Assembly: GCF_022419185.1 (NCBI RefSeq)
Contig: NZ_JAJOZK010000005.1
Location: forward strand, 1 to 64,000
Direction of reading: 5' to 3'
DNA length: 64,000 nucleotides
From: Thermomonas flagellata
GTDB lineage: Bacteria > Pseudomonadota > Gammaproteobacteria > Xanthomonadales > Xanthomonadaceae
The notes beneath the pieces are model-generated. The model saw only the letters and a program-made list of their open reading frames with translations, did not search any database and was not told the origin of the DNA. A program made the position numbers and the translations under genes. Shown one piece after another: positions 1 to 64,000 of the stretch (position 1 is the stretch's first letter; each line of letters starts with the position of its first letter).

Positions 1-2
1 AG

Positions 3-101
3 AAGGTTGCCCTCGTGGCTTGCATGCGCAAGCTGCTGACCGTGCTCAATGCCATTGCAAGGCACCGCTCCAGCTGGGACTTGACTCTTCATCACGCTTG
101 A
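3..101 (+). CDS. IS110-family transposase, C-terminal end (partial)
   Basis: Reading from base 3 gives 32 residues and a TGA stop: [20 protein letters not shown], then a short tail ending LTLHHA. The VACMRKLLT...LN motif followed by a closing HHA is the usual C-terminus of IS110/IS1111-group transposases, DEDD enzymes that move the element. Everything upstream lies outside the window, so I cannot say whether the element is intact. The bases after the stop (102-117, CTGCCAAGACGGTTGC) look like the short non-coding end of such an element. They run directly into the glk stop codon at 118-120, so the insertion sits exactly at the 3' end of the glk operon. Confidence 0.75.
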
Positions 102-117
102 CTGCCAAGACGGTTGC

Positions 118-1122
118 TCAGGCGGGGGCCCGCAGCGCGGTGGCGGCGCCGAGCAGGCCCGGTTGCGGGTGGGTGATGACGTGGATCGCGACCTGCTCGA
201 GCAGGGGCGCGAACCGGCCCTTGGCGAGGAAGCGCTCGCGGAAGGCGCTGCTGCGCAGGAACGGCACGAAGCGCGGCACGATCCCGCCGGCGATCACGAC
301 CGTGCGCGCGCCGTGGATCAGGGCGCAGTCGCCGGCGACGCTGCCGAGCACCGCGCAGAAGCGCGCCAGCGCGCGCCGCGCGGCCTGGTCGTGGCCGTCG
401 AGCGCCGCGGCCACGATCTCGGCCGGGTCGCGCAGGGGCGGGCGGGCCAGGCTGGCCTCGCCCGGCAGCAGCGCCGGCGCCGGGGGGCGCGCGCCGCCGC
501 GCAGGACCAGGTCGATCTCCGACAGGCCCTTGCCGCTGAGCAGGCGCTCGTTGGAGGTGCGCCCGTGCTGGGCGGTGAGCCAGGCGTCGATCGCGCGCTC
601 CTCCTCGCCGATCGGGGCGAAGCTGACGTGGCCGCCCTCGGTCTCGACCACCTGCCAGCCGCGCGCCGGATCGCCGACCAGCAGCGCCACGCCCAGCCCG
701 GTGCCCGGACCGAGCACGCTCACCGGGCCGCGCAGCGGCGCCTCGGGATCGCCGTGCAGGGTGATCCGCGCCTGCGCGCCGAGGCTGGGCACCGCCCATG
801 CGATCGCGCCGAAGTCGTTGAGCATGCGCAGCTCGGCCAGTCCCAGGCGCGCCTGCAGTTCGCTGCGGCTGAACGACCAGGCGCGGTTGGTGAGGCGGAT
901 CTCGTCCTGCCCGACCGGGCTGGCCACCGCCAGCGCCGCGCGCGCCGGGCGCACGCCGACCTGCGCGAGGTAGTGCTCGATCGCGTGCTGCAGGCTGGCG
1001 AACTGCGCGTTCGGCAGCGCCAGCAGGTGCTGCAGCGCCGGCTGCGGCGCGTCGAGGTCGGTCAGGGCGAAGCGCGCGTTGGTGCCGCCGACGTCGCCGA
1101 CCAGGGCCAGCGCGCCGCTCAT
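118..1122 (-). CDS. glk: Glucokinase
   Basis: ATP-dependent cytosolic glucose phosphorylation, feeding glucose-6-phosphate to zwf two genes upstream. The 334-residue product has the ROK/hexokinase-fold ATP phosphate loop near the N-terminus ([13 protein letters not shown]), the [11 protein letters not shown] segment near residue 135 and the [10 protein letters not shown] motif of Glk-type glucokinases. Length matches the family (about 320-340). Its ATG overlaps the edd TGA (ATGA), so it is translationally coupled as the last gene of a zwf-pgl-edd-glk operon. The stop codon directly abuts an IS110-type element end, but the C-terminus is of normal length and does not look truncated. Confidence 0.93.
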
Positions 1123-2978
1123 GCGCCTGCGTCCTCCGCGTCCTCGGCCTGTTCGGCGTCCATCGCCGCGAACAGCGCGCTGCCGCCTTCCTCGGCGCTG
1201 CCGACGTGGCGTCGCATCAGGGCGAACAGCTCGCGGCCGTGGTCGCGGTGGTTGCCGCGCAGGTCGGCGCGGGCCGGCGCGCGCGCCGCCCACTCCGCCG
1301 GCTCGACCAGCGCATCGACGCGGCCGGCTTCGGCATCGATGCAGACCAGATCGCCCTCGCGCAGGCGCGCCAGCGGGCCGCCGGCCGCGGCCTCCGGGCT
1401 CAGGTGGATCGCCGCCAGCACCTTGCCGGAGGCGCCGGACATGCGCCCGTCGGTGAGCAGGGCGACGCGCTGGCCGCGGTCCTGCAGCGCGGCCAGGGTC
1501 GGGGTGAGCTTGTGCAGCTCGGGCATGCCGTTCGCGCGCGGGCCCTGCCAGCGCACCACTGCCACGAAGTCGCCGTGCAGGCGGTCCTTGCGGAAGGCCT
1601 GCAGCAGCGCGTCCTGGGAGTCGAACAGGCGCGCCGGCGCCTGGATCCGGCGCAGCTCCGGCGCGACCGCGGAGATCTTCACGATCGCGCGGCCGAGGTT
1701 GCCCTGCAGCCGGCGCAGCCCGCCCTCGGCGTCGAACGGATCCGCCAGCGGGCGCACGATGCCCGGGTCGCCGCTCGCGGCCGGCGGGTCGCGCCAGCGC
1801 AGGGTGAGGTCGTCGAGGTAGGGCACCTGCGCCTGGCGGTGCAGGTCGCCGCCGTGTACGCAGGCGATGTCCGGGTGCAGCAGGCCGCCCGCCAGCAGTT
1901 CGCGGATCACCAGCCCCAGCCCGCCGGCGGCCTGGAAGCCGTTCACGTCGGCCGCGCCGTTGGGGTAGATGCGCGCCAGCAGCGGGGTCGCGCGCGAGAG
2001 CTCGTCGAGGTCGTCCCAGTCGATGCGCAGCCCCGCGGCGCGCGCCACCGCGACCAGATGGATGGCGTGGTTGGTGGAGCCGCCGGTCGCGGCCAGGCCG
2101 ACCATCGCGTTGACGATCGCCTTCTCGTCCACGGTGCGCGCCAGCGGGCGGTAATCGTCGCCGAGCGCGGTGATGCGCAGCGCCTGCTCGGCCGCGGCCA
2201 CGGTCAGCGCATCGCGCAGCGGCGTGTTCGGCGGCACGAAGGCGGTTCCGGGCAGGTGCAGGCCCATCACCTCCATCAGCATCTGGTTGGAGTTGGCGGT
2301 GCCGTAGAAGGTGCAGGTGCCGGGCGCGTGGTAGGACGCGGCCTCCGCCGCCAGTAGCTCGTCGCGGCTGGCCAGGCCCTGGGCATAGCGTTGGCGCACC
2401 TCGGCCTTCTGCTTGTTGGGGATGCCCGAGGGCATCGGCCCGGCCGGCACGAAGATCGCCGGCAGGTGCCCGAAGCTGAGCGCGCCGATCAGCAGCCCCG
2501 GCACGATCTTGTCGCACACGCCCAGCAGCAGCATGCCGTCGTACATCGCGTGCGACAGCGCGACCGCGGTGGCCTGCGCGATCACGTCGCGCGAGAACAG
2601 CGACAGCTCCATCCCGGCGCGGCCCTGGGTGATGCCGTCGCACATCGCCGGCACCCCGCCGGCGACCTGCGCGCTGCCGCCGGCGTTGCGCGCCGCCATC
2701 CGGATCAGCGCCGGATACTGCTCCATCGGCTGGTGCGCGCTGAGCATGTCGTTGTAGGCGGTCACGATCGCCAGGTGGCCGCCCTGGCCGCTGCGCAGGC
2801 GGTCCTGGTCGGGGCCGGCGGCGGCGAAACCGTGCGCCAGGTTGCCGCAGGCCAGCGCGCGCCGCGCCGGCTCGCGCTCGCGCTGGGCGTCCATGCGCGC
2901 GAGGTAGGCCGCGCGGCTGGCGCGGCTGCGCTCGGCGATGCGGGCGGTGACGCGTTCGACGACGGGATGCAGGGCCAT
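1119..2978 (-). CDS. edd: Phosphogluconate dehydratase
   Basis: Entner-Doudoroff enzyme dehydrating 6-phosphogluconate to 2-keto-3-deoxy-6-phosphogluconate. The 619-residue protein has the IlvD/Edd hallmarks: [12 protein letters not shown] with a cluster cysteine, [13 protein letters not shown], and [12 protein letters not shown], which supply ligands of the [4Fe-4S] cluster and the Mg site. The start is the ATG overlapping the pgl stop (TGATG), and the family N-terminus ([14 protein letters not shown]) begins exactly there. It lies third in a tightly overlapped operon. The aldolase eda, needed for the next step, is not in the window. Confidence 0.95.
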
Positions 2979-3703
2979 CACGGACTCCAGTGGATGTGCA
3001 GCGGGGGCGCGCCGGTGCCGGCGGCGTGCAGCAGTGCGGTCACCGGCAGCGCCGGATCCACGCGGTCGGCGGCCTGCGCGCGGCGCAGCACCGCGCGCTT
3101 GTCCTGGCCGGTGGCCACCAGGTGCAGCGCCTGGGCGCGGCGCAGGCGCGCGAGGGTCAGGCTGAGGCGGGGGTAGGGCGCTTCCGGCGGCAGCGGGTCC
3201 GGCAGCAGCGCCAGCACGTCCGCGTCGCCCTGCGGGTCCAGGCCCTCGGCGAGATTGCCCGCGCCCGGGAACAGCGAGGCGAAGTGGCCGTCCGCGCCCA
3301 TCCCCAGCACCACCGCGTCGAACGGCTGCGGATGCGCGGCCAGCAGCGCGCGCGCGTGCGCCAGCGAGGGTGCGGGCGCGCCGTCGGCACAGGTCAGCGG
3401 CCGCACCCGGAGGTGCGGGTCGGCGGCCAGCGCCTGCTGCAACTGGCTGAAGTTGCATGCCGGGTCGGCGTGCGGCACGCAGCGCTCGTCGCCGGGGATG
3501 GCCAGCACCGGCCCGGCGAGCCCGGCGGCGGCCAGGCGGCGGTAGGCCGGCAGCGGAGTGCGCCCGCCGGCGAGGGCCAGCCAGGCCTGGCCGCGCGCGG
3601 CGATCGCGGCGCGGCAGGCGCCGGCGAGGGCATCGGCCAGGGCCTGCGCCAGCGCCGCCGGATCGGGGTAGGCGTGTTCCTGCCAGCCCATGGCCGTGCT
3701 CAT
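2978..3703 (-). CDS. pgl: 6-phosphogluconolactonase
   Basis: Hydrolyses 6-phosphogluconolactone between Zwf and Edd. The 241-residue DevB/NagB-fold protein shows [16 protein letters not shown] near residue 45 (sugar-phosphate site) and [14 protein letters not shown] near residue 130, the conserved catalytic His loop. The chosen ATG overlaps the zwf stop (ATGA). A second in-frame Met four codons later is possible. Lies second in the zwf-pgl-edd-glk operon. Confidence 0.93.
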
Positions 3704-5169
3704 TCGTGCCAGCTGTGGCCGTGGCGCTCGATCAGCGAGATCGCCGCCGCCGGGCCCCAGGTCCCGGCCGGGTAGGGCCGCGGCGGCTCGCCCTGCTGGC
3801 GCCAGCCCTCGAGGATGGCGTCCACCCAGGCCCAGGCCGCCTCGACCTCGTCGCGGCGCACGAACAGGGTGCCGTTGCCCTCCAGCGCGTCCAGGTACAG
3901 GCGCTCGTAGGCGATCCGCCGGCGCGCGTTGCGGAACTCCTGGTGGAAGTCGAGGTCGAGCGCGACCTGCGACAGGCGCAGGCCGCTGCGGTCCAGGCCC
4001 GGGGTCTTGCTCATCAGCTGCAGCTCGATGCGTTCCTCCGGCTGCAGCCGGATCAGCAGCCCGTTCGGGCGCATGTCGGCGGCGGCGCGCCCGCCGAAGA
4101 TCGAGTAGGGCACCTTGCGGAACTGGATGAAGATCTCGGTGCTGCGCGCGGCCAGGCGCTTGCCGGTGCGCAGGTAGAACGGCACCCCCGACCAGCGCCA
4201 GTTGTCCACCAGCGCGCGCAGGGCCACGAAGGTCTCGGTGCGGCTGGGGCGGCCCAGCTCCTCCGCGTAGCCGGGCACGGCGACGCCGTCGATCGCACCG
4301 GCGGTGTACTGGCCGGCCACCGATTCGGCGGCGACGTTGCCGGCGTCGATCGCGCGCAGCGAGCGCAGCACCTTGATCTTCTCGTTGCGCACCGCGGTCG
4401 GCTCGAACCGCGCCGGCGGCTCCATCGCCACCAGGCACAGCAGCTGCAGCAGGTGGTTCTGCAGCATGTCGCGGGCGGCGCCGGCCTCGTCGTAGTAGTC
4501 GCCGCGGCCCTCCACCCCGACCGTCTCGCCGACCGTGATCTGCACCTGCTCGATGTGGCGGGCGTTCCACAGCGGTTCGAACAGCGCGTTGCCGAAGCGC
4601 AGCGCGATCAGGTTCTGCACGCCCTCCTTGCCGAGGTAGTGGTCGACCCGGTAGATGCGGTCCTCGTCGAACGCGCGCGCCACCGCGTCGTTGATCGCGG
4701 TCGCGCTGGCCAGGTCCTTGCCGATCGGCTTTTCCAGCATCACCCGGGTGCCGGGCCCGGCCACGCCGTGCGCGGCCAGCGCCTGGCAGGCCGGCCCGTA
4801 GAACTTCGGCGCGGTGCTCATGTGGTAGAGCACGTCGCCGCTGCGCAGGGCCTGCACGCGCGCGGCCAGCGCCGCCATCGCGGCGGCGTCGTCGGCACTG
4901 GCCGGCTGGTACTCCAGCCGCTCGAGCAGGCCGCGCAGGGCGGTCGGATCGCGCTCGCCGGCGGGGATGCGCTCGCACACGCTGGCCTCGACCAGCGCCG
5001 CGAAGCCGGCGCGGTCGAGCGCGCTGCGCGCGCTGCCGAGGATGCGCAGGCCGGCCGGCAGCAGGCCCTCGGCCTGCAGGCTGTAGAGCGAGGGCAGCAG
5101 CATGCGCCGGGCGAGGTCGCCGGTGGCGCCGAAGATGGTGAGCAGGGTGGCGGGCGTCGCAGCGGTCAC
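3700..5169 (-). CDS. zwf: Glucose-6-phosphate 1-dehydrogenase
   Basis: Oxidises glucose-6-phosphate with NADP+ (or NAD+), opening both the Entner-Doudoroff and oxidative pentose phosphate routes. The 489-residue protein has the dinucleotide motif [11 protein letters not shown] at the N-terminus, [11 protein letters not shown], and the active-site [10 protein letters not shown] chose the GTG at 5169 because family similarity begins right there and sequence further upstream is the promoter region with a 15-bp palindrome. First gene of the operon. The 5' region is shared with divergent fabA. Confidence 0.94.
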
Positions 5170-5196
5170 GCGGGGGTCCTGTGGCTCGTTGCCCGC

Positions 5197-5202
5197 AGTG
5201 TA
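5197..5202 (-). promoter_or_regulatory. Candidate -10 element of zwf
   Basis: On the minus strand TACACT stands 27 nt before the zwf GTG and is the best -10-like hexamer in a GC-rich stretch. No convincing -35 was found at 16-18 nt. The 15-bp palindrome at 5228-5242 lies about where a -35 or activator site would be. Confidence 0.4.
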
Positions 5203-5227
5203 GGGGCGTTTGCCGCCGCGCTGGCGC

Positions 5228-5242
5228 TGTAACGCCGTTACA
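5228..5242. promoter_or_regulatory. Perfect 15-bp palindrome upstream of zwf (HexR-like site)
   Basis: TGTAACGCCGTTACA is a perfect inverted repeat (7-bp arms around one C), 58 bp upstream of the zwf start. The layout TGTAA-N5-TTACA matches the half-site spacing of the HexR motif described for central carbon genes of gammaproteobacteria. HexR is a KDPG-responsive RpiR-family repressor, and zwf-edd are its classic targets. No hexR gene is visible here, so the regulator is inferred. Confidence 0.55.
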
Positions 5243-5308
5243 TTCGATTTCACCCGGACGCATCCGGGGCATGCCCGCGCTGGCATGCCGGATCCGTGGC
5301 CGCGCCTG

Positions 5309-5346
5309 CATACCGATAGGTATGTCGGCCCTGCCCGGGCTAGCAT
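5309..5346 (+). promoter_or_regulatory. Candidate fabA promoter with overlapping palindrome
   Basis: CATACCGATAGGTATG (5309-5324) is a perfect 6-bp inverted repeat with a 4-base centre. TAGCAT at 5341-5346 is a plausible -10, giving a leader of about 25 nt. At 16-18 nt spacing the -35 would fall inside the right arm of the palindrome, so a bound protein would block RNA polymerase. Unsaturated fatty acid genes are controlled by TetR-type repressors such as FabR and DesT in other gammaproteobacteria. Which protein binds here is unknown. Confidence 0.45.
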
Positions 5347-5376
5347 CGCCGCTTCGTTTCCCTGCCTGCCTCCCCC

Positions 5377-5892
5377 ATGACCCGTCCTTCCTCGCTCGAC
5401 CGCGAGCAGCTGTTGGCCTGCGCCCGCGGTGAGCTGTTCGGCGCCGACAACGCGCGCCTGCCGGCCCCGCCGATGCTGATGTTCGACCGCATCACCGAGA
5501 TCCGCGCCGACGGCGGCGCGCACGGCAAGGGGCTGGTGCATGCCGAGCTCGACATCCGCCCCGACCTGTGGTTCTTCGGCTGCCACTTCCAGGGCGACCC
5601 GGTGATGCCCGGCTGCCTGGGCCTGGACGCGATGTGGCAGCTGACCGGGTTTTTCCTGACCTGGCTGGGCGCGCAGGGGCGCGGGCGCGCGCTCGGCGTG
5701 GGCGAGGTGAAGTTCAGCGGGCAGGTGCTGCCGGAGGCGCGGGTGGTGCGCTACGAGGTGGACATCAGCCGGGTCATCAACCGCAAGCTGGTGATGGCGC
5801 AGGCCGATGCCCGCACCCTGGTCGACGGGCGCGAGATCTACACCGCGCGCGACCTGCGCGTGGGCCTGTTCACCTCCACCGCGGGGTTCTGA
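5377..5892 (+). CDS. fabA: 3-hydroxydecanoyl-ACP dehydratase/isomerase
   Basis: Dehydrates 3-hydroxyacyl-ACP and isomerises trans-2- to cis-3-decenoyl-ACP, the branch point to unsaturated fatty acids. The 171-residue hot-dog protein has the family signature [15 protein letters not shown] with the catalytic His near residue 70, followed by [11 protein letters not shown] with the catalytic Asp. Length equals the usual 171-172. The ATG follows a short leader. fabB starts two bases after its stop, forming the conserved fabAB operon. Confidence 0.96.
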
Positions 5893-5894
5893 GC

Positions 5895-7103
5895 ATGCGC
5901 CGGGTCGCCATCACCGGGTTCGGCATCGCCTCCTGCCTGGGCAACGACGCCGCCAGCGTCGGCGCGGCCCTGCGCGAGGGGCGCAGCGGCATCCGCCTGC
6001 TCGAGGACGCGGTCGCGCACGGCCTGCGCAGCCAGGTCGGCGGCGCGGTCGCGGTCGACCTCGACGCCGCGATCGACCGCCGCCTGCGCCGCTTCATGAG
6101 CGACGCGGCCGGCTACGCCTGGCTGGCGATGCGCGATGCGATCGCCGATGCCGGGCTGGACGAGGCGCAGGTGCGGCACCCGCGCACCGGCCTGATCGCC
6201 GGCTCCGGCGGCGGCTCCAGCCACTGGCAGGTGGAGACCGCGGACATCGCGCGCAGCCGCGGCGTGCGCCGGGTCGGCCCGTACATGGTGCCGCGCACGA
6301 TGTGCTCGACGGTCTCGGCCAACCTCGCCACCGCGTCCGGCATCACCGGGCTGAGCTATTCGATCGCCGCCGCGTGCGCGACCTCGGCGCACTGCATCGG
6401 CGCGGCCGCGGACCTGATCCGCCATGGTGCGCAGGACATCGTGTTCGCCGGCGGCGGCGAGGACCTGCACTGGACCATGAGCGCGATGTTCGACGCGATG
6501 GGCGCGCTCTCCACCCGCTACAACGACCGCCCGCAGGCGGCCTCGCGCCCGTACGACGCCGGCCGCGACGGCTTCGTGATCGCCGGCGGCGGCGGCATGC
6601 TGGTGCTGGAGGACTGGGAGCACGCGCGCGCGCGCGGCGCGCGCATCCATGCCGAGCTGCTCGGCTACGGGGTCACCAGCGACGGCGCCGACATGGTCGC
6701 GCCCAGCGGCGAGGGCGCGGTGCGCTGCATGCGGATGGCGCTGGCGGGCCTGCAGCAGCCGGTGGACTACCTCAACACCCACGGCACCTCGACCCCGCTC
6801 GGCGACGTGACCGAGCTGGAGGCGGTGCGCGCAGTGTTCGGCGAAGCGATGCCGCCGCTGTCCTCGACCAAGGCGCTGTCCGGGCATTCGCTCGGCGCGG
6901 CCAGCGTGCACGAGGCGGTGTATTGCCTACTGATGCTGCGCGAGGGCTTCATCGCCGGCTCCGCCAACATCGACGAACTCGACCCGCGCTGCGCCGGCTA
7001 TCCGATCGTGCGCGAGAGCCGGCAGGCGCGCCTGCGCACGGTGATGTCCAACAGCTTCGGCTTCGGCGGCACCAACGCCTGCCTGGTGTTCGGCGCGCCC
7101 TGA
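5895..7103 (+). CDS. fabB: Beta-ketoacyl-ACP synthase I
   Basis: Condenses malonyl-ACP with acyl-ACP and is required to elongate the cis-3-decenoyl-ACP made by FabA. The 402-residue thiolase-fold protein shows the Cys-His-His triad: Cys in [14 protein letters not shown], His in [11 protein letters not shown] and His in [11 protein letters not shown], plus the C-terminal FGFGGTNA loop. The FabA partnership and the Cys-His-His context favour FabB over FabF. Starts 2 nt after fabA. Confidence 0.95.
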
Positions 7104-7111
7104 GGCGCGAC

Positions 7112-7783
7112 TCAGCCGAGCAGGGCCGCCACCGCCTCCTCCAGCCGCTGCAGCCGCGCCGGGTCCGCCGGCGCCTGCTGCAGCCCGCGCACCGCGGCGG
7201 CCAGCCGCGGCGCGCCGACGAAGCCGCAGCTGGCGGCCAGCCGGTGCAGCTCCGCGCGCAGGGCGGCCAGGTCGCCGCGGGCATGGGCGCCGCGGATGCG
7301 CGCGCGCTGGCCCGGCAGCTCCTGCAGGAACAGGCCGCGCAGGGCCTGCACGTGGCCGGCCTGGCCGCCGAGCGCGGCCTGCGCGGCGGCATCGTCCCAG
7401 TCCGCCGCGGCGACGCCCGGCAGGTGCCGGCGCAGGGCGTCGAGCAGGCTCGCCAACGGTAGCGGCTTGGCCAGCACCTCCTCGAACCCAGCGGCCAAGA
7501 GGCGCGAGGCGACCGCCGGGTCGACCGCGGCGGTGTGCGCGATCGCCGGCGCCTCGACGCCGCCGCTGCGCAGGCGCTGCAGCAGGGCTTCGCCGCGCCC
7601 GTCCGGCAGGTTGGCGTCCAGCAGCAGCAGGTCGAAGCGTTGCGCGCGCGCCAGCCGCAGGGCCGTGGCGATGCTGTCGGCGCAGTGCACCGCGGCCGGC
7701 AGCCGGCGCGCGCCGTCGCACAGGAAGGCGGCGCTGACCGGGTCGTCCTCGGCCACCAGCAGCTGCGGCAGTTCGGTGTGCAT
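7112..7783 (-). CDS. Response regulator receiver-Hpt fusion protein
   Basis: The 223-residue protein has two phosphorelay modules and no output domain. Residues about 5-122 form a receiver domain with the acidic pair in VAEDDP (13-14), phospho-acceptor Asp56 in LLLLDANLPDG, Thr84 and Lys106 in VLAKPLP. Residues about 135-223 form a histidine phosphotransfer domain with His180 in ELHRLAASCGFVGA. The order matches the C-terminal end of hybrid kinases such as RpfC. No kinase is adjacent, so it probably shuttles phosphate for a kinase elsewhere. Monocistronic, convergent with fabB and divergent from the ydbH-like gene. Confidence 0.85.
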   Translation of the reverse strand: MHTELPQLLVAEDDPVSAAFLCDGARRLPAAVHCADSIATALRLARAQRFDLLLLDANLPDGRGEALLQRLRSGGVEAPAIAHTAAVDPAVASRLLAAGFEEVLAKPLPLASLLDALRRHLPGVAAADWDDAAAQAALGGQAGHVQALRGLFLQELPGQRARIRGAHARGDLAALRAELHRLAASCGFVGAPRLAAAVRGLQQAPADPARLQRLEEAVAALLG

Positions 7784-7804
7784 GGCGGGCCCTCGCCGGA
7801 TCGG

Positions 7805-7810
7805 TATGCT
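7805..7810 (+). promoter_or_regulatory. -10-like element placed for a leaderless ydbH-like mRNA
   Basis: TATGCT ends 6 nt before the ATG at 7817, with no Shine-Dalgarno sequence between them. Normal -10 to +1 spacing puts the transcript start on, or next to, the start codon. No clear -35 was seen. Confidence 0.45.
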
Positions 7811-7816
7811 TCCTGC

Positions 7817-9832
7817 ATGTGTGGCATCCGCATCATAGCCCTGCTGGCGGCGGCCTGCCTGGCCACGGGCGCGGCCCAGGCACGCACGGCGCAGGCGCGG
7901 ATCGCGCGGATCGCGACCGCGGCGGCCACCCTCGAGGGCGTGCGCGTGCGCCTGGACTGGCCGGACGGCGCCGCGCAGGGTCAGTTGCAGCTATGGGCGG
8001 CGCGGGTCGAGGCCCCCGATCTCGGTTATCGCTACCGCGACCTGCACTGGCGCTGCCCGCTGCGGCGCAGCGGCGGCGGCTGGGCCTGCGCCGGGCCGGT
8101 ACGCGCCGGCCGCGGACCCGGGCTGCCGCTGGCGGTCGCCTTCGCGCCGCAGGCGGTCGGCGTGCGGCTCGGCGATGCGCGCACGGCGCTGGCGGTGCAG
8201 CACCGCCGCGACGCGCCGCAGCGGTTCCAGCTGGACGTGCGGCAGGTGCCGCTGGCATGGGCGCAGGCCCTGCTGGCGCAGGCCTGGCCGTCGGCGCGCT
8301 TCACCGGCGGGCGGCTGCAGGGGCGGCTCGCGCTCGACACCCAGGCCGCCGGCGGGCTGCATCTGCACGGACCGCTGCAGGTGGCGGGCTTGGGGCTGGA
8401 GACCCGCGACGGCACGGTTGCGGCGCAGGAGGCCGGCGCCTCCCTGCGGCTCGACCTGCGCCAACGCGGCCCCGAGCGTCGGCTGGACGTCGCCGGCCAG
8501 CTGCAGGGCGGGCAATACCTCGCCGGCCCGGCCTACCTGGTGCTGCCGGCCACCCCGGTCGGCCTGCACATGCAGTGGCAGCGCGCTGGCGATGGTGGCT
8601 GGCAGGCGCCGCGGCTGGCCTGGGACGACGGCGCGACGCTGCAGGCGCAGGCGCGGCTGGCGCTGGCGCCGGATGCCCGCCTGCGCGCGCTGCAGGTGCA
8701 GGCGCGCAGTGCCGATGCCAGCGCGTTGCCGGCGCGCTACCTGTCCGGCTGGCTGGGCGTGCTCGGGCTCGGCGATCTGCGCCTGTCCGGCGCGCTGGCG
8801 ATCGCGGCCGACTGGGACGCCGCCGGGCTGGCGCAGCTGCAGGCCGTGCCGGCGCAGTTGGCGCTCGCGGACGGCCGCGGCCGCTTCGCGCTGCAGGGCC
8901 TGGCCGGCGATCTGCGCTATTCCGCCGGCGCGCCGGTGGACAGTGCGCTGCAATGGCATTCGGCGCGCCTGTACGGGCTGCCGTTCGGCGCGGCGCGGCT
9001 GCCGTTCGCCAGCGGCGACGGCCTGCTGCGCTCGGCCGCGGACGCGCGCCTGCCATTCCTGGATGGCGAGGTGCGCCTGCACGACCTGCGCTTGCGGCCG
9101 CCGCGCGGCGGGCGCGGGCTGGACCTGCGCTTCGGGCTGGTGGTGGACGACGTGGACTTCGGCGCGATCGCGCGCGCATTCGCGTTGCCGCCGTTCCAGG
9201 GCCGGCTCAGCGGGGCGATGCCGGACGCGCACTACGCTGACGACCGCATCGATTTCGACGGCGGGCTGTCGATGCAGCTGTTCGACGGCGAGGTGGTGTT
9301 CACCGGGCTGGCGCTGGAGCGCCCGTTCGGCAGCGCGCCGAGCCTGGCCACCGACATCACCTTCGAGGGCCTGGATCTGGCGCGGCTGACCTCGGTGCTC
9401 GGCTTCGGCCGGATCGACGGCCGCCTCGGCGGGCAGGTGCGCGGCCTGCGCCTGGTGGACTGGACGCCGGTCGCGTTCGACGCCTGGCTCGCGACCGCGC
9501 CGCAGCCGGGCGTGCCGCAGCGCATCAGCCAGAACGCGGTGCAGGACATCGGCAGCGTCGGCGATGCCAGCTTCGCGTCCGGATTGCAGGGGCGGCTGAT
9601 CGCGCTGTTCGACACCTTCGGCTACCGCCGGCTGGGCATCGGCTGCCGGCTCGCCAACGACGTGTGCCGCATGCGCGGGCTGGCGGACGCCGGTTCCGGC
9701 TTTATCCTCGTCGAAGGCAGCGGCCTGCCGCGGCTGGACGTGGTGGGCCACAATCGCGAGGTGGACTGGCCCACCCTGGTCGAGCGCCTGCGCGCGGTCG
9801 CCCGCGGCGAGGTCAAACCGGTCATGCAATAG
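7817..9832 (+). CDS. YdbH-like AsmA-family intermembrane transport protein
   Basis: A 671-residue exported protein with an N-terminal signal/anchor segment (IIALLAAACLATGAAQA). A long body of alternating short beta-strands follows, rich in patterns such as RLDLRQRGP and LQGRLALDTQ, and it ends in a conserved GSGFILVEGSGLPRLDVVG region. This build and its position before a DUF1318 (YdbL) lipoprotein fit YdbH, one of the AsmA-like proteins that in E. coli move phospholipids across the periplasm redundantly with TamB and YhdP. It is shorter than E. coli YdbH (about 880). Assignment rests on architecture and neighbour, not alignment. The ATG follows a -10-like hexamer by 6 nt. Confidence 0.65.
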   Translation: MCGIRIIALLAAACLATGAAQARTAQARIARIATAAATLEGVRVRLDWPDGAAQGQLQLWAARVEAPDLGYRYRDLHWRCPLRRSGGGWACAGPVRAGRGPGLPLAVAFAPQAVGVRLGDARTALAVQHRRDAPQRFQLDVRQVPLAWAQALLAQAWPSARFTGGRLQGRLALDTQAAGGLHLHGPLQVAGLGLETRDGTVAAQEAGASLRLDLRQRGPERRLDVAGQLQGGQYLAGPAYLVLPATPVGLHMQWQRAGDGGWQAPRLAWDDGATLQAQARLALAPDARLRALQVQARSADASALPARYLSGWLGVLGLGDLRLSGALAIAADWDAAGLAQLQAVPAQLALADGRGRFALQGLAGDLRYSAGAPVDSALQWHSARLYGLPFGAARLPFASGDGLLRSAADARLPFLDGEVRLHDLRLRPPRGGRGLDLRFGLVVDDVDFGAIARAFALPPFQGRLSGAMPDAHYADDRIDFDGGLSMQLFDGEVVFTGLALERPFGSAPSLATDITFEGLDLARLTSVLGFGRIDGRLGGQVRGLRLVDWTPVAFDAWLATAPQPGVPQRISQNAVQDIGSVGDASFASGLQGRLIALFDTFGYRRLGIGCRLANDVCRMRGLADAGSGFILVEGSGLPRLDVVGHNREVDWPTLVERLRAVARGEVKPVMQ

Positions 9833-9851
9833 ACGACGCACGGAGGAAGCG

Positions 9852-10472
9852 ATGCAACGGTGGCTCGGACTCCCGGCGGTGGCGGCGCTGATGCTCAGCG
9901 CCTGCGTCACCATCAACGTGTACTTCCCCGCGGCCGAAGCGCGCGAGGCCGCGCGCGAGTTCGTCGAGAAGGTAATCGACGCCGCGCCCCCGGCGCCGGC
10001 GCCGCCGCCGGCGGAGCCGAAGCCGGGCGGGGGCGGCGGGATGGCCCTGCGCGGGCCCGCGCCCGGGTTCGACCCCTGGCTGCTGCTCGGGATCGGCAGC
10101 GCGCAGGCGCAGGCGACCCCGGACATCACCCTCAAGACCCCGGCGATCCAGGCCCTGCAGGCGCGCATGCAGCAGCGCTTCGACGGCGTGCTGCGCGCCG
10201 GCTTCGACGACGGCGCGCTCGGCTTCACCCACGACGGCCTGATCAGCGTGCGCGACCCGGCGCGGCTGGCGCTCAAGGACCGGGTGGCGGTGAACGCGGC
10301 GGTGGCCGACGACAACCGCGACCGCAAGGCACTGTACCGCGAGATCGCGGTGGCCAACGGCCATCCGGAGTGGGAGCCGCAGATCCGCGAAGTGTTCGCG
10401 CGGCAGTGGATCGCCAGCGCGCGTCCCGGCTGGTGGTACCAGGCCGCGGACGGCAGCTGGAAGCAGAAGTAG
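9852..10472 (+). CDS. YdbL/DUF1318-family lipoprotein
   Basis: A 206-residue protein with a lipobox (LMLSACVT) and VTINVYFPAA right after the lipidated Cys, then a Pro/Gly-rich linker (about 45-75). The C-terminal DUF1318 region (about 100-206) ends ARPGWWYQAADGSWKQK. YdbL-family proteins work with YdbH and the small lipoprotein YnbE in E. coli. Here the lipidated VTIN strand and the YdbL domain are on one chain. A good Shine-Dalgarno (GGAGG, 9842-9846) supports the ATG at 9852. Follows the ydbH-like gene by 19 nt and precedes the next gene by 3 nt. Confidence 0.75.
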   Translation: MQRWLGLPAVAALMLSACVTINVYFPAAEAREAAREFVEKVIDAAPPAPAPPPAEPKPGGGGGMALRGPAPGFDPWLLLGIGSAQAQATPDITLKTPAIQALQARMQQRFDGVLRAGFDDGALGFTHDGLISVRDPARLALKDRVAVNAAVADDNRDRKALYREIAVANGHPEWEPQIREVFARQWIASARPGWWYQAADGSWKQK

Positions 10473-10475
10473 GCC

Positions 10476-11924
10476 ATGGCCGCCGCCATGGAGGAGGCCG
10501 CGCAGGACTGGATCGAGAACCGCCCGCTGGCGCAGCTGCGGGTCGGCGACGAGGTGGCCGAGGCCTGCCGCTTCGGCGCACAGGACGCGCAGGCGTTCGC
10601 GATCCTCGCCGGGGACGGTGAGCCCGCAGCGGAGGCCGGCGCCGCGGCGGTGCCGACGCAGGCGGCGGCGATGTGGCTGGGCGCGCGCCTGGCCGGCCTG
10701 GCCGCCGGCCGCCTGCCGGGCCCGGGGACGCGCCTGCTGCGGCAGGAGCTGGAGTGGCGCGCGCTGCCGGCCGCCGGCGAGGACGTGCACCTGCGGCTGC
10801 GGGTGGAGACGATCGCGGCGGAGCCGGCGGACGGCCCGCAGGTGGTGCTGGCCGCGCGCGCCCAGGCCGGCGATGGCCGCCTGCTCGCCGTGGGCCGGTT
10901 GTGGGTATGCCCGCCGCTGGAGAAGCTGCGGCGGCCGCGCGCGCACCTGCCGGAACTGCAGCTGCGCGATCCGGGCGCGCGCCTGCGCGCGCTCGTCGCG
11001 CAGGCGCAGGCGGCGCTGCGCGCGCGCGCGGGCCGCCCGCTGCCGATGGCGGTGGTGCATCCGGTGGACGCGGTCGCCCTCGGCGGGGTCGCGGAGGCGG
11101 TGCAGGCCGGCCTGATCGCGCCGGTGCTGATCGGCCCCGAGGCGGCGATCCGCACGGCGGCCGCGCAGGCCGGGATCGACCTGTCGGCCTGGCCGCTGCA
11201 GGATGCGCCGGACCCCGAGGCCGCCGCGGCCGCCGCGGTGGCGCTGGCGCGCAGCGGCCGGGTGCGCGCGCTGATGAAGGGTTCGCTGCACACCGACGCG
11301 CTGATGCACGCGGTGGTCGATCCGCAGTCCGGGCTGCGCGGCGAGCGCCGGGTCAGCCACGTGTTCCTGATCGACGTGGTCGGCTGGCCGCGCCCGCTGC
11401 TGCTCAGCGATGCCGCGGTCAACGTGCTGCCGGACCTGGCGGCCAAGCGCGACATCGTGCAGAACGCGATCGACCTGGCGCACGCGCTCGGGATCGCGCA
11501 GCCGAAGGTGGCGATCCTGTCCGCGCTGGAGACGGTCACCCCGAAGATCCCCTCGACCCTGGAGGCGGCGGCGCTGTGCAAGATGGCCGAGCGCGGGCAG
11601 ATCGCCGGCGGCATCCTCGATGGCCCGCTCGCGTTCGACAACGCCGTCAGCCTGCGCGCGGCGCGCACCAAGGGCATCGCCTCGGCGGTCGCCGGGCAGG
11701 CCGATATCCTGATCGCGCCGGATCTGGAGGCCGGCAACCTGCTGGCCAAGCAGCTGGAATATCTGGCCGAAGCGCAGCTGGCCGGGATCGTGCTCGGTGC
11801 GCGCGTGCCGGTGGTGCTGACCAGCCGCGCCGACCTGCCGGACGCGCGCATGGCCTCGGCCGCGCTGGCCGTGCTGTGGGCGCTGGCGCAGGACGTCGCG
11901 CCGGCCGCGGCGGGGCCGGCATGA
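10476..11924 (+). CDS. MaoC-like/phosphate acyltransferase fusion protein
   Basis: 482 residues. The N-terminal part (about 8-145) aligns by eye with the MaoC hot-dog hydratase domain of bifunctional enoyl-CoA hydratase/phosphate acetyltransferases. The C-terminal part (about 160-475) is a phosphate acetyl/butyryltransferase domain (ALMKGSLHTDALMHAVV, SALETVTPKIPSTLEAA). It would convert acyl-CoA plus phosphate to acyl-phosphate for the kinase encoded next. In the MaoC part the catalytic GDxNPxH motif reads GDGEPAAEAG, with Asn and His missing, so hydratase activity is doubtful. Stop overlaps the ackA start (ATGA). Substrate chain length cannot be read from sequence. Confidence 0.82.
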   Translation: MAAAMEEAAQDWIENRPLAQLRVGDEVAEACRFGAQDAQAFAILAGDGEPAAEAGAAAVPTQAAAMWLGARLAGLAAGRLPGPGTRLLRQELEWRALPAAGEDVHLRLRVETIAAEPADGPQVVLAARAQAGDGRLLAVGRLWVCPPLEKLRRPRAHLPELQLRDPGARLRALVAQAQAALRARAGRPLPMAVVHPVDAVALGGVAEAVQAGLIAPVLIGPEAAIRTAAAQAGIDLSAWPLQDAPDPEAAAAAAVALARSGRVRALMKGSLHTDALMHAVVDPQSGLRGERRVSHVFLIDVVGWPRPLLLSDAAVNVLPDLAAKRDIVQNAIDLAHALGIAQPKVAILSALETVTPKIPSTLEAAALCKMAERGQIAGGILDGPLAFDNAVSLRAARTKGIASAVAGQADILIAPDLEAGNLLAKQLEYLAEAQLAGIVLGARVPVVLTSRADLPDARMASAALAVLWALAQDVAPAAAGPA

Positions 11925-13108
11925 CCCTGCTGTGCCTGAACGCGGGCTCCTCGAGCCTCAAGTTCGCGCTGTTCGACGGTGGCGTGCCGGCCGCCGGCGC
12001 CGCCCTACCGGAGGCGACCCTGCGCGGCGAGATCGATGCCCCGGGCGGCTGTGCCCGGTTGTCCGTGCAGGCCGCCGGGCAGGCGCGCCGGGTGCTGGCC
12101 GCCGGCGGTGTACGCGGGCAGATCGGCAGTGAGGTCGCCTGGCTGCTGGACTGGCTGCGCGCGCAGGGCCTGCCGTCGCCGCGCACGGTGGTGCATCGCA
12201 TCGTGCACGGCGGCGAGGCCTTCACCGCCGCGACCGTGGTCACCCCGGCGGTGCTGGCGCAGCTGGCGGCGCTGGCGGCGCTGGCGCCGCTGCACCAGGG
12301 GCCGGGCCTGGACGGAGTGCGCGCGGCGCAGGCGGCGCTGCCGCAGGCGCGCCACGTCGCCTGTTTCGATACCGCCTTCCACGCCGCGCAGGCCGCCGCC
12401 GCGCGCCGGTATGCCATCCCCGCCGAATGGGATGCGCGGGGATTCCGCAAATACGGCTTCCACGGCCTGTCCTACGCGGCGATCGCGCGCCAGCTGCCGG
12501 CCTGGCTCGGCCCGCGGGCGGACGGTGCGGTGGTCGTCGCGCACCTCGGCAGCGGCGCCAGCCTGTGCGGGCTGCGCGGCGGCCGCAGCGTGTCCACCAC
12601 CATGGGCCTGACCCCGCTGGACGGGCTGGTGATGGCGACCCGCAGCGGCGCGCTGGATCCGGGCCTGGTGCTGCTGCTGTGCCGGCAACCCGGGATGGAT
12701 GCGGCGGCCGTCGAGGATCTCTTGTACCACCGCAGCGGCCTGCTCGGGGTGTCCGGCCGCAGCGGGGACCTGCGCGATCTGGCGGGCGCCGAGGACGCGC
12801 CGGCGCGGTTGGCGGTCGAGCTGTTCGTGGCCAGCGTGGTCCGCCACGTCGGGGCGATCGCCGCCGACCTCGGCGGGCTGGACGCGCTGGTGTTCACCGG
12901 CGGGATCGGCACCTACCAGCCGGCGATCCGCGCCGAGGTCGTGCGCCGGCTCGGCTGGCTCGGCCTGCGCCTGGACGCGGCCGCCAATGCCGCCGGGCCC
13001 GGCCGCATCAGCGCGTCCGACAGCGGCGTGCCGGTGCTGGCGCTGGCGACCGACGAGGAGGCGATGATGGCACTGGAGGCGGCCGCGCTGCCGGAGCAGA
13101 CCGCATGA
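11921..13108 (+). CDS. ackA: Acetate (short-chain acyl) kinase
   Basis: Transfers phosphate from acyl-phosphate to ADP. The 395-residue ASKHA-fold protein keeps the kinase signatures: LNAGSSSLKFALF (Asn near 7), HRIVHGGEAF (Arg), FDTAFH (catalytic Asp), HLGSGASLCGL, MATRSGALDPG (Arg) and TDEEAMMALE (Glu near the C-terminus). Overlaps the upstream acyltransferase and downstream ATPase genes by ATGA at each end, so the three are translationally coupled. Acetate kinase is the default call, but propionate or butyrate use is possible. Confidence 0.9.
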   Translation: MTLLCLNAGSSSLKFALFDGGVPAAGAALPEATLRGEIDAPGGCARLSVQAAGQARRVLAAGGVRGQIGSEVAWLLDWLRAQGLPSPRTVVHRIVHGGEAFTAATVVTPAVLAQLAALAALAPLHQGPGLDGVRAAQAALPQARHVACFDTAFHAAQAAAARRYAIPAEWDARGFRKYGFHGLSYAAIARQLPAWLGPRADGAVVVAHLGSGASLCGLRGGRSVSTTMGLTPLDGLVMATRSGALDPGLVLLLCRQPGMDAAAVEDLLYHRSGLLGVSGRSGDLRDLAGAEDAPARLAVELFVASVVRHVGAIAADLGGLDALVFTGGIGTYQPAIRAEVVRRLGWLGLRLDAAANAAGPGRISASDSGVPVLALATDEEAMMALEAAALPEQTA

Positions 13109-15465
13109 CCGCGCCCGCCGCACCGATGCCGCCACCGCCCGCCGGCGACAACCCCGGCCTGAGCGCGGCCGAGGCCGCCGCGCGCCTAGCGCGCGACGGC
13201 GCCAATGCCATCGTCGAGCAGACCGTGCCGGCCTGGCGCCAGCTGCTGGCGCGCTTCTGGGGGCCGGTGCCATGGATGCTGGAGGCAGTGATCGTGCTGC
13301 AGCTGGTGCTCGGGCGCCGGCTGGAGGCTGGAGTGATCGCGGTGCTGCTGGTGTTCAACGCGGTGGTCGCGTTCTTGCAGCAGCGGCGCGCGCGTGACGC
13401 GCTGGCCCTGCTCAAGCGCCAGCTGCAGGTGCGTGCGCGGGTGCGGCGCGACGGCCAGTGGCAGGAGATCGCGGCCGCGCAGCTGGTCGCCGGCGACCTC
13501 ATCCACCTGCGCGCCGGCGACATCGTGCCGGCCGACGTGGCGCTGGTGGACGGCGTGGTCGCGCTCGACCAGGCGGCGCTCACCGGCGAATCGCTGCCGG
13601 TCGAGGCCAGCGCGGGCGCCAGCGCCTACACCGGCAGCATCGTGCGCCAGGGCGAGGCGACCGGTACCGTCACCGCGACCGGTGCGCGCACCCGCTTCGG
13701 CCGCACCGCCGAACTGGTGCGCAGCGCCAGCGCCCCCAGCCACATGCAGCGCACCATCCTGGCGATCGTGGAGCGGCTGGTGCTGTTCGATGCGGTGCTG
13801 GCGCTGCTGGTGATCGGCTTCGCCCTCTGGCACGGCCTGCCGTGGCTGGACACCCTGGTGTTCGCGCTGATGCTGCTGGTCGCCTCGGTGCCGGTGGCGC
13901 TGCCGGCGACCTATACCCTCGCCACCGCGCTGAGCGGGCGCCGGCTGGCCCGCCACGGGGTGCTGGTGACGCGCCTGACCGCGGTCGAGGAGGCCGCAGC
14001 GATCGACGTGTTGGTGACCGACAAGACCGGCACCCTGACCCAGAACAGCCTGCGCTATGCCGGCGCGCAGCCGCTGCAGGCGGACGTGGACGAGGCGGGC
14101 CTGCTGCGGATGGCGGCGCTCGCCAGCGACGAGGCGACCCAGGATCCGCTGGACCTGGCGATCCTCGACGCCGCGCGCGCGCAGGGCGCGCTGGCGGCGC
14201 TGCCGCCGCGGCAGGCGTTCCATCCGTTCGACCCGGCGACCCGCCGCAGCGAGGGCGAGTACGCCGCGGACGGCGTGCGCCTGCGCGCGCTGAAGGGGGC
14301 GGCCAGCGTGATCGGCCCGCTGTGCGGGCTGGATGCCGCCGCCCAGGCCGCGCTGGAGCAGGCCGAGCAGCGCCTGGCCGCGGACGGCGCGCGGGTGCTG
14401 GCGGTGGCCGCGGCGCGCGGCGACGCCCCGCCGCGGCTGCTCGGGGTGGTCGGCCTCGCCGACCCGCTGCGCGCGGATGCGGCCGACGTGATCGCGCAGC
14501 TGCGCGGACTCGGCCTGCGCGTGTGCATGGCCACCGGCGACGCCGAGAACACCGCGCGCGCGATCGCCGCGCAGCTCGGGCTCGGCGAGCGCGCCTGCCG
14601 GGTGCAGCCGGGGGCGATGCCCGACCCGGCCGGCTGCGACCTGTACGCGCGCGTGCTGCCGGAGGACAAGCACCACATCGTGACCGCGCTGCAGCAGGCC
14701 GGGCACGTGGTCGGGATGACCGGCGACGGCGTCAACGACGCCCCGGCGCTGCGCCAGGCCGAGATGGGCATCGCCGTGGCCAGCGCCACCGACGTGGCCA
14801 AGGCCGCGGCCGGGGTGGTGTTGACCGATCCCGGCCTGGGCGGCGTGCTGCGGGTGGTGCGCACCGGGCGCAAGGTGCACCGGCGCATGTTGACCTACAC
14901 CCTGAACAAGGTCCTGCGCACGCTGCAGATCGTGCTGTTCCTGACCCTCGGACTGGTGGTGACCGGGCACTTCGTGATCAGCCCGCTGCTGATCGTGCTG
15001 ATGCTGTTCGCCAACGATTTCGTGTCGATGAGCATCGCCGGCGACCACGCGCATCCAGCGCCGCGCCCGCAGCGCTGGCAGGTCGGCAAGCTGATGGGGG
15101 CGGCAGCGCTGCTGGCTGTGCCCTCGCTGCTGTTCGCCGCCGTGTTCTACGCCTGGGCCGCGCGCCAGGGGCTGGACCAGGCGCAGCTGCAGACGGTGGT
15201 GTTCCTGCTGCTGGTGCTCGGCAACCAGGCCGGCATCTACGTGCTGCGCACCGATGCGCGCCTGTGGCGGCAGCGGCCCTCGCGTTGGCTGCTGGCGGCG
15301 ACCGCCGGCGACCTGGTGGTGGTCGGCCTGTTGGCCGGCTTCGGGATACTGATGGCGGCGGTGCCGTGGCCGGTGCTGCTGGCCCTGTACCTGGCCAGCG
15401 CGGCGTTCGCGCTGCTGCTGGACGCGCTCAAGCGCCCGCTGTTCGCGCGTTTTGCGATTGGCTGA
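13105..15465 (+). CDS. P-type (P3A) plasma-membrane proton-efflux ATPase
   Basis: A 786-residue P-type ATPase with the actuator motif TGES (160-163), phosphorylation site DKTGTLT (Asp306), hinge TGDGVNDAPALRQAEMGIAV, and transmembrane segments near 57-92, 222-275 and in the last 200 residues. SVPVALPATYTLA before the phosphorylation loop, and the absence of metal-binding domains or a CPC motif, match fungal/plant-type H+-ATPases (P3A). It would expel protons with ATP. Coupling to an ATP-making acyl-phosphate kinase operon suggests a role during acid or acyl-acid stress. The ion is inferred from family. Confidence 0.85.
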   Translation: MTAPAAPMPPPPAGDNPGLSAAEAAARLARDGANAIVEQTVPAWRQLLARFWGPVPWMLEAVIVLQLVLGRRLEAGVIAVLLVFNAVVAFLQQRRARDALALLKRQLQVRARVRRDGQWQEIAAAQLVAGDLIHLRAGDIVPADVALVDGVVALDQAALTGESLPVEASAGASAYTGSIVRQGEATGTVTATGARTRFGRTAELVRSASAPSHMQRTILAIVERLVLFDAVLALLVIGFALWHGLPWLDTLVFALMLLVASVPVALPATYTLATALSGRRLARHGVLVTRLTAVEEAAAIDVLVTDKTGTLTQNSLRYAGAQPLQADVDEAGLLRMAALASDEATQDPLDLAILDAARAQGALAALPPRQAFHPFDPATRRSEGEYAADGVRLRALKGAASVIGPLCGLDAAAQAALEQAEQRLAADGARVLAVAAARGDAPPRLLGVVGLADPLRADAADVIAQLRGLGLRVCMATGDAENTARAIAAQLGLGERACRVQPGAMPDPAGCDLYARVLPEDKHHIVTALQQAGHVVGMTGDGVNDAPALRQAEMGIAVASATDVAKAAAGVVLTDPGLGGVLRVVRTGRKVHRRMLTYTLNKVLRTLQIVLFLTLGLVVTGHFVISPLLIVLMLFANDFVSMSIAGDHAHPAPRPQRWQVGKLMGAAALLAVPSLLFAAVFYAWAARQGLDQAQLQTVVFLLLVLGNQAGIYVLRTDARLWRQRPSRWLLAATAGDLVVVGLLAGFGILMAAVPWPVLLALYLASAAFALLLDALKRPLFARFAIG

Positions 15466-15575
15466 AGCGCGCGGGCAGGGCGCGGCTGCGGTGGGATGAA
15501 AAAACCCGCCGCCGGCGGCGATGGAAGAGGGCGGCCGGGGAAACGGCCGCATCCCACCACCCAGGAGCCGATCCC

Positions 15576-15947
15576 ATGCCCGCTTCCGTGCATTCCATCC
15601 CCTCGCATGCTCTGCGCCTGGCCTGCCTGGCCGGCATGCTCGCCACCGCGCTCGCCAGCCTCGCGCACGCCCAGGAAACCGCCCGCCCGCGCAACGGGGC
15701 CGAGCTGTCGAACTCCGTGAACAAGGGCAAGTTGCGGCCGCACGAGGACGAAGCGGTCCAGAGCTCTGCGGGCAAGCCCGCGGCGCTGCCGGCGCAGAAG
15801 CAGATCGTCAAGCAGGCCGTGCCCAAGCTGCCCAATACCCCGTCGCCGTGCCCGCCGGGCTATCAAATCAACATGGAGCCGGGCCAGCAGGGCACGTGCA
15901 TCAATCCCCTCACCGGCGAGGTCAAGCCACGCCGCGACACCCAGTGA
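15576..15947 (+). CDS. Exported protein of unknown function
   Basis: A 123-residue protein with a clear Sec signal peptide (LACLAGMLATALASLAHA, cleavage after about residue 32), then a low-complexity polar region. A short conserved-looking C-terminal stretch carries two cysteines (PCPPGYQIN ... GTCINPLTGEV) that could form a disulfide. I do not recognise the family. It starts 110 bp after the ATPase gene, behind a GGAG Shine-Dalgarno, and is followed 11 bp later by a lipoprotein gene. Confidence 0.7.
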   Translation: MPASVHSIPSHALRLACLAGMLATALASLAHAQETARPRNGAELSNSVNKGKLRPHEDEAVQSSAGKPAALPAQKQIVKQAVPKLPNTPSPCPPGYQINMEPGQQGTCINPLTGEVKPRRDTQ

Positions 15948-15958
15948 GGCCCGCCGCC

Positions 15959-16432
15959 ATGCCCACGACCGCATCCTGCCTGCGCGCGTTCGGCCTGCTG
16001 CCGCTGCTGGCCTTGGCCGCGTGCGCGAACCTGCCCACGCCGTCGGTGTATGGCCCGGGCGAGGTGATGCAGAAGATGGTGGAGCGCCACGGCGTGATCG
16101 TGGCGATCCGCGAGGCGACCCTGCAGGGTAGCCCCACCGGCGCCGGCATCGTCGCCGGCGGTGGCTTGGGCGGCCTGGCCGGCAGCCAGCTCGGCGGCGG
16201 CCGCGGTCACATTGCCGGCGGCGTGGTCGGCGCCGCGCTCGGGCAGGCCGCCGGCGGGGCGGTCGAGCAGCAGCTGGCGCGCCGCACCGGCCTGCAGATC
16301 AGCTACAAGGAAGACGGCAGCGACGAGGTGTACGTGACGGTGCAGCCGGTCGATCCCCAGCATCCGCTGGCGGTCGGCGACCGCATCCGGATCGTGGAAG
16401 GGGCTTCGGGCATCCACATCAGCCGCGAGTGA
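15959..16432 (+). CDS. Glycine-zipper outer-membrane lipoprotein (SlyB/Pcp-like)
   Basis: 157 residues: a lipoprotein signal peptide with lipobox LALAACAN, then a glycine-zipper segment near 60-105 (GAGIVAGGGLGGLAGSQLGG and AGGVVGAALGQAAGGAV) of the 2TM/Rick-17kDa type. A polar C-terminal domain ends VGDRIRIVEGASGIHISR. Such proteins (SlyB, OmlA/Pcp) sit in the outer membrane, and exact functions are poorly known. The ATG is 11 bp after the preceding stop, suggesting co-expression. A GC-rich hairpin follows 13 bp after its stop. Confidence 0.82.
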   Translation: MPTTASCLRAFGLLPLLALAACANLPTPSVYGPGEVMQKMVERHGVIVAIREATLQGSPTGAGIVAGGGLGGLAGSQLGGGRGHIAGGVVGAALGQAAGGAVEQQLARRTGLQISYKEDGSDEVYVTVQPVDPQHPLAVGDRIRIVEGASGIHISRE

Positions 16433-16445
16433 GGCGGAGGGGGCG

Positions 16446-16474
16446 CCGGCGGCCGCGACGGCCGCCGGTGATTT
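16446..16474 (+). terminator. GC-rich hairpin after the lipoprotein gene
   Basis: Perfect 9-bp inverted repeat CCGGCGGCC / GGCCGCCGG with a 5-base loop, followed by TGATTT. The T tract is short, so it is a weak or factor-assisted terminator candidate. It sits between the lipoprotein stop and the rlmD promoter. Confidence 0.4.
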
Positions 16475-16489
16475 CGCGCGCGCGGATGC

Positions 16490-16495
16490 GACAAT
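16490..16495 (+). promoter_or_regulatory. Candidate -10 of rlmD
   Basis: GACAAT is the only -10-like hexamer between the hairpin and the rlmD GTG and would give a leader of about 20-25 nt. No strong -35 is visible in the GC-only sequence upstream. Confidence 0.3.
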
Positions 16496-16522
16496 GCGCG
16501 CCCGTTCCAGCCTCCGCACGCC

Positions 16523-17866
16523 GTGGCGCGCCTCGATCCGACCCCGCACACGCTCGAGATCCTCGACCTCAGCCACGACGGCCGCGGCGTGGCGCGCTGG
16601 CCGGACGGCCATGCGCAGGCCGGCAAGACCGTGTTCGTGTCCGGTGCGCTGCCGGGCGAGACGGTGCGCGCGCTGCAGACCGCGCGTTCGCGCCATTTCG
16701 ACGAGGCGCGCACGCTGGAAGTGCTGCAGCCTTCCGCCGACCGGGTGCCGCCGCGCTGCCCGCACTTCGGCATCTGCGGCGGCTGCGTGCTCCAGCACCT
16801 GGCCGAGGACCGCCAGATCGCCTACAAGCAGCAGGTGCTGCTGGACAACCTGCAGCGGATCGGCCACGTGGCGCCGGCCGCCGTGCTGCCGCCGCTGCGC
16901 GGCGAGGCTTGGGGCTATCGCCGCAAGGGGCGGTTCTCGGTGCGCCGGGTGGAGAAGAAGGACAAGACCCTGGTCGGCTTCCGCGAGCAGGACCCGCGCT
17001 TCGTGGCCGACCTGTCCGAATGCCACGTCGTGGTGCCGCAGTTGGGCTTCAAGCTGCAGGCGCTGGGCGCGCTGGTGGATGCCCTGGATGCGCGCCGCGA
17101 CATCCCGCAGATCGAATTCATCGCCGGCGAGGCCGCCACCGCGCTGGTGTTCCGCCACCTGCAGCCGCTGTCCGCGGCCGACCGCGAGCGCCTGGCCGGG
17201 TTCGGGCAGGCACACGGGTTCGCGATCTACCTGCAGCCGGGCGGGGTGGAGTCGGTGCATCCGCTGGGCGAGGACGCGGCGCTGGCGTTCCGCCTGCCGC
17301 AGTGGGACGTCACCCTGGAGTTCCGCCCGCTGGACTTCATCCAGGTCAATGCGCGCCTGAACGAGGCGATGATCGCGCGCGCGCTGGAGCTGCTGGAGGT
17401 GCAGCCCGGCGAGCGCGTGCTGGACCTGTTCTGCGGGCTGGGCAACTTCACCCTGCCGCTGGCGCGGATGGCCGGCGACGGCGCGGTGGTCGGGGTCGAG
17501 GGCGATGCCGGGCTGGTGGCGCGCGCGCGCGCCAACGCCGCGCGCAACGGCATGGCGAACGTCCAGTTCCATGCCGCCGACCTTGCGCAGGACTTGGCCG
17601 GCCAGCCGTGGCTGAAGGCGGGCTTCGACAAGCTGCTGCTGGACCCGGCGCGCGCCGGCGCGATCGAGGTGCTGCGCCAGCTGCCGCTGAAGGGCCTGAA
17701 GCGCATCGTGTACGTCAGCTGCCATCCGGGCTCGCTGGCGCGCGACGCCGGCTGGCTGGTCAACGCGGCCGGCTGGACGCTGCGCGCGGCCGGGGTGATG
17801 GACATGTTCCCGCACACCGCGCACGTCGAGTCGATCGCGGTGTTCGATCCGCCGAGGAAGGGATAG
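16523..17866 (+). CDS. rlmD: 23S rRNA (uracil-1939-C5)-methyltransferase
   Basis: SAM-dependent 5-methyluridine formation in 23S rRNA. 447 residues: TRAM RNA-binding domain (about 1-75), then the four iron-sulfur cysteines (PPRCPHFGICGGCVLQ plus the Cys of LSECHVV). The SAM site is VLDLFCGLGNFTLP near 300, with the catalytic Cys in YVSCHPGSLARD and general base Glu in HTAHVES. The Fe-S motif distinguishes RlmD from TrmA. The start is GTG, since no ATG exists upstream in frame and family similarity starts here. First gene of an rlmD-CYTH-nagZ-hpt run. Confidence 0.93.
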   Translation: MARLDPTPHTLEILDLSHDGRGVARWPDGHAQAGKTVFVSGALPGETVRALQTARSRHFDEARTLEVLQPSADRVPPRCPHFGICGGCVLQHLAEDRQIAYKQQVLLDNLQRIGHVAPAAVLPPLRGEAWGYRRKGRFSVRRVEKKDKTLVGFREQDPRFVADLSECHVVVPQLGFKLQALGALVDALDARRDIPQIEFIAGEAATALVFRHLQPLSAADRERLAGFGQAHGFAIYLQPGGVESVHPLGEDAALAFRLPQWDVTLEFRPLDFIQVNARLNEAMIARALELLEVQPGERVLDLFCGLGNFTLPLARMAGDGAVVGVEGDAGLVARARANAARNGMANVQFHAADLAQDLAGQPWLKAGFDKLLLDPARAGAIEVLRQLPLKGLKRIVYVSCHPGSLARDAGWLVNAAGWTLRAAGVMDMFPHTAHVESIAVFDPPRKG

Positions 17867-17869
17867 GCC

Positions 17870-18412
17870 GTGGGCATCGAGATCGAACGCAAGTTCCTGC
17901 CGCGCAGCGAGGCCTGGCGCGCCGCCGCGCACGAGGTGGTGCCGATGGCACAGGGCTACCTCAACGACTTGGCGCAGGCGGAGTCGGGTGCGATGCAGGC
18001 CTCGGTGCGGGTGCGCATCGAGGGCGACGCCGCCTTCCTCAACATCAAGTCGCGCGAGGCCGGCCCGCGCCGGCAGGAGTTCGACTACCCGATCCCGGTC
18101 GCGGACGCGCGCGCGCTGCTGGCGCTGTGCGTCGGCGGCCTGGTCGAGAAGAACCGCCACTATGTCGAGTACGCCGGGCGGCTGTGGGAGGTGGACGAAT
18201 TCCTCGGCGCCAACGCCGGGCTGGTGGTGGCGGAGCTCGAGCTGGAGGCGGAGGACGCGCCGTTCGCGCGCCCGCCCTGGCTCGGCCCGGAGGTCACCCA
18301 CCTGCGCCGCTACTACAATCTGGCCCTGGCCGACCGCCCGTACGCGCGCTGGAGCGCGGACGAGCGCGCGGCCGCCGACCTGCCCGCCACCGAGGACCTC
18401 GCCGGATGCTGA
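17870..18412 (+). CDS. CYTH-domain protein (inorganic triphosphatase-like)
   Basis: A 180-residue single CYTH domain: the N-terminal ExExK signature is IEIERKFL, followed by the alternating charged strands of the triphosphate tunnel (SVRVRIEGDAAFLNIKS, EVDEFLG, VAELELE). Members hydrolyse tripolyphosphate or other organic triphosphates, and the substrate is not predictable here. GTG start 3 nt after rlmD. The last 7 nt overlap nagZ, so all are co-transcribed. Confidence 0.88.
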   Translation: MGIEIERKFLPRSEAWRAAAHEVVPMAQGYLNDLAQAESGAMQASVRVRIEGDAAFLNIKSREAGPRRQEFDYPIPVADARALLALCVGGLVEKNRHYVEYAGRLWEVDEFLGANAGLVVAELELEAEDAPFARPPWLGPEVTHLRRYYNLALADRPYARWSADERAAADLPATEDLAGC

Positions 18413-19458
18413 TCATCGGGATCGCCGGAACCGAACTGCGCGCGCAGGAGCGCGACTGGCTGCAGCATCCTGCCTGCGCCGGCGCGATCCTGTTCGCGCG
18501 CAACGTCGCTTCGCGGGAACAGGTGGCCGAACTCACCGCCGCGATCCGCGCCGCCGCGGCGCGCCCGCTGCTGCTGTGCGTGGACCAGGAGGGCGGGCGC
18601 GTGCAGCGCCTGCGCGAGGGCCACACCGCGCTACCGGCGCTGCACGGCTTCGATGCGCTGTACCGGCGCGACCCGCAGGCGGCGCTGGCGCTGGCGCGCG
18701 AGCACGCCTGGCTGATGGCCAGCGAGGTGCGCGCCGCCGGGTTCGACCTCAGCTTCGCGCCGGTGGTGGACCTGGCCCGCGGCAACCGCGCGATCGGCAA
18801 CCGTGCATTCTCCGCCGACCCACAGGTGGTCGCGGCGTTCGCCGCGGCCTACGTGGCCGGCATGCACGAGGCCGGGATGGCCGCCACCCTCAAGCATTTC
18901 CCCGGGCACGGCTCGGTCGCCGAGGACACCCATTTCGAGGCCGCGGTGGACGACCGTCCGCTGGAGGCCCTGCGCCGCGAGGACCTGGTGCCGTTCGCGG
19001 CCGGCATCGCCGCCGGCGCGGATGCGGTGATGATGGCGCACGTCACCTATCCGCAGGTCGCGCCGGAGCCGGCCGGGTACTCGCCGCGCTGGATCGGCGA
19101 CATCCTGCGCGGCGAGCTGGGCTTCCGCGGGGTGGTGTTCGCCGATGACATCGGGATGGCGGCGGCGACCCCGGTCGGGGGGGTGGCCGCGCGGATCGCG
19201 GCGCACCTGGACGCCGGCTGCGACGTGGTGCCGGTCTGCCACCCGGAGCTGGTGCCAGAGGCGCTGCAGGCGCTGCAAGGCCGACCTGCGAACACCGCCG
19301 CGCTGCTCGGCCTGATCGGGCGCGGCCCGCTCGGCTGGGACGCGCTGCTGGCCGATCCCCGCCACGCACAGGCGCGCGCCGCGCTGGTGCAGGTGCCGAC
19401 GCCAGGGGCGGATGCCGCGATCGCCTCCGGCGCCAACGATGCGGGGTACCTGGCGTGA
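18406..19458 (+). CDS. nagZ: Beta-N-acetylhexosaminidase (murein recycling)
   Basis: Cytosolic glycoside hydrolase family 3 enzyme that removes GlcNAc from anhydromuropeptides. The 350-residue TIM barrel has [22 protein letters not shown], the [14 protein letters not shown] loop carrying the catalytic His/Asp dyad, and the nucleophile Asp in [11 protein letters not shown]. Length is typical. The ATG lies inside the end of the CYTH gene. The stop overlaps the hpt GTG. Links functionally to the murein-peptide cluster at 50-56 kb. Confidence 0.93.
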
Positions 19459-20012
19459 GCGCGCCGCGCCTGGCCGACGCGCTGGCGCATGCGCGCCTGC
19501 TGCACGACCACGTCGCGCTGGAGCAGGCGATCGCGCGGATCGCGGTCGAACTGCGCGCGGCCTATGCCGACGGCGAGGTGCCGCTGCTGCTGACGGTGAT
19601 GCACGGCGGCATGCCGTTCGCGGCGCAGCTGGCGCTGGCGCTCGGCGAACTCGGGCTGGACCTGCAGTTCGACTACCTGCATGCGACCCGCTACCGCGGC
19701 CAGACCACCGGTTCCGGGCTGGCCTGGCTGCACCGCCCGGCGACGCCCCTGCGCGGGCGGCGGGTGCTGCTGGCCGACGACATCCTCGACGAGGGCCACA
19801 CCCTGCTGGCGGTCAAGCAGTGGTGCGAGGACCAGGGCGCGGCCGAGGTGCGGGTGGCGGTGCTCGCGCGCAAGCGCCACGACCGCTGCGTGGCCGGGAT
19901 CGCGGCCGACCACGTCGGGGTCGAAGTGCCGGACGCCTACGTGTTCGGCTACGGCATGGACTTCCACGAGCAGGGCCGCAACCTGCCGGCGATCTACGCG
20001 CTGGGGGACTAG
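19455..20012 (+). CDS. hpt: Hypoxanthine-guanine phosphoribosyltransferase
   Basis: Purine salvage: hypoxanthine or guanine plus PRPP to IMP or GMP. 185 residues of type I PRTase fold with the PRPP motif [13 protein letters not shown] near 110-122, the early [11 protein letters not shown] loop and the C-terminal [18 protein letters not shown] hood. Starts with GTG overlapping the nagZ stop (GTGA). The next gene makes hypoxanthine from methylthioinosine, so the two form a salvage pair. Confidence 0.92.
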
Positions 20013-20069
20013 CGGAATTGCGATGGCGGCCGGCGCGTGCGTCTGCCTGCGACGAAGACGGAGTCGACG

Positions 20070-20828
20070 ATGACCATCGAACTGGCCGTGATCGGCGGCA
20101 CCGGCGTGTATGCGCTGGGCGAGCTGGCCGAGGTCGAAACCCACCAGCCGGTGACGCCCTACGGCGCGCCCTCGGGCCCGGTGCGGGTGGGCCTGTATGC
20201 AGGCCGGCGGGTGGCCTTCCTGGCCCGCCACGGCGAAGGCCACGCGCTGCCGCCGCACCGCATCAACTACCGCGCCAACCTCGCCGCGCTGAAGGCGCTG
20301 GGGGCGCAGCGGGTGCTGGCCCTGAACACCGTCGGCGGCATCACCGTAGGCTACGGCCCGCGCGTGCTGGCCTGCCCGGACCAGCTCATCGACTACACCT
20401 GGGGCCGCATCTCCACCTTCTGCGAGGAGCCGGGCAGCGAAGTGCTGCACGTGGACTTCGGGGAACCGTACACCCCGTCGCTGCGGCGGCAGGTGCTGGC
20501 CGCGGCGGCGTGCGCCGGGGTGGCGGTGGTGGACGGCGGCTGCTACGGCACGACCCAGGGCCCGCGCCTGGAGACCCGCGCCGAGATCGCGCGGATGCGC
20601 CGCGACGGCTGCGACCTGGTCGGCATGACCGGAATGCCGGAAGCCGGGCTGGCGCGCGAGCTGGGGCTGGACTACGCCTGCCTGGCGATCGTCGCCAACT
20701 GGGCGGCCGGGGCCGGTCCCACTCCGGACGAGGTGATCACCCTGCAGGACGTGCTGGCCAACGTCGCCGCGGCCATGCAGGAGGTGCCGCGGATCCTGCA
20801 CGCATTGCTCGCCGGCGGCGAGGGCTGA
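20070..20828 (+). CDS. S-methyl-5'-thioinosine phosphorylase
   Basis: A 252-residue MTAP/PNP-family phosphorylase: VIGGTGVY at the N-terminus, [18 protein letters not shown] (phosphate/ribose site), and the purine-site region [16 protein letters not shown]. Gammaproteobacterial members of this length next to hpt act on 5'-methylthioinosine, giving hypoxanthine and methylthioribose-1-phosphate. Specificity versus methylthioadenosine is inferred from lineage and neighbour. Own ATG with an upstream purine-rich site 57 nt after hpt. Confidence 0.82.
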
Positions 20829-20856
20829 TTGCAAGTGCCGGAAGTTGGTGCATACT
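20829..20856 (+). promoter_or_regulatory. Candidate promoter of the cold shock gene
   Basis: TTGCAA (20829-20834), a 16-nt spacer and CATACT (20851-20856) make a plausible sigma-70 promoter starting right at the upstream stop codon. It would leave a 5' leader of about 50-58 nt before the ATG, short for cold-inducible cspA leaders. Confidence 0.45.
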
Positions 20857-20914
20857 CGGCCTGCCGCGCGTGCGGCATTGGTCGGCAACGCATCCGCAAG
20901 AGGTCAGGGCATCC

Positions 20915-21121
20915 ATGCAATACGGCACCGTGAAGTGGTTCAACGACGCCAAGGGCTTCGGGTTCATCTCCCCCGAGGACGGCAGCGCAGACGTGTTCGT
21001 GCATTTCTCGGCGATCGACGCCAAGGGCTTCCGCAGCCTGCAGGAAGGCCAGCGCGTCAGCTACGAAGTGCAGCAGGGGGCGAAGGGCCTGCAGGCGGCC
21101 GGGGTCAAGGTCGTCGCCTGA
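20915..21121 (+). CDS. Cold shock-like protein
   Basis: A 68-residue single cold-shock (OB-fold) domain, an RNA chaperone. RNP1 is [11 protein letters not shown] and RNP2 is DVFVHFSAI, both intact, with the aromatic Trp8, Phe and His faces that stack on single-stranded nucleic acid. Length is typical (67-70). Has its own upstream promoter candidate and a strong intrinsic terminator right after it, so it is likely a monocistronic transcript. Which csp paralogue it is cannot be told. Confidence 0.95.
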
Positions 21122-21144
21122 GCCGTCCCGTTCCGGATTCCACG

Positions 21145-21170
21145 AGCCCCGCCCCGTGCGGGGCTTTTTT
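21145..21170 (+). terminator. Intrinsic terminator of the cold shock gene
   Basis: Stem AGCCCCG (21145-21151) / CGGGGCT (21159-21165), 7-nt loop, followed by a run of six T. This is one of the clearest rho-independent terminators in the window. Confidence 0.9.
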
Positions 21171-21245
21171 CATGTGCGCGCAGCACCGATGCCCGCACAA
21201 TCGCCGGCATCGCCGCACGCAATCACCGCACCCAGGAGGGCCGCC

Positions 21246-22871
21246 ATGGACGCATTCGCCACCCACGAGGTCTTCAACCAGCCGCCGCCGTTCTTCCCGC
21301 GCGATCTGTGGGCCGACGATGCGGCCCTGCGCGAGGCGGTCGCGCGCGAGGGCGGGCAGGGCTTCGCGCCGCGCCTGGCGGCCTACGGGGCGCTGGCCGG
21401 CGCCGAACTGCCGGCGCTGGCGGACGAGGCCCACCGCGACCGCCCGCGCCTGTGCGCCTACGACCGCTACGGCCACCGCATCGACCAGGTCGCGTTCCAT
21501 CCGGCCTACCACCGCATCATGCAGGCGGCGATCGAACACGGCGTGGCCGGGCTGTCGTGGGCGCAGCCGGAGCCGGGGGCGCACGTCGCGCGCGCGGCGC
21601 TGAGCTATCTGCATTACCAGGTCGAGCCGGGCAGCAGTTGCCCGCTGACCATGACCCACGCGGCGGTGCCGGTGCTGCGCCAGGTGCCGGCGCTGCGGCA
21701 TTGGGCGGACAAGGCGCAGGCCTTCGCCTACGACGGCAGCGACCGGCCGATGGCGGCCAAGCCCGGGATCACCCTTGGCATGGGCATGACCGAGAAGCAG
21801 GGCGGCAGCGACGTGCGCGCCAACACTACCCGCGCCGAGCCGCTGGCGGTGCCCGGCGAGTACGCGCTGGTCGGGCACAAGTGGTTCTTCTCGGCGCCGA
21901 TGTCGGACGGCTTTCTGGTGCTGGCGCAGGCGGCGGGCGGACTGACCTGCTTCCTGCTGCCGCGCTGGCGCCCGGACGGCAGCCGCAATGCGCTGCGCCT
22001 GCGGCGGCTGAAGGACAAGCTGGGCGACTGGTCGAACGCGTCCTCGGAGGTCGAGTTCGAGCAGGCCTGGGCGCAGCGGATCGGCGAGGAGGGGCGCGGG
22101 GTGGCGACCATCCTCGAGATGGTGATGCTGACCCGGCTGGACTGCATGCTCGGCTCCGCCGGGCTGATGCGGATCGCGCTGGCGCAGGCGCTGCACCACG
22201 CCCGCCACCGGCGCGCGTTCGGGCGGCCGCTGCTGCAGCAGCCGTTGATGCGCAGCGTGCTGGCCGACCTCGCACTGGAGGCGGAGGCCGCGATCGCCTT
22301 CGCGTTCCGGGTCGCCGGCGCGGTCGACCGCGCCGGCCACGATGCGCAGGAGGCGGCCTACGCGCGGATCGCCACGGCGCTCGGCAAGTACTGGATCTGC
22401 AAGCGCGCCCCGGCCTTCGCCAACGAGGCGCAGGAGTGCCTGGGCGGCGCCGGCTACGTGGAGGAATCCGGCCTGCCGCGGCTGTACCGGCAGGCGCCGC
22501 TGAACTCGATCTGGGAGGGCAGCGGCAACATCCAATGCCTGGACGTGCTGCGCGCGCTGGCGCGCGAGCCGGCGACCGCGCAGGCGCTGCTGGCCGAGTG
22601 GGAGGCGGCGCGCGGGCTGGACCCGGCGTTCGACGCCGCGTTCGCCGCGCTGGCACCGCGGCTGTCCGCCGGCGTGGCCGAGGCGCAGGCGCGCTTCTTC
22701 GTGGAGCGCCTGGCGCTGCTGGCGCAGGGCGCGATCCTGCTGCGCGCCGGGCATCCGCTGGCGGGCGACTGGTGCCGCACCCGGCTCGCGGCCGGCGGCG
22801 GTGCGACCTACGGCGCGCTGGCGGCGGCCGTGGACGTGGACGCCGCGCTGGCGCGGGTGCTGCCGGACTGA
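21246..22871 (+). CDS. AidB-like acyl-CoA dehydrogenase
   Basis: A 541-residue flavoprotein of the AidB/isovaleryl-CoA dehydrogenase branch: MTEKQGGSDVRANTTRAEP is the FAD-binding signature of AidB proteins, followed by KWFFSAPMSDGFLVLA. The helical C-terminal domain has QECLGGAGYVEESGLPRLYR and NSIWEGSGNIQCLDVLRAL. Length equals E. coli AidB (about 541), a DNA-binding alkylation-response protein. Physiological substrate is unknown. Good Shine-Dalgarno (AGGAGG) before the ATG. Monocistronic between a terminator and a convergent gene. Confidence 0.85.
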   Translation: MDAFATHEVFNQPPPFFPRDLWADDAALREAVAREGGQGFAPRLAAYGALAGAELPALADEAHRDRPRLCAYDRYGHRIDQVAFHPAYHRIMQAAIEHGVAGLSWAQPEPGAHVARAALSYLHYQVEPGSSCPLTMTHAAVPVLRQVPALRHWADKAQAFAYDGSDRPMAAKPGITLGMGMTEKQGGSDVRANTTRAEPLAVPGEYALVGHKWFFSAPMSDGFLVLAQAAGGLTCFLLPRWRPDGSRNALRLRRLKDKLGDWSNASSEVEFEQAWAQRIGEEGRGVATILEMVMLTRLDCMLGSAGLMRIALAQALHHARHRRAFGRPLLQQPLMRSVLADLALEAEAAIAFAFRVAGAVDRAGHDAQEAAYARIATALGKYWICKRAPAFANEAQECLGGAGYVEESGLPRLYRQAPLNSIWEGSGNIQCLDVLRALAREPATAQALLAEWEAARGLDPAFDAAFAALAPRLSAGVAEAQARFFVERLALLAQGAILLRAGHPLAGDWCRTRLAAGGGATYGALAAAVDVDAALARVLPD

Positions 22872-22881
22872 CCGCGCCCGC

Positions 22882-23892
22882 TCACCCCGGCGTCCACCGG
22901 ATCAGGCCGTCGGCACAGTCGGCCAGCACCTGCGCCACGCCGCGCGGCTGCCAGCCCAACAGTGCCCGCGCGGGCGTGCTGTCGGCGCCGCGCCAGCGGC
23001 TAAGGTCGCCGGCCAGCGGGCGCAGGCCCGGGTCCAGCCGCAGCAGCAGGCGTGCGAGCGCGTCCGGGAGCTCGCGCACCGGACCGCGGCGGCCGGCGTG
23101 GGCGCGCACGTGGCGGGCCAGCTGCGCCAGCCACAGGAACTCCCCGGCACTGGCGATGAAGCGCCGGCCCGGTGCCTGCGGATGCGCCAGCGCGCGCAGG
23201 TGCAGGTCGGCGACGTCGCGCACGTCGACCACGCCGTAGCACAGCCGCGGCAGCAGCGGCAGGGGCGTGCGCAGCAGGCCGCGCACCAGCCGCAGCGAGG
23301 CCGCGAGCGGCCCGGGCGGAGGCGGACCGACGATCAGCACCGGGTTCACCGCCACCAGCTCGAACGGCTGCCCGAGGCGGGCATGCAGCGTCCACGCCGC
23401 CTGCTCGGCCAGGGTCTTGGCGCGGACATAGGCGGTGATCCCGGGGCCGTCGAGCGACGACCAGTCGCGGGCGCCGAACGGCGCGGCGCGCTCGGGATGC
23501 CCATAGCCGACCGCGGCGAACGAGGAGGTCAGCACCACCCGCCGCACGCCGGCGCGGGCGGCCGCGTGCAGCACGCGCAGGGTGCCGCCGCGCGCGGCCG
23601 GCAGCAGCGCGTCGGGGTCGCGCGGCAGGCGCGCCGGGAACGGGCTGGCCACGTGCAGCACGCGGTCGCAGCCGGCCACCGCCGCGTCCCAGCCGGCGTC
23701 GTCCTCCAGCCGCGCGGTGAACAGCCGCAGCCGCTGCGGATCGATCCCGGCGGCGGCCAGCCGCGCCTGCAGGCGCGCGCCGGCGGCCGGATCGCGCACG
23801 CTGGCGTGCACCGCCTCGCCGCGCGCGAGCAGGGCGGCGACCAGCTGCCCGGCGAGGAAGCCGGAACCGCCGGTGACCAGCACCCGCGCCAC
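22882..23892 (-). CDS. NAD(P)-dependent extended SDR (epimerase/dihydroflavonol reductase-like)
   Basis: 336 residues with a Rossmann nucleotide motif VTGGSGFLAGQ at the N-terminus, the SSFAAVGYG catalytic Ser region and the YVRAK catalytic Tyr-Lys pair. A variable C-terminal substrate domain is also present. The family includes dihydroflavonol-4-reductase-like and 3-beta-hydroxysteroid dehydrogenase-like enzymes, and the substrate is not predictable. GTG start, 7 nt after the ABC transporter stop, so it is the last gene of a three-gene operon. Confidence 0.82.
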   Translation of the reverse strand: MARVLVTGGSGFLAGQLVAALLARGEAVHASVRDPAAGARLQARLAAAGIDPQRLRLFTARLEDDAGWDAAVAGCDRVLHVASPFPARLPRDPDALLPAARGGTLRVLHAAARAGVRRVVLTSSFAAVGYGHPERAAPFGARDWSSLDGPGITAYVRAKTLAEQAAWTLHARLGQPFELVAVNPVLIVGPPPPGPLAASLRLVRGLLRTPLPLLPRLCYGVVDVRDVADLHLRALAHPQAPGRRFIASAGEFLWLAQLARHVRAHAGRRGPVRELPDALARLLLRLDPGLRPLAGDLSRWRGADSTPARALLGWQPRGVAQVLADCADGLIRWTPG

Positions 23893-23899
23893 GGCGCCG

Positions 23900-25666
23900 T
23901 CAGTCCAGGAACTGCAGTTTCGCGAGCTCGGCGTACAGCCCGCCCTGCGCCAGCAACTGCGCGTGGGTGCCTTCCGCCACCACCTGCCCGGCGTCCATCA
24001 CCACGATGCGGTCGGCGCGCAGCACGGTGGCCAGCCGGTGCGCGATCACCAGGGTGGTGCGCCCGGCCATCAGGTGCTCCAGCGCGACCTGCACCGCGCG
24101 TTCGCTCTGCGCGTCCAGCGCCGAGGTGGCCTCGTCCAGCAGCAGCACCGGGGCGTCCTTGAGCAGCGCGCGCGCGATCGCGATGCGCTGCTGCTGGCCG
24201 CCGGACAGGCGCGCGCCGCGCTCGCCCAGTTCGGTCGCATAGCCCTGCGGCAGGGCGCGGATGAACTCGTCGGCTTCCGCGCGCCGCGCCGCCTGCTCGA
24301 CCTCGGCGTCGCTCGCCTCCAGATGGCCGTAGCGGATGTTGTCGCGCGCGCTGGCGGCGAAGATCACCGGCGCCTGCGGCACCAGCCCGATCGCCTCGCG
24401 CAGCTGCACCGGATCGACCTCGCGCAGGTCGATCCCGTCCACCAGGATGCGGCCGGCCTGGGGGTCGTGGAAGCGCAGCAGCAGCGCCAGCACGGTGCTC
24501 TTGCCGGCGCCGGACGGGCCCACCAGCGCCACCGTCTCGCCGGGCGCGATGCGCAGACTGAAGTCGCGCAGGGCGGGGCGCTCGGGATGCTGCGGGTAGT
24601 GGAAGGTCACCGCCTCGAACGCGATCTCGCCGCGCAGCGGGCGCGGCAGCGCGCGCGGCGAGGCCGGCGCGGTGATCGCCGCGCGCTCGCGCAGCAGGTC
24701 GTCGATCCGGCCCATGCCGCCGGCGGCCTTCTGCAGCTCGTTCCAGACCTCCGCCAGCGCCGCCACCGAGCCGCCGCCGAACACCGCGTACAGCACGAAC
24801 TGCAGCAGGGTGCCGGCGCTCATGCGGCCGGCGATCACGTCGTGCGCGCCCGACCACAGCACCAGCGAGATCGCGCCGAAGAACAGGGTGATGGTGGTGC
24901 CGGTCATCAGCGCCTGCGCGCCGATCCGCCGACGCGCCACGCCCACCGCGTGCGCCACCGCCTGCGCGAAGCGGCCGCGCTCGTAGGCCTCGCGCGCGTG
25001 CGCCTGCACCGTGCGCACCGCGCCCAGGGTCTCGCTGGCCAGCGCGTTGGCCTCGGCCACCTTGTCCTGGCTGTGGCGCGCGACCTTGCGGATGCGGCGC
25101 GCGCCGAGCACCACCGGCAGCACCGCCGCCGGGATGCCGAGCAGCGCCCACGCCGCCAGCCGCGGGCTGGTGACGAACAGCATCACCAGCGCGCCGATCG
25201 CGGTGATGCTGCTGCGCAGGGCGATCGACATCACGCTGCCGACCAGGTTGCGGATCAGCTCGACGTCGGCGGTCAGGCGCGAGACCAGCTCGCCGCTGCG
25301 GGTGCGGTCGTGGAACTCGGCGTCCAGCGCGATCAGGTGCGCGTAGAGCGTGGTGCGCAGGTCGGCCACCACCTTCTCGCCGAGCAGGGAAACGAAGAAG
25401 AAGCGCGCCGCGGTCGCCACCGCCAGCACCAGCGCGACCGCAAACAACAGCAGGAAGGCGCGGTCGATCTGCCCGGGGGCGCCGCTGCGGAAGCCGTGGT
25501 CGATCATGGTGCGGAACGCGACCGGCAGGCTCAGCGAGGCCGTCGAGGACGCCCCGAGGGCCAGCAACCAGGCGACGAACAGCGGGCGGTGGCGGCGGAT
25601 GAACGGCCACAGCGCACGCAGGGATCCGATGGGCGCCCGCGCGGGCGCCGGGTCAGCAGCAGTCAT
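23900..25666 (-). CDS. ABC exporter, fused permease-ATPase (MsbA-like)
   Basis: 588 residues: a six-helix exporter transmembrane domain (about 20-320) and a nucleotide-binding domain (about 350-585). The ATPase part has Walker [11 protein letters not shown]-loop [10 protein letters not shown], signature [15 protein letters not shown], Walker [13 protein letters not shown] and H-loop VIAHRLAT. Type I homodimeric exporters of this kind move lipids or drugs. Substrate unknown. This is probably an MsbA paralogue rather than the lpxK-linked msbA itself, since no lipid A gene is near. ATG start 25 nt after the preceding stop. Confidence 0.88.
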
Positions 25667-25691
25667 GCCGACATGGTAGCCGCAGGCGGGT

Positions 25692-26303
25692 TCAGGGGGA
25701 GGGTGCGGCCAGTGCCTGCAGCTCCGGCGGCAGCGGCTGCTGCGGGTAGCGGCGGCGGAATTCGGCCAGGCCCGCGCGCGCCTCCGCCTCCTGGCCGGCG
25801 CGCCACAGCGCCAGGATGCGCGCCATCCAGGCCTGGCGGAGGGCCGGATCGTCCAGGGTGGCCGGCGGCAGCGCGTGGGCGTCCTCGGGGATCGCGTCCT
25901 CCTGGGTCTCCGCCGGTGCGCGGGCATCCGCCTGCTCGGCGGCTGCCGGCATGGGGATGGCGGCTGGCGGGGGCGCTGGCTGGGCAGCGTCATTCGACTT
26001 CCGGGGCGCGGCGGCCGAGTCCTCCGCGTCCGCACGGGCCGCGACTGGGGGGCGCGCGGGCGGCGGCGGTGCCGGCCTGGCCGCGGCGGCGGGGGGCGAC
26101 GCGGCGCTCGGTGCGGCGCGTGGGTTGGGCGCAGGCGACGCGGAGAGCCGCCCGGCGCCAGGCGCAGGCGCTACGATGGTCGGGCCGCGCGCCTGCCAGG
26201 CGCGCCAGGCCAGTGCGCCGACCACCAGGGCAGCTCCGGCCCAGGCCAGTCGGCGCGTGGTGCCGCCAAATCCGAGGCGGAGGCTGCGGCGTTCAGTCGT
26301 CAT
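25692..26303 (-). CDS. Single-pass membrane protein with Pro/Ala-rich linker
   Basis: 203 residues: a basic N-terminus, one transmembrane helix (LAWAGAALVVGALAWRAW, about 18-36), and a long Pro/Ala-rich disordered stretch (about 45-140). A small helical C-terminus (about 150-195, ARILALWRAGQEAEARAGLA then EFRRRYP) resembles helices at the end of some anti-sigma-like membrane proteins. No known catalytic motif. It would span the periplasm from the inner membrane. Precedes and is probably co-transcribed with the ABC exporter. Function unknown. Confidence 0.65.
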   Translation of the reverse strand: MTTERRSLRLGFGGTTRRLAWAGAALVVGALAWRAWQARGPTIVAPAPGAGRLSASPAPNPRAAPSAASPPAAAARPAPPPPARPPVAARADAEDSAAAPRKSNDAAQPAPPPAAIPMPAAAEQADARAPAETQEDAIPEDAHALPPATLDDPALRQAWMARILALWRAGQEAEARAGLAEFRRRYPQQPLPPELQALAAPSP

Positions 26304-26420
26304 GCCATCAGCCTCGCATGTGTGCATCCACCTGCCCAGAGCCGGCGCGAGGTTGCTTCCGCAACGGTGCGCCGCCCGCCGGGATTGCCGGCGCCTGCCT
26401 CGTCTTGCGTAGATACCGGC

Positions 26421-26426
26421 TATGCT
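26421..26426 (+). promoter_or_regulatory. -10-like element just before the GAF-GGDEF-EAL gene
   Basis: TATGCT is followed by 7 nt and the ATG at 26434. The earlier in-frame ATG at 26422 lies inside this hexamer and would not be transcribed from it, which is why the later start was chosen. Confidence 0.4.
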
Positions 26427-26433
26427 CACCAGC

Positions 26434-29046
26434 ATGAACGGGGCAGAGCGATCGCCGGGGGCGGGGCCGCGCGCGACCGGCGGATCGGCGGGGGAGGCCG
26501 ATCCGGCGCAGCTGCGCGCGGCGCTGGCTGCCGCCCAGGCGCGGATCGAGGAGCTGCAGCGGGCGCAGCGGCTGCAGCAGGCGCTGTACGAGATCGCCGA
26601 CGTCTCCTCCGCCGGGCTGGACATGCAGGAGATGCTGCGCCGGATCCACGCCATCCTCGGCGGCCTGACCTATGCCGAGAACTGCTACATCGTCCTGTAC
26701 GAGCGCGACGGCGGCGAGCGCCTGCGTTTCCTCTATTTCGTCGACCGTTCCGACCCCTACGTCAACGATCCGGACGCGGCGATCCCGGTCGCGCCCGGGG
26801 AGACCAGCCTGACCCTCGCCCTGCTGCGCGGCGGCGAGCCGATGCGCGGGCCATCGCGCCTGCTGCGCGAGCAGCGCGGCATCCCGTGGGACGAGCAGAA
26901 CGGCCCGGACAGCGCGGACTGGCTGGGCGTGCCGATGCTGCGCGACGGCCAGGTGGTCGGCGGCATCGTGGTGCAGAGCTACGAGCAGCCGCAGGTGTAC
27001 GACGACGGCGACCGCGCCCTGCTGGCCTACGTCGCGCAGCACATCCTCGCCGCGCTCGACCGCCGGCGCGCGCGCGACGAACTCGAACGCCGGGTCGCGG
27101 AGCGCACCGCGGAGCTGCGCCAGGCCAACCTGGACCTGCAGGCCGAGATCGCCGAGCGCAAGCGCGCGCAAGAGGTCCAGCGCGCCCTGTTCCGGATCGC
27201 CGAGCTCTCGCTCGGCACCCGCAGCATGGAGCAGTTCTACGCCGAGGTGCATGCGGTGGTCGCCGGGCTGCTGTACGCGCGCAACCTGTACATCGCCATG
27301 CTCAGCGAGGACGGCACCCGGCTCGAGTTCCCGTACTCGGTGGACGAGCGCGACCCGCACCGCAGCGCGCGTCCGCTCGGCAAGGGCATGACCGAGTACG
27401 TGCTGCGCACCGGCTTGCCCCTGCTGGCCGACCGCGCCTGCATCCGCGCGCTGGAGGCCAGCGGCCGGGTGCAGAGCCACGGCAGCCTGGCGCACTCCTG
27501 GCTGGGGGTGCCGCTGCAGCGCGAGGACCGGGTGGTGGGCGTGCTGGCGGTGCAGAGCTATACCCCGCAGATCAGCTTCAGCCCGCAGGACCAGGAGCTG
27601 CTGACCTTCGTCGCGTTCCACATCGCCAACGGCCTGGCCCGCAAGCAGGCCCAGGAGCGCCTGATCCAGGCCTATGCCGGGCTCGAGCAGCGGGTCGAGG
27701 AGCGCACCCGCGAACTGGCCGAGGCGAATGCCGAGCTGATGCAGCAGATCGGCGAGCGCCTGCGGATCGAACGCAAGCTCACCCACCAGGCGACCCACGA
27801 CGCTTTGACCGGCCTGCCCAACCGCGCGCAATTGCTGGAGCGGCTGTCGGGGGCGATCGCGCGCGCGCGCGAGGGCGGGCAGGCGGGGTTCGCGGTGCTG
27901 TTCCTCGACCTGGACCGCTTCAAGCTGGTCAACGACAGCGTCGGCCACCAGGTCGGCGACGAGCTGCTGGTGGAGGCCGCGCGCCGGATCGTGGGCGCGG
28001 TGCGCACCGCGGACATGGTCGCGCGCCTCGGCGGCGACGAGTTCGCGATCCTGGCCTGCGACCTCGACGGCGCGGAGCCGGCGATGGAGCTCGGGCGGCG
28101 GGTGCTGGCCGCGCTCGGGGCGCCGGTCTGGATCGCCGGCCGCGAACTGTTCCCGACCGCCAGCATCGGCATCGCCATGTGGCATCCGCGCTACCACGGC
28201 GGCGAGGACATGCTGCGCGACGCCGACGCCGCGATGTACCGCGCCAAGGGCGAGGGCCGCGACCGCTGCGTGCTGTTCGACGCCGGCATGCGCGAGCAGG
28301 CGGTGCGCGCGCTCGACCTCGAGGCCGACCTGCGGCGCGCGATCCACGCGGATGCGTTCGAACCGCACTACCAGCCGATCGTGCGCCTGGCGGACGCCGA
28401 GGTGGTCGGGCACGAGGCGCTGCTGCGCTGGCGCCACGACCGGCGCGGGCTGCTGGCGCCGGACGCCTTCCTCGACGTCGGCGAGGACAGCGGCCTGATC
28501 GAGGTGGTGGACTGGCTGCTGTACGCGCGCGTGGTCGAGGGCATGGCGCGCGGGCGCACGCCGGGCTACGTGGCGATCAACGTCTCGCCGCGGCATTTCC
28601 GTTCGCCCGGGTTCGCGGCGCGCCTGCTCGGGCTGCTGGAGGACGCGCACGTGGACCCGGCGCGGCTGCGGATCGAGATCACCGAGGTCGCGCTGCTGGA
28701 CGACGAGCCCCGCACCAGCCGCAGCCTGCAGCAGCTGCGCGAGCGCGGGGTGCTGGCGCAGCTGGACGACTTCGGCACCGGGTTCTCGGCACTGTCCTAC
28801 CTGCACCGCTTCCCGATCGCCGCGCTCAAGATCGACCGCAGCTTCATCGCCGGCCTGGACGCCAGCGCCGGCAGCGAGAACCGCGCGGTGGTGCGCGCGA
28901 TCATCGCACTGGCCGACAGCCTCGGCATCGAGACCATCGCCGAGGGCGTGGAAACCACCGCCCAGCGCGACGGCCTGCGCCAGCTCGGCTGCGGCTACGC
29001 GCAGGGCTACCTGTTCGGGCGCCCGGCCGCCGCCGCGGAGGGCTGA
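26434..29046 (+). CDS. GAF-GAF-GGDEF-EAL bifunctional c-di-GMP protein
   Basis: 870 residues without transmembrane segments: two GAF sensor domains (about 40-205 and 240-395) joined by coiled coils, a GGDEF domain (about 455-615) and an EAL domain (about 625-865). The cyclase A-site is intact (ARLGGDEFAI) and is preceded five residues upstream by an RxxD inhibitory site (RTAD). The phosphodiesterase motifs are intact too: EALLRW, EITEVALL, QLDDFGTGFS, LKIDRSFI and ETIAEGVET. It could both make and degrade c-di-GMP in response to a small ligand. An alternative start lies at 26422. Confidence 0.88.
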   Translation: MNGAERSPGAGPRATGGSAGEADPAQLRAALAAAQARIEELQRAQRLQQALYEIADVSSAGLDMQEMLRRIHAILGGLTYAENCYIVLYERDGGERLRFLYFVDRSDPYVNDPDAAIPVAPGETSLTLALLRGGEPMRGPSRLLREQRGIPWDEQNGPDSADWLGVPMLRDGQVVGGIVVQSYEQPQVYDDGDRALLAYVAQHILAALDRRRARDELERRVAERTAELRQANLDLQAEIAERKRAQEVQRALFRIAELSLGTRSMEQFYAEVHAVVAGLLYARNLYIAMLSEDGTRLEFPYSVDERDPHRSARPLGKGMTEYVLRTGLPLLADRACIRALEASGRVQSHGSLAHSWLGVPLQREDRVVGVLAVQSYTPQISFSPQDQELLTFVAFHIANGLARKQAQERLIQAYAGLEQRVEERTRELAEANAELMQQIGERLRIERKLTHQATHDALTGLPNRAQLLERLSGAIARAREGGQAGFAVLFLDLDRFKLVNDSVGHQVGDELLVEAARRIVGAVRTADMVARLGGDEFAILACDLDGAEPAMELGRRVLAALGAPVWIAGRELFPTASIGIAMWHPRYHGGEDMLRDADAAMYRAKGEGRDRCVLFDAGMREQAVRALDLEADLRRAIHADAFEPHYQPIVRLADAEVVGHEALLRWRHDRRGLLAPDAFLDVGEDSGLIEVVDWLLYARVVEGMARGRTPGYVAINVSPRHFRSPGFAARLLGLLEDAHVDPARLRIEITEVALLDDEPRTSRSLQQLRERGVLAQLDDFGTGFSALSYLHRFPIAALKIDRSFIAGLDASAGSENRAVVRAIIALADSLGIETIAEGVETTAQRDGLRQLGCGYAQGYLFGRPAAAAEG

Positions 29047-29059
29047 CGGCGGCTGCGGT

Positions 29060-30670
29060 TCAGGGCGCCGGATGGCGGGCCTCGACCCGCAGCTCGAGGC
29101 GCCCGTCCGCCAGTTGTGCGACCAGGCGGGTGCCGGGGGCGGCCTCGGCGACGCCGTGCAGCAGGCGCCCGTCCGGGTGCTGCAGCAGGGCGTAGCCGCG
29201 CTCCAGCAGCGGGCGCGGGCCGAGCGCGCGCAGGGTCTGCCCGAGCGTGCGCAGGCGCAGGGCATCCTCGCGCAGGCGGCGTGCGATCGCGGCCTGCGGG
29301 CGCCCGTGCAGGCGCTCCAGCCGGGTGCGCACGTGCGCCAGCAGGCGTGCCGGATGCTGCGCGCGCAGGCGCGGCGCCGTCAGCGCCAGTCCCTGGCGGA
29401 GTTCGCGCAGCCGCTGCGCGAGCGCGCGCTGCAGCCGCTGCGCGGCGAGATGGATGCCATCCCGGTCCGCCTGAAGGCGTTGCCGTGGCGAGGGTAGGCG
29501 CCATGCCGCCTGCTGCAGGCGTGTGCCGGCCTGCGCCAAGGCCTGTTCCTGCGCCCGCCGCAGGCGCTCCATGGCCGTTTGCAGGCGCGCGCGCTGCCGC
29601 TGCAGGCGCTGCAGCGGATGCTGCGCCTGCAGCCGCGAGCGCAGGTGGTGCAGCCCGGCATGCGCCGGCTGCAGGCGGCGGTCGAGCATGTGTCCGAGGC
29701 GCAGCCGGGCTTGCGCGGCGCGCTGCCGCTGCAGCGCCAGGCGCGCCTGCGGATGCTGCGCCTGCAGCCGCAGCCAGGCATGGTCGCAGCGCTGGGTGCC
29801 CTGCTGCAGCGCATACAGGTACAGCCGCTGCAGGCGCCGGCCGTGGCCGGCGATGCGCAGCGCGAGCTCGGCGCGGTCGGGCACCAGCCGCTCTGCCGCT
29901 GCGGAGGGCGTCGGCGCGCGCAGGTCCGCGGCGTAATCGGCGAGGGTGGTGTCGGTCTCGTGCCCGATCGCGGTCACCACCGGCACCGGGCTGGCGACGA
30001 TCGCGCGCACCAGCGCCTCGTCGTTGAACGCCGACAGGTCCTCCTGGGCGCCGCCGCCGCGCGCCAGCAGCAGCACGTCGTAGCGGCCGCTGGCCGCGGC
30101 CTGGTGCAGCATGGCGCGGATGCGCGCCGCGGCGCCGTCGCCCTGCACCGGCACCGGCAGCAGCTCCAGCGCCACCAGCGGGAAGCGCCGCGCCAGCACG
30201 CTGGTGATGTCGCGGATCACCGCGCCGGTGGCAGAGGTCAGCACCCCGATCCGGCGCGGCATCGCCGGCAGCGGGCGCTTGCGCCCCGGTTCGAACAGGC
30301 CCTCCGCGCGCAGGCGCGCCTTGAGCTCCTCCAGCCGCTGGCGCAGCGCGCCCTCGCCGGCGTCGCGCAGGGTCTCGCACTCCAGCCGGTAGTCGCCGCG
30401 CTGCGCATACAGCGTCACCTTGCCGCGCGCCTGCACCAGCTGCCCCTCGCGCGGGGCGAAGCGCAGCCACTGGCGGCGGCTGCGGAACAGCACGCAGCGC
30501 ACCTGGGCGGCGGCGTCCTTGAGCACGAAGTACATGTGCCCGGAGGGGTACGTCTTGAGATCGGCGATCTCGCCCTCGACCCAGATGTTCGGGAAGCTGC
30601 CCTCCAGCAGGTCGCAGGCCAGCGTGTTGAGCTGGCTGGGGGTGAGCGGGCGGTCGTCGGGCGTGGGCAT
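29060..30670 (-). CDS. xseA: Exodeoxyribonuclease VII large subunit, with extended coiled coil
   Basis: Single-strand exonuclease with XseB. 536 residues: N-terminal OB fold ([20 protein letters not shown]), catalytic region ([49 protein letters not shown]), then a long arginine/glutamine-rich helical region (about 265-480). The C-terminal [11 protein letters not shown] strand domain follows. E. coli XseA is about 456 residues, and the extra length lies in the coiled coil, which contains four RL..P..RL repeats about 44-46 residues apart. ATG start 8 nt after a TAGCAT hexamer. Divergent from ispG. Confidence 0.92.
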
Positions 30671-30678
30671 GGGCGGGC

Positions 30679-30714
30679 ATGCTAGCGCGCCCGGGGCGGG
30701 CCTGCCGCTACACT
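30679..30714. promoter_or_regulatory. Divergent xseA/ispG promoter region with two close -10-like elements
   Basis: Only 50 bp separate the two ATGs. For xseA (minus) TAGCAT at 30679-30684 lies 8 nt before its ATG. For ispG (plus) TACACT at 30709-30714 lies 6 nt before its ATG. Neither gene has a Shine-Dalgarno, so both transcripts may be leaderless. Confidence 0.45.
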
Positions 30715-30720
30715 TTGCAC

Positions 30721-31965
30721 ATGCATGCTGACATCCCCACCGACGCCGGCCCCGCGCCGCGCCATCCCACCCGCCAGGTCCGGATCGGGACGGTCGCCCT
30801 CGGCGGCGGCGCACCGGTGGTGGTGCAGTCGATGACCAACACCGACACCGCCGACGTCAAGGCGACCGCGCAGCAGGTCGCCGCGCTGTGGCGGGCCGGG
30901 TCGGAGCTGGTGCGGATCACGGTGAACACGCCGGAGGCCGCGGCGGCGGTGCCGCGCATCCGCGAGCGCCTGGACATGCAGGGCGTGCCGGTGCCGCTGA
31001 TCGGCGACTTCCACTACAACGGCCACCAGCTGCTGGCCGGCGAGCCGGCCTGCGCCGAGGCGCTGGCCAAGTACCGCATCAATCCCGGCAACGTCGGCTT
31101 CGGCAAGAAGAAGGACGCCCAGTTCGCGCAGTTGATCGAGCTGGCCTGCCGCCACGGTAAGCCGGTGCGGATCGGCGCCAACTGGGGTTCGCTCGACCAG
31201 GCGCTGGCGGCGCGGCTGATGGACGAGAACGCGCGCCGCGCCCAGCCGTGGGAGGCCGGGCAGGTGCTGCGCGAGGCGCTGATCCGCTCCGCGCTGGAGT
31301 CGGCCGCGCGCGCCGAGGAGCTGGGCCTGCCGCGCGAGCGGATCGTGCTCAGCGCCAAGGTCAGCGGGGTGCAGGAGCTGATCGCGGTGTACCGCGAACT
31401 GGCGCGCCGCGGCGACTACGCGCTGCACCTGGGACTGACCGAGGCCGGGATCGGCAGCAAGGGCATCGTGGCCTCCAGCGCCGCGCTGGCGGTGCTGCTG
31501 CAGGAGGGCATCGGCGACACCATCCGGGTCTCGCTGACCCCGGCGCCGGGCGAATCGCGCACCCAGGAGGTGGTGGTCGCGCAGGAGCTGCTGCAGTCGC
31601 TCGGGCTGCGCGCGTTCACCCCGATGGTCACCGCCTGCCCGGGCTGCGGGCGCACCACCAGCACGTTCTTCCAGGAGCTGGCGCAGCGGGTGCAGGCGCA
31701 CGTGCGCGCCAAGATGCCGGAGTGGAAGCAGCAGTACCCGGGCGCCGAGACCCTGACCCTGGCGGTGATGGGCTGCGTGGTCAACGGCCCGGGCGAATCG
31801 CGCCACGCTCACATCGGCATCAGCCTGCCCGGCACCGGCGAGGCCCCGGCGGCGCCGGTGTTCATCGACGGCGAGAAGGCGACGACCCTGCGCGGCGAGC
31901 GCATCGCCGAGGAATTCCTCGGCATCATCGACGGCTACGTCGCGCGCCGCTTCGCGCGGCGCTGA
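30721..31965 (+). CDS. ispG: 4-hydroxy-3-methylbut-2-enyl diphosphate synthase
   Basis: Penultimate MEP-pathway step, reductive ring opening of methylerythritol cyclodiphosphate. 414 residues: TIM-barrel part ([19 protein letters not shown]-type [22 protein letters not shown]) and the [4Fe-4S] part with the cysteines in [10 protein letters not shown] and [11 protein letters not shown]. Family length about 370-420. The start is the ATG at 30721. A second in-frame ATG is not close. Monocistronic. Confidence 0.95.
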
Positions 31966-31981
31966 GCGGCATCCGCCCGGT

Positions 31982-32869
31982 TCAGGCGCTGCACACCCGG
32001 TTGCGGCCGCCGTCCTTGGCGCGGTAGAGCGCCGCGTCGGCCGCGGCCATCAATGCCGGGCGGCTGGCGCGCTCGGCGGCGAGTGCGGCGACCCCGATGC
32101 TGACCGTGATCCGGCACGGCTGCCCGCCGGGCGCGAACGGCGTCTGCGCGACCGCCTCGCGCAGGCGCTCGGCCCACTGGCAGGCGGCCTCCAGCGTGCA
32201 TTCGGGCAGCAGTACCGCGAACTCCTCGCCGCCGATGCGCGCGGCCACGTCGTCGTGGCGCGCGTGCTGGCGCAGCACGCGCCCGATCCGGCGCAGCACC
32301 TCGTCGCCCTCGATGTGCCCGTGGCGGTCGTTGACCGGCTTGAACAGGTCCACGTCCACGATGCACAGCGCCAGCGGCCGCGCATGGCGCAGCGCGCGCG
32401 GGATCTCCTTGTCCGCCAGCTCGATGAAGTGGCGGCGGTTGCACAGCTCGGTCAGCGGGTCGTGGGTGGCCAGTTGGTAGATCTCCTCGTGGTAGCTGGC
32501 CTCCACGCTGTCCTGGCTGATGAACTTGAGGATGCTCTCGCCGACCGTGATCTGGTCGCCGTCGGCCAGCAGTGACTCGCCGGCCAAGGGCGCGTCGTTG
32601 AGGCGAGTTGGGTTGGTCGCGCCGAGGTCCGCGATCCGATAGCCGTCCGCCGCGCACCAGATCCGGCAGTGGCTGCGCGAGACGCTCTTGTGCGCGATCA
32701 CCAGGTCGGCCTCGCTCGAGCGCCCGATCAGCACCGGGGCCGCGCCGATGTCGGCGCGCCGGCCGAGGCCCTCGCCGTGGATCACCACCACGCAGGCGCT
32801 GCGCTGTTCCGGCCGCGGCGGGCCGGGGCTGAACAGGGTGCGCTGGGTGGTGTCGTGCGGGTCGTGCAT
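31982..32869 (-). CDS. FHA-domain diguanylate cyclase
   Basis: 295 residues: an FHA phosphothreonine-binding domain (about 25-118) with GRSSEADLVI, SRSHCRI and TNPTRLND, followed by a GGDEF domain (about 130-295). The catalytic motif is GGEEF (213-217), five residues after an RxxD product-inhibition site (RHDD, 204-207), so it should be an active, feedback-inhibited c-di-GMP synthase. The FHA domain would let phosphorylated partners recruit or control it. It diverges from a transmembrane Ser/Thr kinase gene across 97 bp. A -10-like TACACT lies 27 nt before the ATG. Confidence 0.88.
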   Translation of the reverse strand: MHDPHDTTQRTLFSPGPPRPEQRSACVVVIHGEGLGRRADIGAAPVLIGRSSEADLVIAHKSVSRSHCRIWCAADGYRIADLGATNPTRLNDAPLAGESLLADGDQITVGESILKFISQDSVEASYHEEIYQLATHDPLTELCNRRHFIELADKEIPRALRHARPLALCIVDVDLFKPVNDRHGHIEGDEVLRRIGRVLRQHARHDDVAARIGGEEFAVLLPECTLEAACQWAERLREAVAQTPFAPGGQPCRITVSIGVAALAAERASRPALMAAADAALYRAKDGGRNRVCSA

Positions 32870-32929
32870 GGCGGCGCGGTCGGGGGCCCGGGCAGTGTAG
32901 CGTCCGCGGGCGGGCGCGGGCGGCGCGCT

Positions 32930-32935
32930 TAGAAT
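32930..32935 (+). promoter_or_regulatory. -10-like element of the Ser/Thr kinase gene
   Basis: TAGAAT lies 31 nt before the chosen ATG (32967). An in-frame ATG at 32934 overlaps this hexamer, so it cannot be the start of a transcript made here. The later ATG has a purine-rich ribosome site (GGAG ... GGGGG) before it. Confidence 0.4.
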
Positions 32936-32966
32936 GCCCGACGGCGCTGGCGGAGCGGGGTGGGGG

Positions 32967-35672
32967 ATGGGCCAGGGGCAGGACCAGGATCGCACCGAAT
33001 GGCTCGGGGCGCGCGGGCCGCAGGCCCTCGCGGACGCTCGCCCGGGGCTGCTCGCGCCGGGCACCCGCCTCGGACGCTACCGGATCGAGGCACTCATCGG
33101 GCGCGGCGGCATGGGCGAGGTCTACCGCGCCGAGCAGCTGGAGCCGGTGCGGCGCACGGTCGCGCTCAAGCTGCTGCGCGGGCAGACCCTGGACGCGCGC
33201 CATCTGGCCTATTTCGAGATCGAGCGCCAGCTATTGGCGCAGATGCGGCATCCGGCGATCGCGCAGATCTTCGATGCCGGCACCACGCCCGAGGGCCATC
33301 CGTTCTTCGCGATGGAGTTCATTGCCGGGGTCCCGATTACCGACTACTGCCGCACGCATGCGCTCGACCTGCGCCAGCGCCTGGGCCTGTTCATCCGGGT
33401 CTGCGCCGGGGTCCAGCACGCGCATCAGAAGGGCGTGGTGCACCGCGACCTGAAGCCGGCCAACCTGCTGGTGGACGAAGTGGACGGGCGGCCGCAGCCG
33501 AAGATCATCGACTTCGGGATCGCCGCGGCGCGCGCCGACGCCGGCGGCGAGGTCGCAGGCACCCCGGACTACATGAGCCCGGAGCAGGCCGCGGGCGATG
33601 CCGGCGCGATCGACACCCGCAGCGACGTGTACGCGCTCGGGGTGGTGCTCAACGAGCTGCTGACCGGGCAGCGCCCGCCGGCCGTCGGGCAGACCGTCAC
33701 CGGGCGCGCGCACAGCCTGCGCCTGCCGTCCGAGCAGCTGACCACCCTGCCGCCCGCGCGCGCGGCGCAGTTGGCCGGCGAGCTGCACGAGCCGCTGCCG
33801 CGCATGCGGCGGCTGCTGCGCGGCGAGCTGGACTGGGTGGTGGCGCGCGCGATGGCGTACGACCGCGAGCAGCGCTATCCGTCCGCGGCGGCGCTGGCCG
33901 AGGACCTGCAGCGCTTCCTCGACGGCCGTCCGCTGCAGGCGGTGCCGCCGCGCCGGCGCTACCTGCTGGCCAAGTTCGTGCAGCGCCACCGGCTCGGGAT
34001 CGGCGCCGGCGCGCTGGTCGCCGCGGCGCTGCTGGCGGGCCTGGGCCTGTCGGTGTACGGCCTGCTGCAGGCGCGCGCGCAGCGCGCGCTGGCCGAGCAG
34101 CGGCTGGCCCAGCTGGAGCAGGTGGTGGCGTTCCAGCAGGCGCTGCTGGAGGGCATCGACATCGAGGCGATGGGCGCAGGACTCGCCGCCGGCCTGCGCG
34201 GCCAGCTGGAGGCCGTTCCGGCGCCGGAGCGGGCCGCCGCCGCGCGCACCCTGGCCGCGCTGCCCGCCGCGGACGTGGCGCGCACGCTGATCGAGCGCCA
34301 GCTGCTGGCCAGCGCGGAGCAGGCGATCGCCCGCGGGTTCGCCGCCCAGCCGCTGCTGGCGGCGGACCTGCGCGAGTCGGTGGCGCGGGTGCGCCAGAAC
34401 CTCGGGCTGCCGCAGCCGGCCGCGGCCGGCTTCGCCGCGGTCGCCGCCGCGCGCGAACGCGCGCTCGGCGCGGGCGATCCGCAGGCGCTCAAGGCGCGCG
34501 AGGAGCAGGCCTTCGCCCTGCTCGACGCGGCCCAGCCGGAGCCGGCGCGCCGCGTCGCCGAGGCCGCGCTGGCGGGCGCCGCGGCGCTGGCGGTGAGCGA
34601 CCCGCTGCGCCTGCGGCTGCAGCTGGCGCGGGCCAACGCCCTGGCCGCGCTCGGCGAGCGCGCGCAGGCGCGCGCCCTGCTGCAGCAGCTGTATGCGCAG
34701 GCACAGGAGCTACGCGGCGACGACGACGCGGTCACCCTGCAGGTCGGCAACGACCTCGGCATCCTGCTCGGGCGCATGGGCGAGCCTGCGGCCGGACGCC
34801 GGGTGCTGGAGCAGGTGCTGCCGCGGCGCACCCGCCTGCTCGGCGCGCAGGCGCCCGACACCCTGGCCACCCTGCACAACCTGGCGGTGATGCGGATCAT
34901 GACCGGCGATGCCGCCGGCGCGCTCGCGCTGCAGCGCGAACTGGTGGCGGTGCAGACCCGGCGCCTGGGGGCCGAGCATCCGCTCACCCTGGCCGAGCGC
35001 GGCAACCTGGCGAGCATGCTGATCGACAGCGGGCAGTGGGACGCCGCCCTGCCGATCGCGACCGCGGTGCTGGCCGCGCGCGCGCGCGTGCTCGGGCCGG
35101 AGCATCCGCAGACGTTGCGCGCGCGCCTGAACCTGGCCAGCCTGTACGCCCGCCTGAAGCGGTTCCCGGAGGCGCTGGCGCTGCAGCGGCAGGTGTTGGA
35201 CGCGCGCCGCCGGCTGCTTGGCCCGGAGCATCCGGACACCTTGTTCATCGCGCTCAACCTGGCCGCGACCCTGCACCAGGCCGGGCAGTCGCGGGCGTCG
35301 CTGGCGCAGCTGGCGCAGGCGATGCCGGTCGCCGAACGGGTGCTCGGTGCACACCATCCGCAGGTGCTGATGGGCCACGACGTGCGTGCCCAGGATGCCG
35401 CCGCCCTCGGCGACCGCACGTTGGAGCGCGAAGCCCTGCAGCGCCTGCTGGCCGGTGCCGAGGCGGCCGGCGGACGCGAGGATGCGCGCACGGTGGAGGC
35501 GGCGTGGCGGTTGGAGACGGTCCTGCGCGCCGAGCGCCGGGCCGCGGACGCCGATGCCGTGCACGCGCGCTACGTGCTGCCCTTGCTGCGCGCCGACCCG
35601 TCCACGCTGGACGCGGCCCGCGCGGCGCTGCGCCGGCGCATCCAGGGCGGGGACGCGCGTTCGGCCGGGTGA
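32967..35672 (+). CDS. Transmembrane Ser/Thr protein kinase with TPR domain
   Basis: 901 residues. Cytoplasmic Hanks-type kinase domain (about 36-320): glycine loop GRGGMGEVYRA, Lys68 in VALKLL, catalytic HRDLKPANLL (Asp161), DFGIA (182-184) and SPEQA. One transmembrane helix lies at about 344-366, then a long periplasmic region (about 370-901). It carries tetratricopeptide-like repeats with NLA.....G spacing (e.g. HPLTLAERGNLASMLIDSGQ, then HPQTLRARLNLASLYARLKR). All kinase residues are present. In this family such kinases often sit with ECF sigma factors, but none is here. The neighbour is an FHA-cyclase. Start chosen over 32934 because of the promoter position. Confidence 0.88.
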   Translation: MGQGQDQDRTEWLGARGPQALADARPGLLAPGTRLGRYRIEALIGRGGMGEVYRAEQLEPVRRTVALKLLRGQTLDARHLAYFEIERQLLAQMRHPAIAQIFDAGTTPEGHPFFAMEFIAGVPITDYCRTHALDLRQRLGLFIRVCAGVQHAHQKGVVHRDLKPANLLVDEVDGRPQPKIIDFGIAAARADAGGEVAGTPDYMSPEQAAGDAGAIDTRSDVYALGVVLNELLTGQRPPAVGQTVTGRAHSLRLPSEQLTTLPPARAAQLAGELHEPLPRMRRLLRGELDWVVARAMAYDREQRYPSAAALAEDLQRFLDGRPLQAVPPRRRYLLAKFVQRHRLGIGAGALVAAALLAGLGLSVYGLLQARAQRALAEQRLAQLEQVVAFQQALLEGIDIEAMGAGLAAGLRGQLEAVPAPERAAAARTLAALPAADVARTLIERQLLASAEQAIARGFAAQPLLAADLRESVARVRQNLGLPQPAAAGFAAVAAARERALGAGDPQALKAREEQAFALLDAAQPEPARRVAEAALAGAAALAVSDPLRLRLQLARANALAALGERAQARALLQQLYAQAQELRGDDDAVTLQVGNDLGILLGRMGEPAAGRRVLEQVLPRRTRLLGAQAPDTLATLHNLAVMRIMTGDAAGALALQRELVAVQTRRLGAEHPLTLAERGNLASMLIDSGQWDAALPIATAVLAARARVLGPEHPQTLRARLNLASLYARLKRFPEALALQRQVLDARRRLLGPEHPDTLFIALNLAATLHQAGQSRASLAQLAQAMPVAERVLGAHHPQVLMGHDVRAQDAAALGDRTLEREALQRLLAGAEAAGGREDARTVEAAWRLETVLRAERRAADADAVHARYVLPLLRADPSTLDAARAALRRRIQGGDARSAG

Positions 35673-35684
35673 GCCGGCACCGGC

Positions 35685-36635
35685 TCAGCTGCCCGGCTCG
35701 ACCGCCTCGCTCGGGGCCTGGCTGCGGTGCTGGCGTGCCAGCACCGCCTCGCGGTGCGCGATGTAGGCGGTGGCGGCGAAGATGATCGCCGCGCCGAATG
35801 CGGTCCAACGGTCCAGCGGCTCGCCGAACCACAGCCAGCCGGCCAGCGCGACGATCACCAGCTGCACGAAGCTGATCGGGGTCAGCGCGGAGACCTCGCC
35901 GAGCTTGAGCGCGCGCGTCCACAGCAGCTGGCCGACGGTGCCGAGCACGCCGGCCAGCAACAGCCACAGCCAGGCGATGCCCTGCGGCGTGTGCCAGACC
36001 CACAGCGCCGGCAGCAGCGACAGCGGCACCCAGAACAGGTAGGTCCACAGCACGATGGTGTCGGAGCGGTCGTGGCGGGCCAGCTGCTTGATCTGGATCG
36101 CCACGATCGCGGTGATCACCGCCGCCGCCACCGCCACCAGGGTGCCCGGGGTGAACGCGTGCGACCATGGGCGCACGATCACCAGCACGCCGAGGAAGCC
36201 GGCCGCGACCGCCAGCCAGCGGCGCAGGCGCACGCGCTCGCCCAACAGCAGCACCGCCGCGACGGTCACGAAGATCGGCGAGGAATAGGCCAGCGCCACC
36301 GCCTGCGCCAGCGGCAGGTGGGCGATCGCCCAGAACCCCATCCACATGCTGGCCACGCCGATCAGGCAGCGCACGAAATAGCGCGAGAGCTGGCGGGTGC
36401 GCAGGGTCGCGCGCAGGTGCATGCCCACCGGGGCGCTTGCGCGCAGCGCCGGCCACAGCAGCACCGGCAGCAGCGCCAGCAGCCCGAACAGGTTGCGGAA
36501 GAACGCGACCTCGGCCACCGGCTCGGTGCGCGAGGCCAGGCGGATGCACACCGCCATCAGCCCGAACCCGACGGTGCTGGCCAGCATCAGGCCGGCCGCG
36601 CGCAGCTGCACCGGGGCCGGCGGGCGTGGGCTCAC
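35685..36635 (-). CDS. EamA-family (DMT) transporter
   Basis: A 316-residue integral membrane protein with about ten hydrophobic helices arranged as two EamA repeats (GFWAIAHLPLAQAVALAYSS in the first, RALKLGEVSALTPISFVQLV in the second), the pattern of RhaT/EamA metabolite exporters. Substrate unknown. The GTG start overlaps the murB stop (GTGA), making it the last gene of the pyrD-murB-transporter run. Convergent with the kinase gene 12 bp away. Confidence 0.82.
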   Translation of the reverse strand: MSPRPPAPVQLRAAGLMLASTVGFGLMAVCIRLASRTEPVAEVAFFRNLFGLLALLPVLLWPALRASAPVGMHLRATLRTRQLSRYFVRCLIGVASMWMGFWAIAHLPLAQAVALAYSSPIFVTVAAVLLLGERVRLRRWLAVAAGFLGVLVIVRPWSHAFTPGTLVAVAAAVITAIVAIQIKQLARHDRSDTIVLWTYLFWVPLSLLPALWVWHTPQGIAWLWLLLAGVLGTVGQLLWTRALKLGEVSALTPISFVQLVIVALAGWLWFGEPLDRWTAFGAAIIFAATAYIAHREAVLARQHRSQAPSEAVEPGS

Positions 36636-37678
36636 CACGTGGCTCCGACGATCCGCGGCTCCGGCTCCAGTGCCACGCCGAAGCGTGCCGCCACCGCGGC
36701 CGCGACCTCGCGCGCGAGGGCGAGCAGCTGCGCGCCGCTGGCGGCACCGTGATTGACCAGCACCAGCGCATGGCGGTCGCTGATCCCGGCATCGCCGGCG
36801 CGCGTGCCCTTGCAGCCGGTCTGCTCGATCAGCCACGCCGCGGACAGCTTGCAGCGCCCGTCCGCGGCCGGCCAGTGCGGCAGGTGCGGATGCGCCGCGC
36901 GCAGCGCGGCGGCCTGGGCCGCGGGCACCAGCGGGTTCTTGAAGAAGCTGCCGGCATTGCCGAGTTGCGCCGGATCCGGCAGCTTGCCCCGGCGCAGCGC
37001 GATCACCGCGTCTGCCACCGCGCGCGCGTCCGGCGCGTGGATGCCGCGCGCGGCCAGTTCCTCGCGGATTCCGGCATAGCCCAGCCGCAGCGGCGCGTCG
37101 CGCCGCAACTCCAGTTCCAGCGCGGTCACCACCAGCCCGGCGCCGGCCTGCTTGAACAGGCTGTCGCGGTAGCCGAAGCGGCACTGCGCGCGGTCGAAGC
37201 GGTGCCAGCGCGCGGTCGCCGGGTCGTAGGCCTCGACCGCGTGCACGTGCTCGGCCAGTTCCACCCCATAGGCGCCGATGTTCTGGATCGGCGCGGCGCC
37301 CACGCTGCCGGGGATCAAGGCCAGGTTCTCCAGCCCGCGCAGCCCGCGTGCCAGGGTCCACTCCACCAGCGCATGCCAGCCGGCGCCGGCTTCGGCGCGC
37401 ACGCGCGCGCAGGTGCCGTCGTCCGCGACCAGCGCGATCGCATCGCTGCGCAGCTGCAGCAGGGGTGGGGTGCGCGTTGCGGCCAAGAGCAGGTTGCTGC
37501 CGCCGCCCAGCACCAGCGGCGGGGCCGCGCGCAGTTCCGCCAGCGTGAACGCCGCCGGCAGCGCGGCCGCGTCCAGCACCTCCACCAGCAGCGGCGCGGT
37601 GGCCTCGACGCCGAAGGTGTTGCGCGTGCGCAGCGGCACCTCGTGCGCCAGGCGCAGGCCCGGGGCGGCTGCGCTCAT
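36632..37678 (-). CDS. murB: UDP-N-acetylenolpyruvoylglucosamine reductase
   Basis: Flavoenzyme reducing the enolpyruvyl group to make UDP-MurNAc for peptidoglycan. 348 residues of type I Mur[13 protein letters not shown] loop [37 protein letters not shown] with the active-site Arg/Tyr region, [10 protein letters not shown] with the catalytic Ser, and C-terminal EPEPRIVG with the catalytic Glu. ATG overlaps the pyrD stop (ATGA). Confidence 0.94.
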
Positions 37679-38730
37679 GCGTTCGGCACCAGGCCGCGGC
37701 TGGGGGCCTCCTTGCGCCGGCGCAGCGCCTCCACGCACTCGCCGACCAGTGCCGGGCCGCGGTAGACGAGCCCGGTGTAGAGCTGCACCAGCACCGCGCC
37801 GGCGGTCTGCTTGGTGGCGGCGTCGGCGCCGTGCAGGATGCCGCCGACCCCGACCAGCGGGATCTGCTCGGGCAAGCGCGTGCGCAGCATGCGCAGGACC
37901 GCGGTGGACTTGCCCATCAGCGGCGCGCCGGACAGCCCGCCGGCCTGGTCGGCGTGGCGCAGGCCGCCGATGCCGGGGCGCGCGGTGGTGGTGTTGGTGG
38001 CGATCACCCCGTCCACCTGGAGGTCGCCGAGCACCCGGCCGGCGGCGTCGATGTCGCTGTCGGACAGGTCCGGCGCGATCTTGACGAGCACCGGCACGCG
38101 CCGCCCGTGGCGCGCGGCCAGGCGCTCCTGCTCCTCGCGCAGGATCGCGACCAGCCGGCGCAGCGCCTGCTCCTCCTGCAGCTCGCGCAGGCCGGCGGTG
38201 TTGGGCGAGGAGATGTTGACGGTGACGTAGTCCGCCAGCGGATACACCTTGCGCAGGCAGTGCAGGTAGTCGAGCGCGGCCTCGTCGTTCGGGGTGTCCT
38301 TGTTCTTGCCGATGTTGATGCCGAGCAGCCCGCCGCGGCGCTGCGCGCGCGCGACGTTGCGCACCAGCGCGTCCACCCCGTCGTTGTTGAAGCCCATGCG
38401 GTTGATCAGCGCCTGTGCCTGCGGCAGGCGGAACAGGCGCGGGCGCGGGTTGCCGGGCTGCGGGCGCGGGGTGACGGTGCCGACCTCGACGAAGCCGAAG
38501 CCGAGCGCCAGCAGCGCGTCCACGTGGGCGCCGTTCTTGTCCAGCCCGGCGGCGAGGCCGACCGGATTGGGGAAGGTCAGCCCGAACGCGCGGGTCGGCA
38601 GCGGCGCCGGCGGCTGCCCGAGCAGCCCGCCCAGCCCGGTCCGCCGCAGCAGGTCCAGCCCGCCGAGGCCGAGCGCATGGGCGCGCTCGGGGTCGAGGGC
38701 GAACAGCAGCGGGCGCAGCAGGCCGTACAC
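37675..38730 (-). CDS. pyrD: Dihydroorotate dehydrogenase (quinone), class 2
   Basis: Membrane-associated FMN enzyme oxidising dihydroorotate to orotate with quinone. 351 residues: N-terminal amphipathic extension ([20 protein letters not shown]) typical of class 2, [24 protein letters not shown], catalytic Ser in [15 protein letters not shown], and FMN-phosphate loops VGVGGILHG and [14 protein letters not shown] start 4 nt after the small DUF4190-like gene. Followed by overlapping murB. Confidence 0.95.
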
Positions 38731-38734
38731 GCGC

Positions 38735-39025
38735 TCAGTGGTGGGCGGCGAAGGCGAGGAAGGCCGCCAGTCCGCCGAAGAACAGCACCACCGCGGCCAC
38801 CGCCAGCACCGCCAGCGCGATCGACAGCCAGCCCAGCACCAGCCCGGCCACCGCCAGGCCGTCGCCGTCGAGCCGGTCCGGGGCGCGCCGGATCTCGCTG
38901 CGCGCCATGTGCCCGGTGATCACCGCGGCGATGCTGCCCAGGAACGGCAGCAGGGTCCAGCCGAGGATCCCGGCGATCAGGCTGACCACGGCCAGGCTGC
39001 TGGTCTGGCGGATGCTGGCGTTCAT
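38735..39025 (-). CDS. Small two-helix membrane protein (DUF4190-like)
   Basis: 96 residues with two hydrophobic helices: [20 protein letters not shown] and a second near 60-92. Between them lies the conserved [14 protein letters not shown] loop typical of DUF4190 proteins. Function of the family is unknown. Sits between the aldehyde dehydrogenase and pyrD genes on the same strand, with 4 nt to pyrD. Confidence 0.8.
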
Positions 39026-39056
39026 CGCGGCGGCTCCCCTCGCAGGCGCTGGCGGT

Positions 39057-40589
39057 TCACAGGTCGAACTTGATGCCCTGGGCCAGCGGCAGGGCGTCGG
39101 AGTAGTTGATGGTATTCGTTTGCCGGCGCATGTACGCCTTCCACGCGTCGGAGCCGGACTCGCGGCCGCCGCCGGTGTCCTTCTCGCCGCCGAACGCGCC
39201 GCCGATCTCGGCGCCGCTGGTGCCGATGTTGACGTTGGCGATGCCGCAGTCGCTGCCGGCCGCCGACAGGAACGCCTCGGCGCGCTTGAGGTTCTGGGTG
39301 AAGATCGCCGACGACAGGCCCTGCGGCACCGCGTTCTGCATCGCGATGGCCTCGTCCAGCTCCTTGTACTTCATCACGTACAGGATCGGCGCGAAAGTTT
39401 CGTGCTGGACCACCGGGGTATCGTTGGCCAGGCCGGTGATGATGGTCGGCAGCACGAAGAAGCCGGGGCGGTCGAGCGCCGCGCCGCCGGTCTCGACCTT
39501 GCCGCCGGCCGCGCGCGCCTGCGCGATCGCGTCCAGGTAGGCGTCGACCGCGGCGCGGTTGTTGAGCGGGCCCATCAGGTTGCGCGGGTCGGTGGGGTCG
39601 CCGATCTTCTGCTCGACCTGCTTGTAGGCCGCGACCAGGCGTGCGAGCACCTCGTCGTAGCGGCTCTCGTGGACCAGCAGGCGGCGGGTGGTGGTGCAGC
39701 GCTGGCCGGCGGTGCCGACCGCGCCGAACACGATCGCCGGGATCGCCAGCGCCAGGTCGGCGGTCTCGTCCACGATGATCGCGTTGTTGCCGCCCAGCTC
39801 CAGCAGCGAGCGGCCGAGCCGGCGCGCGACCCGCTCACCGACCACGCGCCCGACCTGGGTGCTGCCGGTGAAGCTGATCAGCGGCACCCGGCGGTCGTCC
39901 ACCAGCGCGGTGGCCAGCTCGGTGCCGGCATCGTTGAACAGGAAGAAAATGTCCGGGAAGCCGCCGGCGCGCAGCGCCTCGTTGCAGATCTTCATGCTGG
40001 CGATCGCCGACAGCGGCACCTTGGGCGAGGGCTTCCACAGGCTGATGTCGCCGCACACCGCGGCGATGAAGCTGTTCCAGGCCCACACCGCGACCGGGAA
40101 GTTGAACGCGCTGATGATCCCGACCAGCCCGAGCGGGTGCCATTGCTCGTACATGCGGTGGCCGGGGCGCTCGCTGTGCATCGACAGGCCGTAGAGCTGG
40201 CGCGACAGCCCGACCGCGAAGTCGCCGATGTCGATCATCTCCTGCACCTCGCCGTCGCCCTCGGGCTTGGACTTGCCCATCTCCAGCGCGACCAGCGAGC
40301 CGAGCGCGTCCTTGTGCCGGCGCAGGGCGTCCGCGCACAGGCGGATCGCCTCGCCGCGGCGCGGCGCCGGGGTGGTGCGCCAGACCTTGAACGCGGCCTG
40401 GGCGCGCTCGACGATGCACTCGTAGTCGGCGCGCGAGGACGCATGCACCCGCGCCAGCACCTCGCCGGTGGTCGGGTTGACCGGTTCCAGCACCCCGGCG
40501 TCGGTGGTGCGCGACCACTCGCCGTGGCCGAGGTAGGTGCCGGATTCGACGTCGTTCAGGCCGAGGGCTGCGAGGACGGGGTGGGGCAT
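39057..40589 (-). CDS. Aldehyde dehydrogenase, family 7 (alpha-aminoadipic semialdehyde type)
   Basis: 510 residues matching ALDH7/AmaB length. Motifs: oxyanion and NAD region [31 protein letters not shown], general base Glu in [10 protein letters not shown], catalytic Cys in [18 protein letters not shown], and the ALDH7-specific C-terminus [19 protein letters not shown]. Oxidises L-aminoadipate semialdehyde (lysine breakdown) and other aldehydes. The substrate is inferred from family. The ATG follows a GGAG site. Lies downstream of tRNA-Arg on the same strand. Confidence 0.9.
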
Positions 40590-40667
40590 GGCGGACTCCG
40601 GGATGAAAGGCAAACGGCATGGCGGCGGCGCCGCCGTGGACGGGGGCGGCGTGCGCCCGTGCTGCGG

Positions 40668-40744
40668 TGGCGGCCCCGACACGATTCGAACGTGCGACCT
40701 TCCCCTTAGGAGGGGGACGCTCTATCCAGCTGAGCTACGAGGCC
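40668..40744 (-). tRNA. tRNA-Arg (anticodon CCT)
   Basis: A full 77-nt cloverleaf can be folded by eye. Acceptor GGCCTCG pairs with CGGGGCC, D-arm TAGCTCAGCTGGATAGAGC, anticodon loop CTCCTAA gives CCT (reads AGG). The T-arm has GTTCGAATC, and CCA is encoded after discriminator G. It precedes the ALDH7 gene by 78 bp with no clear terminator. Confidence 0.95.
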
Positions 40745-40754
40745 TGGCGCGGCC

Positions 40755-40784
40755 ATTATCGCAGTGGCCGCGCCTGCCGGCCAA
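40755..40784 (-). promoter_or_regulatory. Promoter of tRNA-Arg(CCT)
   Basis: On the minus strand TTGGCC (40779-40784), an 18-nt spacer and GATAAT (40755-40760). The -10 ends 10 nt before the mature tRNA 5' end, the usual distance for a tRNA transcript start plus a few leader bases. Confidence 0.6.
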
Positions 40785-40835
40785 TCCGACCACGCGGCCG
40801 ACGGATCGCCGGGGGAATCCGGCGGATCGCCAGGC

Positions 40836-42134
40836 TCACCATGCCCGCAGCAGGGCCTGCAGCGCGGCCAGGTCGTTCGCCAGCGGCTCGGCCTGCGCTG
40901 GGCGCGCCAGCATCGCCGCGAGCGCGGGCGGCGGCGGCACCGGCATCTCCAGCAGCGGCTCCACCACCTCCGGGAACTTGGCCGGGTGCGCGGTCGCGAC
41001 CACCGCCCAATGCCCGCCCTCGCCGCGCGCGCGCAGGCGGTCGAGCACCTCCGCCGCGCAGGCGGTGTGCGGGCACACGACCTGGCCGCGGCGGGCGTGG
41101 GTGCGCACGATCGCGGCGCGGATGCCGGCATCGTCCACGGCCTCGGCGGTCAGCTCGCGGCGCAGCGCGGCCGGATCCGGGTACAGCGCCTGCAGCCGCT
41201 CGAAGTTGCTGGGCGCGCCCACGTCCATGGCGTTGGCGAGGGTGGCGAGGCTCGCGCGCGGGCGGTAGTCGCCGCCGGCGAAGAACTCCGGCAGCACGCT
41301 GTTGGCATTGCTGGCCAGCACGATCCGCCCCAGCGGCAGCCCGATCCGGCGCGCCAGCAGCGCGGCCAATGCGTTGCCGAGGTTGCCGGTGGGCACCACC
41401 AGGTGCAGCGGGGCGGCATGCGCGCGCCAGTGGACCAGCGCGGCGTGCGCGTAGTAGGCCATCTGCGGCAGCAGGCGGCCGAGGCTGATGCTGTTGGCCG
41501 AGCCCAGCGGCACTTCGGCGCGCAGGCCGGCATCGGCCAGCACCGCCTTGGCCAGCCGCTGGCAGTCGTCGAAGCTGCCCGCCACCCGCAGCGCGCGCAC
41601 GTTGCCGCCGAAGCTGCCGAGCTGGTGCGCCTGGCGCGGCGATACCCGGCCGTCCGGGTACAGGATCAGCACCCGCAGCCCCGGCTGCCCGTGGAAGGCG
41701 GCGCCGACCGCTGCGCCGGTGTCGCCGGAGGTCGCCACCACGATCGTCAACGGGCGTCCGGCTGGCGTGCGCGGCAGGGCCGTGAGGCAGCCGGCCAGGA
41801 AGCTCGCGCCATAGTCCTTGAACGCCGCGGTCGGGCCGTGGAACAGCTCCAGCAGGAAATCGCCGTCGGCCCCGAACGGGCACAGCGGCGCCGGCACCGC
41901 GAAGGCGCGCGCGCAGATGCCCGGCAGCGCCGGGGCCAGCGCGTCGCCGGCGAACAGCGGCGCCAGCAGGCGGGTGGCGACCGCGGGCAGGTCGGCGTCG
42001 GCGGCGAAGGCCGCCGCGTCCAGCCGCGGCCACGCCTCCGGCAGGTACAGCCCGCCGTCCGGCGCCAGCCCGGCGGCGATCGCCTCGGCCAGGCCGGCCG
42101 CCGGGGCCCGTCCGCGCGTGCTGTACACCCTCAT
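40836..42134 (-). CDS. thrC: Threonine synthase
   Basis: PLP enzyme converting O-phosphohomoserine to threonine. 432 residues of the proteobacterial long form: MRVYSTRG start, PLP Lys in [28 protein letters not shown] phosphate loop, and [18 protein letters not shown] overlaps the thrB stop (ATGA). Last gene of thrABC. A tRNA promoter lies just beyond its stop. Confidence 0.95.
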
Positions 42135-43060
42135 GCCAGTAGCCGCGCGCCGGGCGCGGCGATCGGGGTCAGGTGCACGTCGCAGGCCAGCTCGGCCGCG
42201 GCGAACGCGGCGGCCATGGCGTCCGCCGCCGCCTGCGCGCCGGCGCGGTGCTCGCACCAGGCGAACACGCTCGGCCCGGCGCCGGAGATGCTGGCGCCGA
42301 GCGCGCCGGCCGCCAGCGCAGCCTCCTGCACCGCACGGAAGCCGGCGATCAGCGGCGCCCGCCGCGGCTCCACCAGCACGTCGCGCAGGCCGGCGCGCAC
42401 CAGCTCGGGATCGCCGCGCTCGCAGCCGAGCAGCACCTGGGCGAGGTTGGCCGACTGCGCCACGAACTCGCGCAGGGCATAGCCGCCCTGCAGCACCTCG
42501 CGCGCGCGCCGGGTCTCCAGCACCGCATGCGGATGCACCACGGCGGCGTGCCACTCCGCCGGCACCCGCACCGGCGTCACCCGCGCCGCGGTCGCCAGCA
42601 CCAGCCCGCCGAGCAGCATCGGGCCGACGTTGTCGCCGTGCAGGCCGCCGCTGGCGACGACTTCGCCGGCCAGCGCGTACGGATACAGCGCCTCCACCGG
42701 CAGCGGCGCGTCCAGCAGTGCGTTGGCGGCGACCAGCGCGGCCACGCAGGAGGCGGCCGAGCCGCCCAGCCCGGAGCCGAGCGGCAGCCCCTTGTCCAGT
42801 TCCAGCTCGAACCCGAACGGCAGCCGCAGCGCGCCGCGCAGGGCGATCAGCGCCTGCCCGGCGGTGTTGCGCTCCGGCTGCAGCGGCAGGGTGGTGACGC
42901 TGCCGCGGATCGCGGCGATCCGCACTTCGGGGGCGTCGATCCGACGCACCGTGGCGACGTCGCCGATGCCGGCGATGGGATGGCCGAGGATGTCGAATCC
43001 GACCGCGACGTTGCCGACCGACCCGGGCGCGAACGCGCGCGCCTGCGCCGGCGGGCTCAC
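42131..43060 (-). CDS. thrB: Homoserine kinase
   Basis: GHMP-fold kinase phosphorylating homoserine. 309 residues: N-terminal [20 protein letters not shown] loop [20 protein letters not shown], and C-terminal [14 protein letters not shown]. The start is a GTG overlapping the thrA stop (GTGA). No ATG is available near the family N-terminus. Middle gene of thrABC. Confidence 0.95.
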
Positions 43061-45549
43061 AGGCGCGCTCCCAGCGCCGCGCACAGCCGCAGCAGGTCGG
43101 AGAACACCCCGGCGGCGGTGACCTCCGGGCCGGCACCCGGCCCCTGCACGATCAGCGGATTGGCGTGGTAGCGGCGGGTGGTGAACTGCACGCAGTTGTC
43201 GGTCAGTCGCAGATGGGCGAAGGCATGGTCGGCCGGCAGGATGCGCAGCGCAACCCCGGCGCGGCCGTCGGCGTCCAGATGCGCCACGTAGCGCAGCACG
43301 CCGCCCTGCGCGCGCGCCGTCTCCAGGCGCGCTTGCATCGGTGCATCCATCGCCTCCAGCGCGGCCATGAAGCCGTCGCGGTCGGCGCTGCGCAGGGCCT
43401 CGGGCACCAGGCTTTCGACCGTGACGTCCTCCAGCGACAGCGGCAGCCCGGCCTCGCGCGCGAGGATGACCAGCTTGCGCGCCACGTCGGTGCCGGACAG
43501 GTCGTCGCGCGGGTCCGGCTCGGTGTAGCCCAGCGCGTGCGCCTGCCGCACCAGTTCGGAGAACGGGGTGCGGCCGTCGTGGCGGTTGAACAGCCAGGCC
43601 AGGGTGCCGGAGAACAGGCCGTCCACCGCCAGCAACTGGTCGCCGGTGTCCAGCAGGTCGCGCAGGGTGGAGATCACCGGCAGCCCGGCGCCGACCGTGG
43701 CCTCGTAGCGGAAGCGCGCGCCGCTGCGCGCCTGCGCGGCGCGGATCGCGCGGTAGCGCGCCAGCGGGCCGGCCCCCGCCTGCTTGTTCGGGGTGATCAC
43801 GTGGATGCCGGCGGCCAGCCAGTCGGCGTAGTGCGCGGCGACCGCGTCGCTGGCGCTGCAGTCCACGATCACCGCGTGCGGCAGGTGGCTGTCCAGCAGG
43901 TGGCGGGCCAGCGCGGGCAGGTCGGTGGCGCGCGCCTGCGCCGGGTCCATGCGCGCACGCCAGTCGGCGCCGTCGCCGTGGGCGAAGGTCCACATCCGCC
44001 GGCTGCCGGCCAGCGCGCGCAGGCGCAGGTCCACGTTGGCCTCGCGGCGCAGGCGCGGCAGCGCCTCCTGGATCTGGTCGAGCAGGGCTGCGCCGACCTT
44101 GCCGGGGCCGATCACCGCCAGCGCGATGGTCTGCGGCGACAGCCAGAACGCGGCGTGCGCGGCGCGCAGCGCGCGCGCACCGTCGGCGGCGGCGATCGCC
44201 ACCGAGATGTTGCGCTCGGACGCACCCTGCGCGATCGCGCGGATGTTGACCCGCGCCCGCGCCAGCGCGCCGAACAGCTGCGCCGCCACCCCGGGGGTGC
44301 CGGCCATGCCGTCGCCGACCGCGGCCAGCACGCTGATCCCGGCCAGCGCCTCCACGCCCTGCACCTGGCCGCAGGCCAGCTCGCGCGCGAACGCCTCGCG
44401 CAGGGCCGCCTGCGCGGCCTGCGCATCGGGTGCGCGCACCACCGCGCAGATCGAGTGCTCGGAGCTGCCCTGCGAGATCATCACCACCGACACCCCGGCC
44501 CGGTGCAGCGCGGCGAACATGCGCTCGGCGGTGCCCGGCACCCCGATCAGGCCGGCGCCCTCCAGGCTCACCAGCGCCAGCTGCTCGTTGAGGGTCAGGC
44601 CCTTGACCGGGCCGCTGGCATCGCCGCGGGCGTCGATCCGGGTGCCGGGGAAGCCGGGGTTGAAGGTGTTGCGGATGAGGATCGGCAGGTCGCGCGCGAT
44701 CGCCGGGGTCATGGTCTGTGGGTGGATCACCTTGGCCCCGAAATAGGCCAGCTCGCAGGCCTCGCGATAGCTCATCGCCGCCAGCGGCACCGCCTCCGGC
44801 ACCACCCGCGGGTCGGCCGACAGCACGCCGTCGACGTCGGTCCAGATGTGCAGCTCGGCGGCCTCGAACAGGACTGCGAAGATCGCCCCGGAGTAGTCGC
44901 TGCCGTTGCGGCCGAGCACGGTCGGCAGGCCGTCCGGCCCGGCCGCCACGAACCCGGTGGCGACCACCCGCGGCTGCGAGTGCGCCTGCCGCCACGCGGC
45001 TAGGCGCGCGCGGCTGGCGTCCCAATCCACGATCGCGCCCAGCTCGCCATGGCGCACCTGCAGCACGCTGCGCGCATCCAGCCAGGCGTAGTCCGCGCCG
45101 AACGCCTGCAGGTGCGCCTGCAGCAGGCGCGAGGACAGCACTTCGCCGAGGCCGTGGATGCGCTCCAGCGCGGCACGCCCGGGTTCGCGCAGCAGGCCGA
45201 CCGCGCGCAGCAGCTCGCCCAGCTCGGCGAACTGTGCGTCCAGCCAGGCGTGCAGCGGGTGGCTCGGCCCGAGCAGGGAGTCCGCGGCGGCGCGATGGCG
45301 GGCATGCAGCGCCTCCAGCGCGGGCGCCCACTCGCCGCCGCTGCGCGCAGCATCGGCCAGCGCGATCAAGGCGTCGGTGACCCCGGCCATCGCCGAGGCG
45401 ACCACTACTTGTTGCGGTTCCGGCGCGTCCTGCAGCAGGCGGGCGACGTGGGCGATCCGCCCGGCATCGGCGAGCGAGCTGCCGCCGAACTTGTGGGCGC
45501 GGCAGGGCACGGCGGCGGGCGGAGGGGCGGGGGCATCGGCGGCGGGCAT
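43057..45549 (-). CDS. thrA: Bifunctional aspartokinase/homoserine dehydrogenase I
   Basis: First and third steps from aspartate to homoserine. 830 residues: aspartokinase (about 15-300; [37 protein letters not shown]), two ACT regulatory repeats (about 320-470) and NAD(P) homoserine dehydrogenase (about 475-830; [18 protein letters not shown]-type [42 protein letters not shown]). The chosen ATG is preceded by a CCTGGAG ribosome site. Expression is probably set by the thr attenuator immediately upstream. Confidence 0.96.
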
Positions 45550-45594
45550 CGTCGGCTCCAGGAGGGGCCTGCCTCGCGTTCGCGCCGGGTGCCG

Positions 45595-45676
45595 TGGCCC
45601 CGTCGCTGTTCGCGGTGCGGGGCCATGGCGGGGAGGGATCATCCGGGCATGGGCGACCGCACCGGGCGGCGGGTGC
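45595..45676 (-). promoter_or_regulatory. Threonine-operon attenuator (competing hairpins)
   Basis: On the minus strand three mutually exclusive pairings follow the leader-peptide Thr codons. (1:2) GCACC (45672-45676) pairs with GGTGC (45659-45663). (2:3) CGGTGCGG (45657-45664) pairs with CCGCACCG (45613-45620). (3:4) TGGCCCCG (45618-45625) pairs with CGGGGCCA (45595-45602), a perfect 8-bp stem with a 15-nt loop. 2:3 and 3:4 share 45618-45620, so forming one blocks the other. Unlike a classical terminator, the 3:4 stem has no T run after it. Confidence 0.65.
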
Positions 45677-45722
45677 CGGTACCGGTGGTAATGGTCGCGC
45701 CGTGGGCCGTGCGGATGGGCAT
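45639..45722 (-). CDS. thrL: thr operon leader peptide
   Basis: A 27-residue peptide with sequence [19 protein letters not shown] followed by PVRSPMPG. Residues 10-17 (TITTGTGT) hold five Thr and one Ile codon, and the Ile is ATT, unusual in this GC-rich DNA. It lies 90 nt upstream of thrA, in the position and composition of E. coli thrL, whose translation senses charged tRNA-Thr and tRNA-Ile. No Shine-Dalgarno precedes the ATG. Too short for ordinary gene callers. Strong by context, unproven as a translated peptide. Confidence 0.75.
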
Positions 45723-45728
45723 GCGCGG

Positions 45729-45758
45729 ACTGTGCGGGGGCGCGCGCGGCAGTGTCAA
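45729..45758 (-). promoter_or_regulatory. Promoter of the thr operon
   Basis: Minus strand: consensus TTGACA (45753-45758), 18-nt spacer, CACAGT (45729-45734). With 7 nt from -10 to +1, the start falls on the A of the thrL ATG at 45722. Confidence 0.6.
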
Positions 45759-45842
45759 CTTTGGTTGCGCGGGCAACGGCGGCGCGCGGGCGGGCTGGCG
45801 CCGGCCGTTATATCCTGTCCCGCCCATCGTCGGCGCCTGCCC

Positions 45843-46625
45843 ATGCGCTTCGTGCATTCCTTTTGGCTGCGTTCGCTGTGTCTGCTCGCCGGCCTGCTGC
45901 TGGCCGGGGCCGCCAGCGCCGGCGCGCTCACGGTGGCCGCGGCCGCCGATCTCAAGTTCGCGCTGGACGAGATCGTCGCCGCTTACCGCAAGGCGCACCC
46001 GCAGGACCGCATCCAGGTGGTGTACGGCTCCTCCGGCAAGTTCCACACCCAGATCCAGCAGGGTGCGCCCTACGATCTCTTCTTCTCGGCCGACATCGCC
46101 TACCCGCAGGCGCTGGTGCGCGACGGCCACGCGCTGGCGCCGGTGCGGCCGTACGCGTTCGGCCGGATCGTGCTGTGGAGCCGCAGCCGCGACGCCAGCC
46201 GGATGACCCTGGCCAGCCTCACCGATCCGGCGATCCGGCGGATCGCGATCGCCAATCCCAAGCACGCGCCCTACGGCAAGCGCGCGGAGGAGGCGCTGCG
46301 CGCCGCCGGGCTGTGGGAGCGAGTGCAGCCGAAGCTGGTATTCGGCGAGAACGTCGCGCAGACCGCGCAGTTCGTGCAGACCGGCAATGCCGACGTCGGC
46401 ATCATCGCGCTGTCGCTGGCGCTCAGCCCGGTGCTGGCGCGCGAGGGCGGGCACTGGACCATCCCGGACCGTCTGCACGCGCCGCTCGAGCAGGGCTATG
46501 TGATCACCCGGCGCGCGGCGGACAATCCGACGGCGCGCCAGTTCGCCGCCTACATGGCCAGCCCGGCCGCGCGCGCGGTGATGGCGCGCTACGGCTTCGT
46601 ACTGCCGGGCGAACCGGTGCGCTGA
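45843..46625 (+). CDS. modA: Molybdate ABC transporter, periplasmic binding protein
   Basis: 260 residues with a Sec signal peptide ([16 protein letters not shown]) and the ModA fold: [38 protein letters not shown] with the oxyanion-binding Ser/Ser-Gly, [17 protein letters not shown] and [11 protein letters not shown]. Captures molybdate (or tungstate) in the periplasm for ModBC. CGTTATAT at 45806-45813 resembles half of a ModE box but is equally a -10. No modE is in the window. Confidence 0.93.
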
Positions 46626-46635
46626 GGACCGGCGC

Positions 46636-47316
46636 ATGTGGCTGACCGCGAGCGACCTCGAGGCTCTGGCGCTGACCCTGCGCCTGGCTCTGGTGGTCAC
46701 CGCGATCCTGCTGGTGCTGGGCACCCCGCTGGCGTGGTGGCTGGCGCGCACCCGCAGCCGCTGGAAGGGGCCGCTGGGGGCGGTGGTGGCGCTGCCGCTG
46801 GTGCTGCCGCCGTCGGTGCTGGGCTTCTACCTGCTGCTGGGGATGGGGCCGGACGGCCCGATCGGGCGCCTGACCCACGCGCTGGGGCTGGCCCCGCTGC
46901 CGTTCACCTTCACCGGGCTGGTGGTGGCGTCGGTGTTCTACTCGCTGCCGTTCATGGTGCAGCCGCTGCAGGCCGCATTCGAAGGCGTCGGCCAGCGCCC
47001 GCTGGAGGCCGCGGCCACCCTGCGCGCCTCGCCGCTGGATGCCTTCTTCACGGTCGCGGTGCCGCTGGCGCTGCCGGGCTACCTGACCGCGGCGGTGCTG
47101 ACCTTCGCCCACACCGTGGGCGAATTCGGGGTGGTGCTGATGATCGGCGGCAACCTGCCCGGGATCACCCGGGTCGCCTCGGTGCAGATCTACGACCATG
47201 TGGAGGCGCTGGAATACGCCGAGGCGCACCGGCTGGCGGCGGTGCTGCTGGTGTTCTCCTTCCTGGTGCTGCTGGCGCTCTACAGCCGTCGCCCGGGCGG
47301 CCGCGCGGTGGGCTAG
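46636..47316 (+). CDS. modB: Molybdate ABC transporter permease
   Basis: 226 residues with about five transmembrane helices and the permease EAA loop region ([20 protein letters not shown]). [20 protein letters not shown] and the ending are typical of ModB. Starts 10 nt after modA and ends 2 nt before modC. Confidence 0.93.
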
Positions 47317-47318
47317 GG

Positions 47319-48383
47319 ATGGCGATCGAGGCGCGCTTTGCGATCGGCTGGCCGGGCTTCGCGCTGGACGTGGACCTGCGCCTGCCGGCGCGCGGGGTGA
47401 CCGCGCTGTTCGGCCACTCCGGCTCCGGCAAGACCACCCTGCTGCGCTGCGTGGCCGGGCTCGAGCGCAGCCGCGCCGGGCGGCTGTACGTGGACGGCGA
47501 ATGCTGGCAGGACGGCGCGCACTGGCGGCCGCCGCACCGGCGGCCGCTCGGCTATGTGTTCCAGGACGCCAACCTGTTCCCGCACCTGAGCGTGCTCGAC
47601 AACCTGCGCTACGGCCAGCGCCGCAGCCGCGACGCGGGGCGGGTGCCGCTGGAACAGGCGATCGCGCTGCTGGGCATCGAGCCCCTCCTGCAGCGGCGCC
47701 CGGAGCGGCTGTCCGGCGGCGAGCGCCAGCGGGTCGGGATCGCGCGCGCGCTGGCGGTCGGCCCGCGCCTGCTGCTGATGGACGAGCCGCTGGCCGCGCT
47801 GGATGCGCCGCGCAAGCGCGAGATCCTGCCCTACCTGCAGCGCCTGCGCGACGAGCTGGCGATCCCGATCCTGTACGTCAGCCACGCGCTGGACGAGGTG
47901 CTGCGGCTGGCCGACCACGTGGTCGAACTGGAGGCCGGGCGGGTGCGCGCGCAGGGGCCGCTGGCGCAGTGGCTGGCCGGGCATGCGCCGGGCGCGGACG
48001 CCGACGGCGAGGCCGGGGTGGTGCTGCAGGGCGAGGTCGCCGAGCGCGACCCGCACTGGCACCTGGCGCGGGTGGCGTGCGCGGGCGGCGACCTGTGGCT
48101 GCGCGACGCCGGCCTCGCCTGCGGCCGGCGGGTGCGGGTGCGGGTGCTGGCGCGCGACGTCGCGCTGGCCACCGCGCCGGTGCACAGCAGCGTGCGCAAC
48201 CAGCTGCCGGGGCGGCTGCTGGCGGTGCTGGACGATGTGCATCCCGCGCTGGCGCTGGCGCGGGTGGGCGTGGGGCCGGATTGGGTGCTGGCGCGGGTCA
48301 CCCGGCAGGCGCTGGCGGCGCTCGGCCTGCAGCCGGGCGATCCGGTGTGGGTGCAGGTCAAGACCGCGGCGCTGCTGGAATGA
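47319..48383 (+). CDS. modC: Molybdate ABC transporter ATPase
   Basis: 354 residues: ABC domain (about 1-230) with Walker A FGHSGSGKTTLL, Q-loop VFQDANLFPH, signature LSGGERQRVGIARAL, Walker B LLLMDEPLAALD and the switch His in SHALDEVL. A C-terminal molybdate-sensing MOP/TOBE domain (about 290-354, SSVRNQLPGRLLAVLDD) completes the ModC architecture. Overlaps the next transporter gene (ATGA). Confidence 0.94.
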   Translation: MAIEARFAIGWPGFALDVDLRLPARGVTALFGHSGSGKTTLLRCVAGLERSRAGRLYVDGECWQDGAHWRPPHRRPLGYVFQDANLFPHLSVLDNLRYGQRRSRDAGRVPLEQAIALLGIEPLLQRRPERLSGGERQRVGIARALAVGPRLLLMDEPLAALDAPRKREILPYLQRLRDELAIPILYVSHALDEVLRLADHVVELEAGRVRAQGPLAQWLAGHAPGADADGEAGVVLQGEVAERDPHWHLARVACAGGDLWLRDAGLACGRRVRVRVLARDVALATAPVHSSVRNQLPGRLLAVLDDVHPALALARVGVGPDWVLARVTRQALAALGLQPGDPVWVQVKTAALLE

Positions 48384-49360
48384 GCGTGCCGGGGCCCAAG
48401 GCGCGGCTGGCACTGGAACGCCACCAGGCCTGGCTGTACCTGCTCGCGCTGGCGCTCGGGCTGGGCCTCGGCCAGGCCTGGCCGACGGCGCGTGTCGGGT
48501 TCGAACGGGCGCTGTGGCCGCTGCTGGCGTTGCTGCTGTTCGCCACCTTCGTGCAGGTGCCGTTGCTGCACGTGCGCGCCGCATTCGCCGACGGGCGCTT
48601 CCTGGCCGCGGTGCTGCTCGGCAATTTCGTGCTGGCCCCGCTGCTGGTGGCCCTGCTGCTGCCGCTGCTGCCGCCGGACCCGGCGCTGCGGCTGGGGGTG
48701 CTGCTGGTGCTGCTGGTGCCCTGCACGGACTGGTTCCTGCCGTTCAACCAGCTCGGTGGCGGCGACCCGGCGCGTGCGATCGCGGTGACCCCGCTCAACC
48801 TGCTGCTGCAGTTGCTGCTGCTGCCGCTGTGGCTGGGCTGGCTGGGCGGGCCCGGGCTGGGCGCGGCCCTGGCCCCGGCCAGCGCCTGGCCGGCCCTGCT
48901 GCTGGTGCTGCTGCCGCTGTTGGCCGCCGCGGCTGCTGAACGCTGGCTGGAAGCGCGGCCCGCGCGCGCGTCCTGGCGCGAGCGGCTGGCCTGGTGGCCG
49001 GTGCCGCTGCTGGCGCTGGTGGTGCTGGCGATCGCGGCCAGCCAGGCCATGGCCGCAAGGGCGGCGCTGCCGCTGTGGCCGCGGGTGGTGCCGGTGTACC
49101 TGCTGTGGCTGCTGCTGGCGGCGCTGCTGGCGCGTGCGCTGACCCGCCTGTTGCGGCTGCCGGCGGTGCAGGGGCGGACCCTGGCCTTCAGCTTCGGTAC
49201 CCGCAACTCGTTCGTGGTGCTGCCCTTCACCCTCGCGCTGCCGGCGGGGTGGGAGACTGCCGCGCTGGCGATCGTCCTGCAGGCGCTGGTGGAGCTGCTG
49301 GGGATGATGGTGTTCGTCTGGTGGGTGCCGCGCCACCTGTTCCCGCGAGGAGTGCGATGA
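48380..49360 (+). CDS. BASS-superfamily transporter (arsenic-resistance/ACR3-like)
   Basis: A 326-residue membrane protein with about ten helices. The conserved region LLVPCTDWFLPFNQLGGGDP and TPLNLLLQLLLLPLWLGWL match bacterial 'arsenic resistance' members of the bile acid:sodium symporter superfamily. Substrate is not established. ACR3 proteins export arsenite, but here the gene is translationally coupled to modC (ATGA) with no ars genes nearby, so an oxyanion or organic anion is possible. Followed by another overlapping membrane gene. Confidence 0.75.
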   Translation: MSVPGPKARLALERHQAWLYLLALALGLGLGQAWPTARVGFERALWPLLALLLFATFVQVPLLHVRAAFADGRFLAAVLLGNFVLAPLLVALLLPLLPPDPALRLGVLLVLLVPCTDWFLPFNQLGGGDPARAIAVTPLNLLLQLLLLPLWLGWLGGPGLGAALAPASAWPALLLVLLPLLAAAAAERWLEARPARASWRERLAWWPVPLLALVVLAIAASQAMAARAALPLWPRVVPVYLLWLLLAALLARALTRLLRLPAVQGRTLAFSFGTRNSFVVLPFTLALPAGWETAALAIVLQALVELLGMMVFVWWVPRHLFPRGVR

Positions 49361-49785
49361 AGATGGAGAAGTGGGTGCTGTATGCGTTCGTGTCGATGCT
49401 GTTCGCCGGGTTCACCTCGGTGATCGCCAAGCTGGGCCTGGCCGGGATTTCCGGCGAGCTCGGCCTGACCGTGCGCACCCTGTACGTCGCGGTGTTCGTG
49501 CTGCTGTTCGCCGCGGTCGCGGTCCCGCTGCGCGACTGGGGCGGGCTGACCGCCAACAACCTGCTGTGGCTGGGCCTGTCCGGGGTCACCACCGCGCTGT
49601 CGTGGATCTTCTACTACAAGGCGCTGAAGGCCGGCGAGGTGGCCACCGTGGCCCTGATCGACAAGGGCAGCGTGGTGGTGGCGATGCTGCTGGCCTGGCT
49701 GCTGCTGCGCGAGGCCATCACCGCGCGCATGCTGCTGGGCGCGGCGATGATCGTCGGCGGCCTGCTGGTGATCGCGCGGCGCTGA
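49357..49785 (+). CDS. Small EamA-family (half-size DMT) transporter
   Basis: 142 residues with about four to five helices forming a single EamA repeat (YKALKAGEVATVALIDKGSV near the middle, LLLREAITARMLLGAAMIVG at the end). Half-size members are thought to dimerise. Substrate unknown. Its ATG overlaps the stop of the BASS gene, placing it last in a modABC-led run. Confidence 0.82.
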   Translation: MKMEKWVLYAFVSMLFAGFTSVIAKLGLAGISGELGLTVRTLYVAVFVLLFAAVAVPLRDWGGLTANNLLWLGLSGVTTALSWIFYYKALKAGEVATVALIDKGSVVVAMLLAWLLLREAITARMLLGAAMIVGGLLVIARR

Positions 49786-49797
49786 GACCGGCGCGGG

Positions 49798-51045
49798 CTA
49801 GCGGGCGGGATCGCGCGCCGGGTCCGGCTCGCGCGCGGCGATCAGGGTGCTGGCGGTCATGTCCGCGGTGACGTTGCCGACCGTCGCCAGCACGTCCGGG
49901 ATCGCGTCGACCGCCATCAGCACCAGCAGCGGCGCGACCGGCAGGCCCATCGCCGAGGTCACCGGCAGGTTGGTGGCGATGAAGATCGCCTGCCCGGGCA
50001 GCCCGACCGAGCCCATGCTGACCAGCACCGACAGCAGCACCCCGGTGGCCAGCTGCGCCGCGCCCAGTTCGATCCCGAGTGCCCAGGCGATGAAGCAGGC
50101 GGTCGCGAGGTACTGCACCGGCGAGGTGATCCGGAACAGCGACACCGCCATCGGCAGCACCAGCCCGAACACCCGCGGCGGCTGCGCGAGGCGGCGCTCG
50201 GCGCTGTCGAGCATGGCCGGCAGGGTGGCCAGCGAGGACTGGGTGCTGGCCGCGACCGCCTGCACCGGCAGCAGCGCCGCGAGGTAGGGGCGCAGGCGCT
50301 GGCGCCCGGCGGCCACCGCCAGCAGCACCAGCAGCGCGCTGACCAGCAGGTACAGCGCGCACTCCAGCAGCACATACAGGCCGAGCGCCTGCAGCATGCC
50401 CAGGCCGGCCTGCGCCGCCAGCGCGAACACCAGCGCGAAGATGCCCAGCGGCGCTGCCCACAGCACCCAGCGCACGATCACGATCATCGCCTCGGCCAGC
50501 GCCTGGAAGAAGCCGACCATGCGCGCGCGCGGCTCCGGCGCGAGGCGGGTCAGGGCGAAGCCGAAGAACAGGGCGAAGGTGACCAGCGGCAGCATGGCCC
50601 CGGCCGCGGCCGCCGCCACCGCATTGCTGGGCACGATCGCCAGCAGGGCGTCGGCCCACCCGCCGGCGCCGGTGGCCGGCAGTTCGGCGCCATGGCCGCG
50701 CAGGGCGGCGGCGACCGCCGGGTCCGGGCGCACCTGCGCCAGCGCCAGCGGCGCGAGCACGGCGGTGAGCGCCCCGGCCAGCGCCAGCAGCAGCACGAAC
50801 AGGCCGATCGTGCGGCGGGCGATGCGCCCGGACTGCGCCGCATCGCTGGCCTGGTTCACCCCGACCACCACCAGCGCCAGCACCAGCGGCACCACCGTCA
50901 TCTGCAGCGCGTTCAGCCATAGCCGCCCGAACGGCTGCACCAGCGCCGCCGCGCGGCCGGCCAGCGCCGGCGCCAGCCACTCGCCGAGGATGCCGAGCCC
51001 CAGCCCGGCCAGGAGCCCGAGCAGCACGCGCAGGGTCTGGCTCAT
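49798..51045 (-). CDS. Dicarboxylate/amino acid:cation symporter (DAACS family)
   Basis: 415 residues, eight-helix GltPh-like fold. Hairpin HP1 is the Ser-rich VAASTQSSLATLPAML, the helix 7 region is FRITSPVQYLATACFIAW, HP2 is VLVSMGSVGLPGQAIFIAT, and the end is VDAIPDVLATVGNVTADM. Imports glutamate, aspartate or C4-dicarboxylates with Na+ or H+. ATG overlaps the stop of the L,D-transpeptidase-like gene. Its place at the end of a murein-peptide operon suggests glutamate-type substrates. Confidence 0.88.
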   Translation of the reverse strand: MSQTLRVLLGLLAGLGLGILGEWLAPALAGRAAALVQPFGRLWLNALQMTVVPLVLALVVVGVNQASDAAQSGRIARRTIGLFVLLLALAGALTAVLAPLALAQVRPDPAVAAALRGHGAELPATGAGGWADALLAIVPSNAVAAAAAGAMLPLVTFALFFGFALTRLAPEPRARMVGFFQALAEAMIVIVRWVLWAAPLGIFALVFALAAQAGLGMLQALGLYVLLECALYLLVSALLVLLAVAAGRQRLRPYLAALLPVQAVAASTQSSLATLPAMLDSAERRLAQPPRVFGLVLPMAVSLFRITSPVQYLATACFIAWALGIELGAAQLATGVLLSVLVSMGSVGLPGQAIFIATNLPVTSAMGLPVAPLLVLMAVDAIPDVLATVGNVTADMTASTLIAAREPDPARDPAR

Positions 51046-51830
51046 GGCACGGCCCCCGCCGGCGCCGGTAGGCCCCACGCCGCCCACAGCGTCCGGTACT
51101 GCGCCTGCGGCAGCAGCACGAACACCGGGTGCCGGCGCGCGTCCAGCCACGCCAGCAGCGCCTGCATCGATTCCGGCGCCATGGCGGTGCAGCCGGCGGT
51201 GGTCTCGTCCGGCGCCCGCCACAGGTGGGCGAAGATGCAGCTGCCGGCGCCGGCCACCGCCTGCGGGTTGTGCAGGATCACGAACCCCTCGCGGTAGCGC
51301 AGGTCGCCATCGGCGTGCAGGTCGCGGCGCATCGGTTCGGTGGCGCCGGCGACCGCCGCGGGCGGCGCCGTGCGGCGATCGACGATCCGGTTGTAGAGCG
51401 GCGAGTCCGGCACGTCGATGCACCAGTCGTCCGCGCCCATCGCGCGGTAGGGCAGGCCGGTCGCGGCCTGCGGCGCATAGCCGAACGCCGGGCCGAGGGC
51501 GAACACCCCGGCCGGGGCGCGGCCGTCGCCCTCGCGCTTGTGCGGGCCGTCGGCGGGCACGGTGTGCAGCCCCAGGCCCCAGGCACTGCCGCTGCGGCCG
51601 AGCATCACCGGCACCGGCGCCGCGACCGGCCGCCACTGGCCCTCCACGCGCTCGAAGCGCTGCAGCTGGCCGCGCGGGCTGTCCCAGTCGGCGCTGGTGA
51701 CCAGCACCAGCTGGCCGGCATTCGCCCAGCGCGCGGCTTCTGGGCGCAGCGGCGTGCGCGGCGCGCACGCCGCCAGCAGCAGCGGCAGCAGGGCGGACAG
51801 CAGCAGGGCGGGCGACCGGCGTGGACGCAT
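51042..51830 (-). CDS. L,D-transpeptidase-like (YkuD-fold) lipoprotein
   Basis: 262 residues with a lipobox (LPLLLAACAP). The body matches the ErfK/YkuD relatives whose catalytic core reads SCIFAHLWRAPDETTAGCTA, giving the His and the nucleophile Cys of the HxxxxxxxxxxxxTxGC pattern. It would cut or link the stem peptide of peptidoglycan from the outer side. Family proteins of this type are poorly studied. ATG at 51830 is preferred over upstream codons because the signal peptide starts there. 59 nt after the epimerase gene. Confidence 0.78.
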   Translation of the reverse strand: MRPRRSPALLLSALLPLLLAACAPRTPLRPEAARWANAGQLVLVTSADWDSPRGQLQRFERVEGQWRPVAAPVPVMLGRSGSAWGLGLHTVPADGPHKREGDGRAPAGVFALGPAFGYAPQAATGLPYRAMGADDWCIDVPDSPLYNRIVDRRTAPPAAVAGATEPMRRDLHADGDLRYREGFVILHNPQAVAGAGSCIFAHLWRAPDETTAGCTAMAPESMQALLAWLDARRHPVFVLLPQAQYRTLWAAWGLPAPAGAVP

Positions 51831-51889
51831 GCGGGCGGGCCTTCGGGGCGTGAGCGAGGCGGCAAGGATGCCGGATGCGGCGGGCGTGG

Positions 51890-52987
51890 TCATCCCGGCA
51901 GCGGCTGCAGCCCGTCGATCGCGGCGATGCCCAGCCCCGGTGCGTCGCCGAGCAGGATGCGCGCGTCCGCGAACCGGGTCGCACCGACGACCGGATCGTG
52001 CCGGCACAGCGCCGGCACGTCGAGGTCGAGGCGGGTGATGGTCGCCGCGCGCGCGGCGGCCACGTGCGCGGCGGCGGTCACCCCGATCGTGGATTCGAGC
52101 ATGCAGCCGAGCATGCACGGCACCCCGTGCGCCGCGCACAGGTCCGCGATCTGCAGCGCCGGTACGATCCCGCCGGCCTTCATCAGCTTGATGTTGACGA
52201 TGTCGGCCGCGCGCCGGCGCAGCAGTTCCAAGACCTCGCGCGGGCCGAACGCGCTCTCGTCGGCCAGCACCGGGGTGTGCACCGCGGCGGTGACCTGGGC
52301 CAGGCCGTCGAGGTCGTGCGCCGGGACCGGCTGTTCGACCAGGTCGAGCGCGATCCCGGCATCCTCCAGCGCGCGCACCACCCGGATCGCCTCGCGCGCG
52401 CCCCAGGCCTGGTTGGCGTCCAGGCGCAGGCGCGCGCGCCCGGCGACCGCGGCGGCGATCGCGCGCACCCGCGCGATGTCGGCCTCGGCGTCGCCGCCGA
52501 CCTTCAGCTTGAGCGCGTCGAAGCCGCGCGCCAGCGCGTCCAGCGCATCGGCGGCCATGCGCTCGGGCGGGTTGACGCTGATGGTGAGGTCGGTGCGCAG
52601 CTCGGTCGGCCCGCCGCCGAGCAGGCGGAACAGCGGGGCGCCGTGCCTCTGCGCCCACAGGTCGTGCAGGGCGATCTCGACCGCGGCCTTGGCGCTGCCG
52701 TTGCCGGCCAGCGCGCCCTGCACCGCGGTGCTGCAGGCGCGCAGGTCGTCCAGCGTGCGCCCGAGCAGGCGCGGGGCGATGTGGTCGCGGATGGCCGCGA
52801 TGATCGAGGCATGGGTCTCGCCGGTGATCGCGGCGGTGGCCGGCGCGCTGCCGTGGCCGACGCGGCCGTCGTCGGCGATCAGCTGCACCACCACGTCCTC
52901 GACCTGTTCGACCGTGCGCAGCGCGGTGCGGAACGGCACCCGCAGCGGCGCGCGCAGCAGCCCCAGCTCCAACGCCGCCAGCCTCAT
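51890..52987 (-). CDS. L-Ala-D/L-Glu (dipeptide) epimerase
   Basis: 365-residue enolase-superfamily enzyme: acid/base Lys pair in ALKLKVGG, metal ligands Asp in RLDANQAWG, Glu in VEQPVPA and Asp in LADESAFG, and second catalytic Lys in VNIKLMKAGG. The KxK...K pattern and neighbours fit YcjG/YkfB, which epimerises the murein dipeptide L-Ala-D-Glu to L-Ala-L-Glu. ATG overlaps the stop of the NlpC/P60 gene. Muconate cycloisomerase-like activity is the main alternative. Confidence 0.85.
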   Translation of the reverse strand: MRLAALELGLLRAPLRVPFRTALRTVEQVEDVVVQLIADDGRVGHGSAPATAAITGETHASIIAAIRDHIAPRLLGRTLDDLRACSTAVQGALAGNGSAKAAVEIALHDLWAQRHGAPLFRLLGGGPTELRTDLTISVNPPERMAADALDALARGFDALKLKVGGDAEADIARVRAIAAAVAGRARLRLDANQAWGAREAIRVVRALEDAGIALDLVEQPVPAHDLDGLAQVTAAVHTPVLADESAFGPREVLELLRRRAADIVNIKLMKAGGIVPALQIADLCAAHGVPCMLGCMLESTIGVTAAAHVAAARAATITRLDLDVPALCRHDPVVGATRFADARILLGDAPGLGIAAIDGLQPLPG

Positions 52988-54396
52988 GGCGCGGCCGCCG
53001 GGCGCACGATCGCGGTCATGCGGTCCACGTAGTCGTGGGCGCGGTCGAAGCGCAGCGGCAGCAGCGGGGTCACCGATACCCCGTTGAGCTGCAGGTTGCG
53101 CAGCTGCCCGTCGCGGTCCAGCGCATGCCCTTCGTTGATGTCGTGGATCACCCACGGCTGGCCGTCGCGCTGGCCGACCACCATCATCACGTGGCCGGGC
53201 ACGAAGACCAGGTCGCCGACGTCCAGTGCGGCCAGTGCCGCCAGCCGCTGCGCGCGGGGCGTGTCAGGCGCGAATTCGCGGCGCGCGAACACCGGGCTGC
53301 GCGCCTGGTCGCCGGTGTTGCGCGGCAGCAGCAAACCCATGCTGCGGTACACCTCGGACACGAAGCCGCTGCAGTCGCGGCCATCGTAGGCATGGCCCCA
53401 GCCGTAGCGCTCGCCGAGGAACTTGAAGGCCTGGCGCAGCAGGTTGGCACGGGTCAGCGGCAGGTAATCGGGAGCGCTGTCGGGGCCTTTCTGCAGTAGC
53501 GCCGGCGCGAACCCCAGCGAGCCGTCGGCCTGCCGCACCGGCAGTTCCAGCGCCCACGCCGCGTACGGATTCTGGCTGTTCACCGTGGCGTCCGCGGAGA
53601 GCGCGGCCAGCGGCAGGCGCAGGCCCATGTCCAGCTGCAGTTCGGACACCCGCGGGTCCTCGCGGGTGAAGACGGTGCGCGGCTTGGCGCCGACGATCAC
53701 CCGGTACGGGGTGCGTTCGCCGTAGCCGAGCACGACCGCGCGCGGGCCCTCGGCGATCGCCTCCGCGCGCACCCAGGCCGCGTAGCGCGGGCTGACCACG
53801 AACCGCCAGGCGCCGTCGGCGCTGGCGTGCGCCACCAGCACCGGATCGCCCGGGAACAGCGCGCTCTCCTGGAAGCGGTCGATGTCGGTCTCGCCGCGCC
53901 GGCTGAACACCCGCAGATCGGTCGGGAACGCGCGCAGGTCGGCGCGCCGCACCGCGAGCGCGAAGCGCGCCGGCTGCTCCGCCGGGATCGCCGCCAGCGC
54001 GCGGTTGGCGGCGATCGCGGCCAGCGTCGGCGCCGGCACCGGCTGGCCCTGCACGTCCCACAGCGGCGCGTCCGGGAGCCTGGCCAGCGCGTCGATCCAT
54101 GCGCGCACGCGGGTGCCGTCGATCTGCGCCGGCAGCGCGGCGAGGTCGTGCATCGACGGGTCCTCGCGCAGCAGGCGGGCGTTGCGCGCCGCGATCGCCT
54201 GCGGCGGCAGCAGCACCGCGTCGGGTTCGGCCACGCGCGCGATCCAGTAGTCGGGGCTCAACTGGGCTTCCTCGATGGCGAACAGGCGTCGCGCCCGCGG
54301 CTCCGGCGCCTGCGCCCAGCCCGGTGCCGTGGCGAGCAGCAGCAGCGCCAGCAGGGCGGCGCGCAGGGTTGGAAGGTGGCGGGCAGGCAAGGGCAT
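52984..54396 (-). CDS. Exported NlpC/P60 endopeptidase with SH3-like domains
   Basis: 470 residues with a Sec signal (LRAALLALLLLATAPGWAQA), an N-terminal helical region, SH3-like domains (about 150-300) and a C-terminal NlpC/P60 domain (about 320-460). The nucleophile Cys is in GRDCSGFVSEVYRSMG and the catalytic His in VPGHVMMVVGQ. Related to YkfC, which cuts the D-Glu-meso-DAP bond of stem peptides to release L-Ala-D-Glu, the substrate of the next enzyme. First gene of the cluster. A -10-like TAGGCT lies about 28 nt upstream. Confidence 0.87.
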   Translation of the reverse strand: MPLPARHLPTLRAALLALLLLATAPGWAQAPEPRARRLFAIEEAQLSPDYWIARVAEPDAVLLPPQAIAARNARLLREDPSMHDLAALPAQIDGTRVRAWIDALARLPDAPLWDVQGQPVPAPTLAAIAANRALAAIPAEQPARFALAVRRADLRAFPTDLRVFSRRGETDIDRFQESALFPGDPVLVAHASADGAWRFVVSPRYAAWVRAEAIAEGPRAVVLGYGERTPYRVIVGAKPRTVFTREDPRVSELQLDMGLRLPLAALSADATVNSQNPYAAWALELPVRQADGSLGFAPALLQKGPDSAPDYLPLTRANLLRQAFKFLGERYGWGHAYDGRDCSGFVSEVYRSMGLLLPRNTGDQARSPVFARREFAPDTPRAQRLAALAALDVGDLVFVPGHVMMVVGQRDGQPWVIHDINEGHALDRDGQLRNLQLNGVSVTPLLPLRFDRAHDYVDRMTAIVRPAAAP

Positions 54397-54507
54397 GGGC
54401 AGGCGATGGCCGGGATCGGCCCAAGCCTAGCAATCCCGCCGCAGTCCGGCGACCGTCGGCATCGATGGATGCCATCATCGTCTCCCTCCCATTGCCTGAG
54501 TGCTGCC

Positions 54508-56085
54508 ATGCCCGTCCTGCTGCGCCTGCTCGCCGGCCTCGCCTGCCTGTGCGCGGCCGGGTTCGCTGCGGCCCAGCCGCAGGTCGCGGTGCCGAGCCCG
54601 GAGGCGATCGACGCCGCGGTGCGCGAGGTAGTGGCGCGCTACCAGCTGCCGGGGATCGCGGTCGGGGTGGTGGCCGACGGCCAGGTCCTCTACCGCGGTA
54701 CCTTCGGCGAGACCCGGGTCGGCAGCGGCGATCCGATCACCGTACACACCCAGTTCAAGATCGCTTCCAACAGCAAGGCGTTCACCGCCGCGCTGCTGGC
54801 GCGCCTGGTGCAGCAGGGCCGCCTGCGCTGGGAGGATCCGGTGGTGCGCCACCTGCCCGGGTTCGCGATGGCCGATCCCTGGGTCACCCGCCACATCACC
54901 GTGCGCGACCTGCTGGTGCACAACAGCGGGCTGGCCGAGGGCGGCGGCGATCTGATGCTGTGGCCGGAGCCGAACCTGTTCACCCGTGCCGACATCGTGC
55001 GTGGCGTGCGCCACATCCCGCTGGCCTACGACTTCCGCGCCGGCTACGCCTACGACAACCTGCTGTACGTGGTGGCCGGCGAGGTCGCCGCCGCGGTCGG
55101 CGGGGCGTCCTACGAGGACCTGCTGCGGCGCGAGGTGTTCGCCCCGCTCGGACTGGACGGCTGCCGGGTCGGCGCGTTCGCGCTGGCCGATGCCGGCAGC
55201 GTGGCGCAGCCGCATGCGCGCCGCGACGGCCGCAACGTGCCGACCCGGCCGGATCCGGCGCAGGTGCCGGAGAGCGCCGCCGCCGCGGCCGGCGGCATCC
55301 GCTGCGACCTTGAGGCGATGCTGGCCTGGCTGCGCAACTGGCTGGCCCCGGAGGCCGCGCAGTTGCAGTGGCTGGGGCCGGAGCAGCGTGCGCAGATGCT
55401 GCGCGCGCACACCCCCATGCCGGTGCCCGTGCTGCGCCGGCGTTGGGACAACACCCACGTGCTCGCCTACGGGCTGGGCTTGCGCCTGGCCGATGCCGAC
55501 GGGCAGTGGACGGTCTCGCACACCGGCACCCTCGGCGGCATGTACTCGATGCTGCTGATGCTGCCGGATGCCCGTTCCGGCTTCGTGTTCATGATCAACG
55601 GCGATGCCGGCCAGGCGCGCAGCGTGCTGGGCGAGGTGCTGCTCAAGCTGTTCACCGCGCCGGCGCGCTCGCTCGGCGTCGCCGGCTACGCCGATGAACT
55701 GGCGCATCCGGCCGCCGCCCCTGCCGGCAGTCCCGCGGCAGCGGTGCCCGACATCGCGCGCCGGGTCGCGGCCACCCCGGCGCAACTGCGGCCGTGGCTG
55801 GGCCGCTGGCGCGATCCCTGGTTCGGGGAGGTCGCGCTGTGCCCGGCCGGCGACGGCGTCGAGTGGCGGTCGGCCAAGTCCCCGCGCATGCACGGCCGGG
55901 TCGGCCTGCTCGACGGGCGCTACGTGGTGAAGTGGGACGACGAGGCGGTGGACGAGGATCCGGTGCTGCTGTTCGCACGCACGTCCGGCCGCCCGCTGCT
56001 GCGCATGCAGCGGCTCAACCCCGCCGGCGACACCAGTTCCGACTACGAGCACCTGCGCTTCGTGCGGGTGGGCGGCTGCCGCTGA
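54508..56085 (+). CDS. Serine hydrolase, class C beta-lactamase fold
   Basis: 525 residues with a signal peptide (LLRLLAGLACLCAAGFAAAQ) and a beta-lactamase/DD-peptidase domain (about 28-390). The SxxK nucleophile is Ser87 in IASNSKAF, YxN is YDN in YAYDNLLYVV, and the KTG-equivalent is HTGTLGG. A C-terminal lipocalin-like DUF3471 domain lies at about 430-525. These act as D-aminopeptidases, esterases or penicillin-binding enzymes. Substrate unknown, though the divergent murein-peptide operon hints at peptidoglycan fragments. Confidence 0.85.
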   Translation: MPVLLRLLAGLACLCAAGFAAAQPQVAVPSPEAIDAAVREVVARYQLPGIAVGVVADGQVLYRGTFGETRVGSGDPITVHTQFKIASNSKAFTAALLARLVQQGRLRWEDPVVRHLPGFAMADPWVTRHITVRDLLVHNSGLAEGGGDLMLWPEPNLFTRADIVRGVRHIPLAYDFRAGYAYDNLLYVVAGEVAAAVGGASYEDLLRREVFAPLGLDGCRVGAFALADAGSVAQPHARRDGRNVPTRPDPAQVPESAAAAAGGIRCDLEAMLAWLRNWLAPEAAQLQWLGPEQRAQMLRAHTPMPVPVLRRRWDNTHVLAYGLGLRLADADGQWTVSHTGTLGGMYSMLLMLPDARSGFVFMINGDAGQARSVLGEVLLKLFTAPARSLGVAGYADELAHPAAAPAGSPAAAVPDIARRVAATPAQLRPWLGRWRDPWFGEVALCPAGDGVEWRSAKSPRMHGRVGLLDGRYVVKWDDEAVDEDPVLLFARTSGRPLLRMQRLNPAGDTSSDYEHLRFVRVGGCR

Positions 56086-56106
56086 GGCCGGCCGCACGCT
56101 GCGCGG

Positions 56107-56739
56107 TCAGCGCACGAACAGGCGCACCATCGCCTCGGCGTGCGCCTCGATCGCGGCCGGATCCTGCGGATCGGTCCGCCACACCCGGCGCACCTCCGGC
56201 GCCAGCATGTAGAACAGCGTGGCGCCGCCGACCAGGATGTAGACCAGCGCGGTGACCGAACCGGGCGCGAACACCCCCTCCCGCTGCATGTGCTCGATGA
56301 AGGCGCCGGCGGCATGGCTCATGCGGTCCATGTGGGTGTCCGCGGCCCAGCGGAAGCGCTCGGTGTCGCTGCAGCTCTCCTGCACCATCAGGCGCGCATG
56401 CTCGGGGTGGCGCGCGAAGTAGTAGACGATCTGGCGGATCGCCTCCGCCGCATAGGTCTTGCGCGCATCGGGCGTGTCCAGCGGCATCTTGGGGAAATTC
56501 AGTTCCAGCTCCTGGCGCTCGAACAGGAAGTTCACCGCACTCCGCCACAGGCTTTCCTTGCCGTCGAAGTGGTACTTGATCAGCGCCGGATGGACCCCGG
56601 CGCGGCGCGCGATCTCACGCGTCGAGGCGCCTTCGTAGCCCTTCTCGGAGAACTCGATCAGGGCCGCATCGAGGATGCTGGCGCGGGTGGCTTCGCGCTG
56701 CAGGGCGCGCTTGTTGCGGTTGCTGTCTGGGCGCGGCAT
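56107..56739 (-). CDS. TetR-family transcriptional repressor
   Basis: 210 residues: N-terminal helix-turn-helix (about 17-63; STREIARRAGVHPALIKYHF) and an all-helical ligand domain. Single domain, no odd features. It faces a decayed esterase gene across a 117-bp region containing a perfect inverted repeat, likely its operator. CACAAT lies 6 nt before the ATG, suggesting a leaderless mRNA. Confidence 0.9.
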   Translation of the reverse strand: MPRPDSNRNKRALQREATRASILDAALIEFSEKGYEGASTREIARRAGVHPALIKYHFDGKESLWRSAVNFLFERQELELNFPKMPLDTPDARKTYAAEAIRQIVYYFARHPEHARLMVQESCSDTERFRWAADTHMDRMSHAAGAFIEHMQREGVFAPGSVTALVYILVGGATLFYMLAPEVRRVWRTDPQDPAAIEAHAEAMVRLFVR

Positions 56740-56745
56740 GCCCGG

Positions 56746-56751
56746 ATTGTG
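56746..56751 (-). promoter_or_regulatory. -10-like element placed for a leaderless tetR mRNA
   Basis: Minus-strand CACAAT, then 6 nt, then the ATG at 56739. No Shine-Dalgarno. No clear -35. Confidence 0.4.
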
Positions 56752-56793
56752 CCTGCCGGCCACGGCTGGCGGGAGGGGCTTGCATCCCCGGAA

Positions 56794-56821
56794 ATTTCGT
56801 TGTACGAATGAATAACGAAAT
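56794..56821. promoter_or_regulatory. Perfect 8-bp inverted repeat, probable TetR operator
   Basis: ATTTCGTT (56794-56801) and AACGAAAT (56814-56821) are perfect inverted arms separated by 12 nt. A nested repeat TTCGT-TGT-ACGAA (56796-56808) shares the left arm. This is the most AT-rich patch for kilobases and lies between the repressor gene and the esterase remnant, the usual operator position for divergent TetR regulators. Confidence 0.6.
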
Positions 56822-56856
56822 CGACCAATCCCGGTCGCCCCCGGCAGGTAGAGCAG

Positions 56857-57300
56857 ATGAAGCGGATGCTGCAGGCGCTGGGAGCGATGCCGGCCGCAGG
56901 CTGGCGCTGGCTGCGCGCGGCCTCCACTGCGGGGTTGCTGGTGGCCTCCAGTGGCGCGGTCGCGCTCGAGCCGGGCCGGGTGGTGCAGGTCGAGGGCGGA
57001 CTGCGCTCGTGGGCTGCCTACCTGCCGCACCCGGAACGCGGGATCCCGGCGCATGCGGCCCCGCTGCACGATGCTGCGTTCGCAGGATTGCCGCCAACCC
57101 TGATCTTCTCGGCCGAATACGACATCCTGCACGACGAAGCCGAGGTCTATGCGCAGCGCCTGCGCGAGGCCGGGGTCGCGGTCGAACTGGAGCCGGTGGC
57201 CGGGGTCAACCACGGGTTCCTCGCGCTCGAGGCGGTGCTGCCGCCGGCCGATGCCGCGATGCGCCGGCTCGGGGCCTGGATCGCACAGCGCCTCGCCTGA
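56857..57300 (+). pseudogene. Truncated alpha/beta-hydrolase (HSL/Aes-type esterase) remnant
   Basis: 147 codons. From about residue 50 it matches the last third of hormone-sensitive-lipase-type esterases: WAAYLPHPERGI, PTLIFSAEYDILHDEAEVYA with the acid Asp, and VAGVNHGFLAL with the catalytic His. The N-terminal two thirds, including the HGGG oxyanion loop and the GDSAG nucleophile, are absent. In their place is a short unrelated N-terminus with a hydrophobic stretch. It cannot be a working esterase and looks like an internal deletion product. Confidence 0.72.
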
Positions 57301-57388
57301 GGCGTCGGATGCGGTGCGGTACGCGCCAGGCCGTCAGGCGGGCGGAGCGTGCCGGTGTCGCGGAGGCCACGCCGGCGGAGGAATAAAG

Positions 57389-57412
57389 AAAACCCGGCGT
57401 GCGCCGGGTTTT
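57389..57412. terminator. Bidirectional intrinsic terminator
   Basis: AAAACCCGGCG / CGCCGGGTTTT is a perfect 11-bp stem with a 2-nt apex, giving A and T tracts on either strand. It can end both the plus-strand esterase remnant and the minus-strand tRNA-Ala transcript, whose 3' end is 8 nt away. Confidence 0.85.
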
Positions 57413-57419
57413 CGGGGGA

Positions 57420-57495
<76 letters not shown>

Positions 57496-57507
57496 GTCGG
57501 GACGCGC

Positions 57508-57537
57508 ATTATAGGGAGGCCGGGGCCGGCTTGCCAA
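57508..57537 (-). promoter_or_regulatory. Promoter of tRNA-Ala, overlapping the rnd stop codon
   Basis: Minus strand: TTGGCA (57532-57537), 18-nt spacer, consensus TATAAT (57508-57513). The TAA stop of rnd (57509-57511) lies inside the -10. The hexamer ends 12 nt before the mature tRNA. Confidence 0.7.
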
Positions 57538-58618
57538 CTGCCAGCAGCGGCGCGAGCTCAGGCTCCAACTGCGCGCGTCGCCAGCCGGACAGGGCCGGGG
57601 GCCACGCCGGGCCGTCGAGCAGGGCCTCCAGCAGCCGACGCGGGGCCAGCACGGTCTCCGGCAGGCCGAGCTGTTCGGCCCGGGCACGCACCGCCGCCTG
57701 CAGGGCGCGCAGGCGCTCGCGGTCGCGTTCCTCCGCGCGCGCCAGCGGCGCGTCGGCTTCGTCCGCCAGCGGCGTTGCGATCGCGTCCCAGAGCGCGTCG
57801 CGCAGGCCGCGCGGGGCCTTGGGGCTGGCGTCGAGCACGCGGTCCAGCGCCGCGCGGTCGCGCGGGGCGGCGCGCGCGAGCGCGACCGCCAGTTCGTTGT
57901 CGAGGATCCAGCCGCGCGGGCGGTCCTTCGCGCGCGCCTGCGCGTCGCGCCAACGCAGCAGGCGCAGCAGGCGCCGTTGGCCGGCCTGGTCGAGGAACTG
58001 CGCGCTGCGCAGGGCCAGGTGCGGCCAGCGTTCGCCGCCGTCGCCACCGGCCTGGGCGAGCAGGCGGGCGCTGTCCTCGGCTTCCCACTCGCTGCGGCCG
58101 AGCGCCTGCAGGCGCTGAGCGAGCTGCGCATGCAGCGCGTGCAGGTGGCGGACGTCGGCGGCGGCATAGTCGAGCTGGGCGGCGCTCAATGGCCGGCGCA
58201 GCCAGTCGGAGCGGGTCTCGCCCTTGTCCAGCGTGATGCCGGTGAGCGCCTGCACCAGCTTCTGGTAGCCGAGGCCGGCGCCGAGGCCGGCCAGCGCCGC
58301 GGCCTGCTGGGTGTCGAACAGCGGCGCCGGCGACGTGCCGCAGGCGCGGCCGAGCGCGATCAGATCCTCGCTCGGGCTGTGCATGACCTTGAGCACGCCC
58401 GGATCCGCCAGCAACCCGGCCAGCACCGGCGCGATCCCGGGGGCCAGGGCATCCACCAGCAGGATGGCATCGTCGGCATCGGCCAGCGCGATCTGCACCA
58501 GCGCCAGCTGCGGCCAGTAGGTGCGTTCGCGGATGAACTCGGTGTCCAGCCCGATCACGGGTGGCGGCGCGGCGAGGGCGGCGCGCAGCGCCGCGGGGGT
58601 ATCGATCCAATGGGGCAT
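57509..58618 (-). CDS. rnd: Ribonuclease D
   Basis: 3'-5' exoribonuclease trimming tRNA precursors. 369 residues: DEDDy exonuclease domain (about 1-180) with GLDTEFIRERTYWP, HSPSEDLIAL, and QLDYAAADVRHL carrying the final Tyr/Asp, then HRDC helical repeats (about 200-365). The ATG is 6 nt after a CATAAT hexamer. The gene ends 13 nt before tRNA-Ala, itself an RNase D-type substrate. Confidence 0.93.
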   Translation of the reverse strand: MPHWIDTPAALRAALAAPPPVIGLDTEFIRERTYWPQLALVQIALADADDAILLVDALAPGIAPVLAGLLADPGVLKVMHSPSEDLIALGRACGTSPAPLFDTQQAAALAGLGAGLGYQKLVQALTGITLDKGETRSDWLRRPLSAAQLDYAAADVRHLHALHAQLAQRLQALGRSEWEAEDSARLLAQAGGDGGERWPHLALRSAQFLDQAGQRRLLRLLRWRDAQARAKDRPRGWILDNELAVALARAAPRDRAALDRVLDASPKAPRGLRDALWDAIATPLADEADAPLARAEERDRERLRALQAAVRARAEQLGLPETVLAPRRLLEALLDGPAWPPALSGWRRAQLEPELAPLLAVGKPAPASL

Positions 58619-58624
58619 CGGCCC

Positions 58625-58630
58625 ATTATG
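58625..58630 (-). promoter_or_regulatory. -10-like element placed for a leaderless rnd mRNA
   Basis: Minus-strand CATAAT, 6 nt, then the rnd ATG at 58618. No ribosome-binding site fits between. The same bases contain the plus-strand ATG at 58628 that was rejected as the start of the next gene. Confidence 0.5.
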
Positions 58631-58678
58631 CGGGCGATCGCGTACCCTTGCCCGCATCCGGTGGAGGACGAACGCGGC

Positions 58679-60541
58679 GTGCGTGCGCATTGGGCGATGT
58701 TCCTGCTGCTGGTAGCCGCGGCCAGCGGCTGCCGGCCGGCGCCTGCGCCGCCGGCGACTGCGCCGGCGCAAGCCCAGGCGCCGCCAGCGCCCGGGCGGGT
58801 GCAGATCAGCGGTGACGATGCGCTCGCCCAGCTGCTCAGCTGGCGCTTGCCGGAAGTCGTGCTCGCGCCGGGCGAGGTGGCGCGCGCGCGGGCGCAGGCG
58901 CGGCGCGCGCTGGCCGCCGGCGACCTGTTCGAACATCCCGACTCGGCGCTGCCGCTGCTGTATGCACTGCGCCGCGCCGATCCCGCCGCCGCCGGCGATG
59001 CGCGCCTGCTGGAGGCGGCGCGCTCCGCGCTGCTGCGGCAGGCGGACGCCGCCCTCGCGGCGGCCGACGCCGACCCTGCGGCGTTGCGCGCGGCGCAGCA
59101 GCGCGCGGTGGTCGCGCGCCGCCTGTGGCCCGGGCAGGCCGAGACCGAGGCGCTGGAGGCGCGGGTGCTGGCGGCCGAGCAGGCCTGGCAGTGGAACGCG
59201 CGCGGCGAGGCCTTGCTGGGGGCGGGCGAGATCGGCGATCCGGCGGCCGGCGAGCCCGGCGGTGCGCTCGCGGCCTTCCGCGCGGCGCTGGCGCTGGCGC
59301 CCGGATCGGCGCGCGCGCAGGCCGGATTGGCGGCGATCGAACAGGCCTTGCTCGCGCGTGCGGAAGGCGCGGCGGCCTCCGGCGATTTCGCCGCGGCGGC
59401 CGCTGCGCTGCAACAGGCGGCGCGGGTGCGCGGCGCGGCCGGCGCCGCCGCGGTCGCAGCGGCGAAGGCACGGGTGGAGGCCGCGCGCGAGGCGCGCCTG
59501 CGCGCGCTGCGCGATGCCGGCCTGATCGCGCTGGCCGATCCGCGCGGGCTCGACGTGGCCCGCGGCCACCTCGCGCAGATGCTGCGGATCGGCGATCCCG
59601 CGCATCCGGCCAGCCTCGAGCTGCGCGAGCGCATCGACCTGGCCACCCATTACGGGCTGTTCCGGCCCGGGCAGGTGTTCACCGACGGCCTGGCCGACGG
59701 CGCGCGCGGGCCGGAGCTGGTGGTGGTGCCGCACGGCGCGTTCCGCATGGGGTCGCCCGACGACGATCCGGCCGGCAGCGAGCTGGAGCGTCCGCAGCAT
59801 GCGGTGCGGTTCGAGCGCGGGTTCGCGATGATGCGGCGCGAGGTCACGGTCGGCCAGTTCCGCCGCTTCGTGCAGGCCAGCGGCTACGTGCCGCGCGCGA
59901 CCCAGCGCGGGCATTCGCTGGTGTACGACGCGCGCAGCGGCAATTTCGTGCGCGCCAGCGGGATCGACTGGCGCTCCGGCTACGACGGCCGCCCGGCGGG
60001 CGACGACATGCCGGTGCTGCACGTCGCCGCGCGCGACGCCGAGGCCTACGCCGCCTGGCTGTCGCAGCAGACCGGCGCGCACTACCGGCTGCCGAGCGAG
60101 GCCGAGTTCGAATACGCCCTGCGCGCCGGCAGCCGCAGCCGCTGGCCGTGGGGCGATCGGCCGACCCCGCCGGCGGCCAGCGAGAACCTCGCCGGTGCGC
60201 GCGACGTCTCGCCGCAGGGCCGGCGCTGGGGCAATGCGGTGCCCGACTATGGCGACGGCTGGTGGGGGCCGGCGCCGGTCGGGAGCTTCGCGCCGAATGC
60301 GTTCGGCCTGTACGACATGGACGGCAACGTCAGCGAATGGGTGGCCGACTGCTGGCATGCCGGCTACCGGCGGGCCCCGGCCACCGGCGCGGCCTGGGTC
60401 AATCCCGGCTGCCGCAACCGGCTGTACCGCGGCGGCTCCTGGGCGAGCGCGCCGAGCCAGGCGCGCTCGGCCTGGCGTGCGTTCGGCGGGGTGGATGCCA
60501 CCAATGCGCGGGTCGGCTTCCGGCTGGTGCGTGTATTGTGA
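58679..60541 (+). CDS. FGE/SUMF1-fold lipoprotein
   Basis: 620 residues from a GTG start. I chose it because GGAGG (58663-58667) stands 11 nt upstream and the lipoprotein signal (MFLLLVAAASGCRP) follows at once. An ATG at 58628 lies in a promoter-like sequence. Lipidated Cys near 17, an Ala-rich helical repeat region (about 45-340), then a formylglycine-generating-enzyme-fold domain (about 360-615; GAFRMGSPDDDPAGSELERP, LPSEAEFEYALRAGS, NAFGLYDMDGNVSEWVADCW, RGGSWAS). The copper-binding Cys pair of true FGE after RGGS is absent, so it is not a sulfatase activator. Role unknown. Confidence 0.78.
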   Translation: MRAHWAMFLLLVAAASGCRPAPAPPATAPAQAQAPPAPGRVQISGDDALAQLLSWRLPEVVLAPGEVARARAQARRALAAGDLFEHPDSALPLLYALRRADPAAAGDARLLEAARSALLRQADAALAAADADPAALRAAQQRAVVARRLWPGQAETEALEARVLAAEQAWQWNARGEALLGAGEIGDPAAGEPGGALAAFRAALALAPGSARAQAGLAAIEQALLARAEGAAASGDFAAAAAALQQAARVRGAAGAAAVAAAKARVEAAREARLRALRDAGLIALADPRGLDVARGHLAQMLRIGDPAHPASLELRERIDLATHYGLFRPGQVFTDGLADGARGPELVVVPHGAFRMGSPDDDPAGSELERPQHAVRFERGFAMMRREVTVGQFRRFVQASGYVPRATQRGHSLVYDARSGNFVRASGIDWRSGYDGRPAGDDMPVLHVAARDAEAYAAWLSQQTGAHYRLPSEAEFEYALRAGSRSRWPWGDRPTPPAASENLAGARDVSPQGRRWGNAVPDYGDGWWGPAPVGSFAPNAFGLYDMDGNVSEWVADCWHAGYRRAPATGAAWVNPGCRNRLYRGGSWASAPSQARSAWRAFGGVDATNARVGFRLVRVL

Positions 60542-60576
60542 GCACAGGCCCGCTGCGCGGGCCGGGGAGGGCGGAC

Positions 60577-61485
60577 ATGCGGCAGTATCCCGAGGGCGGT
60601 CAGGGCGCGTCGCGGCGCGGATTCGGTGGGCTGCGGGTGTGGGTGCTGGTGCTGTTCGCCGGCTACGCCGCCTGGTACTGGTTCTCCAACCGCAGCATCG
60701 ACCCGCTGACCGGCGAGGCGGCGGTGATCGACCGCAGCATCTCGCCCGAGGACGAGAAGGCGCTCGGGCTGCAGGCCTACCGCGAGATCCTGCAGCAGGA
60801 GCGGCCGCTGGATCCCTCCGCGCCGGCCGCGCGCCAGATCGCCGGCATCATGCAGCGGCTGGTGGCGAAGGTCCCGGCGGTGACCGACGCCGTGGCCGCC
60901 GAACACGGCCTGGCGGCCAGCCACGTCGAACGCGGCTTCGACTGGCAGGTGAGCGTGCTGCAGTCCGACCAGGCCAATGCCTTCTGCCTGCCCGGCGGCA
61001 AGATGGCGGTCTACACCGGCCTGATCCCGGTCGCGCAGAACGCCGATGCGATGGCGGTGGTGATGGGGCACGAGATCGCGCATGCGCTGCTGCGCCACGG
61101 CGCGCAGCGCATGACCCGCGGCCGCCTCGAGCAGCTCGGCCAGCTGGCCGGCGCGATGAGCGGCATGGACCAGGGCACCCTGCAGGCGGTGATGTCGGCC
61201 TATGGCTACGGCAGCGCGCTGCCCTACGCGCGCAGCCAGGAGACCCAGGCCGACGAACTGGGCTTGCTGCTGGCGGCCGCCGCCTGCTTCGATCCGGCGG
61301 AGGCGATCCCGCTCTGGCAGCGCATGGCGCAGGCGTCAGGCGGGCGCAGCCCGCCCGAATTCGCGTCCACCCATCCCAGCGCCGACACCCGCATCCAGCA
61401 GTTGCAGGCGCTGCTGCCGAAAGCGGAGGCCTACCGCGCGCGGTTCTGCACCTCCGCGCCGTCGCCTGCGGTCGCCGCACGCTGA
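60577..61485 (+). CDS. M48-family zinc metalloprotease, membrane-anchored
   Basis: 302 residues: one N-terminal transmembrane helix (LRVWVLVLFAGYAAWYWF, about 19-36) and a peptidase M48 domain with zinc site HEIAH (165-169) and third ligand Glu in SQETQADELG. NAFCLPGGKMAVYTGL is conserved in Oma1/LoiP/BepA relatives. Topology suggests a periplasmic domain acting in envelope protein quality control. A strong GGGGAGG ribosome site precedes the ATG, 35 nt after the FGE-fold gene. Confidence 0.88.
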   Translation: MRQYPEGGQGASRRGFGGLRVWVLVLFAGYAAWYWFSNRSIDPLTGEAAVIDRSISPEDEKALGLQAYREILQQERPLDPSAPAARQIAGIMQRLVAKVPAVTDAVAAEHGLAASHVERGFDWQVSVLQSDQANAFCLPGGKMAVYTGLIPVAQNADAMAVVMGHEIAHALLRHGAQRMTRGRLEQLGQLAGAMSGMDQGTLQAVMSAYGYGSALPYARSQETQADELGLLLAAAACFDPAEAIPLWQRMAQASGGRSPPEFASTHPSADTRIQQLQALLPKAEAYRARFCTSAPSPAVAAR

Positions 61486-61605
61486 ACGCATGCCGCCGCC
61501 GGTCGTAGCCACGCCCTGCGACCGTCCCGGCCGGTGCCCCGTCCTGAACTGAACCGTTGCCTGCGCGGTGCGCGGGTCGTCGGCGCGCGCACTTGCGCAG
61601 GATCA

Positions 61606-61643
61606 TTCAATGCGTTAATGTGATAGCGCGTTAATACATTGAA
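61606..61643. promoter_or_regulatory. 38-bp dyad, probable HisR operator of the his operon
   Basis: Outer arms TTCAATG (61606-61612) and CATTGAA (61637-61643) are perfect inverted repeats. Inside, TTAA at 61615-61618 and 61631-61634 sit symmetrically, with further matches near the centre. GCGTTAAT also occurs twice in direct orientation 16 bp apart (61612-61619, 61628-61635). Candidate -10 hexamers TAATGT (61616-61621) and TAATAC (61632-61637) lie inside, so binding would block transcription. Confidence 0.6.
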
Positions 61644-61656
61644 GCATGCCCGCACC

Positions 61657-61983
61657 GTGAAGACCCGCACCCACCTCCCGCCCGGACCCGACGCCGACGC
61701 CGGCCTGCGCGCGCTGGCGCAGGTGCTGGCCGCGCTGCGCGATCCGGCTGCGGTCGCGGCCTTCCTGCAGGACCTGTGCACGCCGGCCGAACTGGAGGCG
61801 CTCGCCGACCGCTGGAAGGTGGTGCCGCTGCTGCGCGCCGGCACGCCCTACCGCGCGATCCACGACCGCACCGGCGTCAGCGTGACGACCATCGGCCGGG
61901 TCGCGCGCACCCTCGAACGCGGCGCCGGCGGCTATGCCGCGGCGCTGGCCACCCTGCCTGCCTCCGACCGAGGTTCCCGATGA
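61657..61983 (+). CDS. hisR: TrpR/YerC-family repressor of histidine biosynthesis
   Basis: A 108-residue all-helical Trp-repressor-like protein: [40 protein letters not shown], then the recognition helix region [18 protein letters not shown]. TrpR-family regulators directly in front of hisG are predicted to control his genes (HisR) in Xanthomonadales. GTG at 61657 is preferred. An in-frame TTG at 61639 lies inside the operator. The stop overlaps hisG (ATGA), so it is co-transcribed and autoregulated. Confidence 0.75.
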
Positions 61984-62894
61984 GCCCCCCTCCCGCTCCC
62001 GGCGTGCGCGAACGCCTGCGCATCGCCATCCAGAAGAACGGCCGCCTCAGCGAACCGGCGCGCGCGCTGCTCGGCAGCTGCGGCCTGTCCTGGCGCGAAA
62101 GCCCGGACAAGCTGTTCTGCTACGGCGACAACGCCCCGGTCGATCTCTTGCTGGTGCGCGACGACGACATCCCCGGGCTGATCGACAGCGGCCTGTGCGA
62201 CCTCGGCATCGTCGGCCGCAACGTGCTGCAGGAACAGGCCAGCGAGCGCCGCCGCGCCGGGCGCGGCGCGAACGTGCGCGAGTGGCGCGCGCTCGGCTTC
62301 GGCGGCTGCCGACTGGCGCTGGCGGTGCCGCAGGACTGGGCCTGGCAGGGGCCGGCGCAGCTGCAGGGACGCCGGATCGCCACCTCGTACCCGGCACTCA
62401 CCCGCGACTGGCTGGACGCCCAGGGCGTGCAGGCGGAGGTGGTGGTGCTGTCGGGCTCGGTCGAGATCGCCCCGCGCCTGGGCCAGGCCGACGTGGTCTG
62501 CGACCTGGTCTCCAGCGGCGCGACCCTGGCCGCCAACCAGCTCACCCCGGTGTGCGACCTGCTGCAGAGCGAGGCGGTGCTGGCCGGGCCGGAGGCGGAG
62601 CTCGACCCGACCCTGGCCGAGACCGCGCAGATGCTGCTGCGCCGGATCGACGGCGTGCTGCGCATCCGCGACAGCAAGCTGCTGATGTTCCAGGCCCCGC
62701 GCGCGGCGCTGGCGGACGTGCTGCGGCTGCTGCCGGACGCCGAACCGCCGACCGCCTATCCGGTCGAGGGCCAGGACCTGCTGGCGATGCAGGCCCTCTG
62801 CCATGGGGTGGTGACCTGGCAGCGGCTGGAGGAACTCAAGCGTGCCGGTGCGCGCAGCCTGATGGTGCTGCCGGTGGAGAGGATGCTGGCATGA
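61980..62894 (+). CDS. hisG: ATP phosphoribosyltransferase, long form
   Basis: First histidine step, condensing ATP and PRPP. 304 residues: [46 protein letters not shown], and the PRPP loop region [19 protein letters not shown]-terminal regulatory domain (about 225-304) typical of the hexameric, histidine-inhibited HisG-L form is present, so no HisZ is needed. ATG overlaps the hisR stop and the TGA overlaps the hisD ATG. Confidence 0.95.
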
Positions 62895-64000
62895 AGACGA
62901 TCGACTGGGATGCGCAGGACGCGGCGGCCCGCGCGCAGTTGCTGACTCGCCCGACCCGCGCGCTGGCGCCGGGCGTGCGCGCGCGGGTGGAGGAGGTGAT
63001 GGCCGACGTGGCCGCGCGCGGCGACGTCGCCCTGCGGGTGCTGACCGAGCACTACGACGGGGTGCGGCTGGAGACGTTCGAGGTCGGCGCGCAGGAGCGC
63101 AGTGCGGCGTTCGCGGCGGTCGGCCCGGCCCTGCGCGCGGCGATCGACGAGGCCGCCGCCCGCATCGAGGCCTTCCACCGCGCCGGCATGCCGCGCGCCT
63201 ACGCGCTCGACACCGCGCCCGGCGTGCGCTGCGAGCGCGTGCTGCGGCCGATCAGCCCGGTCGGGCTGTACGTGCCGGCCGGCAGCGCGCCGCTGCCCTC
63301 GACCGCGCTGATGCTGGCGATCCCGGCGCAGCTGGCCGGCTGCGCGCAGATCGTGCTGTGCACCCCGCCGCGCCGCGACGGCAGCGCCGACCCGGCGGTG
63401 CTGGTGGCCGCCAGCTACGCGCCGAACGCGCGCATCTTCAAGCTCGGCGGCGCGCAGGCGATCGCCGCGATGAGCTTCGGGACCGCCAGCGTGCCGCGCT
63501 GCGAGAAGCTGTTCGGCCCCGGCAACGCCTGGGTGGACGAGGCCAAGCGCCAGGCCGCCGAGCGCCCGGACGGGCCGGCGATCGACATGCCGGCCGGGCC
63601 GTCCGAGGTGCTGGTGATCGCCGATGCCGGCGCCAACCCCGCGTTCGTGGCCGCCGACCTGCTGTCGCAGGCCGAGCACGGCCCCGACTCCCAGGTGATC
63701 CTGCTCAGCGACGACGCCGGCCTGATCGCCGCGGCCGCCGCCGAGGTCGAGCGCCAACTCGAAACCCTGCCGCGCGCCGCGATCGCGCGCCAGGCGCTGG
63801 CGCACTCGCGCCTGATCCGGGTCGCCGACATCGCGCAGGCGGTCGAGCTGAGCAACGACTACGCGCCCGAGCACCTGATCCTGTCGGTGCGCGAGCCGGA
63901 GCGCTGGCTGCCGGCGGTGCGCAACGCCGGCACCGTGTTCCTCGGCGACTACACGCCCGAATCGCTGGGCGACTACTGCAGCGGCAGCAACCACGTGCTG
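62891..64000 (+). CDS. hisD: Histidinol dehydrogenase (partial, cut by window end)
   Basis: 370 codons are visible with no stop. NAD-dependent, zinc-containing enzyme for the last two steps to histidine. Motifs: [80 protein letters not shown], and [10 protein letters not shown] with the catalytic Glu-His. The final visible segment contains [10 protein letters not shown]. About 60-70 C-terminal residues lie beyond the window. Start overlaps hisG (ATGA). Confidence 0.95.

Follow-up and report, generated by a model that had tools for sequence, protein, structure and literature searches.

In Escherichia coli the thrL leader encodes a peptide rich in threonine and isoleucine ahead of thrABC, and its transcript can adopt rival 2:3 and 3:4 pairings. 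Attenuation in the proteobacteria was reportedly surveyed by Vitreschak and others in 2004, and that survey may already list a thr leader of Xanthomonas. This survey apart, the portions of the literature that were accessible yielded no report of threonine attenuation in connection with Xanthomonas, Xylella or Thr_leader, none of leaderless leader peptides in connection with Xanthomonas, and none of hybrid transcription/translation attenuation for threonine.

According to the accessible part of its description, the rnTrpL RNA of Sinorhizobium meliloti starts with the ATG of trpL and is thus a leaderless attenuator leader (PMC7298713). The Cys leader peptides of Mycobacterium are presented, in the sections available, as having no obvious terminators, and Rho was suggested (PMC1262725). 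In the available text of one survey of attenuation, Xanthomonas is named a single time, for rpsL (PMC2965389).

The window analysed here is a stretch of 64,000 nucleotides from Thermomonas flagellata (contig NZ_JAJOZK010000005.1, positions 1 to 64,000). Its minus strand carries thrA (43057..45549), coding for a bifunctional aspartokinase/homoserine dehydrogenase I of 830 amino acids (NF006959, 973.7 bits, cut-off 726), thrB for homoserine kinase (42131..43060, GTG start) and thrC for threonine synthase (40836..42134); thrB overlaps thrA, and thrC overlaps thrB, by 4 nt, and both match NCBIfam models above cut-off. The divergent modA (45843-46625, plus strand) lies upstream of the thr leader. 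A threonine-rich frame of 27 codons ahead of thrA-thrB-thrC, pointed out in an earlier note on this DNA, was borne out at 45722-45639 of the minus strand (45639..45722 with its TGA), and from the promoter geometry the transcript probably begins at its start codon. The whole is best read, with a probability of roughly 0.72, as a ribosome-mediated, threonine-sensing attenuator of thrABC, and the like reading in the earlier note gains support from the retention of the Thr codons and of the alternative pairings among relatives.

The putative sensor is a run of Thr and Ile codons, ACC ATT ACC ACC GGT ACC GGC ACC (45672..45695), which lies within strand 1. It is followed on the same strand by strand 2, CGGTGCGG (45657..45664), read from the sequence; by strand 3, of which TGGCCCCG (45618..45625) is the partner of strand 4, by sequence and folding, and CCGCACCG (45613..45620) that of strand 2, by sequence and the strand-swap test; and by strand 4, CGGGGCCA (45595..45602), likewise recognized by sequence and folding. 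The 2:3 and 3:4 stems, proposed earlier as two stems of 8 bp sharing 3 nt, agree with these coordinates exactly, the common nucleotides being 45620-45618. In most relatives the overlap is 5 nt (CCGCA; alignment A3, columns 53-57) as against 3 in the window. Directly 3' of the 3:4 stem the window reads CGGCACCCGG, which holds no T run. On folding, the 3:4 region (45 nt) of the window gave -28.2 kcal/mol (z -5.2), a value equalled by none of 200 shuffles, and the whole leader gave z -3.0, equalled by one of 200.

The course of events that we infer, from the transcription start through the stalling logic to the regulatory sign, would be the following. Transcription would begin at the A of the leader ATG, so that a ribosome would bind the 5' end directly and read the Thr-rich peptide. 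With threonyl-tRNA in short supply, it would stall on the Thr codons, 2:3 would pair and the operon would be on; with ample threonine, it would reach the stop codon and cover strand 2, 3:4 would pair and expression would be lowered.

In 48 leaders threonine accounts for 23% of the codons, compared with 4.5% in thrA, and the number of Thr codons is 4-12 in every one of 118 leaders. The leader is thus a short ORF rich in the codons of the regulated amino acid, as befits an attenuator. Isoleucine is encoded by ATT in 74 of 107 leader codons versus 163 of 1579 in thrA, a strong preference for a rare codon. The end of the peptide, which reads PVRSVMPG in Thermomonas and PVR.VVFA in Xanthomonas, is conserved, and this stretch coincides with strand 2. 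The 27-residue peptide itself matched no NCBIfam or Pfam family at E<=10.

The sampling of relatives was carried out in two rounds. The first set comprised 110 loci around thrA, 30 among the matches listed and 80 from a second search; 13 of these were duplicates and in five, from other families of the order (L024, L025, L026, L028 and L029), the leader was absent by eye, which left 92 distinct upstream regions with the element. At 90% identity these reduce to 54, from which 51 entered the swap test, 47 the state folds, 48 the opening energies and 49 alignment A3; the strand-2 anchor is misplaced in rows L089 and L095. In the second round a covariance model, R1, whose training set contains the window's own row, gave a single match in each of 66 genomes, out of 250 searched in the order, and the matches were confined to the family of the window and one further family. 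Of these 66, 40 were read and seven more were already in the first set. Every one of the 40 showed a leader ORF with TTGAC 35-39 nt upstream of its ATG, and ThrA homology downstream (tblastn). The upstream region of a genome of the same genus (G006) is that of Thermomonas hydrothermalis.

Thermomonas is placed in Lysobacteraceae, the family to which the Xanthomonas leaders also belong. The second family is Rhodanobacteraceae, since the leader of genome G087 is that of Rudaea cellulosilytica (L060) and Rudaea is a member. In 15 of the 40 loci read, all from Rhodanobacteraceae, homology runs from ThrA residue 473 on, that is, over the homoserine dehydrogenase half; in this family 15 of 19 loci read carry the leader ahead of a homoserine dehydrogenase region and not of a bifunctional thrA, and the six of the 15 that were translated have it before a separate homoserine dehydrogenase gene. 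A thr attenuator would therefore be common to Lysobacteraceae and Rhodanobacteraceae, situated upstream of either thrA or a stand-alone homoserine dehydrogenase gene. Sequence comparison establishes the anatomy of the leader, its conservation, the placement of the promoter, the missing U-tract and the closed thrA Shine-Dalgarno (SD) sequence. Since DNA rich in G+C readily yields open frames and stems, both of which are cheap at such composition, the arrangement might be ascribed to chance; this has a negligible probability in view of the conservation, the fixed spacing, the strand-swap test and the location before the same genes, and the architecture, kept in two families, is judged to be beyond chance.

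The promoter would place the start of the RNA at the start of the peptide. In the window the -35 hexamer TTGACA (45753..45758, minus strand) lies 36 nt 5' of the leader ATG, a spacing matched in relatives, and a spacer of 18 nt separates it from a putative -10 hexamer, CACAGT (45729..45734), 6 nt 5' of the ATG. The latter agrees poorly with TATAAT; most Thermomonas rows read CANAGT or CACATT, and across the members the -10 words are variable, also with poor agreement. TTGACA was found 35-38 nt 5' of an in-frame leader ATG in 85 of the 92 regions, at exactly 36 nt in 54 of them, the search finding no match in the other seven (L030, L067, L083, L089, L091, L095 and L109). The 40 loci of the second round all have TTGAC 35-39 nt before the ATG (TTGACA in 31), which brings the combined count to 125 of 132 regions, or 118 distinct ones; in letter-shuffled upstream regions this spacing, in any frame, occurred in 0.57%. 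Of the 118 distinct members in which the promoter search gave a match, 112 have C at -1; before the leader ATG, none of the 118 has a strong SD and six have a weak SD-like word. A -35 word at -36 together with an 18-nt spacer would put the transcription start on the A of the leader ATG. By this geometry the leader ORF is probably leaderless, combining as it does a promoter that points to the A of its start codon with the lack of a strong SD.

The competing pairings were examined by exchanging strands between species, the native pairing energy being compared with that obtained after one strand is replaced (51 sequences); since kinship alone may raise such scores, other strand pairs served as control. 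The z values were -6.4 for 1:2, -4.3 for 2:3 and -4.6 for 3:4. For three further pairings they were -7.5 (X:Y, the 3:4 loop with a downstream CCTGAT), -3.8 (5:SD) and -3.8 (3:5). Eight of nine control pairs stayed at |z| <=1.6, the ninth, strand 4 with Y, reaching -2.6. The 2:3 and 3:4 helices are mutually exclusive, through the shared 3 nt, and both conserved. Only 24 of 51 sequences had a native 2:3 pair better than the median swap; in alignment A3 (49 sequences) this helix is 96% paired and almost invariant, which explains its weak covariation. Leaders before the separate homoserine dehydrogenase gene mostly have GGGTGGG and CCCGCCC as strands 2 and 3, and exchange of 2:3 between the families (own pairs -17.6 kcal/mol on average, exchanged pairs -13.1 and -16.1) gave weak to modest support.

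In the same alignment X:Y is 66% paired with both-sided changes at five of six pairs, and the thrA SD hairpin is paired in 86% of cells with both-sided changes at three of six pairs. A structure with X:Y and the SD hairpin held 18 cells with both-sided changes against 10.7 in shuffles (two of 500 as high), although the number of pairs with such a change was unremarkable (109 of 500) and the covariation score was the same after a shift of one column. When 3:4 was taken together with the SD hairpin, no covariation measure stood clearly above the shuffles (as high in 45-213 of 500). Run on the complete alignment, RNAalifold returned five 2:3 pairs only; such sparse output follows from alternatives that exclude one another, and strand swaps and named structures were used instead. 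Covariation thus appears to favour X:Y above all and to lend the classical stems modest support, so that, of the compensatory change sought in all three stems, the alternative pairings are kept while covariation is only modest. In the window itself neither X:Y nor 3:5 pairing is predicted, and these belong to the relatives and not to this member. The X:Y helix, the 5-nt overlap in most relatives, the promoter placement and the thrA SD hairpin all go beyond the earlier note.

When a ribosome was modelled on the Thr codons (47 sequences), 2:3 had on average 4.75 pairs versus 0.08 once the ribosome was moved to the stop codon, and 3:4 rose from 3.45 to 5.04 pairs between the two states. In the window, the minimum-energy fold with the stalled ribosome retains 3:4, yet the ensemble favours 2:3 (5.5 pairs against 2.6). 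In relative L006, 3:4 is predicted barely to form even when the stop codon is occupied by the ribosome.

The lack of a T run after 3:4, which had been singled out as odd, is real and extends throughout the clade: in none of the 118 thr members is the trimmed best hairpin followed by a T run longer than 3 (range 0-3, with 3 in eight), the best hairpin by scan differing from 3:4 in some rows, e.g. L023. An intrinsic terminator proper, with a U-tract after the 3:4 hairpin, is consequently unlikely here. A single 5S rRNA gene was found in the genome, and a G+C-rich stem and TCCTTTTT come after it.

The ilvC operon of the same genome (contig C7, about 381500, outside the window) has its own branched-chain leader peptide, MLHRHTPAPTALTATAAALVLVLITSPTGAGRSGV, and rival strands. 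A pattern built from six such loci matched 28 of 119 genomes of the family, and in all 28 TTGACA lies 36-38 nt 5' of the ATG, by which the ilvC leader is probably leaderless too. The run of T after its hairpin is at least 3 in 27 of 28 and 5-6 in 18 of 28, the genome of the window having only TTTCC; in all nine genomes that could be compared, of 22 thr loci chosen for pairing, the ilv run was the longer one. The ilvC attenuator is like that of thr in its GGTGCGGG and CCCCGCACC strands, which are similar, and in the same TTGACA-ATG placement; it differs by the T run and by an ilvC SD that is cheap to open. With T runs at both 5S and ilvC, the absence of a U-tract is specific to thr. For this reason it is quite improbable that the G+C-rich 3:4 hairpin terminates alone, even though it is strong (the -28.2 kcal/mol given above) and is followed in some Xanthomonas thr rows by a short CTTTCC; T runs occur at the 5S operon of this genome and at ilvC in the family, and not one of the 118 thr members has such a tract.

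The SD of thrA, GGAG (45559-45556), is enclosed in a hairpin of GGCCCC and GGAGCC with five of six pairs and the loop TCCT (45554..45569, minus strand), which occurs clade-wide. To open it costs a median of 6.4 kcal/mol (52 regions) compared with 4.0 for 127 other ORFs (p 1e-9), a p-value that is too small because the samples are not independent, the control ORFs being mechanical, with guessed starts and with relatives of one another among them. At ilvC the cost was 2.5-3.9 kcal/mol in the six loci measured. The thr leader has a closed SD and no U-tract and the ilv leader the reverse, which suggests control at the translation of thrA.

A different start for thrA was also considered, at the in-frame ATG at 45642, which overlaps the leader stop (ATGA) and would make the region coding or coupled in translation. 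The frame from 45642 into thrA is open in the window; since in 50 of the 92 regions it is closed between the leader stop codon and the start of thrA, and the SD and ATG near 45549 agree with those of the relatives, this candidate was rejected as very improbable.

It is conceivable, although rather doubtful, that the thr leader is a translational attenuator, in which transcription would run to full length and the ribosome on the leader would set the thrA SD through 2:3, 3:4, 3:5 and 5:SD. The conserved shape of the SD hairpin (86% paired, both-sided changes at three of six pairs, swap z -3.8), its costly opening and the lack of a U-tract speak for it, as does the finding that the SAM-I riboswitch of Xanthomonas campestris is mainly translational, as stated in the accessible part of PMC7270179. 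The modelled access runs the other way: relative to the state with the stop codon occupied, the thrA SD is predicted to be harder to open with a stalled ribosome in 26 of 48 sequences and easier in five, and its mean openness when stalled is 0.13 as opposed to 0.19. This direction, wrong for feedback, arises because strand 2 is covered at the stop codon and strand 3 can draw strand 5 off the SD. The pairings 3:5 and X:Y, moreover, are missing from the window. The SD thus lies within a conserved hairpin and does not become more open when the leader ribosome stalls; the latter is an equilibrium prediction and not kinetics, and as such folding takes no account of the order in which the RNA is made, the translational reading is made less probable only to a degree. 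Of the earlier suggestion that the switch acts on thrA translation, the SD hairpin is there to support it, while the modelled change of access goes in the wrong direction.

For the output of the attenuator, premature termination with a helper factor, either Rho or NusA/NusG at a hairpin without U, is slightly favoured. The thrA SD hairpin would keep ribosomes off the C-rich RNA that follows the leader. The stretch from the leader stop to thrA holds 39% C and 30% G, with C above G in 47 of 48, compared with 34% C and 36% G on average in the thrA body, i.e. with G above C. A C-rich, putatively ribosome-free stretch next to a closed thrA site favours helper-assisted termination, although the leader ORF and the thrA start are also C-rich and C-richness alone is no proof of Rho. 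Control at thrA translation is less probable, and an output other than these two is improbable. It is tempting to speculate, and this is meant tentatively, that the two families use attenuation of a mixed kind, acting on both transcription and translation, in which a leaderless, codon-sensing leader is combined with a thrA SD hairpin and no U-tract; many relatives, though not the window, would then choose among three ways, 2:3, 3:4 or 3X:Y5.

The Rfam family Thr_leader (RF00506), a search against which had been proposed as a check, does not include the thr leader, be it in the window, in 11 relative loci or in 101 genomes. No match was obtained at E<=10 in 45000-46300 and none at the gathering threshold in the 11 loci; none of the 101 genomes of the order rose above the cut-off, and the E. 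coli control was positive. Weaker matches occurred in 35 of the 101 genomes, and none fell at an R1 match in the 11 genomes common to both searches.

Other biosynthetic genes gave separate observations. Upstream of trpE in three loci (L202, L205 and L206) there are short ORFs with Trp codons (WRWW) that extend past the trpE start, an arrangement suggestive of a tryptophan leader with coupling to the translation of trpE. No His leader was seen upstream of hisG (62016). A short gene at about 61700-62000, present just before hisG also in relatives, encodes what we take to resemble a Trp-repressor-type protein.

These data predict a threonine attenuator for two families, Xanthomonas included, where Rfam and NCBIfam find none. 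The thr and ilv peptides apparently start at +1, and if this is true, leaderless initiation would be part of amino-acid sensing in these bacteria. Moreover, thr and ilv in one genome represent a natural experiment, with a similar design and the U-tract absent in one and present in the other.

Compared with thrL of E. coli, the Thermomonas leader likewise has a Thr/Ile-rich peptide ahead of thrABC and competing 2:3 and 3:4 pairings; it differs in that it is unmatched by Rfam and NCBIfam, has no U-tract, is probably leaderless and holds the thrA SD in a hairpin. It is therefore probably a thr attenuator of known type, in which the U-tract is absent and the peptide ORF is probably leaderless.

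The SAM-I riboswitch of X. campestris, as far as its description was available, is like the thr leader in belonging to the same family and to an amino-acid operon, in having no Rho-independent terminator and in SD pairing; it is unlike it in sensing SAM and uncharged initiator tRNA, and no leader-peptide sensing is noted in the text at hand (PMC7270179). With rnTrpL of S. meliloti, in the portion of the report accessible, the thr leader shares an attenuator RNA that opens on the ATG of the leader ORF; rnTrpL concerns tryptophan in an alphaproteobacterium and its start was mapped experimentally, whereas the thr start is deduced (PMC7298713). The Cys leaders of Mycobacterium, to judge from the available part of their description, are similar in having an amino-acid leader peptide and no plain terminator; they show no conserved hairpins capable of termination, whereas the thr leader keeps its rival hairpins (PMC1262725).
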